Shown: positions 1 through 40,223 of the stretch, one piece after another
Layout of the letters: every line of letters starts with the position of its first letter
How positions within the stretch are numbered: the stretch's first letter is position 1
NCBI GenBank assembly: GCA_022705405.1
Contig: JAKJEN010000009.1
Location: forward strand, 1-40,223
Origin: Planctomycetota bacterium
Lineage (GTDB): Bacteria > Planctomycetota > Phycisphaerae > Sedimentisphaerales > Anaerohalosphaeraceae
Direction: 5' to 3'
DNA length: 40,223 nucleotides
Position numbers and translations under genes: made by a program
Notes under the pieces: generated by a model
Told to the model about the DNA's origin: nothing
Databases searched by the model: none
The model's input: only the letters and a program-made list of their open reading frames with translations

Positions 1-283
1 ACTTGGCATACCGCAGCTTGGGGATCTGAAGCTCGATCTCGCCGGCCTTCGTGTGGAAACTTCGCGGGTAGTGACCGGCCCGGCTGTTGGTGCGGCGGAC
101 GCTCCGCTCGTAACGTTTGGCGTTGCACAGCTCGTCGGCCTCCGCATCCAGCATGGCGTTGAGCGTCTCCTCCACCGTCAGGCGGACCATCTCGCCGAGA
201 GGATCCTGAATCTGGGCCTCATTAATTTTAATGACATTGCTCAAGTCCTTCATCGATTGTGCCGATTCTTTGTTCTGCATCAT
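1..283 (-). CDS. IS256-family (mutator-type) transposase, N-terminal part, cut by window edge
   Basis: Translating the minus strand from the ATG at 281-283 (a second ATG follows at 278-280) gives an open frame that runs off the left edge without a stop, about 94 residues. It contains the typical N-terminal block of IS256/mutator transposases: a region reading VRLTVEETLNAMLDAEADEL, then CNAKRYERS, an RAGHYPR segment and KAGEIELQIPKLR. These proteins are DDE transposases of about 400 residues; the catalytic part lies outside the window, so intactness cannot be judged. The upstream side abuts an IS5-family element at 359-1194, which lies about 75 bp before the start codon and may have changed this gene's promoter. 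Family assignment is firm; the choice between the two adjacent ATGs is not resolved. Confidence 0.88.
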   Translation of the reverse strand, partial: MMQNKESAQSMKDLSNVIKINEAQIQDPLGEMVRLTVEETLNAMLDAEADELCNAKRYERSVRRTNSRAGHYPRSFHTKAGEIELQIPKLRYAK

Positions 284-286
284 TGC

Positions 287-346
287 GTCCTTTCTCTGGT
301 TCCTTGGTTTTTGATCGTTTCGCTAACCATCGACCAAAGAAAGGAC
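287..346. repeat. Inverted repeat upstream of the IS256-type transposase
   Basis: The arms GTCCTTTCTCTGGT (287-300) and ACCAAAGAAAGGAC (333-346) are complementary at 13 of 14 positions, around a 32-base loop. They lie directly before the transposase start, in what should be the subterminal region of the IS256-type element. They could be transposase binding sites or an mRNA hairpin limiting translation. The exact end of the IS256 element is not resolved. Confidence 0.5.
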
Positions 347-356
347 TCTTTTTATC

Positions 357-375
357 TAGAAGTCATCCCAAAACC
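357..375 (+). repeat. Left terminal inverted repeat of the IS5-family element (with TA)
   Basis: This reads TAGAAG, two variable bases, then ATCCCAAAACC. It matches the reverse complement of 1178-1196 at 17 of 19 positions. The stop codon of the transposase second frame (363-365) lies inside it. Confidence 0.8.
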
Positions 376-1141
376 CTCCTTATAAGGATAACGATACAGC
401 CGAGCTGAATCATAGCAAGGAAGTTTTTAAGATGATATTCATAACGAACCACCAAGCGACGGTAGTTTTGGAGCCAGGCAAACAGCCGCTCCACTTTCCA
501 CCGTTTTCTAAATCGCCGCAGGGCACGACCGTCTTGCGTAGCGGGCTTTCTTCGATTGCCTTTATGCGGCGCAATCAGATCGACGCCCCGTTCTTCGGCC
601 AACTGCTGATCCAGCGTATCGCTGTCATACGCTCTGTCGCCAATCACTTTTTCCGGAACATGCTCCAGAAAACACGCATCCAGCGTAGCCTCGACCAGCG
701 TCACTTCATGCGGACGAGCGCTGGTTGCGTTAATGGCGATAGGAAGACCAAAAGCGTCTGTGAGGCCCATAATTTTGGTACCTTTTCCCTTTTTGGTTTC
801 GCCCACTCCATCGCCCCTTTTTTTGCCGGAGCAAACGTTCCGTCGATAAACCCTTCGCTCAGGTCGATGCCGCCACGCTCTTTTAAGTCCTGGGCCAGCG
901 CCGTCAGGATCTTGGTAAAAACCCCCGATTCGGTCCATTCCTGGAAGCGTCGATGGCAGGTACTTTTCGGCGGATATCGCTCCGGCAAGTCTGCCCACTG
1001 GGCGCCCGTTCGTAGAATCCATAGGATGCCGTTGAGGACGGATCGTAAATCCTGTGGCGGCCGCCCTGGCTTTCCAGGTTGTGCTTTGGGCTTCGGAAGG
1101 TATCCGGCAATCCGTTGCCATTGTTCGTTTGTAAGGTCCAT
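363..1141 (-). CDS. IS5-family DDE transposase made by -1 frameshifting (OrfAB)
   Basis: The first frame starts at the ATG at 1139-1141 and encodes the N-terminal DUF4096-type domain and the first catalytic aspartate (D100 in FIDGTF). The second frame carries the rest: GDRAYDSD with the second Asp, and [16 protein letters not shown] with the Glu and the YREK-like basic residues, ending at the stop at 363-365. A run of seven A residues on the coding strand (818-824) lets ribosomes slip -1, after which the reading [17 protein letters not shown] matches the usual family sequence. The fused product is 259 residues, normal for the group. Without slippage the first frame ends after 146 residues. 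A decayed gene is possible, but the ideal slip site and the exact fit of the two frames favour programmed frameshifting. Confidence 0.85.
818..824 (-). promoter_or_regulatory. Slippery heptamer for -1 frameshift in the IS5 transposase
   Basis: On the coding strand the sequence is C AAAAAAA GGGG, in phase A_AAA_AAA in the first frame. Sliding back one base moves the ribosome from the OrfA frame into the OrfB frame. Confidence 0.7.
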
Positions 1142-1177
1142 AACTCATATATCGGCTCTTACTAACCTGATAATTAA

Positions 1178-1196
1178 GGTTTTGGGATAGCTTCTA
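1178..1196 (-). repeat. Right terminal inverted repeat of the IS5-family element (with TA)
   Basis: Read on the minus strand this is TAGAAG, two variable bases, ATCCCAAAACC, the partner of 357-375. The outermost TA is interpreted as the duplicated target dinucleotide. Confidence 0.8.
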
Positions 1197-1218
1197 CTTT
1201 TTAATCTACTTTTTAAAG
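1193..1218 (+). repeat. 12-bp tandem repeat at the IS5 right border
   Basis: TCTACTTTTTAA occurs twice head to tail (1193-1204 and 1205-1216). A related CTTTTTATCTA lies at the left border of the IS (348-358). Joined across the IS, the empty site reads as three near-identical units, so the repeat predates the insertion. Confidence 0.7.
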
Positions 1219-1281
1219 TGCGAAAGATATCTTACGTTCTCTGTCGGATTATGATTAACTCTGTATTTTTGAGAAACTCTC

Positions 1282-1309
1282 TTGACGCATTTGATAAAAA
1301 GGGTATAGT
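1282..1309 (+). promoter_or_regulatory. Sigma-70-type promoter for tRNA-Leu
   Basis: TTGACG at 1282-1287 and TATAGT at 1304-1309 are separated by 16 bases. The tRNA begins 10 bases after the -10 box, so transcription would start a few bases before the mature 5' end. Confidence 0.65.
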
Positions 1310-1319
1310 GGATTTTTTC

Positions 1320-1403
1320 GCGGATGTGGCGGAATTGGCAGACGCGCAGGCTTCAGGTGCCTGTGGGCATTAGCTCATGGAGGTTCGACTCCTCTCATCC
1401 GCA
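1320..1403 (+). tRNA. tRNA-Leu (anticodon CAG)
   Basis: This 84-base gene folds into a type II (long variable arm) cloverleaf. The acceptor stem is GCGGATG (1320-1326) paired with CATCCGC (1396-1402), with discriminator A at 1403. The anticodon stem is CAGGC/GCCTG with loop TTCAGGT, placing anticodon CAG at 1354-1356. The T arm carries GGTTCGACTCC. The sequence closely resembles enterobacterial tRNA-Leu(CAG). The 3' CCA is not encoded and must be added after transcription. Confidence 0.95.
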
Positions 1404-1612
1404 ATAAACCTGCCCTCGACATTAGTTCTATTAGTTGTCTTGCAAAATAGAAAGTGATTTTCAAGCCCAATCTTATATCTTGTCTGCTTCAAATACCATA
1501 AAGAATACAAAATAAGTCGCCTATTCTTTGCGCCCAAAGACTTGCATTGACGTATCAAATCTGATAAGAAAGAGTCATTCGTTAAAAAGACAAATACATT
1601 ACGGAGAAATAT

Positions 1613-2944
1613 ATGATAGGTTGTCATGTAGGTCGGTTTTTTCAGGTGACGGTTGCCGGCGGTTCTTATCAAGAGGGGTTGACCACTGTGATTCAGGGGC
1701 TGCCGCCGGGAATGGTCTTTACAGAACAGGAAATTTATGGCGATTTGCTCTTGCGCAAGCCGGGGTCGGATGAATTGTCCAGTCCGCGCAAAGAGCCGGA
1801 TTTGCCGGTGATCTACTCAGGAGTCAATGCTGCCGATACAATCGAAAATGCCGGAAATCGCAATCATACCAACGGTACTCCCCTGACTATTTTGATTCCC
1901 AACTTGGATCGGCACTTTATTCATATCAAACAATACCAGGATACAAATCGAACCCCTCGGCCCGGTCATGCGTCGTATGCCTCGTTCAAAAAATACGGAC
2001 CGGATGACGATGCAATCGGCGCCGGCATCTTCAGCGGACGATACACCTCGACCATTGTGGCGGCCGGCTATACCGCCAAACAGGTTCTCAAGCGATTTGG
2101 AATTGAAGTATTCTCTTATATTAAGGAAGCCGCCGGCGTATCCTGTCCGGATATGCAGTCCAGCGACATCCTGGAGCATACCGAGCGATATAAAAAAATG
2201 CGGCATGATCTGGATCCGTTTTACCAGGAGGTCTATGTTAAAAAACGAATTACAGAGGATATGCGTTTTCTTGAAAAGATGAAAATTTTGGCCCAGATAG
2301 AAAATCAAATCGATCAGATTCGATCCTTGGCTCCCGTAATGACCGCTCAGGAAGTTGCCGACAAGTATGGCGTTCATCATGTTGTCAATTGTCCTGATTT
2401 TCGGGCGGCCGAGGCGATGCTGGAGGCCTGTAATAAAATTACAAAAACAGGGGATTCTTCCGGCGGGCTGGTCGAGGTGCGCGTGACCGGGGTACCGACA
2501 GGGCTGGGCGAACCGGTTTTCTGTAAATTAGACGCCGAACTGGGGCGAATGCTCGGGATTGGGGCGGTTAAAGGCGTGGAAGTTGGAGCAGGTTTTGCGG
2601 TTAAAAACATGACCGGCTCTCGAAGCAACGATCAGCTGCGCAGCCAAAACGGCCGGGTGATTTTCAATTCCAATAATGCCGGAGGGATTACCGGAGGGCT
2701 GTCAACCGGACAGGATATTATTGTACGGCTTGCCGTAAAGCCCACCTCCACGATCGACATCCAGCAGCAGACTATTGACAAATATACGCTCGAAAACAAG
2801 ACGCTGGCGGCCATTACCCGTCGGGATCCGACCATTGTGGGGCGCATCTGGCCGGTTGCGGAAAATTATACGGCTCTTGTAATTCTTGACCTTTTGATGG
2901 CCTATCTCGGATACGAACAAGTTCGAGCCGCCGTCCGTTCGTAA
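1613..2944 (+). CDS. Chorismate synthase homologue with altered active site
   Basis: The 443-residue product aligns along its length with chorismate synthase (AroC), which converts EPSP to chorismate using reduced FMN. Conserved parts include RKPG (48-51), RKEPD (59-63), RPGHASY (116-122), FSGRYTS (140-146), GVPTGLGEPVF (293-303), GAVKGVEVG (318-326), the NNAGG region (354-358) and RRDP (403-406). The N-terminal signature GESHG is instead GGSYQ, so the usual catalytic His is Tyr19, and the His of NHAGG is Asn355. His119 is kept. About 65 extra residues (180-260, helix-prone and charged) make it longer than the usual 360-390. GGAG at 1603-1606 stands 6 bases before the start. It may be an unusual chorismate synthase or a paralogue with another job; no second aroC lies in the window. 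Confidence 0.75.
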   Translation: MIGCHVGRFFQVTVAGGSYQEGLTTVIQGLPPGMVFTEQEIYGDLLLRKPGSDELSSPRKEPDLPVIYSGVNAADTIENAGNRNHTNGTPLTILIPNLDRHFIHIKQYQDTNRTPRPGHASYASFKKYGPDDDAIGAGIFSGRYTSTIVAAGYTAKQVLKRFGIEVFSYIKEAAGVSCPDMQSSDILEHTERYKKMRHDLDPFYQEVYVKKRITEDMRFLEKMKILAQIENQIDQIRSLAPVMTAQEVADKYGVHHVVNCPDFRAAEAMLEACNKITKTGDSSGGLVEVRVTGVPTGLGEPVFCKLDAELGRMLGIGAVKGVEVGAGFAVKNMTGSRSNDQLRSQNGRVIFNSNNAGGITGGLSTGQDIIVRLAVKPTSTIDIQQQTIDKYTLENKTLAAITRRDPTIVGRIWPVAENYTALVILDLLMAYLGYEQVRAAVRS

Positions 2945-2960
2945 TCGATAAGGAAAAATA

Positions 2961-2997
2961 AAAAAGGGGCAGGATTTTGACCCTGTCCCCTTTTTTT
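2961..2997. terminator. Bidirectional intrinsic terminator between convergent genes
   Basis: AAAAAGGGGCAGG (2961-2973) pairs with CCTGTCCCCTTTTT (from 2982), with one G-U wobble. The hairpin has A-rich and T-rich flanks, so it can stop transcription from either side. It lies between the AroC-like gene and the secretin gene, which end 70 bases apart. Confidence 0.85.
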
Positions 2998-3014
2998 GGA
3001 TTGTAAGTTTTTGA

Positions 3015-6000
3015 CTAAAACGGCCTAAGAGAGGCCACTGCATCTTCCTCAGACTCTTCTTTGAGGACGATGGTCGGCTTGACAAGAATCAGAAGAATGG
3101 ATTTGTCCTTAACCGTGCTTCGGTTGGAAAAAAGCCGTCCCAGAATCGGGATTTTACTAAGTCCTGGAACGCCCGCCTCGATCTCGGATTCAGCGGTCAT
3201 GGTAAGACCTCCAAGAAGTACGGTTCCGCGGTCGGGCACACACACGCGCGTCTCAACAGAAGACGTTTGAATCGACGGGAGATCATAGGTTTCAGATACT
3301 TCAACTGCGCCGCCGTCTGCCGTCGGCATCAGGCCGTATGCTGTATCATGATCTGTTTTAGTCAGCATGTCCATATAGGTGATAATCCGGAGGATCACAT
3401 ATTTTTTGTCTTCCGTAATCGTCGGCATAATATTTAGCATAACGCCGGTATCGATATCTTCGATGGTATGCTCGAAATAAGAAATTGTACGATCAGTTCC
3501 GGCCAACGTTGTAAGCGTCTCTGTAGTAAACGCTGCATCTGTTTTTACTCGCCGTTCCGTGAACACCTCAATATTTGCCGCTTCTGTATTCATCACCATT
3601 ACCTTCGGCGCAGACAGGGATTTTGTGTTTCGATGCATCTGAGTGGCCCGGATGAGAAAGTTCACCTGCAGATCGTCAAGGGCGCTGCCCCAGCTAAAGC
3701 CAAAGTCCATAGCCTCGGTAGAAGTGCCTCCCAGACTGCCGGGTACAACAGTTGATTGAGATTTGGCTAAATTGAAAGAATCCTGATTTATATTCTGGAT
3801 TAGACCTGTGCCGCCTCCAAAGTCTCCTCCGACTTTTATGCGGGTAATGTCCATATCCAACCCGATGTCTTCAAGAAAATTTTCATCTACAAGCAGAAAA
3901 CGGGCTTCGATGGCGACCTGATCTCCCAGCCCTTCCTTGAGTTGTTTTAGAAATTTTTCGACTTCTTTATGAACCTCGGCGGTTTGGTAAACGATCAGTT
4001 TTTGTCCGCCATATTGCCAGACGCGCCCTTCACCGCCTTCTATATACCAGCTCAAAGGCGCTACCGTTTGCTGCATCAGCATAATGATTTCGATAGCCCT
4101 GTACTGACCGCGCCAGTTTCCCATTCCGGTCATACCGCCCATCATGCCCATACCGCCCATCATCCCTCCGCCCATGCCGCCGCCCATACCGCCTCCCATA
4201 CCGCCGCCCATGCCGCCGCCGCGACCGCCTCCGCCCCCGCCGCCGCGGCTGCCGCCTCCGCCTCCACCGCCGCCGCGGCTGCCTCCGCCTCCGCCGCCGC
4301 TGCTGCTGCCGCCCCAACCGCCGCTGTTGTATTCGTCAAAGTCGGCCTGCGGACTGAGCAATTCTGCTACATCATAAACAACCTGATAGTAGCGATTGGA
4401 AACATTGGTATCCAGGTATTCGAGCGTCGCAATAATAATAACTCCTTCTTTAATCATATAACCGATTTCCGTGATCGCACTGGCGTTTACGGCATTAATA
4501 ACCAATTCAAGCGCCGTCTTGAGAGAGATTCCCTGCATGCCGGCGCCGGGAATATTCAATGGAGTTTCCCGTTGAATAAAGGCCGTATCCACCAGATTGG
4601 CCCAGATCGGAGTGATTCGCAAAGGCGGATCTACGGCAGTGCGGATAATTTCCAGAGATTCTTCAAAAGTAGTCTCTTCTGTAATGGCAGACGAAAAATC
4701 AACTGTTTCCTGAAGTTGTTTTTCAACAGCCGTTGTCTTCGGGTCGACATCTTCTTTTTCCGCCGCTTCTCGGCGTGCTGCGATTTCTTTCCAGTTTTTT
4801 GGATAGGTTATTTCGTCAAAATACGGAATCGATTTACGATCTGATTCCAGCAGCAGCCGAATTTCTTCTTTGTCCGTTTCCTCGCGGATTTTTCGCTGTT
4901 CGCGCCACATCACGGTGTCTTCAAGGGTTCGTTTGAGAATCAAAGCGCTGTGGTTTAACGGATCAACCGCCAGCAGCTGCTCCAGCTGTCCAAGGGCTTC
5001 ATCATACCGCTGCTCATCTAAAAACGAATACGCCCTCTGCATAAAGTCTTCGATGGCCTTGGCGCGGCGCTGCTCCATGGCCTGACGATTCTGATCGGCC
5101 AATTGCCGGGCCTGCTGCTCCTGGGCGGATTGCTGCTGGGCGTTAAACGCTTCCTGCTGATGGGCGACCTGTTCTTCTTTTTGGGTTAATTGTCGCTGAA
5201 ATCCTTTGTATAACTCATCCCCCAGAAGCAATTTGTTGGTTTCGATCGTAACAAAGGCCTTTCGTAAAGATTGACGCGCCTGCGTAAAGTCGTTCTGTGC
5301 CAGAAATTGAGCCGCTTTTGCAAGGGCATCATTGACGATGGCTGTTGTATATCCGATCTGAACGGACTGTTTCCGCTGTACTTCATTGAGATAGGAATCT
5401 GTTTGATCGGTTGAAACAGGCGCGCTGACGTGGACAGCGGGAGCCGTTTCGGTCTGTAAGGGCTGGATCTCTGCTGCTTCCGGCGAAGACGGCAAAACTT
5501 CAATGTGGATGGTGGAATCGCTGGGGGTCATTGAGAGGACCGGTTCAGGAACGGGCTGGGGCTGTATAATTGTTTTGTCCGGCTCCGTGGGAACCATTTG
5601 CATCAATTCGATCTCAATTTCTTCTCCGGCGGACAATTGGGGCTCTGCATCAGGAGTTGGTTTGGCGGCCGCTGAAGTTTGCTGAACCTGGTCGATCATT
5701 TTCAGATAATCCATCGGAGTCAGGGAACCGGTCACGCTGACATTCGATTCGGCCACCTGAAGAAAGCCGGCCTTGGCTTTCTCATAGTCGCCGGCCAGAT
5801 AATCTTTAGCGGCCTGATCGTAGATCTGCTGCATTTGATTGTTTTCAACCTGCAGTTTGTCTCGAATTTCATCGATGCTGTTCTGGACCAGGGTGCGCTC
5901 ATTATCCGCAATATACGGATTGACCTTGATTTCTTCCAACAGCGTCAGCGCCTGCTGATACTGACCCTGTGCGGATAACTCTTCCGTCTGTTTGAGGCGG

Positions 6001-6326
6001 GCGGCTATTTTTTGCCGCTCTGCCAGCGCCTGATCGATTTGACTGGTTAGATCCTTCAGAGTACGGGTGTGCGTTTCTGTAAGATAAGGGGTAAAATTTT
6101 GGCGAATTTCAGCGATAAGTACCTGGGCCTGCTGATAGAAGCCCCGTTTGACCTGCTCCTGAGCGATACGGACATAACTGTCTGCTTTTTGCTGCTTGGC
6201 CTGTTTTTCGCTGACCGTTTCGGCCAGTACCGTCTGCAAGGCGATTCCTGTCAGAACAACAAACATCCCAAACAGACAAACCCATGCCATGTACCCTCGT
6301 TTAGAACTGGCAGTCGTCGACACCAT
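3015..6326 (-). CDS. Secretin (GspD/PilQ superfamily) with long N-terminal repeat region
   Basis: The roughly 1,100-residue outer-membrane channel protein starts with a hydrophobic segment (MAWVCLFGMFVVLTGIAL) and a signal-peptidase-like VLA/E junction. A long Gln/Ala/Glu-rich helical region follows, with tetratricopeptide-like pieces (GFYQQAQVLIAEI, GQYQQALTLLEEI, QRYDEALGQLEQLL). Next come secretin N-domain sequence, a glycine-rich linker (about residues 670-735) and a C-terminal secretin barrel (about 820-1095) with the signature VPGLSKIPILGRLFS. No other type II secretion or pilus genes are nearby. Start choice: GGAGG (6329-6333) is only 2 bases from the ATG at 6326 but 5 bases from the in-frame GTG at 6323, so GTG may be used. 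Substrate and partner system are unknown. Confidence 0.85.
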   Translation of the reverse strand: MVSTTASSKRGYMAWVCLFGMFVVLTGIALQTVLAETVSEKQAKQQKADSYVRIAQEQVKRGFYQQAQVLIAEIRQNFTPYLTETHTRTLKDLTSQIDQALAERQKIAARLKQTEELSAQGQYQQALTLLEEIKVNPYIADNERTLVQNSIDEIRDKLQVENNQMQQIYDQAAKDYLAGDYEKAKAGFLQVAESNVSVTGSLTPMDYLKMIDQVQQTSAAAKPTPDAEPQLSAGEEIEIELMQMVPTEPDKTIIQPQPVPEPVLSMTPSDSTIHIEVLPSSPEAAEIQPLQTETAPAVHVSAPVSTDQTDSYLNEVQRKQSVQIGYTTAIVNDALAKAAQFLAQNDFTQARQSLRKAFVTIETNKLLLGDELYKGFQRQLTQKEEQVAHQQEAFNAQQQSAQEQQARQLADQNRQAMEQRRAKAIEDFMQRAYSFLDEQRYDEALGQLEQLLAVDPLNHSALILKRTLEDTVMWREQRKIREETDKEEIRLLLESDRKSIPYFDEITYPKNWKEIAARREAAEKEDVDPKTTAVEKQLQETVDFSSAITEETTFEESLEIIRTAVDPPLRITPIWANLVDTAFIQRETPLNIPGAGMQGISLKTALELVINAVNASAITEIGYMIKEGVIIIATLEYLDTNVSNRYYQVVYDVAELLSPQADFDEYNSGGWGGSSSGGGGGGSRGGGGGGGGSRGGGGGGGRGGGMGGGMGGGMGGGMGGGMMGGMGMMGGMTGMGNWRGQYRAIEIIMLMQQTVAPLSWYIEGGEGRVWQYGGQKLIVYQTAEVHKEVEKFLKQLKEGLGDQVAIEARFLLVDENFLEDIGLDMDITRIKVGGDFGGGTGLIQNINQDSFNLAKSQSTVVPGSLGGTSTEAMDFGFSWGSALDDLQVNFLIRATQMHRNTKSLSAPKVMVMNTEAANIEVFTERRVKTDAAFTTETLTTLAGTDRTISYFEHTIEDIDTGVMLNIMPTITEDKKYVILRIITYMDMLTKTDHDTAYGLMPTADGGAVEVSETYDLPSIQTSSVETRVCVPDRGTVLLGGLTMTAESEIEAGVPGLSKIPILGRLFSNRSTVKDKSILLILVKPTIVLKEESEEDAVASLRPF
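4129..4320 (-). repeat. Low-complexity GGN tract coding a Gly-Met/Gly-Ser linker
   Basis: This is a run of GCC, CCG and CAT triplets on the plus strand. On the coding strand it gives a long GGG/SRGGGG stretch, then repeated GGGM and MGGMGMMGG. It lies inside the secretin gene, between the N domains and the barrel. It creates long proline- and arginine-rich open frames in other phases that are not genes. Confidence 0.85.
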
Positions 6327-6383
6327 AACCTCCAAAATAATATATATTATGACGTTCCTATTACTTACCCGGTTTACAATTCA

Positions 6384-6416
6384 TAGACACTCTCCCCTGA
6401 ATGAGGGGAAAGTCTA
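6384..6416. other. Hairpin in the divergent intergenic region
   Basis: TAGAC-CTCTCCCCT pairs imperfectly with AGGGGAAAG-TCTA around a GAATG loop. It lies 58 bases upstream of the secretin start and upstream of the tsaB promoter. No T-run follows on either strand, so it is not a terminator. It could be part of the secretin mRNA leader or a protein binding site. Role unknown. Confidence 0.35.
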
Positions 6417-6471
6417 AATAGAAAAAAACATTCTTGCAAGCGAAAAAATACCGAAAGTTCAGATATCTGTC

Positions 6472-6500
6472 TTGTTTTTTTTATTTTGCCTCTGTATAGT
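6472..6500 (+). promoter_or_regulatory. Sigma-70-type promoter for tsaB
   Basis: TTGTTT (6472-6477) and TATAGT (6495-6500) are separated by 17 bases. The predicted transcription start lies about 33 bases upstream of the tsaB ATG. Confidence 0.5.
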
Positions 6501-6539
6501 CCCCCCTTGGTCAAATCCTCTAAGAAGAGAGTATGGTAT

Positions 6540-7289
6540 ATGCAAAAGGTTCGTCCGGGTATGGCAGGGCCGTATTCTTTAGCCGTAGATTGTTCAGGGC
6601 GAGTAGGTTCCGTGGCCTTGGGGATGGGTCCGGATCTGATAAAGGAGATTGTTTTTTCGGGCAAAATGAGACATAGCAGCGAGTTGTTTCCGGCTATGTC
6701 CCAGGTCTTAAACTCTTCCGGATGCAAACCTCAGGATATTGAGTTCTTTTGCTTAACAGCGGGGCCGGGCAGTTTTACAGGCCTGAGAATCGCGGTAACT
6801 ACCGCAAAAATGCTGAATTTTGCTCAAGATACGAGTATTGTTGCGGTAAACACAATGGACGCAATAGTCGAAAACGCGACTGAATATATCGAAAAAACAA
6901 AAAATCTTTTTGACAAACTTATAGTAATTCTGGATGCCAAACAGAGCCAATTTTTTACCTCAGTTTACAAAAGGAAAGATCGCAGTTGGCAAAAGTTAGT
7001 TAATGATACGTTGATGTCTTCAGAACTCTTGATTAATTACGCAAAAAAAGATCAACAATTATCTGCTATGCTTGCCGGAGAAGGTCTTTTTTATCATTCC
7101 GAATTTTTTAAGTCTAAAGGTATGGAGTGTTTGCCGTCGGAATACTGGTGCCCCAAAGCATCCAATGTACTAAAAATAGGATACAAGATGGCCCAGGAAG
7201 GCAACTTTTCTGACCCCCAAAAACTGGTTCCTGCTTATATAAGATTGCCTGATGCTGTAGAAAAATGGGGCAATAAAGAAGTTCTATAA
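6540..7289 (+). CDS. tsaB: TsaB, tRNA t6A37 threonylcarbamoyltransferase complex subunit
   Basis: TsaB pairs with TsaD in transferring threonylcarbamoyl to A37 of ANN-decoding tRNAs. It is an ASKHA-fold protein and acts as a non-catalytic partner. The start region SLAVDCSGRVGSVAL, the MRHSSELFPA segment and the signature TAGPGSFTGLRIA are diagnostic. At about 249 residues it is near the family size. The frame is open further upstream from TTG 6486, but ATG 6540 is preferred: it follows the purine-rich AAGAAGAGAG and lies downstream of the promoter at 6472-6500. The other t6A enzyme seen here, a TsaC domain, lies about 9 kb away. The gene stands alone, facing away from the secretin gene. Confidence 0.88.
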   Translation: MQKVRPGMAGPYSLAVDCSGRVGSVALGMGPDLIKEIVFSGKMRHSSELFPAMSQVLNSSGCKPQDIEFFCLTAGPGSFTGLRIAVTTAKMLNFAQDTSIVAVNTMDAIVENATEYIEKTKNLFDKLIVILDAKQSQFFTSVYKRKDRSWQKLVNDTLMSSELLINYAKKDQQLSAMLAGEGLFYHSEFFKSKGMECLPSEYWCPKASNVLKIGYKMAQEGNFSDPQKLVPAYIRLPDAVEKWGNKEVL

Positions 7290-7559
7290 TATCTTTTTTT
7301 CCTGCCAACTTGACCGTTTCAAAAAAAGAAAACTAACTTAAATTGGCAGAACCATCGAAAATCTCTTCTGAGATAACCAAAATCAACAAAAACTCATTTT
7401 ATTTTAAGTCGCGATCAATAAAAGAATTATAAAAACATTTCTGCGTCAACAAAAATAATGCCGTAATTTTGGTATTTGCTTTGCTATGAGTAATTTCCAT
7501 AACGTGAGATAATCTGTGTTTGTATGAAATGAAGATACTGTACAGGAGAGAGAAACATT
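7290..7559 (+). other. AT-rich intergenic region ahead of the groE cluster
   Basis: This 270-base AT-rich stretch shows no gene. I looked for a CIRCE operator (TTAGCACTC-N9-GAGTGCTAA) and found none. Two small inverted repeats occur: CTGCCAA paired with TTGGCAG across a loop of about 33 bases, and ATCTC-TTCT-GAGAT. No promoter is clear enough to call. AGGAGAG at its end is the groEL1 ribosome binding site. Confidence 0.5.
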
Positions 7560-9248
7560 ATGGGCGCAAAAAATGTAGCGTTTGAAACAGATGCCCGCAG
7601 CGCATTGCTGGCCGGAGTTGAAAAACTTGCCGTCGCCGTCAGATCCACACTTGGACCGCGCGGAAGAAACGCCATTATTGACAAGGGGTGGGGCGGACCT
7701 ACTGTAACCAAAGACGGAGTCACCGTCGCAGAGGAAATTGATCTGGTCGATAAGGCGGAAAATATGGGAGCCAAATTGGTCCGCGAAGTCGCCAGTAAAA
7801 CCTCGAAAATCGCCGGAGACGGAACCACCACGGCGACCGTTCTGACGGAAGCGATTTTTAAGAGAGCGTATAAAAATCTGGCGGCAGGGGCCGATGCCAT
7901 GGCATTAAACAGGGGCATTCAAAAGGCCGTATCAACTGCCGTGGACAAACTCAAATCGATGGCCAAGCCGATTGATATAAAAAAGAAGGATGACATCATC
8001 AACATCGCCTCTATCAGCGCCAATAACGATCAGGAAATCGGCAAGAAAATGGCTGAGGCCTTCATGCGGGTCGGCAAAGACGGCGTAATTACCGTTGAAG
8101 AAGGAAAGAGTCTGGAGACCACCGTTGATTACGTCGAAGGAATGCAGTTTGATCGCGGGTATCTGTCTCCGCATTTTGTGACCGATCTGGATCATATGAC
8201 CTGCCAGTTGGAAAAGCCCTATATCCTTGTCTTTGAGGAAAAGATCAGCAATGTCGGAAAACTGGTTCCGCTTCTGGAGCAGGTTGCCAAGAGCAAACGG
8301 CCCTTGCTGATTATCGCCGAGGATATTGAAGGAGAGGCCCTGGCCACTCTGGTTGTCAATAAACTTCGGGGTATTCTGCAAGTGGCGGCCGTCAAGGCGC
8401 CCGGCTACGGCGATCGGCGAAAAGCCATGCTGGAGGATATCGCGATTCTGACCGGCGCAGAGCCCATTTTCAAGGATCTGGGGATTGAACTGGATCATGT
8501 GAAGATTTCTCAGCTTGGACAGGCGAGAAAAGTGACCATAGATAATGATACGACCACCATTATTGAAGGAGCTGGGTCGGGGAAAGACATTCAGGGACGG
8601 ATCTCCCAGATTCGAAGCGAAATAAAAGATACCACCAGCGATTATGATCGCGAAAAACTTCAGGAACGTCTGGCCAAACTGACCGGCGGGGTAGCGCAAA
8701 TCAATGTCGGCGCTGGCAGCGAACCGGAAATGAAAGAAAAGAAGGCCCGTATCGAAGACGCCCTGCATGCTACCCGGGCGGCTATTGAAGAAGGTATCGT
8801 GCCCGGCGGCGGCGTGGCCTTTGTGCGGTGTATCGACGAGATCGGCAAATTAAAACTTGAAGGCGACGAAAAGACCGGCGTTGAAATCGTCATGTACGCC
8901 CTCAGGACTCCCTGCTATTACATTGCCGAAAACGCCGGAATGTCAGGAACGCTGGTGGTCAACAAAGTCGCCGCCGGCAAAGGCGGATTTGGCTACAATG
9001 CAGATAAAAACGCCTATGAAGACCTGGTGGAAAGCGGTGTGATTGATCCGGTCAAGGTTTCCCGGATAGCTCTGCAAAATGCGGCCTCTGTAGCTGGCCT
9101 GCTTTTGACTACCGACTGTGTCGTAACGGAAAAGCCGAAAGACAAAGAAAAACCAGGTCTGCCCGGCCATGGCGGTATGGGCGGCGGCATGGGAGGCATG
9201 GGCGGTATGGGAGGCATGGGCGGTATGGATGGCATGGACATGATGTAA
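7560..9248 (+). CDS. groEL1: 60-kDa chaperonin GroEL, paralogue 1 (with GGM tail)
   Basis: This ATP-driven folding chamber subunit forms stacked heptameric rings capped by GroES. The 562-residue protein shows the family blocks [23 protein letters not shown], the nucleotide loop [44 protein letters not shown] and [12 protein letters not shown]. It ends with a GGM-repeat tail (about residues 537-562) typical of housekeeping GroELs. A strong ribosome binding site AGGAGAG precedes the ATG. groES follows after 47 bases and a second groEL after that, so the three are probably one operon. Regulation is not visible: no CIRCE element was found. The complete motifs and tail make it the better candidate for the general chaperonin. 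Confidence 0.97.
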
Positions 9249-9295
9249 ATCGAATAAATCATAACAATAATCTGGATATAACAGGAGAGGATCTT

Positions 9296-9586
9296 ATGAA
9301 ACTCAAACCGTTGGAAGACCGAGTCGTTGTAAAGCCGCAGGAAGCCGAAGAAAAGACCGCCGGGGGCATCGTCCTTCCGGATACGGCCAAAGAAAAACCC
9401 CTGATGGGGAAAGTGATCGCCGTCGGCGAGGGCAAGCGCCTGGAGAACGGAACCCGCGCCAAGATGGCGGTAAAAAAGAACGATGTGGTTCTGTTTGGCA
9501 AATACAGCGGAAGCGAAGTGGAAGTGGACGGCGTGGAATACAAAATCCTCCGCGAAAGCGAACTTCTCGGAATCGTGGAACAATAA
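9296..9586 (+). CDS. groES: 10-kDa co-chaperonin GroES
   Basis: The 96-residue lid of the GroEL chamber starts with [17 protein letters not shown]. Its mobile loop [19 protein letters not shown] contains the GIVLP hydrophobic contact that binds GroEL apical domains. GKVIAVGEG and [15 protein letters not shown] follow, ending [20 protein letters not shown] lies 9 bases before the ATG. It sits between two groEL genes, so one co-chaperonin may serve both. Confidence 0.97.
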
Positions 9587-9633
9587 TGGAACTGAACTCT
9601 TCGAACGCCTGAGCGGGCGGGAGGTATTTGTAT

Positions 9634-11250
9634 ATGGCAAAACAAATGATGTATCAGGAAAACGCGCGGGCCCAGTTAAAGGAAGGGCTTTCTCGTCTGG
9701 CGGCCGCGGTAAAGGTGACCATGGGCCCAACCGGCAGAAATGTGCTGCTGCACAAAAGTTACGGCTCGCCCAAAATCACCAAGGACGGGGTTTCGGTCAG
9801 CAAAGAAATTGAACTGCCGGAGCCGTTTCAAAATATCGGCGCCAAGATGGTCAATCAGGTGGCCAGCAAAACCAGCGATCTGGTCGGCGACGGAACTACA
9901 ACGGCGATGGTTCTGGCGGAGGCAATCTATGCCGAAGGTCTTAAGTATGTTATAGCCGGAACCAATCCGGTATCAATCCAGCGGGGCATCAACAAAGCCG
10001 CCGCCATAGCGATCGACTACATCCGATCCGTCAGCAAGCCGGTCAAGGGACACGAAGACATCGCCAAGGTCGCCGCCATCAGCGCCAACAATTCCCCCGG
10101 CGTCGGCGAAATTCTGGCCGATGCCATGGATAAAGTCGGCAAAGAAGGCGTGATTGAGGTAGAAGAAGGCAAAGGCATGGAAACCGAACTGACGGTAGTG
10201 GAAGGAATGCAGTTCGACAAGGGCTATTTGTCTCCCTATTTTATGACCAATGCCGATACGCTGGAGTGTGTGCTGGAAGACGCCTATATTCTGCTGCACG
10301 AAAAGAAGATCAGCAATCTGCGAGAAATGCTTCCTCTGCTGGAGAAAATCGCCCAGGTGGGCGCTCCTCTGCTGATTGTTTCCGAGGATGTCGAAGGCGA
10401 AGCCCTGGCAGCCCTGGTCATCAACCGGCTGCAGGGAGTGCTGAAGGTTTGTGCGGTTAAGGCCCCGGGATTCGGCGACCGGCGCAAAGCCATGCTGCAG
10501 GATATCGGAATCCTGACCGGAGCGGAGGTGATTACAGAAGATCTGGGCATCAAACTGGAGAAGATTGAATTATCGCAACTGGGCCGCGCCCGCAAGATTG
10601 TGGTTGGCAAAGAAAACACAATCATTATAGAAGGCGAAGGCAAAAAGAAAGACATCCAGTCCCGCTGTGATCAGATTCGCAGTCAGATTGAAAAGACCAC
10701 CAGCGACTATGACCGTGAAAAGCTTCAGGAACGGCTGGCGAAAATGACCGGCGGAGTGGCGGTGATCAAAGCCGGAGCGGCGACCGAAGCGGAAATGAAA
10801 GAACGCAAAGATCTGCTGGACGACGCTCTGCACGCCACCAAGGCGGCCGCGGAAGAAGGCGTCGTGCCCGGCGGCGGAGTCGTGTTCCTGCGGGCCATTG
10901 CGGAAGTGGAAAAAGGCCGAAGCAAAGCCAAGGGCGATGAAAAGTTCGGGTTTGATATCCTGATCAACGCCCTGAAGACCCCCACGCGTCAGATCGTAGA
11001 TAACGGCGGACAGGAAGGCGAGGTGGTCGTTGCCGAATTGATCGAGAAGACGGACAATATCGGTTATGACGCCTTAAAAGGGCAGTATGTGGATATGTTC
11101 AAGGCGGGCATTATCGATCCGGCGAAGGTAGCTCGTACAGCGCTGCAAAACGCCGCCTCAGTGGCGGGATTGATGCTGACGGCCAATATTGTGATTACGG
11201 ACTTAAAAGACGAAGATAAGGAAAACGCCGTACAGGGTGCGGTGATATAA
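9634..11250 (+). CDS. groEL2: 60-kDa chaperonin GroEL, paralogue 2 (no GGM tail)
   Basis: This second chaperonin subunit of about 538 residues is clearly diverged from the first copy. It keeps the ATPase motifs ([63 protein letters not shown]), so it should be active. The C terminus ends [11 protein letters not shown] with no GGM tail, a feature of specialised paralogues. The ATG at 9634 is used, with GGGAGG 9 bases upstream; the frame is open from TTG 9628 but that start lies too close to the ribosome binding site. The gene starts 47 bases after groES and ends in a strong terminator. It may form its own rings, serve a client subset, or mix with GroEL1. Confidence 0.95.
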
Positions 11251-11262
11251 TCGCTCTTTTTT

Positions 11263-11311
11263 CAGCGCTGCATCTCAGGGCCTTGGCGGGCTTGAGGTGC
11301 AGCGCTGTTTT
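11263..11311 (+). terminator. Intrinsic terminator ending the groE operon
   Basis: CAGCGCTGCATCTCAGG pairs with CTTGAGGTGCAGCGCTG (to 11307) in a long, nearly perfect stem followed by TTTTA. dnaJ starts only 23 bases later, so some read-through or a promoter overlapping this region must feed dnaJ. Confidence 0.85.
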
Positions 11312-11333
11312 ATCCAGCAAGGAATAGAGACAG

Positions 11334-12470
11334 ATGGCCAAACGGGATTATTATGAAGTGCTGGGCGTGGATCGAAAGGCCGGCGCAGAGGAGATTAAGC
11401 GCGCCTATCGAAAGATGGCCATCAAGTATCACCCGGATAAAAATCCCGGAAATAAAGAAGCCGAGGCCAAATTCAAAGAATGTGCAGAGGCCTACGAAGT
11501 CCTCAGCGCCCCGGAAAAACGGCAGCGCTACGATCAATTCGGTCACGAGGGCCTGCGGGGCGCCGGGGTCCGCGATTATTCGCACATGAGTGCGCAGGAC
11601 ATCGGGGATATTTTCGGCGATTTATTCGGCGATATGTTCGGCGATCTGTTTGGGCGGCGCGGACGCGGGGGAAGGACTCATGGTCCGCAGCGCGGGTATG
11701 ATCTGGAAACGGCCGTAGAACTGACCCTCGATGAGGTGGCCCAGGGAGCCGAAAAGACGATTGAATTTACCCGACAGGATACCTGTACCGACTGTGACGG
11801 TAAGGGGACAGCCAAGGGAAAAGCGCCTACCCGCTGCAGTACCTGTCGCGGAAGCGGTCAGGTTCAGCGAGCGGGCCTGGGGGGATTTTTCCAAATGGTC
11901 TCTACCTGCCCGCAGTGTCAGGGCAGCGGCCAGGTGATAACAGATCCATGCCGAAAATGCCGAGGCAGCGGAACCATTCCTCACAAACGAACGCTGTCTG
12001 TAAAGATTCCGGCCGGAGTGCATGAGGGACAAGGGGTGCGGGTTACCGGCGAAGGAGAGCCCGGCCGACACGGCGGACCTCGCGGAGACCTGTACTGTTA
12101 TGTGCGGATCAAGGCCCACCCCTTTTTGATGCGAAACGGATCGGATCTGCTGGTGACAGTGCCGCTGAGTTTTACGCAGCTGGCGCTGGGCACAACTATC
12201 GATGTGCCCACGCTGAATGGGACCCGGCAGCTGAAGATCCCGGCCGGAACGCAGCACGCCAGCGTTTTTCGTATCCGCGGACAGGGATTGCCGGATCTGA
12301 GAAGCTCCGGCAAGGGCGATTTGCTGGTTCAGATCGCCGTGGAAATCCCCAAACGGATTACGGCGGATCAGGAGCGGCTGCTGCGCGAATTTGCTCAGAT
12401 CGAGGAAAAACAGACGGATTCTGAGAGCAAAAGCTTTTTTGACAGGATCAAGAAACACTTTGGCGGATAA
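11334..12470 (+). CDS. dnaJ: Chaperone DnaJ (Hsp40, class A)
   Basis: This co-chaperone stimulates DnaK ATP hydrolysis and delivers unfolded clients. The 378-residue protein has the full class A layout: a J domain (DYYEVLGV, with HPD at 33-35), a short G/F-rich linker around residues 95-120, four zinc-finger repeats ([32 protein letters not shown]), then the C-terminal client domains with [15 protein letters not shown]. An AAGGAA ribosome binding site stands about 9 bases before the ATG. grpE follows 12 bases after the stop and fmdB after that, so these three likely form one unit. The partner dnaK is not in the window. Confidence 0.97.
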
Positions 12471-12482
12471 GGGATAGGCGCC

Positions 12483-13109
12483 ATGGCCCATAAAGAAGAA
12501 AAACAGGAAAAGAAAAAAATAGACCAGCTGGAAAAAGAACTGGAGCAGATGCGGGAGCAAATCCGGCTTTTGGAAGAAGAAAAACAAAAGCATTTTGAGC
12601 AGCTCCAGCGGGTCAGCGCCGATTATACCAATTACCAGAAGCGAGCGGCCAGACAAATAGCCGATTCAGTCGCCTATGACAAGAAAGCGATTCTTCGTTC
12701 TCTGCTTCCATCGCTGGATAATTTTGAACATGCCTTTGCCAAAATCAGCTCGGCCGAAGGGGAGCAAACCCTGCAGAAAACCATTGAAGGAATTCATATG
12801 ATTTATAATCATATGCTGGATACGCTCCGATCTCTTGGGGTGGAAAAAGTAGATGCCCTCGGAAAGCCCTTTAACCCCGACCTGCATGAAGCTATGATGA
12901 AAAGAGAGGAAGCGGACAAGGAAAACAATACGGTACTGGAAGTTTATCAACCGGGTTATACTTTGGGCGGACAGGTGCTTCGGCCGGCCAAAGTCATAGT
13001 AAATCGCCTGGATGCAGAAGAGGAGCAAGCCGTTCCCGGAAATGAAGTCGAAACGGAAAAGGAGGACTCCCCTTCGCCGAATTCAGAAGACAGCAGAGAG
13101 GATGCCTGA
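12483..13109 (+). CDS. grpE: Nucleotide exchange factor GrpE
   Basis: GrpE releases ADP from DnaK. The 208-residue protein begins with a charged coiled coil (about residues 1-45, rich in Lys, Glu and Gln), then the family core RVSADYTNYQKRAARQ, LLPSLDNFEHAF and GVEKVDALGKPFNPDLHEAM, and the beta-wing sequence YQPGYTLGGQVLRPAKVIV. An acidic, probably disordered tail follows (175-208). It lies 12 bases after dnaJ and 3 bases before the next gene, which supports co-transcription. Order dnaJ-grpE without dnaK differs from the common grpE-dnaK-dnaJ order. Confidence 0.95.
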   Translation: MAHKEEKQEKKKIDQLEKELEQMREQIRLLEEEKQKHFEQLQRVSADYTNYQKRAARQIADSVAYDKKAILRSLLPSLDNFEHAFAKISSAEGEQTLQKTIEGIHMIYNHMLDTLRSLGVEKVDALGKPFNPDLHEAMMKREEADKENNTVLEVYQPGYTLGGQVLRPAKVIVNRLDAEEEQAVPGNEVETEKEDSPSPNSEDSREDA

Positions 13110-13112
13110 TTT

Positions 13113-13451
13113 ATGCCTACGTATGATTACCTGTGTGAAGGTTGCGGATATTCATTGGAATTGTTTCAGGGAATCACTGAGCCGGCGAAAAAAAAATGCC
13201 CGCGATGCGGCAAACTGAAACTCAAGCGGCTGCTGGGGGTCGGAGCGGGGGTTATTTTTAAGGGCTCCGGCTTTTATGAAACCGATTACCGCTCGGACAG
13301 CTACAAAAACGCCGCCAATAAAGAAAACTCTGCAACAAGCGAAAAAACAGAGAAAAAAGACGCATCTTCCGGATCTGAGGCAAAATCAGAAAAAAGCCCT
13401 CAACCGGCAACGGCTTCTTCCTCAAAAAAGAAGCAGACTACCAAAGATTGA
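13113..13451 (+). CDS. FmdB-family zinc-ribbon protein
   Basis: The 112-residue protein starts MPTYDYLCEGCGYSLELFQ and has a second CPRCG knuckle, giving the CxxC...CxxC zinc ribbon of the FmdB family (a name from a putative regulator of formamidase/amidase genes; function mostly unproven). GVGAGVIFKGSGFYETDYR is also typical. Residues 60-112 are a Lys/Ser/Glu-rich disordered tail. It begins 3 bases after grpE, with GAGGA inside the grpE end as ribosome binding site, so it is likely co-expressed with dnaJ-grpE. Its 3' end overlaps the convergent phosphoesterase gene by 14 bases. Confidence 0.88.
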   Translation: MPTYDYLCEGCGYSLELFQGITEPAKKKCPRCGKLKLKRLLGVGAGVIFKGSGFYETDYRSDSYKNAANKENSATSEKTEKKDASSGSEAKSEKSPQPATASSSKKKQTTKD

Positions 13452-14349
13452 CAACCGCTGAAATCGGAAAATGATCGGAGGGATATTGGCCATTAAACGC
13501 TCGCCGATCGATTGCAGCGGCCAGGACTCGGCTGCCCTCTCCAACGAGAATATGATCGATCTTGGGACCGGTTGTAACTCCCTTAAATTTGTGATAGGTT
13601 CCCTCATTGAGCCGATAGGGATGGACGGCGGCCCAGGTATCCTGCAGACGCGGGTAAGGAGTTCTGCAGTCATAATGCTGTAGAAATTTCATCGCCGGGT
13701 TCTGCAGTTCCATATTGAAATCTCCCATTACGATAAAAGGTTCGGAATGTTTTCGCAGGGAGATCTGCTCGGCCAGGATTTGGGCGCTTTTGGATCTGGA
13801 TTTTTGCGACAGGTTGTCCAAATGAAGATTGTACACATAAAAACAGCGTGCCGTTTCAAGATCTGCCAGACGAACCCAACTGCAGATGCGGGGAAAAAGG
13901 GTACCCATAAACTTTGAACCCGGCTCCCAGGGCGTGCTGGAAAACCAGAGGGTGCCGGAATCAATTTTACAGAATCGGTCTTTTCGAAACAAAATGGCGC
14001 AGGTTTCTCCTGTATCCTGCTGAGAACTGCGTCCGATTGCATAGACTTCATAACGCGGCAAACGCTGATGAATCTCGGCAATCTGAAAATCCAGGGCCTC
14101 CTGAAGACCAATGACATCGTAGCGTGCGTCGGCCAGCACGGAGATGACCATTTCACGGCGATTGGACCAGCGCTGGCTGCCGGAACTGTACTTGCCGACA
14201 CGGATATTAAAACTGGCTACCCGGACCAGGTCGGATTCATTTGTAAACTTTGTAAGGCGAGGCGCGATTTCCGCATGTCCATATCCAATTAAGGAGAAAT
14301 AAAAAATTACACCGGCGACAAAAGGCGAACGTTTGTTTAGAGATTCCAT
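13438..14349 (-). CDS. Secreted endonuclease/exonuclease/phosphatase (EEP) family hydrolase
   Basis: This 303-residue member of the DNase I-like EEP superfamily of metal-dependent phosphoesterases has a hydrophobic N-terminal segment (9-25, ending GHA) that looks like a signal peptide. The catalytic set is complete: N48 in ASFNIRVG, E84 in GLQEAL, H176 in YNLHLD, D210 and N212 in MGDFNMEL, D265 in KIDHIL, and D292-H293 in SDHFPISA. The substrate could be a nucleic acid, phospholipid or small phosphoester; the sequence does not say. Lack of the long additional loops of sphingomyelinases favours a general EEP hydrolase. It is convergent with fmdB, overlapping by 14 bases, and stands alone on its strand. 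Confidence 0.85.
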   Translation of the reverse strand: MESLNKRSPFVAGVIFYFSLIGYGHAEIAPRLTKFTNESDLVRVASFNIRVGKYSSGSQRWSNRREMVISVLADARYDVIGLQEALDFQIAEIHQRLPRYEVYAIGRSSQQDTGETCAILFRKDRFCKIDSGTLWFSSTPWEPGSKFMGTLFPRICSWVRLADLETARCFYVYNLHLDNLSQKSRSKSAQILAEQISLRKHSEPFIVMGDFNMELQNPAMKFLQHYDCRTPYPRLQDTWAAVHPYRLNEGTYHKFKGVTTGPKIDHILVGEGSRVLAAAIDRRAFNGQYPSDHFPISAVVNLW

Positions 14350-14549
14350 TTTTTCGTCCCTAAATTATGCTGTCATTCTGGTCGTTTGCATTCTTCCCAG
14401 ATGAGTCATTCGCCAAAGCGATGTGAAAAACTTAAAAAAAGTTTTCGCTTTTAACTGTAAAAAAACAAAAACTTCTCATTTTCTCAAAATTCTTAAAAAA
14501 ACAGAGTATCCCCAGATAATAGACAAATTATGCCTATAAGAGTTTGCGC

Positions 14550-14580
14550 ACTCGCTTATTTATTCGTGAAAGAAGCGAGT
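14550..14580 (-). terminator. Possible weak terminator hairpin after lysC
   Basis: ACTCGCTT (14550-14557) pairs perfectly with AAGCGAGT (14573-14580), immediately after the lysC stop on the minus strand. No T-run follows, so an intrinsic terminator is uncertain. It may just stabilise the mRNA 3' end. Confidence 0.3.
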
Positions 14581-15813
14581 TTAAGATCTTTTGGAAGCGG
14601 GTTTGTCCAGTTCAAAGGCCTGACAAACGGCTGTCAAGGCCGTGTCGCCTTGTTCCAGAGCTACCAGACAACTGATTCGGATTTCGCTGGTGGTTATCGA
14701 GTCGATATTGATCTGGGCATCTGCCAGCGCCTGAAACATCCGGTCCGCCACTCCGTATTGAGACCGCATACCGACCCCAACAATAGACACTTCGGCGACA
14801 TCTTCCTGCACAAATACATTTTGACAGTGCACTTGTTCCCGGATGTCTTCGATGGCCGCACGGGCAGAATCCAGATCGCTTTTATGGATAGTAAATGAGA
14901 TATTTGCTTTTTCCGGGCTTACTTGTGTTTGAATAATGTCATTGACGCTGACCCGGGCCTTGGCCAAATGAGAAAAAATCTTGGCGGCGTTGCCGGGCTT
15001 GTTATCCACGCCGATCATACTGAATTTTGCCAGTTCTTTTTGAATAGTAGCGCCTGATACCAGTATTCCTTCCATTTTCGGGACCTCGTGAGTAATTAAA
15101 GTTCCGGGATTATCATTTAAACTGCTGCGTACATGAATTGTGACGTTGTATTTTTTTCCAAATTCAATGGAACGCCCGTGCATGACACCGGCTCCCAAAC
15201 TGGCCAGTTCAAGGATTTCATCATAACTGATCTGGTCCATTTTAACGGCTTTTGGAAATTTGCGGGGATCGGCTGTGTATATTCCGTCCACATCCGTGTA
15301 CACTTCACACAGATTAGCGCCCAGTGCCGCTGCCAAAGCCACGGCGCTGGTATCCGATCCGCCTCGTCCGAGTGTAGTAATATCGCCTTCTCCATCAACC
15401 CCCTGGAAGCCCGCTACGATGACGATATACCCTTCGCTGAGTTTCTTTTTAATCCGTTCGGTGCCGATGCTTTGGATACGCGCCTTGGTGTGTGCATCAT
15501 CCGTGACCATGCTGATCTGCGATCCGGTAAAACTGATGGCTTTTTCGCCGGCAGTCCAGCAGGCCATCGCGAATAAAGAAACCGTCTGCTGCTCGCCGGT
15601 ACTCAAAAGCATGTCCATTTCCCGCTTGGGCGGATTGGGATTGACCTCCAGAGCGTCGTGTATCAGTTCGTCGGTTTGCTTTCCGCGTGCGGAGGCCACG
15701 ACAACCACCTGATTTCCTTTTTTAAAAGCCGCAACGGCCCGGCTGGCCGCCCGACGGATTTTTTCAGCGTTGGCCACAGAGGTCCCGCCAAATTTTTGTA
15801 CAATTATAGGCAT
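14581..15813 (-). CDS. lysC: Aspartate kinase (monofunctional, with ACT domains)
   Basis: This enzyme phosphorylates aspartate, the first step to lysine, threonine, methionine and diaminopimelate. The 410-residue protein has the kinase entrance VQKFGGTSVANAEKI, the nucleotide/aspartate motifs TGEQQTVSLFA, TLGRGGSDTSAVALAAAL and EVYTDVDGIYTADPR, then two C-terminal ACT domains (about 260-405) with VDNKPGNAAKIF and SIVGVGMRSQYGVADRMF, which usually give feedback control by end products. Length matches class II LysC proteins. A promoter with TTGACA and TATAGT lies at 15862-15891. The leader is only about 40 bases, too short for a lysine riboswitch. dapA, the next lysine-pathway enzyme in the window, is 20 kb away. 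Confidence 0.95.
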   Translation of the reverse strand: MPIIVQKFGGTSVANAEKIRRAASRAVAAFKKGNQVVVVASARGKQTDELIHDALEVNPNPPKREMDMLLSTGEQQTVSLFAMACWTAGEKAISFTGSQISMVTDDAHTKARIQSIGTERIKKKLSEGYIVIVAGFQGVDGEGDITTLGRGGSDTSAVALAAALGANLCEVYTDVDGIYTADPRKFPKAVKMDQISYDEILELASLGAGVMHGRSIEFGKKYNVTIHVRSSLNDNPGTLITHEVPKMEGILVSGATIQKELAKFSMIGVDNKPGNAAKIFSHLAKARVSVNDIIQTQVSPEKANISFTIHKSDLDSARAAIEDIREQVHCQNVFVQEDVAEVSIVGVGMRSQYGVADRMFQALADAQINIDSITTSEIRISCLVALEQGDTALTAVCQAFELDKPASKRS

Positions 15814-15861
15814 TGCATTTATCCTGTATATTGGAAGTCAAGATTTAACGAATAGGCAACC

Positions 15862-15891
15862 ACTATAGCCATTTCACAGGGGAAATGTCAA
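15862..15891 (-). promoter_or_regulatory. Sigma-70-type promoter for lysC
   Basis: On the minus strand, TTGACA (15886-15891) and TATAGT (15862-15867) are 18 bases apart. Transcription would start near 15855, about 40 bases before the ATG. Confidence 0.65.
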
Positions 15892-15994
15892 ATGCTTTTT
15901 GGATTGCTTTTTTTTCATAAAAAATTAAGATGGCGAAAATTTTACAAAATTTCTGTAGTCAAAACTGACCCGATCTGCCAATTGCAATTTATGT

Positions 15995-17110
15995 ATGCCG
16001 ACAAAAGTGATAAAGATTGATTCCCCGAATCAAACAAAGGATATCAGGGCAGTATCACAAATAATTGAACAGGGGGGGATAGCGGCCATTCCGACCGAGA
16101 CGGTTTATGGGCTGGCTGCCAAAGCAACCCCCGAGGGTATCGAACGTTTGGATTCTTTGAAAAAAAGGCAGGAGGGTAAGCGATATACCCTGCATATTGG
16201 AGACAAAAAGGATCTGGACGCCTACGTGCCCGTGTTAAAAGCGCCTGTGCGAAAACTTATCGACAAGACATGGCCCGGCCCTCTAACGCTCGTTGTAGAT
16301 TTTGAAGAAGATTCCTTAAGTAAGCAGCGAAAAAAACTTGGAAAGGAGATATTCAAGTGCCTGTATTCGGATGGGTCAATCGGTATTCGATGTCCGGATT
16401 TAAGTGTCACCAGGCAAATTTTAAGTTTAGTAAAAACGCCTGTTATTGCTCCCAGCGCCAACCCGGGATCACATCCGCCTGCCGTGACCTTTGAACAGGT
16501 TTTAGGTTATTTTGACAACCAGATCGATGTGGTTGTTATCGGTGGATCGGATTCATGCCGTTATAATAAGAGTTCTACAGTTGTGAAATATGGCACAAAT
16601 GGTTTTCAAATCCTTCGAGATGGTGTTTTCAACGAAAACGATATATTAAAAATATCCACAATTCGGATATTGTTTGTCTGCACAGGGAACACGTGCCGCA
16701 GTCCGATGGCAGAAGGAATTTGCAAAAAGATTCTTGCGGATAAAATTGGGTGCACTATTGACTCTTTGCCGAGGTTTGGATATAGGATTGAATCAGCAGG
16801 CGTTGCTGCAACAGATGGGTCTCCGGCAAGCGAAGAAGCCGAGATCATCTGTCGGCAATTTGGGGTCTCGATAGCAGGACATCGCAGCCGGTTGCTGACT
16901 GCCCAGATGATTAAAGAATTTGATTTTATTTTTGCGATGAGTCGGACTCACTTACAGATTTGTCGGACGCTTTCGGAGTCGCAAGGAAAAGTTAATTTGC
17001 TGGATATCCATGAGGTCTCTGATCCATTTGGCGGAAACCTTGAAATCTATAAAAAATGCGCTGAGCAAATCGAATCTGCACTGAAAGAAAGGATTGAAGA
17101 GTTTTTATGA
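15995..17110 (+). CDS. Fusion: threonylcarbamoyl-AMP synthase (TsaC/YrdC) + YwlE-like protein phosphatase
   Basis: Residues 1-210 form a YrdC/Sua5 domain that makes threonylcarbamoyl-AMP for t6A tRNA modification: GGIAAIPTETVYGLAAKAT, the KKRQEGKRYTLHI lysine/arginine motif, SIGIRCPD and PSAN. Residues 222-371 are a low-molecular-weight phosphatase domain with P-loop VCTGNTCRSPMAEG (nucleophile C229, R235) and the general acid D343-P344. The loop has Thr233 where LMW tyrosine phosphatases have Ile; in Bacillus YwlE that Thr (T11) confers phospho-arginine specificity. The gene overlaps rpiB by four bases (ATGA), the same ywlC-ywlE-ywlF order as in Bacillus but with the first two fused. No clear ribosome binding site precedes ATG 15995. 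Arginine-phosphatase activity is inferred. Confidence 0.88.
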   Translation: MPTKVIKIDSPNQTKDIRAVSQIIEQGGIAAIPTETVYGLAAKATPEGIERLDSLKKRQEGKRYTLHIGDKKDLDAYVPVLKAPVRKLIDKTWPGPLTLVVDFEEDSLSKQRKKLGKEIFKCLYSDGSIGIRCPDLSVTRQILSLVKTPVIAPSANPGSHPPAVTFEQVLGYFDNQIDVVVIGGSDSCRYNKSSTVVKYGTNGFQILRDGVFNENDILKISTIRILFVCTGNTCRSPMAEGICKKILADKIGCTIDSLPRFGYRIESAGVAATDGSPASEEAEIICRQFGVSIAGHRSRLLTAQMIKEFDFIFAMSRTHLQICRTLSESQGKVNLLDIHEVSDPFGGNLEIYKKCAEQIESALKERIEEFL

Positions 17111-17574
17111 AAGTTGTTGTCACCAACGATCATCGAGGAGTTCGAACCAGTGAACAGATTTTGGCGATCCTTGCTCAACTGAACCATGAATGTCTGGATC
17201 TTACTAATAAAGAGGATCAAGCGGTAGATTATCCTGATTCTGCTTATGAAGCTGGAAAGGCCGTTTCAACAGGCAAAGCGGACCGTGCGATTTTGATTTG
17301 CGGTACCGGCATCGGGATGTGCATTGCGGCCAATAAGGTTAAAGGAGTCCGTGCGGCTGTATGCTTTGATGAACTTTCAGCCAAGGTTTCACGACAGCAT
17401 AATGACACTAATGTACTGTGTTTATCCGGAGATCTGCTTGGCCCGTCTTTGTTTCGAAAGATTGTTGAAGTCTGGCTGAGCACAGAGTTTGAGGGCGGAC
17501 GCCATCAGCGGCGGGTTCGCAAAATACAGGCCATAGAAGAGGGCAAAGATCCCCGAGAGGTCGTAAACGGATAA
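17107..17574 (+). CDS. rpiB: RpiB/LacA/LacB-family sugar-phosphate isomerase
   Basis: This 155-residue protein is most likely ribose-5-phosphate isomerase B, interconverting ribose-5-P and ribulose-5-P. Visible motifs are VVVTNDHRGVRTSEQI at the N terminus (phosphate-binding DHR), VDYPDSA, the active-site loop LICGTGIGMCIAANKVKGVRAAVC and the HNDTNVLCLSGDLLGPS segment. The family's catalytic Cys lies in CGTGIG. Its ATG overlaps the stop of the upstream fusion gene (ATGA at 17107-17110), indicating translational coupling. Galactose- or allose-phosphate isomerases share this fold, so sugar specificity is inferred from context. Confidence 0.9.
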   Translation: MKVVVTNDHRGVRTSEQILAILAQLNHECLDLTNKEDQAVDYPDSAYEAGKAVSTGKADRAILICGTGIGMCIAANKVKGVRAAVCFDELSAKVSRQHNDTNVLCLSGDLLGPSLFRKIVEVWLSTEFEGGRHQRRVRKIQAIEEGKDPREVVNG

Positions 17575-17700
17575 AAAAGCAACGGTTTTATGCGATTATC
17601 TTATTTTCTGACTGATCGCGAAGGGATAATTTTTCATTTGATAAAATCCGGTACTTGTTTGGCTTCCTGGTTTTGTAGTGGTTCTGTCTGCTTCCTGAAC

Positions 17701-17718
17701 ATAGCCCGATAGGGCTAT
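17701..17718. repeat. Perfect short inverted repeat downstream of rpiB
   Basis: ATAGCCC-GATA-GGGCTAT is a perfect 7-bp stem with a 4-base loop. It lies between rpiB and the Rrf2 promoter. No T-run follows, so it could be an imperfect terminator or an operator. Role unknown. Confidence 0.4.
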
Positions 17719-17748
17719 AACCATTTCAAAAAAATCTTAATAAAATAT

Positions 17749-17777
17749 TTGACAACCTTTTGTTGTACTTTTAGTAT
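17749..17777 (+). promoter_or_regulatory. Near-consensus promoter of the Rrf2-metY unit
   Basis: TTGACA (17749-17754) and TAGTAT (17772-17777) are separated by exactly 17 bases. This is one of the strongest promoter matches in the window. The predicted start is near 17784, about 40 bases before the regulator's ATG. Confidence 0.75.
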
Positions 17778-17793
17778 TACTACCGTAAAAGTA
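17766..17793. promoter_or_regulatory. Putative Rrf2-type operator overlapping the -10 box
   Basis: TACTTTTA (17766-17773) and TAAAAGTA (17786-17793) form a perfect 8-bp inverted repeat with 12 bases between, covering the -10 box and the likely start point. That position suits a repressor site, and the downstream gene encodes an Rrf2 regulator, so autorepression is likely. That this protein binds here is inference. Confidence 0.55.
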
Positions 17794-17825
17794 GCAAGAG
17801 TAGTATATGAAAGGTGTCCTGAACT

Positions 17826-18266
17826 ATGAGAGTCTCTACTAAAACGCGTTACGGCTTGCGGTTTATGATAGAATTGGGGACTAACTATGGCCAAGGTCCT
17901 GTCTATATGAAAGATATCGCAAGATCGCAGGAAATATCAGAAAAGTATCTGAGCCAAATCCTGATTTCACTGAAATCCGCTGGCTTGGTGGACGGTTTTC
18001 GAGGCGTCAACGGCGGCTATATCCTGACTCGGCCGCCGTCTGAAATCACGGCAGGACAAATCGTGGGCGTACTGGAAGGGGGCCTGTCTTTGATAGAATG
18101 TGTGCAGATTCCGGGAACTTGTCATCGCCAGCCGGAATGTGTCAGCCAGGAAGTATGGAGAAAATTAAGTTCGGTGATTTCGGATGCTCTGGAGGATATT
18201 ACTCTGGAAAATCTTGTGTCCAGACAGTTGGAAAAAAGAACAGGCGAAACGATGTATTATATCTGA
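17826..18266 (+). CDS. Rrf2-family transcriptional regulator (IscR/CymR-like)
   Basis: This 146-residue winged-helix DNA-binding protein shows the N-terminal family hallmark VSTKTRYGLRFMIEL, the recognition region ISEKYLSQILISLKSAGLV and the wing FRGVNGGYILTRPP. Three cysteines, C92, C99 and C105 (spacing C-x6-C-x5-C), resemble the [2Fe-2S] ligands of IscR (C-x5-C-x5-C), so it may sense iron-sulfur or redox status. Alternatively it is a CymR-type cysteine regulator, which the neighbour metY, 33 bases downstream, supports. A strong promoter with an overlapping inverted repeat lies upstream, consistent with self-repression. The ribosome binding site AAAGG is about 11 bases before the ATG. Confidence 0.9.
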   Translation: MRVSTKTRYGLRFMIELGTNYGQGPVYMKDIARSQEISEKYLSQILISLKSAGLVDGFRGVNGGYILTRPPSEITAGQIVGVLEGGLSLIECVQIPGTCHRQPECVSQEVWRKLSSVISDALEDITLENLVSRQLEKRTGETMYYI

Positions 18267-18299
18267 AATTTAAAAAATAAAAATTAGGGAGCAATATAA

Positions 18300-19595
<1,296 letters not shown>

Positions 19596-19708
19596 TTAAG
19601 AGAGCAAGTTCAAGATGGAGATGATGTAAGACGCCGATTTCAGGAACTCTCATCGCCGCTGTGCGTGGAAATCGGGCAATGCGCATCTGAGGTGTCCTTG
19701 TGGACATG

Positions 19709-19777
19709 CTAGGCGGAGACTGTACACAAAACAAGCAAAAAAAAGGCCAATCCAATTCCCAAAATTATTTGCAGCAT
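19709..19777 (-). CDS. Possible 22-residue hydrophobic peptide
   Basis: From the ATG at 19775-19777 a short frame encodes MLQIILGIGLAFFLLVLCTV and two more residues, ending in TAG. Nearly the whole peptide would be one membrane helix. AGGAG stands 6 bases before the ATG, a better ribosome binding site than many genes here have. No homologue is recognised. Chance is a real alternative, since an AT-rich minus strand easily produces Leu/Ile/Phe codons. Confidence 0.25.
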   Translation of the reverse strand: MLQIILGIGLAFFLLVLCTVSA

Positions 19778-19945
19778 TATTGCTCCTGAAATCTGTACAC
19801 GGTAAATTAACGTTCTTACCCAGAACAAAAAGATTGCCTAATTATACGGATCAGATTTTCATTTGATAACAAAATTTTTGCAATTTTAATAAAAAACAGA
19901 TTATTTCAGGCCAATTTCTCTCTACAAAAGAGGAAAAGAAAAGAG

Positions 19946-19974
19946 TTGCTTGTATCGGCGTGATCTGTTATAAA
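19946..19974 (+). promoter_or_regulatory. Sigma-70-type promoter for the PFOR gene
   Basis: TTGCTT (19946-19951) and TATAAA (19969-19974) have a 17-base spacer, preceded by AT-rich DNA that could act as an UP element. The leader would be about 80 bases. Confidence 0.55.
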
Positions 19975-20060
19975 ATCCAATCTTTACTGTAGGGGCGGTG
20001 CATCCGCAGTCTACAGAATAAACTGATTGTCCACAGTATTTTATTGAGACGGAGAGATTT

Positions 20061-23000
20061 ATGACTCGACAAATGGTGACAATTGACGGCAACACAGCGG
20101 CGGCTCATGTGGCCCATGCAACCAATGAGGTCATTGCGATTTACCCGATAACTCCCAGCTCGCCGATGGGCGAGATCTCGGATGCAAAAACGGCGGCCGG
20201 ACAGCCGAACATCTGGGGTACCATTCCCTCGGTGACGGAGATGCAGTCGGAAGGCGGGGCTGCCGGCGCGGTCCATGGATCGCTTGCGGCCGGAGCTTTG
20301 ACTACGACGTTTACGGCCTCCCAGGGTCTTTTGCTGATGGTTCCCAATATGTACAAAATCGCCGGCGAGCTGCTGCCGACGGTGTTTCATGTATCGGCGC
20401 GGTCGCTGGCCTGTCAGGCACTGAGCATTTTCGGCGATCATTCGGATGTGATGGCTTGCCGTGCCACTGGTTTTGCCATGCTGTGTGAAAGCGGCGTCCA
20501 GGAAGTTATGGACCTGGCTGCGGTGGCACATCTGTCTGCCATCAAGGGCCGCGTGCCGTTTGTGCATTTCTTTGACGGGTTCCGCACCAGTCACGAGGTC
20601 CAGAAGGTAGAGGAACTATCCTTTGACGATATGCGGGCGATGATAGATAACAAACTGGTAGAAGCCCACAAGGCCAGGGCGCTGAGCCCGGATCGCCCGA
20701 TGATCAGCGGCACGGCGCAAAACCCGGATGTCTTTTTCCAGGGACGCGAGACGGTCAATCCGTTTTATCTGGACTGTGCGGGGATCGTTCAGCAGACGAT
20801 GGACAAGTTTGCCCGAATCGTCGGCCGTCAATATCATCTGTTTGATTATATCGGCGATCCAAACGCGGAAAAGGTGATTGTGATTATGTGCTCAGGAGCC
20901 GATACAGTCCATGAAACGGTGGATTATCTGACGGCTCGCGGAGAGAAAGTCGGGCTGGTGAAGGTTCGTCTGTATCGGCCGTTTGACTGCAAGGCATTTA
21001 TCGAGTCTCTTCCCAAAAGCGTACAGAAGATTGCGGTTTTGGACCGAACCAAGGAACCGGGAGCGCTGGGCGAGCCGCTGTATCTGGATGTCCGCACAGC
21101 CATCGGCGAGGCCATGTCGGAGGGATGGGCTCCGTTTAAGCAGTATCCCAAGACAATCGGCGGCCGCTACGGCCTGGGATCAAAGGATTTTACGCCGGCA
21201 ATGGTGAAGGCGGTGTTTGACAATATGGACAAGCCCGCGCCGAAAAATCATTTTACAGTCGGCATTGTGGATGATGTATGCCACACGAGTTTGGATGTGG
21301 ATGAGTCGTTTGATATCGCCGGAAAGGTTTTTACGGGGATGTTTTACGGTTTGGGCTCGGATGGGACTGTGGGGGCTAATAAAAACAGCATCAAGATTAT
21401 CGGCGAAGAAACGAAAAATTATGCTCAGGGCTATTTTGTATATGATTCCAAGAAGGCCGGAGCGATTACGGTTTCGCACCTGCGTTTTGGGCCGGAGGAG
21501 ATCCGCAGTCCGTATTTGATCAGCCGGGCGGATTTTGTGGCCTGCCATAATCCGAGTTTCCTGGAACGATACGATATGCTGACCAGTCTGAAACCGGGCG
21601 GAACATTTCTGCTGACCAGCAGCCATGGCCCTGATGAGGTTTGGGATACGCTGCCGGTGGAAGTACAGCAGCAGATGATTGACAAGAAGGTCAAGTTTTA
21701 TGTGATCGATGCAATCCGGATTGCGGAAGACCTCGGGCTGGGAGCGCGGATCAATGTGATTATGCAGACGGCGTTTTTCAAAATCAGCGGAGTAATCGAT
21801 CTGGATCAGGCCGTCGGCGCGATCAAGGATGCGATCCGGAAAACATACGGCAAGAAAGGCGACCAGATTGTCCAAATGAACAATGCAGCGGTCGATGAGG
21901 CGCTGGATAAGATTTATCAGGTCAAAGTCCCGTCGAAGGCCACCAGTTCGTTTCATATGGCCAAGATGGTTCCCGATGACGCTCCGGAATTCGTGCGGAC
22001 AGTGACGGCGGAGATTATGGCCGGCCGAGGAGATATGCTGAAGGTCAGCCAGATGCCGTGCGATGGAAAATTTCCTTCGGCTACAACCCAGTACGAAAAG
22101 AGAAATATCGCGGTGCATATCCCCGCCTGGGAACCGCACCTGTGCATCCAGTGCGGCCAGTGTTCGCTGCTGTGCCCGCATGCGGCCATCCGAATTAAGG
22201 CCTATGACCCGTCCTGTTTGAGCCAGGCGCCGGCGACCTTCAAAAGTGTTGATGCCAAGGGCAAGGAATTTGCAGGGATGAAATTTACCGTGCAGGTAGC
22301 GCCGGAAGACTGCACGGGTTGTCAGGCCTGCGTGATCAACTGTCCGGGGATTGAACGTGACGCCAATAAGCAGCCGACCGGCCGCAAGGCCATTAATATG
22401 GCGCTTCAGGAACCCCTGCGGGTTCAGGAACGGGAAAACTTTGAGTTCTTCCTGTCCATTCCGGATACCGATCCGAGTAAATTTAAGACGGCTTCAATTA
22501 AAGGCAGCCAGTTTGTGCCGCCTCTGTTTGAATTTTCCGGGGCCTGCGCCGGCTGCGGCGAGACGGCCTGTATTAAACTGGTTACGCAAATGTTCGGAGA
22601 CCGGCTGTATATCGGAAACGCGACCGGTTGCTCGTCCATCTATGGGGGCAATCTGCCTACGACTCCATACGCCAAACGGTTTGACGGTCGAGGACCTGCC
22701 TGGAGCAACAGTCTGTTTGAGGACAATGCGGAATATGCTCTGGGGATGCGGTTGGCGGTCAACAAAATGATGCGGCATGCCCTGGAACTTGTGGAAAAAA
22801 CCTCGAAGGCAGGGTGTGTTGATAAAGCCCTTGCCGAGTCGCTGATCGAAGGAATGAAGACGCAGGATTCACAGGCGGGGATTGAAGAGCAGCGGGCTCG
22901 GGTGGAGCAGCTGAAAGCCGCTTGTAAAAAGAGCCGGTGTGCCGATTGCGAGCTTCTTCTGTCACTGGCTGATTATCTGGTGCGCAAGAGCGTATGGGCG

Positions 23001-23633
23001 ATCGGCGGAGACGGCTGGGCCTATGATATCGGTTTTGGCGGTCTGGATCATGTGCTGGCCAGCGGAGAGAATATCAATGTGCTGGTCCTGGATACAGAGG
23101 TGTATTCGAACACAGGCGGCCAGATGTCCAAGTCAACGCCTCTGGGCGCAGTGGCCCAGTTTGCCGCAGGCGGCAAACGAATGCCGAAAAAGGATATGGG
23201 TCTGATTGCCATGACTTATGGAAATGTCTATGTGGCGTCGATCTCCATGGGAGCCAATCCAAACCAGGCGGTAAGAGCGCTGGCTGAGGCGGAAAGTTAT
23301 GATGGGCCGTCGCTGATTCTTTCCTACAGCCATTGTATTGCGCATGGAATTGATATGTCGCTGGGTTATGAAGGGCAAAAGAAGGCGGTGGCCTGCGGGC
23401 ACTGGCCCTTGTACCGGTTCGATCCGCGCTTGGCGGAAGAAGGCAAGAACCCGCTGCAGCTGGACTCCAAGGCGCCGACGTTGGGCATTGAGGAATATGC
23501 GTATGGCGAGAACCGCTATCAGGTCCTGAAAAAAACCAAACCGGAGGTGGCCAAGGCGCTGATGGAACAGGCCCAGAAGTTTGTCAAGCGGAAATACAGT
23601 TTGTATGAAAAACTGTCTCAACTGGAATGTTAG
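20061..23633 (+). CDS. nifJ: Pyruvate:ferredoxin (flavodoxin) oxidoreductase, single-chain
   Basis: This enzyme converts pyruvate and CoA to acetyl-CoA, CO2 and reduced ferredoxin or flavodoxin, central to anaerobic metabolism. The 1,190-residue homodimer-type chain has all domains in order: a pyrimidine-binding domain (IYPITPSSPMGE, MQSEGGAAGAVHG), a transketolase-C-like domain, the gamma domain (GLGSDGTVGANKNSIKIIGE), a two-cluster ferredoxin domain (CIQCGQCSLLCP near 694, CTGCQACVINCPG near 750), and a ThDP domain with the proximal-cluster cysteines (CAGCGETACIKL near 829) and the Mg/ThDP motif GDGWAYDIGFGGLDHVLASG, then DTEVYSNTGGQ. The gene has its own promoter and a strong terminator, so it is a single-gene unit. 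GGAGAG precedes the ATG. Confidence 0.97.
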   Translation: MTRQMVTIDGNTAAAHVAHATNEVIAIYPITPSSPMGEISDAKTAAGQPNIWGTIPSVTEMQSEGGAAGAVHGSLAAGALTTTFTASQGLLLMVPNMYKIAGELLPTVFHVSARSLACQALSIFGDHSDVMACRATGFAMLCESGVQEVMDLAAVAHLSAIKGRVPFVHFFDGFRTSHEVQKVEELSFDDMRAMIDNKLVEAHKARALSPDRPMISGTAQNPDVFFQGRETVNPFYLDCAGIVQQTMDKFARIVGRQYHLFDYIGDPNAEKVIVIMCSGADTVHETVDYLTARGEKVGLVKVRLYRPFDCKAFIESLPKSVQKIAVLDRTKEPGALGEPLYLDVRTAIGEAMSEGWAPFKQYPKTIGGRYGLGSKDFTPAMVKAVFDNMDKPAPKNHFTVGIVDDVCHTSLDVDESFDIAGKVFTGMFYGLGSDGTVGANKNSIKIIGEETKNYAQGYFVYDSKKAGAITVSHLRFGPEEIRSPYLISRADFVACHNPSFLERYDMLTSLKPGGTFLLTSSHGPDEVWDTLPVEVQQQMIDKKVKFYVIDAIRIAEDLGLGARINVIMQTAFFKISGVIDLDQAVGAIKDAIRKTYGKKGDQIVQMNNAAVDEALDKIYQVKVPSKATSSFHMAKMVPDDAPEFVRTVTAEIMAGRGDMLKVSQMPCDGKFPSATTQYEKRNIAVHIPAWEPHLCIQCGQCSLLCPHAAIRIKAYDPSCLSQAPATFKSVDAKGKEFAGMKFTVQVAPEDCTGCQACVINCPGIERDANKQPTGRKAINMALQEPLRVQERENFEFFLSIPDTDPSKFKTASIKGSQFVPPLFEFSGACAGCGETACIKLVTQMFGDRLYIGNATGCSSIYGGNLPTTPYAKRFDGRGPAWSNSLFEDNAEYALGMRLAVNKMMRHALELVEKTSKAGCVDKALAESLIEGMKTQDSQAGIEEQRARVEQLKAACKKSRCADCELLLSLADYLVRKSVWAIGGDGWAYDIGFGGLDHVLASGENINVLVLDTEVYSNTGGQMSKSTPLGAVAQFAAGGKRMPKKDMGLIAMTYGNVYVASISMGANPNQAVRALAEAESYDGPSLILSYSHCIAHGIDMSLGYEGQKKAVACGHWPLYRFDPRLAEEGKNPLQLDSKAPTLGIEEYAYGENRYQVLKKTKPEVAKALMEQAQKFVKRKYSLYEKLSQLEC

Positions 23634-23643
23634 AAAAAAATTG

Positions 23644-23676
23644 CAGCCCTGAGCATTTTCGTTCAGGGCTGTTTTT
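23644..23676 (+). terminator. Intrinsic terminator after the PFOR gene
   Basis: CAGCCCTGA (23644-23652) pairs perfectly with TCAGGGCTG (23663-23671), followed by TTTTT. It begins 10 bases after the stop codon. Confidence 0.92.
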
Positions 23677-23707
23677 ATGATGGATTGAGCGAAAAAAGGG
23701 CATCTGG

Positions 23708-24400
23708 ATGCGATTTGGAAATCAGAGATTATTCAGTTTGTTTGCCGTGTTCGTGTTTATAGCGGGATGCGGCCAGCCAAAACGGGCGAACGAAAAATTA
23801 CCAGAGGATCTGGACCGTCAGGTTCCGGCAGAACATTGCATTACGGCCAAGTCCGTGGTCAGTTATTTCCTGAAAGACGGCAGAACCTATCTGACGGACC
23901 AGGATCATATTTTTTGTCCGGATACAAGGAGGTTGGAAATTCAAAGCCGAGAGCCGCAGGGGCTTTTTGTTTGGACCTGGGCCGGTCGGCAGGGCAGCAG
24001 CAGTCATCCTGCCAAGCCGTCGGACGCTTACTGGGAGGCAGCGCAAACGGCAGCTGTTTATGCTGGATTTCTTTACGGCGGCGGCTTTCTTGCGGCATCA
24101 GAATTGACGGCCGGGTCTTCTTTAAGTTTGGAAGGCCAGAGATATATTCCTTTGCAAGGAGATCTATCCAAAAATACGATACAAATTATCTTGTATCAAA
24201 ACCAGGATACGCAGAGAATAGACAGGATTGTGGTTGAAGACAAAGAAAAGAAAAAAATCTGGATGTGCAATCTATATAACTGGAGTTTTTATGGGCCAAA
24301 AGGAATGTTAATTCCGAGGAAAATAGACATATTCGATATAACGGATGGCATATCATCTAAAAAAATGATAATCCAAGTCGATTATAAACATGTCTTATAA
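23708..24400 (+). CDS. Putative lipoprotein of unknown function
   Basis: This 230-residue protein is not recognised as a known family. It starts with a lipoprotein signal peptide: MRFGNQR, a hydrophobic run, and lipobox FIAGC, with C21 as the lipid-modified residue. The mature part mixes short beta-like segments (RLEIQSREPQGLFVWTW, TIQIILYQNQDTQRIDRIVVE, KMIIQVDYKHVL) with a Gly/Ala-rich stretch (about 113-125). The end looks like an outer-membrane-lipoprotein carrier fold (LolA/LolB-like: a strand about 'PRKIDIFDI'), but that is only an impression. AAGGG lies 7 bases before the ATG. It sits after the PFOR terminator and 410 bases ahead of the exopolysaccharide locus, so it might serve envelope assembly. 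Confidence 0.75.
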   Translation: MRFGNQRLFSLFAVFVFIAGCGQPKRANEKLPEDLDRQVPAEHCITAKSVVSYFLKDGRTYLTDQDHIFCPDTRRLEIQSREPQGLFVWTWAGRQGSSSHPAKPSDAYWEAAQTAAVYAGFLYGGGFLAASELTAGSSLSLEGQRYIPLQGDLSKNTIQIILYQNQDTQRIDRIVVEDKEKKKIWMCNLYNWSFYGPKGMLIPRKIDIFDITDGISSKKMIIQVDYKHVL

Positions 24401-24810
24401 TCCTGCCTGTAATGCTATTATCTTCAAATGTTAAATTGGTAAAACTAAATGGCATCGACCTAAATTGATATCCTAACGTACATAGATGCCTGAGCGCAAG
24501 CGTAATAATCACAAGAAAAGGTTGTTTGTTTAGATAAATGTATAGTTGATTTTTTTTATAAAGTCGGTAAGATCGCCCCGTTTATCGCCTTTTAAGGCGA
24601 GAAAGTATTGTTGCAAAGACCTTGTTATACACCCTGGAGGAAAGATCCTAAATTGTTTGATTAACCAAGTTTTATGATCGATATATCCATTAAGAATTCA
24701 GAGAGAAAATCCGATATATTAAGGATGTAAAGAACGGGTTTTTGAACCTGTTCGAAAAAATGAAACGGGTAGTAAAGGCAATGTAACCAGCAGCAAAAAG
24801 CGATGTTAGA
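24401..24810 (+). other. 410-base AT-rich leader region of the exopolysaccharide locus
   Basis: No gene is visible. It contains a short inverted repeat TCGCCTT-TT-AAGGCGA (24585-24600) and a hairpin GAACGGGTT-TTTG-AACCTGTTC (24732-24753) followed by G and six A, so it is not a terminator. An 8-codon frame MKRVVKAM (24760-24786) ends 24 bases before the exporter gene. I could not find a convincing sigma-54 or sigma-70 promoter. The length and structures suggest a regulated mRNA leader. Confidence 0.4.
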
Positions 24811-26370
24811 ATGAATTCTAAAAATAAAAACCAAGTGCTTTTCGGAGCGGCGGCGGCCTTTATTTTTGCAACGGCTTTTATTTGCGGCTGCTATAATGAT
24901 CCTTTGGATCCCACCCAGATCGGACGATTTGAGCCGACACCCAAAGTCAATGTTATTTTGGATAATCTCGGCGTGGCTGAAGAGCCCAGTCCGACTTATG
25001 AAGGAACAGAAGAACCCCGCCCTGAAGATTTGATCGATTATCAGGCAGACTATAGTATTGGATCGGGGGATGTCGTTCAGATCAGTATTTTTGAATTGTA
25101 TCAGGAAGGTCAGGTTTATGTAAATAATTACATTGTAACCGAATCAGGACGGATTTCGATTCCCGATGTAGGTCTGGTTCAGGCGGCCGGTCTTACGGAA
25201 CCGCAATTGGAGCAGGAGATCAAGGATATCCTGTCTCCGAATATCCTGAAAAATCCATCTGTGACCGCCACTGTGATCAATTCGCAAAAGCAATATTTTT
25301 CAATTGTAGGGCAAGGGCTGGGTACATCGGGGCGTTTTCCTTTGCCGCGATACACATTTCGTTTGACGGATGCGATTTCGCTGACCGGAAGTATCGCAGA
25401 ATTTAACCTGACGTACATTTATGTATCCCGTGATGTTCCGATCGCTCAATCTGAAGGCGACACAATTGATTCCGCCAATCCGCAGCTGAATTCTCCTGTC
25501 TTTGAGAAAATGAACCTGGTTCCGGTTGACTCTGCGGAGGATGATCTGCTTAAAATTATTACCCCCTCGGCTATGAAAAAAGGGGGGATTGTCATTACCT
25601 CGGCGGAAATGGCTACCCGGGAAGAATTGGAAGCGCTGGCATTTCCTGATGGATTTGATCTTCCGGAGATCGAAGCGCCAGCACAGCCGGCTGCACAAGC
25701 GTCCCCTTCATCGCCGCAGCCCAACGAGCCGATTGAATGGGTATTTGAGAATGGAAAATGGATAGCCAAATCTCGTTCTGCGACCCCGATTCCGCCATCC
25801 TGGGAAACGGAAGCGGCAGCAGAGGAGCCGTTGCCGGCTGGTTTTGGACTGGGAGATCTTGCAAAAACCAAAACCACCACACGGGTTATTCGAGTGCCGG
25901 TGGATCGGCTATTGGCCGGCGATCCGCGATATAACATCATCATACGGCCGGGGGATCGAATTACAGTTCCGCTGGATATTATCGGAGAATTCTGGATACT
26001 GGGGAATGTCAATGCACAGGGTCCCTTCCCGCTGACCGGTCGGCCGATTACTCTCAAGCAGGCCATAGCTACAGCCGGCGGACTCAACCAAATCGCCTAT
26101 CCTCAGAAAGTTGAGGTGATCCGTCGGCTGGGGAAAAATTCCGCCGGTATGGTGCAGGAAGAGATCGTGATGGTGGACCTGAAAAAAATAGCGCAGGGAC
26201 TTCAGCCCGATTTCTTTATCAAACCTTACGACTTGATAAACGTAGGTACACATGGGAGCAGCCGATATTTATATATGCTTCGCACTGCTTTTCGGGCTAC
26301 TTACGGTTTCGGCCTTGTATATGACAGAAACTTTGCCAATGAAGATTTTGAAGACATCTGGTCCTGGTAA
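24811..26370 (+). CDS. Wza-like outer-membrane polysaccharide export lipoprotein
   Basis: This 519-residue member of the polysaccharide biosynthesis/export (OMA, Wza) family forms the outer-membrane exit for exopolysaccharide. Its signal peptide has lipobox ICGC with C27 as the lipid site. The poly_export domain shows YSIGSGDVVQISIFE (about 80-95) followed by VTESGRISIPDVGLVQAAGLT; SLBB-type domains follow, with IIIRPGDRITVPLD and EFWILGNVNAQGPFPL near 375-410. The middle (about 285-355) is a Pro/Ala/Glu-rich linker that makes it longer than Wza (about 380 residues). It leads a collinear set with exosortase, EpsI, TPR protein and tyrosine kinase. The ribosome binding site before ATG 24811 is poor, suggesting controlled translation. 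Confidence 0.9.
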   Translation: MNSKNKNQVLFGAAAAFIFATAFICGCYNDPLDPTQIGRFEPTPKVNVILDNLGVAEEPSPTYEGTEEPRPEDLIDYQADYSIGSGDVVQISIFELYQEGQVYVNNYIVTESGRISIPDVGLVQAAGLTEPQLEQEIKDILSPNILKNPSVTATVINSQKQYFSIVGQGLGTSGRFPLPRYTFRLTDAISLTGSIAEFNLTYIYVSRDVPIAQSEGDTIDSANPQLNSPVFEKMNLVPVDSAEDDLLKIITPSAMKKGGIVITSAEMATREELEALAFPDGFDLPEIEAPAQPAAQASPSSPQPNEPIEWVFENGKWIAKSRSATPIPPSWETEAAAEEPLPAGFGLGDLAKTKTTTRVIRVPVDRLLAGDPRYNIIIRPGDRITVPLDIIGEFWILGNVNAQGPFPLTGRPITLKQAIATAGGLNQIAYPQKVEVIRRLGKNSAGMVQEEIVMVDLKKIAQGLQPDFFIKPYDLINVGTHGSSRYLYMLRTAFRATYGFGLVYDRNFANEDFEDIWSW

Positions 26371-26388
26371 CCCGTTGAGCAAACCGGT

Positions 26389-27378
26389 ATGAATCAGTCC
26401 GCAACCGCCACAGATCGATCGCTTTCTCCCGCGGATAAGCCATCCATTGGCTGGATGGATGTATCCCCGGCGATCTATGTTCAGATCGCAATAGTCGGGC
26501 TTTTATTTTACAGTTTTTTTTATGAAGAAGTCCAGAGTCTTATCCGCCGCTGGATGGATCCCGCCTGGTCGCATGGTTTTTTAATTCCTCTTTTCAGTCT
26601 CTACCTTTTATATCACCGCAAGGATGATATTCTTCCCTTGAAGGCCAAACCGAGCTATTTCCTGGGACTTGGCAGTTTGATTCTGTTTCTGACCCTGTAT
26701 GTATTAAATATTGTCCAATTTAAGTTTGGTTACGGCCGGCCGATTCTGATGTTGGCGGCTCTGGCGTCTGTTGTTCTGTTTTTGGGGGGATGGACCATTT
26801 TCAGGCATGCCTGGCTGCCGGTTTTTTTTCTTTATTTTGCCATTCCACTGCCGGACGAACTGTACAGACGACTGACAATGCCGCTTCGTCTGTGGGCGGC
26901 TCAGATTTCGACCCTCTTATTGAATTTGATTCCAAATCTTGAGGCGGCCTGCCAAGGGGTGGTTATCGATGTGGTATATAAAGGCCAGCGGCTGGAACCG
27001 AGTTTGGATGTAGCTGACGCCTGCAGCGGGATGCGTTTATTGTGGGCGTTTTTGGCCTTGGGCGTTTTGATGGCTTATTTGCATAAACGGCCTGCCTGGC
27101 AGCGGGCGGCGCTGCTGATCAGCACGATTCCCATATCTATTTTGTGTAACATTATCCGAGTTACGGTAACCGGTCTGATTTATATCCTCGGAGATCCTCG
27201 GTATGCGCAGGGGGTCTATCATCATATGCTGGGCAATCTGATGATCTTTGTGGCCTTTCTGTTCTACTATGCGCTGGCCTGGCTGATGAGCAATTTGTTT
27301 GTGGAAGAGGAAGCTGTAGAGGAAGTTATTGTGACCCGTCAAAAACATTCCTCCGACGCACAGGGGGCTGACCGATGA
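26389..27378 (+). CDS. Exosortase (PEP-CTERM-type transpeptidase), multi-pass membrane protein
   Basis: Exosortases are thought to cleave C-terminal sorting signals of exported proteins, analogous to sortases. The 329-residue protein has about eight predicted membrane helices and the conserved triad: C212 in ADACSGMRLLWAF, R257 in CNIIRVTVTG and H278/H279 in YHHMLGNLMIF. The early motif WMDPAWSHGFLIPLFSLYLL is also characteristic. It follows the Wza-like gene by 18 bases and overlaps the EpsI gene by four bases (ATGA), an arrangement seen in EPS-associated exosortase loci. No PEP-CTERM or similar substrate tail is encoded in this window, so its targets lie elsewhere. Confidence 0.92.
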   Translation: MNQSATATDRSLSPADKPSIGWMDVSPAIYVQIAIVGLLFYSFFYEEVQSLIRRWMDPAWSHGFLIPLFSLYLLYHRKDDILPLKAKPSYFLGLGSLILFLTLYVLNIVQFKFGYGRPILMLAALASVVLFLGGWTIFRHAWLPVFFLYFAIPLPDELYRRLTMPLRLWAAQISTLLLNLIPNLEAACQGVVIDVVYKGQRLEPSLDVADACSGMRLLWAFLALGVLMAYLHKRPAWQRAALLISTIPISILCNIIRVTVTGLIYILGDPRYAQGVYHHMLGNLMIFVAFLFYYALAWLMSNLFVEEEAVEEVIVTRQKHSSDAQGADR

Positions 27379-28181
27379 AAGCGAAGGCCGGATGGATAAA
27401 ACCCTCCTTTATAGTATGTGCAGCGGTGCTGGCTCTGGCGGCCTCCACAAAGGAATATACCATTCGCCAGTTGGGTATCCACTTTATCAAGTATCCGTTG
27501 GAACTGAAGGCCCCTTTGGACAAGTTCAGCGAGAGCAAACTGGCCCCCTATGCAGTTGTCAATAAGGCGCGCATTACCAACCGAGACGTCCTGGATAGTC
27601 TGGGAACCGAAGAATATCTCCAATGGGAACTGGAAAACCCGGATGCCCCCAACGACAGTCCGATTCGATTCTGCTCCCTGTTTATTACCTATTATACAGG
27701 CAATCCCGACATGGTTCCCCATGTACCGGATGAATGCTATGTCGGCGGCGGAAACCGCCGTCTCGGCGGCGAGATCATTTCGATCCCGCTGGATCCGGCT
27801 TTGTCGGACTCATCTGAAGCGGAAATTCCCAACCCGTTAAACGCCCAGTCGATTGTGTTCAGTCAGACTCTCAAAGGGCCGGTTTCGGTTGAAAAAGAGT
27901 TGCGCGTGCAGTACTTTTTCAAAGCCAACGGTAAATACGCTTCCAGTCGTACGGAAACCCGAAGTCTTCTGGGGCGCAATTTTTTCAGCAAATATTCTTA
28001 CTTTTGTAAAGTAGAATGGAAGTTTTACGGAATGGATTATACAGGAATTGTCTATCCAGGCAGAGACCAGACCATTGAGGCAAGCGGCAAATTGCTGTCT
28101 ATTGTGCTGGCGATTCTGGAGGCGGATCACTGGCCGGACTGGGACAAGGCCAACCGGCAGACAGCTAAAAAACTTAATTGA
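27375..28181 (+). CDS. EpsI-family exosortase-associated protein
   Basis: The 268-residue protein has an N-terminal membrane anchor (about residues 9-24) and an extracytoplasmic domain of the EpsI family (DUF3485), which accompanies exosortases, sometimes as a C-terminal fusion. The family hallmark region is visible: FITYYTGNPDMVPHVPDECYVGGG, with P116-H117 and C121. C-terminal pieces such as LRVQYFFKANGKYASSRTETR are less typical. The gene starts inside the end of the exosortase gene (ATGA overlap at 27375-27378), so the two are translationally coupled. Function in the family is unproven; a role in polysaccharide or sorted-protein processing is inferred. Confidence 0.82.
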   Translation: MKAKAGWIKPSFIVCAAVLALAASTKEYTIRQLGIHFIKYPLELKAPLDKFSESKLAPYAVVNKARITNRDVLDSLGTEEYLQWELENPDAPNDSPIRFCSLFITYYTGNPDMVPHVPDECYVGGGNRRLGGEIISIPLDPALSDSSEAEIPNPLNAQSIVFSQTLKGPVSVEKELRVQYFFKANGKYASSRTETRSLLGRNFFSKYSYFCKVEWKFYGMDYTGIVYPGRDQTIEASGKLLSIVLAILEADHWPDWDKANRQTAKKLN

Positions 28182-28197
28182 GGAATGGATCAAACAC

Positions 28198-31100
28198 ATG
28201 GCCAAAAAATTAAATAAAAAAATTGTTGTTATACTTTTAGTGATTGTGGGTCTGGGCGGTCTGGGGATGGGAGGTTTGGGGCTTTACTATCTGCGAGGAC
28301 GGGATCCGGTCTATTGTCTTCGGAAGGCGGAGGCCGCGCTGGCAAACAATGATTATAAAACCGCCGAACGATATTTCGGCAGGGCATGTTCTGTTGGCAA
28401 AAGCAATCAGGAAAAGATCGATAATTATTTTCGCTTTTCTGAATTTCAATTGATGCAGAATGAGAATCATGAGCCGGACTGGCCTAAGGCGCTGGGGTGC
28501 TGGTCTGCGATTTTGAGAATCGATCCGAAGCATCCGGTTGCGCTGCGAAAATTATTTGATTATTTCTATGAGATTGCGGATCTGGGCCAGCCATACTGGA
28601 GACAGGTTCAGGAGTACTCAGAAAAACTTCTGGAGACGGAGAAGGAAAAGAATCTGGCGGTCGATCCGTTAATTCGTTTGGCGCATGGCCGGGCCGTACT
28701 TGAGATTGCCCGCAGCGGCGGAACCACCGACCGGCAGGAACTGCTGGATCAGGCGGTTTCCGATTTTCAGAAATATATCGAATTGAAACCATCCGATTTC
28801 AAAGGTTATGAATATCTGGCGGACTGCTCGCTGGTGCAGGGAGATATTGAATCCACCCGAGGAAATTTACAGGGCCGGCAGGCAACCCGACAAAAGGCCG
28901 CAGAGGTATTGGAGCAAGCCCTTGAGATGTCGGAGGATAAGTCCAGCGCTTGGGCGGCGAAAATTCATTTTGAACTGGAAACCCTGACAGATCCTAACCG
29001 GATTGATTCGATTCGCGCCGAGGCGGAAAACCTGACCCGAACGCTTCCGCCCAACGGCCGTCTTTATATTGCGTTGTCGGCGACTTATGAGATGACCGGC
29101 GGAATGAATCGGGCCGCGGAATTGGAGAAAGCGGCAGCCGCCGTACGCCAGGCCATTGCGCTGGAACCGGATAACGTACGGTATGCGATTCGTCTTGCGA
29201 ATCTGCTGCATCGTCTTGGATCCATTTCGCAAAGTTTAAAAGAAGCTGATGAAGCCCTGCAGATTGCGGAGAATTCGCTGCAGCTTGCGGATGCCCAGGA
29301 CAAGCCGGGTCCCCGTCAATCTTACGCTCGAGCCAATCAATTCGGTCTGCTTTCTTTAATCGCCCAAATTCAAATCGAACGAATTCTTGACGCTCCTCCA
29401 TCCGATCGAACGACTCCGGAAGCGAAGAGCCGGCTGGATCGGGTCAAATCCGCTTCGGAAAAAATCGCACAAATCGCAGGAACTCAGGAAAATCCGACAG
29501 TTCAAAAATGGCAGGGTTTGATTACGCTGGCTGAGGGACAGAAAGACAAGGCAATCAGGCAGTTGTACAAGACCTATGAACAGAGCAAGGCCCTGGATCA
29601 GCCCAACCAGACCTCGCAGGTTGATTCGTATCTGTGTTATATCCTGGCCGGTGAAATGGCCCAACAAAATGTGTTCGGGATGCAGAAGGAATTTCTTGAA
29701 AAGGCCATCTTCAACCGATCCAGCATTGCGGCCTGGAGACCAGAGGCCATCCTTGATTATGCGAAGATTCTTATCCAGTCCAGAAGCTTGCCGCAGGCGG
29801 CGGCGATGATTGGCGCCTACGAAAAAGCCAAAGGATCTACTTCTCAATCTCAACAGTTACGGCTCCAGACATATATCGAAGCCGGACTTCTGCAGGAAGC
29901 CGAAAACCTGATATCCAAGATGGATCCGGCCGACAGCGAAACGGTGCAGTTTCGGCTGGCGCTGGTCAGCCGTCAAGCCAATGAATTGTCAGGTCGCATC
30001 AATGCCGAAGAAGACCCGGCCAAAATTGAGGATCTTCGAACTCAGCTGCTTCCTTTGTATGAAACCCAATTCAAACTTTATTCTCAATTGCTGGCGGTGG
30101 AGTCAGGTCTTGTGGATCCGTCCTCGCTGCAGGTTTCCTGTCAGCGGTGGATACAGGAAGGCCAGGCGGACAGAGCTCGACAACTGGTTCATGCGTATCT
30201 GGAAAAAAATCCGGGCGAACTGGCGTTTCTGATTCTTCAGAAACAGTTGGAACAACCGGATCCGAGGTCTATTTCGGCTGAACAAAATCGCGCGCTGACC
30301 CGACAGGCCGTCGAACAGGTTGCAGATCCAAAAATTCGGATTCTGTCTTTGGCCCAGTTTCGCCTGTCGGCTAACGAAACCACAGAAGCGCTGGCCGCTT
30401 ATCAGAAGGCGTATGAACAATATCCGGATGATCTGCATGTTGTATTGTCTTATTATGAACTGTTGCTGAATCAGAAATTGTTTGCCGAGGCAGAGAAAAT
30501 TATTAAGCAGGTCCGCGATAAAAACCTGGATGGGTGCGAGGGCAACTTCTTTGCCGCCCAAATGGAAATGGCCAGACAGGACCTGCCCCAAGCCCAGCGA
30601 AAACTGGATGAATGCCTTGCCTATCGTCCATTGTTTCCGCAGGCATGGCTGCTGAAGAGCCGGGTCTTCTATGTCCAGAATGAGATGCAGCCGGCCCTGG
30701 ATGCGGCGCAAAAAGCAGCGGTCATGAATCCGCTTAACGCCGAAATTATTTTACATTATGCGTCATTGCTGCATGAACGAAATGTGCGGCTGGGCAGTCG
30801 AGTCACAGAAGAGCAGTCCCAGGAGGCGGAACGGCTTTTGCTGTTTGCGCTCATTCTAAATCCGAACAACCGAAATCTGCAGAGTTACTATGCGGAAATC
30901 ATGTTTGACAAGGATCCGGAAAAATCGCTGGCTATGCGTCAGCAGCTGGCGCGAAGAGAACCCAGCGTGTCCAACGCGGTGTTGCTGGGTAATATGGCCA
31001 TGCGGATGGCTCAGGAGCAGCGGGATTTGGCCAAGCAAAAAGGGCTTTATCAGGTTGCCGAAAAGGCCTATCAGCAAGCACTGGCTATGGAACCGGAAAA

Positions 31101-32913
31101 TGAAGGGGTATTGAATGCCTATTCGGAGTATATGCGTCTGACCGGCCACTCCAGTCAGGCGGAAACGATGCTTGGCGCCCAGCCGGATGTCCTTTGGAGA
31201 TTTTATATGCGGGACGGTCAGTATGAGAAGGCCGAAGCCCTGCTGCAGAATCTGCGAAAAGACAAGCCGGAAGACCTGAATCTCCTTCGGGGATTGATCC
31301 TGGCGGCACAGGGAAAAGGAGATCGCGCGGCCCTGCGAAAGCATCTGGATACCCTGCTGCCTCTGTGCAAGACGGCGGAGGATGAATTGTGGGTTTTGCA
31401 GAAGTATCTTGAATTTGAGTTTACTGACTCAATAGAAAAACAAATCGCCAGTTTTCGAGAGCGTTATCCGGAAAATACGTTTGTGCTTCTTCTGGAGGCC
31501 TGGCTGCAGATGAGCCGGGGGAAACTCCAGGATGCCATGGCACAGGTCAATCAATTTCTGTCGTCCAATCCGGACCATGCCGGCGGCTGGCGGCTTCGGG
31601 GTCGAATCTACCGGCTGATGGGGGATTATCCCAAGGCCATTGAGGCATTGCTGCAGAGTAAGACTTTGGACCCGACGCCGGTAAACCGGATTGAGCTGGC
31701 CAATGTGTATCTGGAGAATGGGCAGTTGGAAGCGGCAATCGGGGAACTCCGATCGGGTTTGAACGAGCCCCAGGCGCCCGTTCAGATTCGCTCAATGCTC
31801 GAAAACATTTATGAAAAACGAAAACGTTTTAACGACCTTCGGGTGTTTTATAAAGACACCCTGGACAAATACCCGGATAGTGTGTACTGGCATTTCCGGG
31901 CGGGAAAATTTGCCTACGATCAAAAAGACTATACAACTGCAGAAGCCCTCCTGTCCAAGGCATGGGAACTGAGTCGCAAAGAGGGTCCGGGCGATGCCCG
32001 TACACTGGATTACTACCTGGAAGTCCTTCTGCAAAGCAAGGCCTATAATAAACTGCTGGCTTTCGCTGCGGAAAACATTGATTCTCCTCATGCGGCGATT
32101 CTCTATACCTATATCGCCCAAACCCAGTTGGAACTGGGGCAGAAAGAAAAAGCAGCGCAGAATTTCTTCCAGGCCCTGGACAAAGTGGGAACCAATATTG
32201 ATCTGATGAATGGAATCGTTTCCATTATCGTGGATAAGACAAGTCCGGATACAGTGATTCAATGGTGCCAGCAGAAATTCAGCCAGGACAAGAAGTCCAT
32301 GGCAGGTCTTTTGGGCGCTATCAACCTGTATACTCTGACCGGGCAGTACAATCAGGCCCTCCAGTATATGGATGCGTGTCTGGAACTGCTGAATCCTCAG
32401 CAAATGGAGTGGGTGGTTCTGTCGCTTAGAAAAGCCAATTTATACACGATGGCTTATGCGCAGACATTGGATGAGGAATATTTCAAGAAGGCCTTAGCGC
32501 TAATGGAAGAAATTGTCAAAATTATGCCGCAGAATTATACGGCGATGAACAACCTGGCCTATCTGCTGGCCGATAATAACCAGGAACTGGATAAGGCCCT
32601 GGAATATGCCCGCAAGGCCTGTCAGAATGAATTGGGCAATCCGGTTTTCCTGGATACGTACGCTTATATCCAGTGCCTGCTTGGAAATTATGAAGATGCT
32701 CAGCAATCTCTGCATCGAGCGATTCAGCTGCATGAAGCGCAGAATGAGCCGATTCCCTGGGAAGTGCATAAGCATCTGGGAATGGCTCAGGAAGGGCTGA
32801 AGAAGACGCCGGAGGCCGTGGCGTCCTACCAGCGGGCGATTGAATCCGCCGATATTCCGGCCAAGGAAAAGGAAGCCCTGGATCAAAAGATCCGGGATTT
32901 GATTCAGCTTTGA
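28198..32913 (+). CDS. Giant membrane-anchored TPR-repeat protein of the EPS/exosortase locus
   Basis: This protein of 1,571 residues has an N-terminal membrane anchor (IVVILLVIVGLGGLGMGGLG) and then almost continuous tetratricopeptide repeats to the end, for example ANNDYKTAERYFGRA, GDYPKAIEALLQSKTLDPT, GQYNQALQYMDACLELL, ANNLAYLLADNNQELDKALEYA-like segments and GNYEDAQQSLHRAIQL. It resembles the long TPR proteins (PrsT-like) of PEP-CTERM exopolysaccharide loci but is much longer than those, which are about 900 residues. ATG 28198 is chosen because the membrane anchor follows directly, with GAGGA 13 bases upstream; the frame is open further upstream only as overlap with epsI. It may scaffold the export machine in the periplasm. 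Exact role unknown. Confidence 0.88.
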   Translation: MAKKLNKKIVVILLVIVGLGGLGMGGLGLYYLRGRDPVYCLRKAEAALANNDYKTAERYFGRACSVGKSNQEKIDNYFRFSEFQLMQNENHEPDWPKALGCWSAILRIDPKHPVALRKLFDYFYEIADLGQPYWRQVQEYSEKLLETEKEKNLAVDPLIRLAHGRAVLEIARSGGTTDRQELLDQAVSDFQKYIELKPSDFKGYEYLADCSLVQGDIESTRGNLQGRQATRQKAAEVLEQALEMSEDKSSAWAAKIHFELETLTDPNRIDSIRAEAENLTRTLPPNGRLYIALSATYEMTGGMNRAAELEKAAAAVRQAIALEPDNVRYAIRLANLLHRLGSISQSLKEADEALQIAENSLQLADAQDKPGPRQSYARANQFGLLSLIAQIQIERILDAPPSDRTTPEAKSRLDRVKSASEKIAQIAGTQENPTVQKWQGLITLAEGQKDKAIRQLYKTYEQSKALDQPNQTSQVDSYLCYILAGEMAQQNVFGMQKEFLEKAIFNRSSIAAWRPEAILDYAKILIQSRSLPQAAAMIGAYEKAKGSTSQSQQLRLQTYIEAGLLQEAENLISKMDPADSETVQFRLALVSRQANELSGRINAEEDPAKIEDLRTQLLPLYETQFKLYSQLLAVESGLVDPSSLQVSCQRWIQEGQADRARQLVHAYLEKNPGELAFLILQKQLEQPDPRSISAEQNRALTRQAVEQVADPKIRILSLAQFRLSANETTEALAAYQKAYEQYPDDLHVVLSYYELLLNQKLFAEAEKIIKQVRDKNLDGCEGNFFAAQMEMARQDLPQAQRKLDECLAYRPLFPQAWLLKSRVFYVQNEMQPALDAAQKAAVMNPLNAEIILHYASLLHERNVRLGSRVTEEQSQEAERLLLFALILNPNNRNLQSYYAEIMFDKDPEKSLAMRQQLARREPSVSNAVLLGNMAMRMAQEQRDLAKQKGLYQVAEKAYQQALAMEPENEGVLNAYSEYMRLTGHSSQAETMLGAQPDVLWRFYMRDGQYEKAEALLQNLRKDKPEDLNLLRGLILAAQGKGDRAALRKHLDTLLPLCKTAEDELWVLQKYLEFEFTDSIEKQIASFRERYPENTFVLLLEAWLQMSRGKLQDAMAQVNQFLSSNPDHAGGWRLRGRIYRLMGDYPKAIEALLQSKTLDPTPVNRIELANVYLENGQLEAAIGELRSGLNEPQAPVQIRSMLENIYEKRKRFNDLRVFYKDTLDKYPDSVYWHFRAGKFAYDQKDYTTAEALLSKAWELSRKEGPGDARTLDYYLEVLLQSKAYNKLLAFAAENIDSPHAAILYTYIAQTQLELGQKEKAAQNFFQALDKVGTNIDLMNGIVSIIVDKTSPDTVIQWCQQKFSQDKKSMAGLLGAINLYTLTGQYNQALQYMDACLELLNPQQMEWVVLSLRKANLYTMAYAQTLDEEYFKKALALMEEIVKIMPQNYTAMNNLAYLLADNNQELDKALEYARKACQNELGNPVFLDTYAYIQCLLGNYEDAQQSLHRAIQLHEAQNEPIPWEVHKHLGMAQEGLKKTPEAVASYQRAIESADIPAKEKEALDQKIRDLIQL

Positions 32914-32956
32914 GGAGTCGGCAAGCGAAGGTCTTATTGAGATCAGGAGTATTCCA

Positions 32957-35239
32957 ATGGCAGATCAGATTCAACGGGTAATTCAAGGTATGACAGCTCC
33001 GGCCCCTGTTCATCCGGCCATGATGCGGATGGCTCCTCCGACGGCGGCTGCGATGACATTGACTCCCAAAGAGATCGTTGGGATATTACGTCGGCATCTT
33101 CTGATGATTTTGTTATTTACACTGGCTGGTCTTCTGCTTGGGACTGCCGGATATTTTGCGATGCGCAGGTTTTTTCCCCGATATACGGCGGTAACAGGCA
33201 TTACAGTTCTGCCTCCGGGAGTATCGGATCCGCGAGCTTTTAATCCAGGCCAGCCGCAAAAAGATCTGTATTACCAGTTCCGTTTTACCATGGCCACCCT
33301 GATGAAGCAGCAGGATATGCTGCAGACGCTGATTGCCCAGGATACAATTCGAGAAACCAAATGGTTCAGCCGTTTCCAAAAACGAAGCGCTGATGGCGAG
33401 GTCCTTAAGACCGATATTGCCGGAGCGATTAAAGATCTGAATAAAAAACTGGGAGCTGTTGCATCACGCGATCAGGATTTTATTCGGGCGTCAATGAGCT
33501 GTGCAGATCCAAAAGAAGCGGCAAGAATCGTCAATGAAATGGTTCGTCTGTTTATAACCGATCAGCGGGAAAAAGCGCGGTTTGGGGTTGCTGAGCAGAT
33601 GACATCGGAAGAACGGCAGCGGCAGAGTCTTCGGACTGCCCTGAAAACCATCCAGGATCGTCTGGATGGACTTCGCGCCGGAAGCGATTTTGGTCGGCTG
33701 AATATTGAAGGGGCTAATTTCCGGGATTACATGGACCAGAAATTAGGTAATTTATATGATGAATTCAGCCGTCTGGAAGCGCAACGCGAACGTCTCATCG
33801 TTATTTTGGAAACCGTTAAACGGCGCGCCACCAGTACGGATTATGATCAGGTTGTCCAGCAGGCGGTGGAGCAGGATTTGATCGTGCGGCAGCTGCAAAA
33901 TTCGATCAACAGCGTCGAGGCGCTGCTGGCTCAACAACTGGCCCGTTTTGGAGAAAATCATCGCCGTGTGATTGAAACGAGACAGACACGAGACCAGTTT
34001 AAAAAAGATCTGGATGCAAGGAAAATAGAGATCGCAGAGATTCAGCGGAATTCTCAGTGGCAAGCGGTTCAGGATGAGATGGCAGCCCTGACTCAGCAGT
34101 TGGAATCGGTCACACAACAAGTCCAAAAAGCTCGGGATGAATATAAATTAGTGGACAATGAACGTTCCGAATATGCCAAATATGAAATTGAACGAGAAGA
34201 AAAACAGTCACAGCTTGAAAAGGCCAACGAGCATTACGAGAGTTTAAAAGCCCTGTATGATGATCCGGAGCTCAGCAAACTCCGCAGTCTGGGCTCAGCT
34301 CCGGAACCATTGGAGATCAGCTCCCCGAAATGGGAAATTTATCTTCCAAGCGGTTTTCTTCTTGGTTTGCTGGCAGGCGTTGGCCTTGCATTTGCGGTGG
34401 AATTGCTGAATGATCTGGTCCGCACGCCCAGCGATGTGATGCGTCATCTGAAAGTTCCGCTGCTGGGCAGCATTTGTCATGCCGATGACGACGAAGAAAT
34501 CGAGGGCGTCGATCTCAGTCATGTAGTTCGCCAGGCGCCCTACTCGATTATGAGCGAATGTTATCGACAGTTGCGGACAAATCTGAAACTGTCAGCCGGG
34601 GCGGCGGCGCACAAGGTCCTTTTGATCACCAGTCCTGACGCCGGGGACGGAAAAACGACTGTTGCTACAAACCTGGCCAGTACCTTGCTGGCTGAGAATA
34701 AAAAGATCCTTTTGATTGACGCCAATTTCAGGCGGCCGGCTACCGGCCAGCTGTTTCCGCGTACTGGAGAAACCGGGGCTCGAATTGAGCATGCGGATTT
34801 CGGGCTGAGCAATTATCTGATGGGACAAAGCGCCGATGCTGTGCAGATTATTCGCCCCAGCGGGATTCCAGGCCTTGATATTATTGACAGCGGTCCCTTG
34901 CCGTCCAATCCAGCCGAACTGCTGGATGCTCCCCGGATGAAAGAACTGCTGGATTTGTGCAAAGCCCGGTATGACCATGTAATTCTGGACGGGCCGCCTA
35001 TGCTGGTCAGCGATGCCAAATCTCTGGCCTCCGCTGCGGATGGAACGATTGTGGTCTTTAATTCCGCTTCGACTCGTCGCGGCGCGGCTATGAGAATTTT
35101 GCGCGAATTGCAGTCGATTCATGCCAATACGGTAGGAACAGTATTGATGGGTATCAGAAGTCGCAAAGGCGGTTATTTCCAGGAAGTTTATCGCTCCTAT
35201 CTGGAATATCAGCGAGTACCGGTTCATTCCACCCTTTAA
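32957..35239 (+). CDS. Wzc/GumC-like polysaccharide co-polymerase with tyrosine autokinase domain
   Basis: This 760-residue inner-membrane protein controls polysaccharide length and export. The N terminus has a Wzz domain with membrane helix 1 (HLLMILLFTLAGLLLGTAGYF, about 49-69), then long coiled coils (200-440), then helix 2 (LPSGFLLGLLAGVGLAFAVEL, near 463). The cytoplasmic BY-kinase shows Walker A SPDAGDGKTTVATN (about 558), Walker A' ILLIDANFRRP (about 586) and Walker B HVILDGPP (about 674). The C-terminal tail has the tyrosine cluster Y740, Y745, Y748 and Y751, the usual autophosphorylation sites. AGGAG is 7 bases before the ATG. It lies between the TPR protein and the sugar epimerase, fitting one export operon. 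Confidence 0.93.
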   Translation: MADQIQRVIQGMTAPAPVHPAMMRMAPPTAAAMTLTPKEIVGILRRHLLMILLFTLAGLLLGTAGYFAMRRFFPRYTAVTGITVLPPGVSDPRAFNPGQPQKDLYYQFRFTMATLMKQQDMLQTLIAQDTIRETKWFSRFQKRSADGEVLKTDIAGAIKDLNKKLGAVASRDQDFIRASMSCADPKEAARIVNEMVRLFITDQREKARFGVAEQMTSEERQRQSLRTALKTIQDRLDGLRAGSDFGRLNIEGANFRDYMDQKLGNLYDEFSRLEAQRERLIVILETVKRRATSTDYDQVVQQAVEQDLIVRQLQNSINSVEALLAQQLARFGENHRRVIETRQTRDQFKKDLDARKIEIAEIQRNSQWQAVQDEMAALTQQLESVTQQVQKARDEYKLVDNERSEYAKYEIEREEKQSQLEKANEHYESLKALYDDPELSKLRSLGSAPEPLEISSPKWEIYLPSGFLLGLLAGVGLAFAVELLNDLVRTPSDVMRHLKVPLLGSICHADDDEEIEGVDLSHVVRQAPYSIMSECYRQLRTNLKLSAGAAAHKVLLITSPDAGDGKTTVATNLASTLLAENKKILLIDANFRRPATGQLFPRTGETGARIEHADFGLSNYLMGQSADAVQIIRPSGIPGLDIIDSGPLPSNPAELLDAPRMKELLDLCKARYDHVILDGPPMLVSDAKSLASAADGTIVVFNSASTRRGAAMRILRELQSIHANTVGTVLMGIRSRKGGYFQEVYRSYLEYQRVPVHSTL

Positions 35240-35260
35240 AGCATAAGAAACCCAGACGTT

Positions 35261-36202
35261 ATGGAACGTTTTTTAATTACAGGAGGAGCCGGGTTTATCG
35301 GTTCCAATATTTGCCGTCGCCTTGTCCGGGAAGGGGCTTTTGTGCGCGTTGTGGACAATCTCCTGACCGGCAAAAAGAGCAATCTGGCGGATGTGATCGA
35401 TTCAATCGAGTTCATTGAGGCGGATATGGGAAATGAAGAGGTTGCCCGCAGGTGCATGAAGGATATCGATATTGTCCTTCATCAAGGGGCCTTGCCCTCC
35501 GTCCCTCTCAGTGTAGATAATCCGGCGGCTACGCATCGTCATTGCGTGGATGCCACTTTTGCTCTTTTGATGGCCGCCCGTGACGCAAAGATCAAACGAT
35601 TTGTATATGCGGCCAGTTCTTCAGCTTATGGAGACAGCCCAACTCTGCCCAAAGTTGAGACGATGCCCTCCAATCCGCTGTCCCCGTATGCGGCCGCTAA
35701 ATTATTTGGAGAGTATTACTGCAGTGTCTTTTCAAAAGTTTTTGGACTGGAAACCATCTCGCTGCGATATTTCAATGTCTTCGGCCCTTATCAGAATCCG
35801 AAAAGTCAATATGCGGCGGCTATTCCCGCCTTTGTGGCAAGTATTCTGAACAATCAATCCCCGACCATTTATGGCGACGGCGAGCAGAGTCGAGATTTTA
35901 CTCATGTTGACAATGTAGTTCACGCCAATCTGCTGGCGGCCCGTGCTGCTCATACATCTGGCGAAGCGATCAATATCGCCTGTGGAGAGCGGATAACGCT
36001 CAATAAGGTTGTCCGTCTGATAAATCAATTTCTGGGCAAGGGCGTAAAACCGGTCTATGCTCCTGTGCGGGCCGGAGATGTAAAACATTCTATGGCCTCT
36101 ATTGAAAAAGCCAAAACACTGATCGGTTATGAACCGGTCATCTCTTTTTCTGAAGGCCTTAACAGGGCTATAGAGTGGTATAAAGAAAACAGCCCGACCT
36201 AA
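35261..36202 (+). CDS. NAD-dependent nucleotide-sugar 4-epimerase (WbpP/GalE-like)
   Basis: This 313-residue extended SDR protein acts on UDP-sugars and supplies building blocks for polysaccharide. It begins with the NAD loop ITGGAGFIGSNICRRL, keeps D37-N38 (VVDNLLTG) for NAD binding, and shows the catalytic serine region YAASSSAYGD and SPYAAAKLFGEYY, with Tyr and Lys in Y-x3-K. RYFNVFGPYQNP and IYGDGEQSRDFTHVDNVV are typical of WbpP-type UDP-GlcNAc(A) C4-epimerases and plain UDP-glucose 4-epimerases; which one cannot be told by eye. It follows the Wzc-like gene by 21 bases and closes the EPS locus; no glycosyltransferases lie in the window. Confidence 0.88.
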   Translation: MERFLITGGAGFIGSNICRRLVREGAFVRVVDNLLTGKKSNLADVIDSIEFIEADMGNEEVARRCMKDIDIVLHQGALPSVPLSVDNPAATHRHCVDATFALLMAARDAKIKRFVYAASSSAYGDSPTLPKVETMPSNPLSPYAAAKLFGEYYCSVFSKVFGLETISLRYFNVFGPYQNPKSQYAAAIPAFVASILNNQSPTIYGDGEQSRDFTHVDNVVHANLLAARAAHTSGEAINIACGERITLNKVVRLINQFLGKGVKPVYAPVRAGDVKHSMASIEKAKTLIGYEPVISFSEGLNRAIEWYKENSPT

Positions 36203-36253
36203 AGATGGGCATCCATTCTATTTATTCAATCAAGTTCGGCTGCTTCTGATCGT

Positions 36254-37129
36254 TTAGACCAGGATTCCATATTGAATCAGGATATCCCGAAGTTGCGTCT
36301 TTTGCCCTTCATTTAAGGGGGTCAGGGGCAGTCGGGTTTCCTCTGAGGCCATATTCAGCATATCCATGGCCGCCTTGATAGGGATGGGGTTTGAGGCCAG
36401 TCCGAGAAGCGATTTGGCCAACGGGAAAAGTTTTCGATGCCATTTTCGGGCTGAGACGAAATCGCCTTCAAGAATCAGATCCGTCATGGCCTTCACGTCG
36501 GCCGGAACGATATTAGCCACAACGCTGATGACCCCCTTGCCGCCGACAGATGCCAGAGGAAGAGTCAGTGAATCATCGCCCGAAAGCAGGGTGATATTGC
36601 ATAAAGAGAGGATTTCGCTGGCCATATCCAGACTGCCGGTGGCCTCTTTAATGGCGACAATATTTTCAATTTCGGATAACCGAGCCACAGTCTGCGGGGT
36701 CAGTCCTGTTCCGCCGCAGCGGCCGGGGATATTATAAAGTACCAGCGGAATATCCACCTCTTCCGCAATGGCCGAAAAGTGCTGATAAAAGCCCTCCTGG
36801 GTCGGTTTATTGTAGTAGGGGCAGACCTGCAAAGAGGCATCGGCGCCGACCTTCCGTGCAAACTTGGTCAACTCAATGGCTTCCGCAGTGCTGTTGGAGC
36901 CGGATCCGGCGATGACGGGGATTTTTCCGCCGACGGCCTTGACGACCCACTCGACCACTTTTTTATGTTCTTCGTGGCTGAGTGTAGGAGACTCGCCTGT
37001 AGTGCCGACAGGAACAATGCCGTCGGTTCCGCTGTTGAGATGAAACTCGACCAGTTCGTCGAGCGTTTCATAATCAACCTGGCCGTTCTGAAACGGCGTA
37101 ATCAGAGCTACCATACTTCCGCTAAACAT
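36254..37129 (-). CDS. dapA: 4-hydroxy-tetrahydrodipicolinate synthase (DapA)
   Basis: DapA condenses pyruvate with aspartate semialdehyde, the first committed step to diaminopimelate and lysine. The 291-residue TIM-barrel protein shows MVALITPFQNGQVDYETL, GTTGESPTLSHEEH, VIAGSGSNSTAEAIEL, the tyrosine of LYNIPGRCG and the Schiff-base lysine in NIVAIKEATGS, plus LLSGDDSLTLP. All are canonical DapA features. It lies 3 bases after pdxJ on the same strand, with its AAGGA ribosome binding site inside the pdxJ 3' end, so the two are co-translated. It is convergent with the epimerase gene across 51 bases. Sialic-acid-lyase relatives share the fold but lack this DapA motif set. Confidence 0.95.
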   Translation of the reverse strand: MFSGSMVALITPFQNGQVDYETLDELVEFHLNSGTDGIVPVGTTGESPTLSHEEHKKVVEWVVKAVGGKIPVIAGSGSNSTAEAIELTKFARKVGADASLQVCPYYNKPTQEGFYQHFSAIAEEVDIPLVLYNIPGRCGGTGLTPQTVARLSEIENIVAIKEATGSLDMASEILSLCNITLLSGDDSLTLPLASVGGKGVISVVANIVPADVKAMTDLILEGDFVSARKWHRKLFPLAKSLLGLASNPIPIKAAMDMLNMASEETRLPLTPLNEGQKTQLRDILIQYGILV

Positions 37130-37132
37130 TGT

Positions 37133-37852
37133 TTATCCTTCGCTTAATAAACGGATCATTTCTTCGGCGGCTTGGCGCATACCGACCAGAACGGCACGCG
37201 AAACGATACTGTGGCCGATATTGAATTCGCAGAACCCTCCCATCCGGGCCAGTGGTCGGATATTACGGTAGGTCAGGCCATGGCCGGCATGGACAATCAG
37301 ACCGGCTGCGGAGGCGATGTCTCGTCCGTCCCGAATCCGGTTGAGGGCTTTTTCTGCAGCCGCATCGGTTTTTGCGCTTGCGTAAGGGCCTGTATGCAGT
37401 TCCACCGCATCACAGCCGGCCTCGGCTGAGGCAAGGATTTGTTTTTCATCCGGCAGGATAAAGGCGCTGACCAGGATGCCTTTGCGGCGGATTCGTTTGA
37501 CGATTTGCGTCAATTGTTTTTGCAAGCGTACACAGTCCAGTCCGCCTTCGGTGGTGACTTCCGCTCGAGTTTCGGGAACCAGCGTGACCTGCTGGGGACG
37601 GATTGTTTCGGCAAATCGGACGATCGGCTCAGCCAAAGACATTTCCAGATTAAGTTTGCAGGCGACCGTTTCCTTGAGAATTCGAACGTCTCGTTCATTG
37701 ATATGACGGCGATCCTGACGGAGATGGACGGTAATGCCGTTGGCCCCGGCCAACTCACATTGGACAGCCGCCCAAACGGGGTCTGGTTCATCCGCCCGAC
37801 GGGCTTGACGGACCGTTGCCACATGGTCGATATTGACATTCAGCAGCGACAT
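37133..37852 (-). CDS. pdxJ: Pyridoxine 5'-phosphate synthase (PdxJ)
   Basis: PdxJ closes the ring of pyridoxine 5'-phosphate from deoxyxylulose-5-P and an aminoacetone phosphate, in the DXP-dependent vitamin B6 pathway. The 239-residue protein has the family sequence LNVNIDHVATVRQARRADEPDPV, the GITVHLRQDRRHI motif with conserved histidine and arginines, NLEMS, TLVPETRAEVTTEGGLD, VELHTGPYA, LIVHAGHGLTYRN and EFNIGHSIVSRAV. AGGAAA stands ahead of the ATG, and a promoter with TTGATC and TATAAT lies at 37885-37912. dapA follows after 3 bases. PdxJ and PLP-dependent enzymes such as MetY are functionally linked only in a general way. Confidence 0.96.
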   Translation of the reverse strand: MSLLNVNIDHVATVRQARRADEPDPVWAAVQCELAGANGITVHLRQDRRHINERDVRILKETVACKLNLEMSLAEPIVRFAETIRPQQVTLVPETRAEVTTEGGLDCVRLQKQLTQIVKRIRRKGILVSAFILPDEKQILASAEAGCDAVELHTGPYASAKTDAAAEKALNRIRDGRDIASAAGLIVHAGHGLTYRNIRPLARMGGFCEFNIGHSIVSRAVLVGMRQAAEEMIRLLSEG

Positions 37853-37884
37853 AAGATTCTTTCCTGATTCTGATTGATATCGGC

Positions 37885-37912
37885 ATTATAATCAATTGCA
37901 GGCAGGGATCAA
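37885..37912 (-). promoter_or_regulatory. Sigma-70-type promoter for pdxJ-dapA
   Basis: On the minus strand TTGATC (37907-37912) and a perfect TATAAT (37885-37890) are 16 bases apart. The leader would be about 25 bases. Confidence 0.7.
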
Positions 37913-37966
37913 CAAAAACTCGGCAAAGCGAACATTTTCTTGCTATCGGCAGGATCTCTGAATACC

Positions 37967-38710
37967 ATGGCATTTATGGAACTGAAGGGAAAAACGGTCC
38001 TGATAACTGGGGCAACAGGTAAAATCGGCAGGGTTCTTGCAGCGGCACTGGCGGTCGAAGGAATGTATAGTATATGTCATTTTCATAAACAAAAGCAAAA
38101 GGCGCTGGCGCTTGTTCGGCAGATTGAGCAGCAGGGATATCGGGCAGCGGCGGTACAGGCGGATTTTCAGGAGGAAACCCAGGTCCGGGAAATGTTTCGA
38201 CAAGCGCAATCTATGGCGCCGATCGATCTGTTGATCCACACGGCCGGACTTTTTTCAAAAACACCGATTGAAGAAGGAAGCGTCTGTTCAGAACGGGCTT
38301 TGCTGGGCGTAAACCTGATGGCGCCGCTTCTGCTGACTCATCTTTTTTTTGATTCGCTGAAAAATCGGCAAGGCCCGAATCCGGTAGGTAAAATTCTTTA
38401 TTTTACGGATGCAGCGGCAATGCGACCGTGGAAAAAATACAGCGTTTATTGTGCCGTCAAGGCAGGATTGTCCGCGGCGGTCAAATCGCTGGCCAAAGAA
38501 ATGGCTCCGTCAGTCACTGTCAATGCGATAGCTCCGGGGATCATAGAGGGGGCCGATTTAACTTTCCGGGAAAAAGAAAGGCAGATGGCTAAAATCCCAA
38601 TGGGCCGTTTCGGGACTTTGGATGAAGTGATATTGTCTGTGCTGTTTCTTTTGAAGAATGATTATATAACCGGCCATGTTTTACTGCTGGATGGAGGGCG
38701 AATTCTGTAA
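37967..38710 (+). CDS. Short-chain dehydrogenase/reductase with pteridine-reductase-type active site
   Basis: This 247-residue classical SDR has the cofactor loop ITGATGKIGRVLA (TGxxxxIG) near residues 13-25, IHTAGLFSKTP in place of the NNAG motif, and the catalytic segment FTDAAAMRPWKKYSVYCAVK. Where most SDRs have Ser, this one has Asp148, 13 residues before Tyr161 and followed by Lys165. Asp-Tyr-Lys with that spacing is the triad of PTR1/FolM pteridine reductases, so reduction of a pterin or dihydrofolate is the best guess. Histidine 38 in CHFHKQ corresponds to the cofactor-phosphate region, suggesting NADPH. ATG 37967 is used (AGGA 12 bases upstream); ATG 37976 is an alternative. It is divergent from pdxJ and upstream of pgsA. 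Confidence 0.82.
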   Translation: MAFMELKGKTVLITGATGKIGRVLAAALAVEGMYSICHFHKQKQKALALVRQIEQQGYRAAAVQADFQEETQVREMFRQAQSMAPIDLLIHTAGLFSKTPIEEGSVCSERALLGVNLMAPLLLTHLFFDSLKNRQGPNPVGKILYFTDAAAMRPWKKYSVYCAVKAGLSAAVKSLAKEMAPSVTVNAIAPGIIEGADLTFREKERQMAKIPMGRFGTLDEVILSVLFLLKNDYITGHVLLLDGGRIL

Positions 38711-38728
38711 TCTGAAAAGGAGGTTTTT

Positions 38729-38782
38729 ATGAAAATTGCCGGTAGAAAATTGGAGTCATTTAGGATTGAACTAAACAAGTAA
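38729..38782 (+). CDS. 17-codon mini-cistron upstream of pgsA
   Basis: A perfect AAGGAGG stands 6 bases before this ATG, and a short frame (MKIAGRKLESFRIELNK) ends at 38782, two bases before the pgsA ATG. It is in a different frame from pgsA. pgsA itself has no convincing ribosome binding site, so ribosomes finishing this frame may restart on pgsA (translational coupling), or the peptide may act as a regulatory leader. No family is recognised. Confidence 0.5.
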   Translation: MKIAGRKLESFRIELNK

Positions 38783-38784
38783 AC

Positions 38785-39423
38785 ATGGGCGAAAAACCAA
38801 AGCATCCCTATACGCTGGCCAATCAAATCACGATCCTGCGGATTCTTTTTATTTTTCCCTTTGTAATCTGTATGCTTTCGGTCCATAACCCGCGCCGGGG
38901 AGAGATGATGCGATATATTGCAACGCTGTTTTTTCTTGTGATGAGCATTAGCGATGCAGTGGATGGGTACCTGGCCCGGATGAAAAAACAAACCAGCCGG
39001 CTGGGAGCGTTTCTGGATCCGCTGGCCGACAAACTTCTGATCACCTGCGCCTGTATCCTGTTGTCTTTGAAAGAAACCTTGATCGAGGGGTATCGGTTGC
39101 CGGGAGCAGTCGTAGTACTGATAATCGGGAAAGATCTTTTGCTGGCTCTTGGATTTGTAATTTCTTATTTATTGACTTATCAGATCCGGATCCTCCCTGT
39201 ATTTGCTGGAAAAATAGCCACCTTTCTGCAACTGGCGATGGTTTTATGCATTTTAATCAGCCCCGAGATGGAGAGTTGGATCCCCCATTGGAAAATGTGG
39301 GTTCGTATTCTGTGGACACTTACGGCAGGGTCGGCGATAGCGGCAGCGATTGTTTACATTTGGGGAGGAATCCGCTATATTGAACAATTTGAAAAAATGG
39401 AAAAGGAACAAGCAGATCTATGA
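38785..39423 (+). CDS. pgsA: CDP-alcohol phosphatidyltransferase, probably phosphatidylglycerophosphate synthase
   Basis: This 212-residue integral membrane enzyme exchanges CMP of CDP-diacylglycerol for an alcohol, most likely glycerol-3-phosphate, feeding phosphatidylglycerol and cardiolipin synthesis. The full catalytic motif D-x2-D-G-x2-A-R-x8-G-x3-D-x3-D is present (D57, D60, G61, A64, R65, G74, D78, D82). The start TLANQITILRILFIFPF is typical of PgsA, and about five to six hydrophobic helices follow. It lies two bases after a 17-codon mini-cistron that carries the strong ribosome binding site. Its TGA overlaps the ATG of ribBA. Phosphatidylserine or cardiolipin synthases share the motif, so substrate choice is inferred. 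Confidence 0.85.
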   Translation: MGEKPKHPYTLANQITILRILFIFPFVICMLSVHNPRRGEMMRYIATLFFLVMSISDAVDGYLARMKKQTSRLGAFLDPLADKLLITCACILLSLKETLIEGYRLPGAVVVLIIGKDLLLALGFVISYLLTYQIRILPVFAGKIATFLQLAMVLCILISPEMESWIPHWKMWVRILWTLTAGSAIAAAIVYIWGGIRYIEQFEKMEKEQADL

Positions 39424-40223
39424 CTGTTTTTAGCGAGATTCCGGAAATTTTGGAAGACCTGCGGCAGGGCCGGATGATAGTTCTGGTGGACGATGAAGAT
39501 CGGGAAAATGAAGGTGATCTGGTGGCCGCAGCCGAACGGGTGACGCCGGAGATCATCAATTTTATGGCGACCTACGGGCGGGGGCTGATCTGTCTGCCGC
39601 TGACGGAGGAGCATTGCGACCGGCTGGGGCTGCATCCGCAAAGCGCAGAGAACACGGCCCGACTGGGGACGGCCTTTACCGTAAGTATTGATGCGCGGGA
39701 AGGAATTACAACCGGAATCAGCGCCGCGGATCGCGCCCATACAATCCTTACAGCCATCGATCCAAAAACCAGGGCGGCGGATCTGGCCAAGCCGGGACAT
39801 ATCTTTCCCCTACGAGCCAGAAACGGAGGGGTGCTGGTGCGCTGCGGACAGACGGAGGGGGCAGTGGACCTGATTCAACTGGCGGGCCTTCAGCCAGCAG
39901 GGGTCATTTGCGAGATACTCAATGAAAACGGGACGATGGCCCGACTGCCTGATTTGGAGAAATACTGCAAAAGGCATTCACTGAAGATCACTTCGATCGC
40001 CAAACTGATTGAATATCGCCTGCAGAGGGAGCAGCAGGTTCGGCGGGTGGAACATGTGCATCTGCCCACGGATTATGGGGACTTTACGCTGATCGGTTAC
40101 GAAAGCCCGGGCTGGGCAGAACCGCATCTGGCGCTTTGCAAAGGCGGTATTGGAGAATTGAACGCCCAGGGACAGGTACTCGTGCATGAGGAGCCGGTGC
40201 TGATCCGAGTGCATTCAGAATGC
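39420..40223 (+). CDS. ribBA: Bifunctional riboflavin enzyme RibBA (DHBP synthase / GTP cyclohydrolase II), 3' end outside window
   Basis: The frame starts at ATG 39420, overlapping the pgsA stop (ATGA), and stays open to the window edge, 268 codons. Residues 1-200 form 3,4-dihydroxy-2-butanone 4-phosphate synthase: [17 protein letters not shown] with the acidic metal-binding residues, [29 protein letters not shown], the catalytic His in GHIFPLRA and [13 protein letters not shown]. After a linker, residues about 205 onward begin GTP cyclohydrolase II, reaching VLIRVHSEC, where the first zinc cysteine lies. The common GHTEA motif reads GQTEG here. RibBA provides both precursors for riboflavin. 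Whether the GTP cyclohydrolase half is complete cannot be seen. Confidence 0.92.

Follow-up and report, generated by a model that had tools for sequence, protein, structure and literature searches.

A single gene joining a TsaC/YrdC domain to a YwlE-type, most likely arginine-specific, phosphatase in McsB-encoding Planctomycetota

The locus studied here raises the question of what is served by a single protein that joins an enzyme of tRNA modification to a low-molecular-weight (LMW) phosphatase, and whether the phosphatase acts on phosphoarginine (pArg) or phosphotyrosine (pTyr). The window, by which we mean the whole analysed stretch of 40,223 nucleotides, carries at 15995..17110 on the forward strand one open reading frame of 371 aa with no internal stop, supported by Pfam and NCBIfam matches and by an AlphaFold2 model (pLDDT 95, pTM 0.88). 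A TsaC/YrdC domain, the predicted threonylcarbamoyl-AMP (TC-AMP) synthase for t6A (residues 22-210, 16058..16624, forward; PF01300, E 1e-39), is followed directly by a YwlE-type LMW phosphatase domain (residues 225-365, 16667..17089, forward; PF01451 LMWPc, E 9e-27), with no match to the SUA5 domain (PF03481) in the fused protein. Residues 1-222 of the model match the structures of Sua5/TsaC2 (Z 26-28), and residues 222-371 those of LMW phosphatases, including YwlE (Z 23.5). The P-loop, C229TGNT233CRS (16679..16702, forward), has Thr233 at the position that sets specificity under a published rule (PMC8001253), and the general-acid motif D343-P-F-G-G (17021..17035, forward) is, by alignment to YwlE 4pic, identical to that of the YwlE proteins of B. 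subtilis and Geobacillus. The forward-strand gene that follows, rpiB for ribose-5-phosphate isomerase B (17107..17574; PF02502, E 9e-53; TIGR01120 above cut-off), begins inside an ATGA overlap with the stop codon of the fusion. The initial annotation had recognised the one-frame union of TsaC/YrdC and LMW phosphatase, the Thr in CTGNTCRS, the overlap with rpiB and a gene order equal to ywlC-ywlE-ywlF of Bacillus, all of which were borne out; the range of 15995-17574 that it gave to the feature holds the fusion at 15995-17110, the remainder being rpiB.

The N-terminal half in this genome is likely a TC-AMP synthase supporting t6A, because it is the only copy detected outside HypF, where the other TsaC domain sits. 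It scores 133 bits against a cut-off of 123.2 to TIGR00057 (L-threonylcarbamoyladenylate synthase) and keeps 16 of 16 catalytic and motif positions (TET..YG, KxR, SxN). The hypF gene itself is broken by a frame change (297-2437, reverse strand, of L296, contig 257 of genome G000), probably an assembly flaw, since the contig has masked stretches. About 9 kb upstream of the fusion lies a TsaB-like gene for a t6A complex subunit (6486..7289, forward, 267 aa; PF00814, E 9e-24), whose match to the TsaD model is limited to the N-terminal part of that model. Between these two genes, 7560-13109 holds a pair of GroEL-type chaperonin genes with dnaJ and grpE after them; a scan of the window that allowed up to 3 mismatches found no CIRCE element.

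Across the phylum, a fused TsaC half with no second copy beside it probably still acts as an enzyme. In 35 genomes with the fused copy as the only confident non-HypF TsaC, it scored a median of 153 bits to PF01300, against 65 bits in the 29 genomes that have a second TsaC/Sua5 (Mann-Whitney p 4e-11; HypF copies were recognised mostly via frame length). When degeneracy is defined as under 120 bits to PF01300, 27 of the 29 genomes with a second TsaC/Sua5 and 2 of the 35 without it carry a degenerate fused TsaC; independent events are fewer than these counts, since several of the genomes are close relatives, above all in families f29 and f4. The same relation holds in the motifs (14-16 of 16 positions in intact TsaC halves, mostly 3-13 of 16 beside a second TsaC) and between sisters, both in the genus of the window, where G209 is degenerate and the present genome and G157 are intact, and in family f6 (G111 versus G185). 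The second copy in G209 is a HAD hydrolase-Sua5 fusion in which the Sua5 part is complete (L295, 1242-2762, reverse strand, 506 aa). Exceptions occur in both directions: L066 and G233 have a second TsaC yet a fused copy that is fairly intact by score, and G074 and G207 are partly degenerate with no second TsaC found and Ile in the P-loop. The decay is one-sided, since in genomes with a second TsaC the phosphatase half keeps 10-11 of 11 motif positions. Its active site is preserved where the TsaC motifs are lost, which indicates from sequence that selection acts on the phosphatase half independently and that this half does not need an active TsaC.

A dead TsaC half may stay attached through slow decay, for solubility or for docking. 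It is close to an even chance that the fused TsaC domain is simply on its way out, dead copies being slow to decay and having no docking role. In line with such decay, there are TsaC halves that are fully lost or near unrecognisable (L082, L076 and G194) and phosphatase genes that are unfused (L074, L077 and L124). On the other hand, several genera or species of families f29 and f4 still carry the dead TsaC half attached at full length, and that of Neorhodopirellula pilleata (L117) keeps a confidently predicted fold (pLDDT 91, pTM 0.87, from an alignment that includes intact relatives). The TsaC half may thus be a docking module.

A second explanation takes the join as an operon fusion with no functional coupling, in which both activities are real, the phosphatase serves the whole proteome and the join is neutral or equalises dosage; we regard this as a credible possibility, somewhat short of even. 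It draws on the wider history of the block: tsaC, ywlE and rpiB lie side by side in Bacillota. The block has also been joined in other combinations, namely, Sua5-YwlE (L123), Sua5-RpiB (L107) and YwlE-RpiB-serine hydroxymethyltransferase (SHMT; L100), and some relatives carry the YwlE-type gene unfused, with the TsaC half absent and a Thr-type P-loop (L074, L077, L124, G231 and G242). The L100 frame, from Verrucomicrobiales, runs from 2010 to 4283 on the forward strand and encodes 758 aa. What speaks against a neutral join is again the dead TsaC that stays attached in several lineages with another TsaC, in one tested case with a predicted fold; a purely neutral join should have disappeared more often, given enough time since the loss of TsaC activity.

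The fusion is widespread. One full-length, single-frame homologue of about 50% identity comes from a congeneric genome that is 99% complete, the closest relatives with a name belong to Planctomycetota (with the label Phycisphaerae or Sedimentisphaerales on some), and full or near-full-length fused homologues are common among 246 genomes across the phylum. Of 54 fused loci checked, 46 have rpiB downstream in the same orientation and no more than 300 bp away. In the set, Bacillota that possess both the tsaC and the phosphatase gene keep them separate and adjoining, as do three Gemmatimonadota. Outside Planctomycetota, one-frame fusions recur in Omnitrophota contigs and in one contig each labelled Aerophobetes and Gemmatimonadetes (L073), and Candidatus Fermentithermobacillus has a one-frame fusion with a SUA5 domain between TsaC and phosphatase (Sua5-YwlE).

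As to the substrate of the phosphatase half, P-loop position 5 directs the choice between pArg and pTyr in YwlE and PtpB, Thr giving pArg and Ile giving pTyr (PMC8001253). We tallied this position by hand, leaving out two ambiguous f14 copies and arsenate-reductase-like proteins. Among 114 fused copies, it is Thr in 90, Ser in 14, Leu in 5, Ile in 2, Arg in 2 and Met in 1, while 47 stand-alone paralogues of the phylum, drawn from better-scoring matches, have Ile in 41, Leu in 3, Met in 1 and Thr in 2. Thr or Ser is thus found in 104 of 114 fused against 2 of 47 stand-alone proteins, with a Fisher p of 1e-27 that overstates independence because the rows are related. The general-acid motif follows the same division, with DPxG in 44 of 45 fused copies and DPYY in 28 of 35 classic paralogues, and in a tree a 100/98 split sets every fused domain, together with the YwlE domains of Bacillota, apart from 37 classic LMW-PTPs (branching within the YwlE side is not resolved). 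The Thr/Ser P-loop, the grouping with YwlE and DPxG in place of DPYY support pArg specificity of the fused phosphatase, which we infer for the C-terminal domain, and agree with the original designation as YwlE-type, not classic PTP. Fusions in L261, L264, L265, L269 and L063 have CTGN[TS]DR, with the second P-loop Cys changed to Asp.

The alternative, that the C-terminal domain hydrolyses pTyr or another phosphate ester and is found alongside McsB only through shared ancestry, appears improbable. It can appeal to membership of the LMW-PTP superfamily and to the replacement of Thr (by Ser, Leu, Ile, Arg or Met) in 24 of 114 fused copies despite the near-constant presence of McsB; some McsB-positive lineages carry Ile, Leu, Arg or Met at the specificity position, full-length reads of family f59 add two further fused Ile copies beyond the 114, and three Gemmatimonadota with adjacent genes combine Ile with McsB. 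The last of these contradict a strict Thr-McsB rule, which we rejected; within the phylum, the P-loop residue cannot predict McsB, because McsB is nearly universal there. Against it stand the contrast with the largely Ile-type paralogues of the same phylum, the DPxG motif and the grouping with Bacillota YwlE. A sequencing or assembly join, named in advance as a refuter, is ruled out, because many independent genomes, including single-contig ones, carry full-length homologues in a single open frame.

The absence of McsB, together with a preference for pTyr in assay, had been set beforehand as a refuting outcome, and the McsB search does not refute. The genome does encode McsB (G000:C272), with 397.3 bits to the arginine-kinase model NF002194 against a cut-off of 385 and the motif RDSFRA (RDxxRA); this motif was used for the present genome alone, the pattern scan in relatives being unreliable at shortened tails. 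Directly before mcsB and overlapping it is a McsA-like frame with a UVR motif (NF053706, E 3e-44, 151 bits against a cut-off of 210), and a ClpC of 834 aa (G000:C52), which had also been asked for, was assigned by two GTEHILLGL (Clp_N) repeats and a UVR motif. CtsR, the remaining partner sought, gave no match in this genome (89% complete) or in 5 relatives at 99% and was found in two Bacillota. B. subtilis carries ctsR-mcsA-mcsB-clpC; the search's control genome of this species gave no match to PF00217, PF02861 and PF05848, and negative McsB, CtsR and Clp_N calls are to be read with care. Across the phylum, McsB was detected in 233 of 246 genomes; in a non-random genome set, it was found in 23 of 23 genomes with linked or fused LMW genes and in 1 of 7 with TsaC alone. 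The phosphatase is not obligatory for McsB, as several high-completeness f47 genomes are McsB positive without a detected LMWPc; LMWPc was likewise not detected in several near-complete McsB-positive genomes of families f37 and f75. In the genome of the window, the fused domain is the sole LMWPc match by profile search. A Glu just before FGYLTACPTN of McsB (L324-L346 and L032-L051) is constant in readable Thr-type genomes and replaced in most genomes with a non-Thr/Ser phosphatase; since these are few and related, we make no claim of co-variation with the P-loop.

Taken together, the gene likely encodes a bifunctional housekeeping protein, in which the only dedicated TC-AMP synthase detected in this genome is joined to a YwlE-type phosphatase with pArg as its most likely substrate. 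The N-terminal half would perform the first step of t6A tRNA modification, and the C-terminal half would most likely dephosphorylate arginines marked by the cell's own McsB, rescuing proteins from ClpC; the gene would have arisen from an old tsaC-ywlE-rpiB block, in which the neighbours tsaC and ywlE became one. More speculatively, contact of TsaC with the TsaD complex could bring the phosphatase to TsaD and shield it from McsB and ClpC. The broader proposal, in which the TsaC half serves additionally, and in many Planctomycetota by now solely, as a noncatalytic docking module that steers the arginine phosphatase (e.g., to the TsaD complex), hard-wiring protein-arginine phosphorylation and t6A synthesis in a Gram-negative phylum where McsB operates in the absence of CtsR, is put forward tentatively and with more doubt than belief. 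The initial interpretation is, as a whole, partly supported: the physical link between tRNA modification and phosphatase is real, while coupling of the two activities is only one reading and, as the TsaC half is degenerate in many relatives, is not the conserved feature there.

The TsaD connection takes its cue from B. subtilis, in which TsaD is Arg phosphorylated at R282 and ywlE, mcsB, clpC and R282K alter its stability (PMC7546277). The TsaD of the present genome has the Arg of GGVAANxxLR, which probably corresponds to R282, although as a widespread motif it is weak evidence for TsaD as a target. R282 was located through the homologue of another member of the Bacillaceae, Robertmurraya, in which the residue is Arg280, with what we take to be a two-residue N-terminal offset. 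By analogy, a TsaC-tethered arginine phosphatase may guard the t6A machinery, and, since the B. subtilis kinase/phosphatase pair acts on TsaD, the next enzyme of the pathway, the fusion makes it possible to test how protein quality control might be specifically connected with translation fidelity.

Each part of the fusion belongs to a known family; what is new is that TsaC and YwlE are combined, that this combination extends through the phylum alongside McsB, and that its decay is one-sided. A literature search, with most subscription journals outside its scope, found no description of the fusion and no pArg proteomics of this phylum, and the papers it covered discuss arginine phosphorylation by McsB chiefly for Gram-positive bacteria. 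McsB is present in almost the entire Gram-negative phylum studied here, and in most of the genomes sampled its likely eraser is joined to the essential enzyme that opens the pathway of a universal tRNA modification. The repeated decay of the TsaC half alone is a natural experiment on the purpose of the fusion.

In comparison with known systems, the phosphatase half resembles B. subtilis YwlE and S. aureus PtpB in the Thr at P-loop position 5, the DPFG motif, about 34-35% identity over the domain, a genome that also encodes McsB and ClpC, and the adjoining rpiB; it differs in its covalent join to TsaC, in that no CtsR was found, in its planctomycetotal host and in being known from sequence. The N-terminal half shares with TsaC/YrdC and Sua5 (TsaC2) the TsaC fold of residues 1-222 (Z 26-28 to Sua5 and T. 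maritima TsaC2), the full set of motif positions and the standing of the only dedicated copy detected in the genome, whereas a phosphatase domain takes the place of the SUA5 domain of Sua5. The fusions in L107, L100 and L123 likewise join neighbouring tsaC, ywlE, rpiB and glyA in one frame, in other combinations and other phyla, and beside them can be listed PDB 4egs, an LMW-PTP named RpiB. In the McsB/YwlE control of TsaD in B. subtilis (PMC7546277), phosphatase and TsaC are separate proteins, and in the present organism TsaD is a candidate target; the two systems have in common the same kinase, phosphatase, unfoldase and t6A components and a probable target Arg motif in TsaD.
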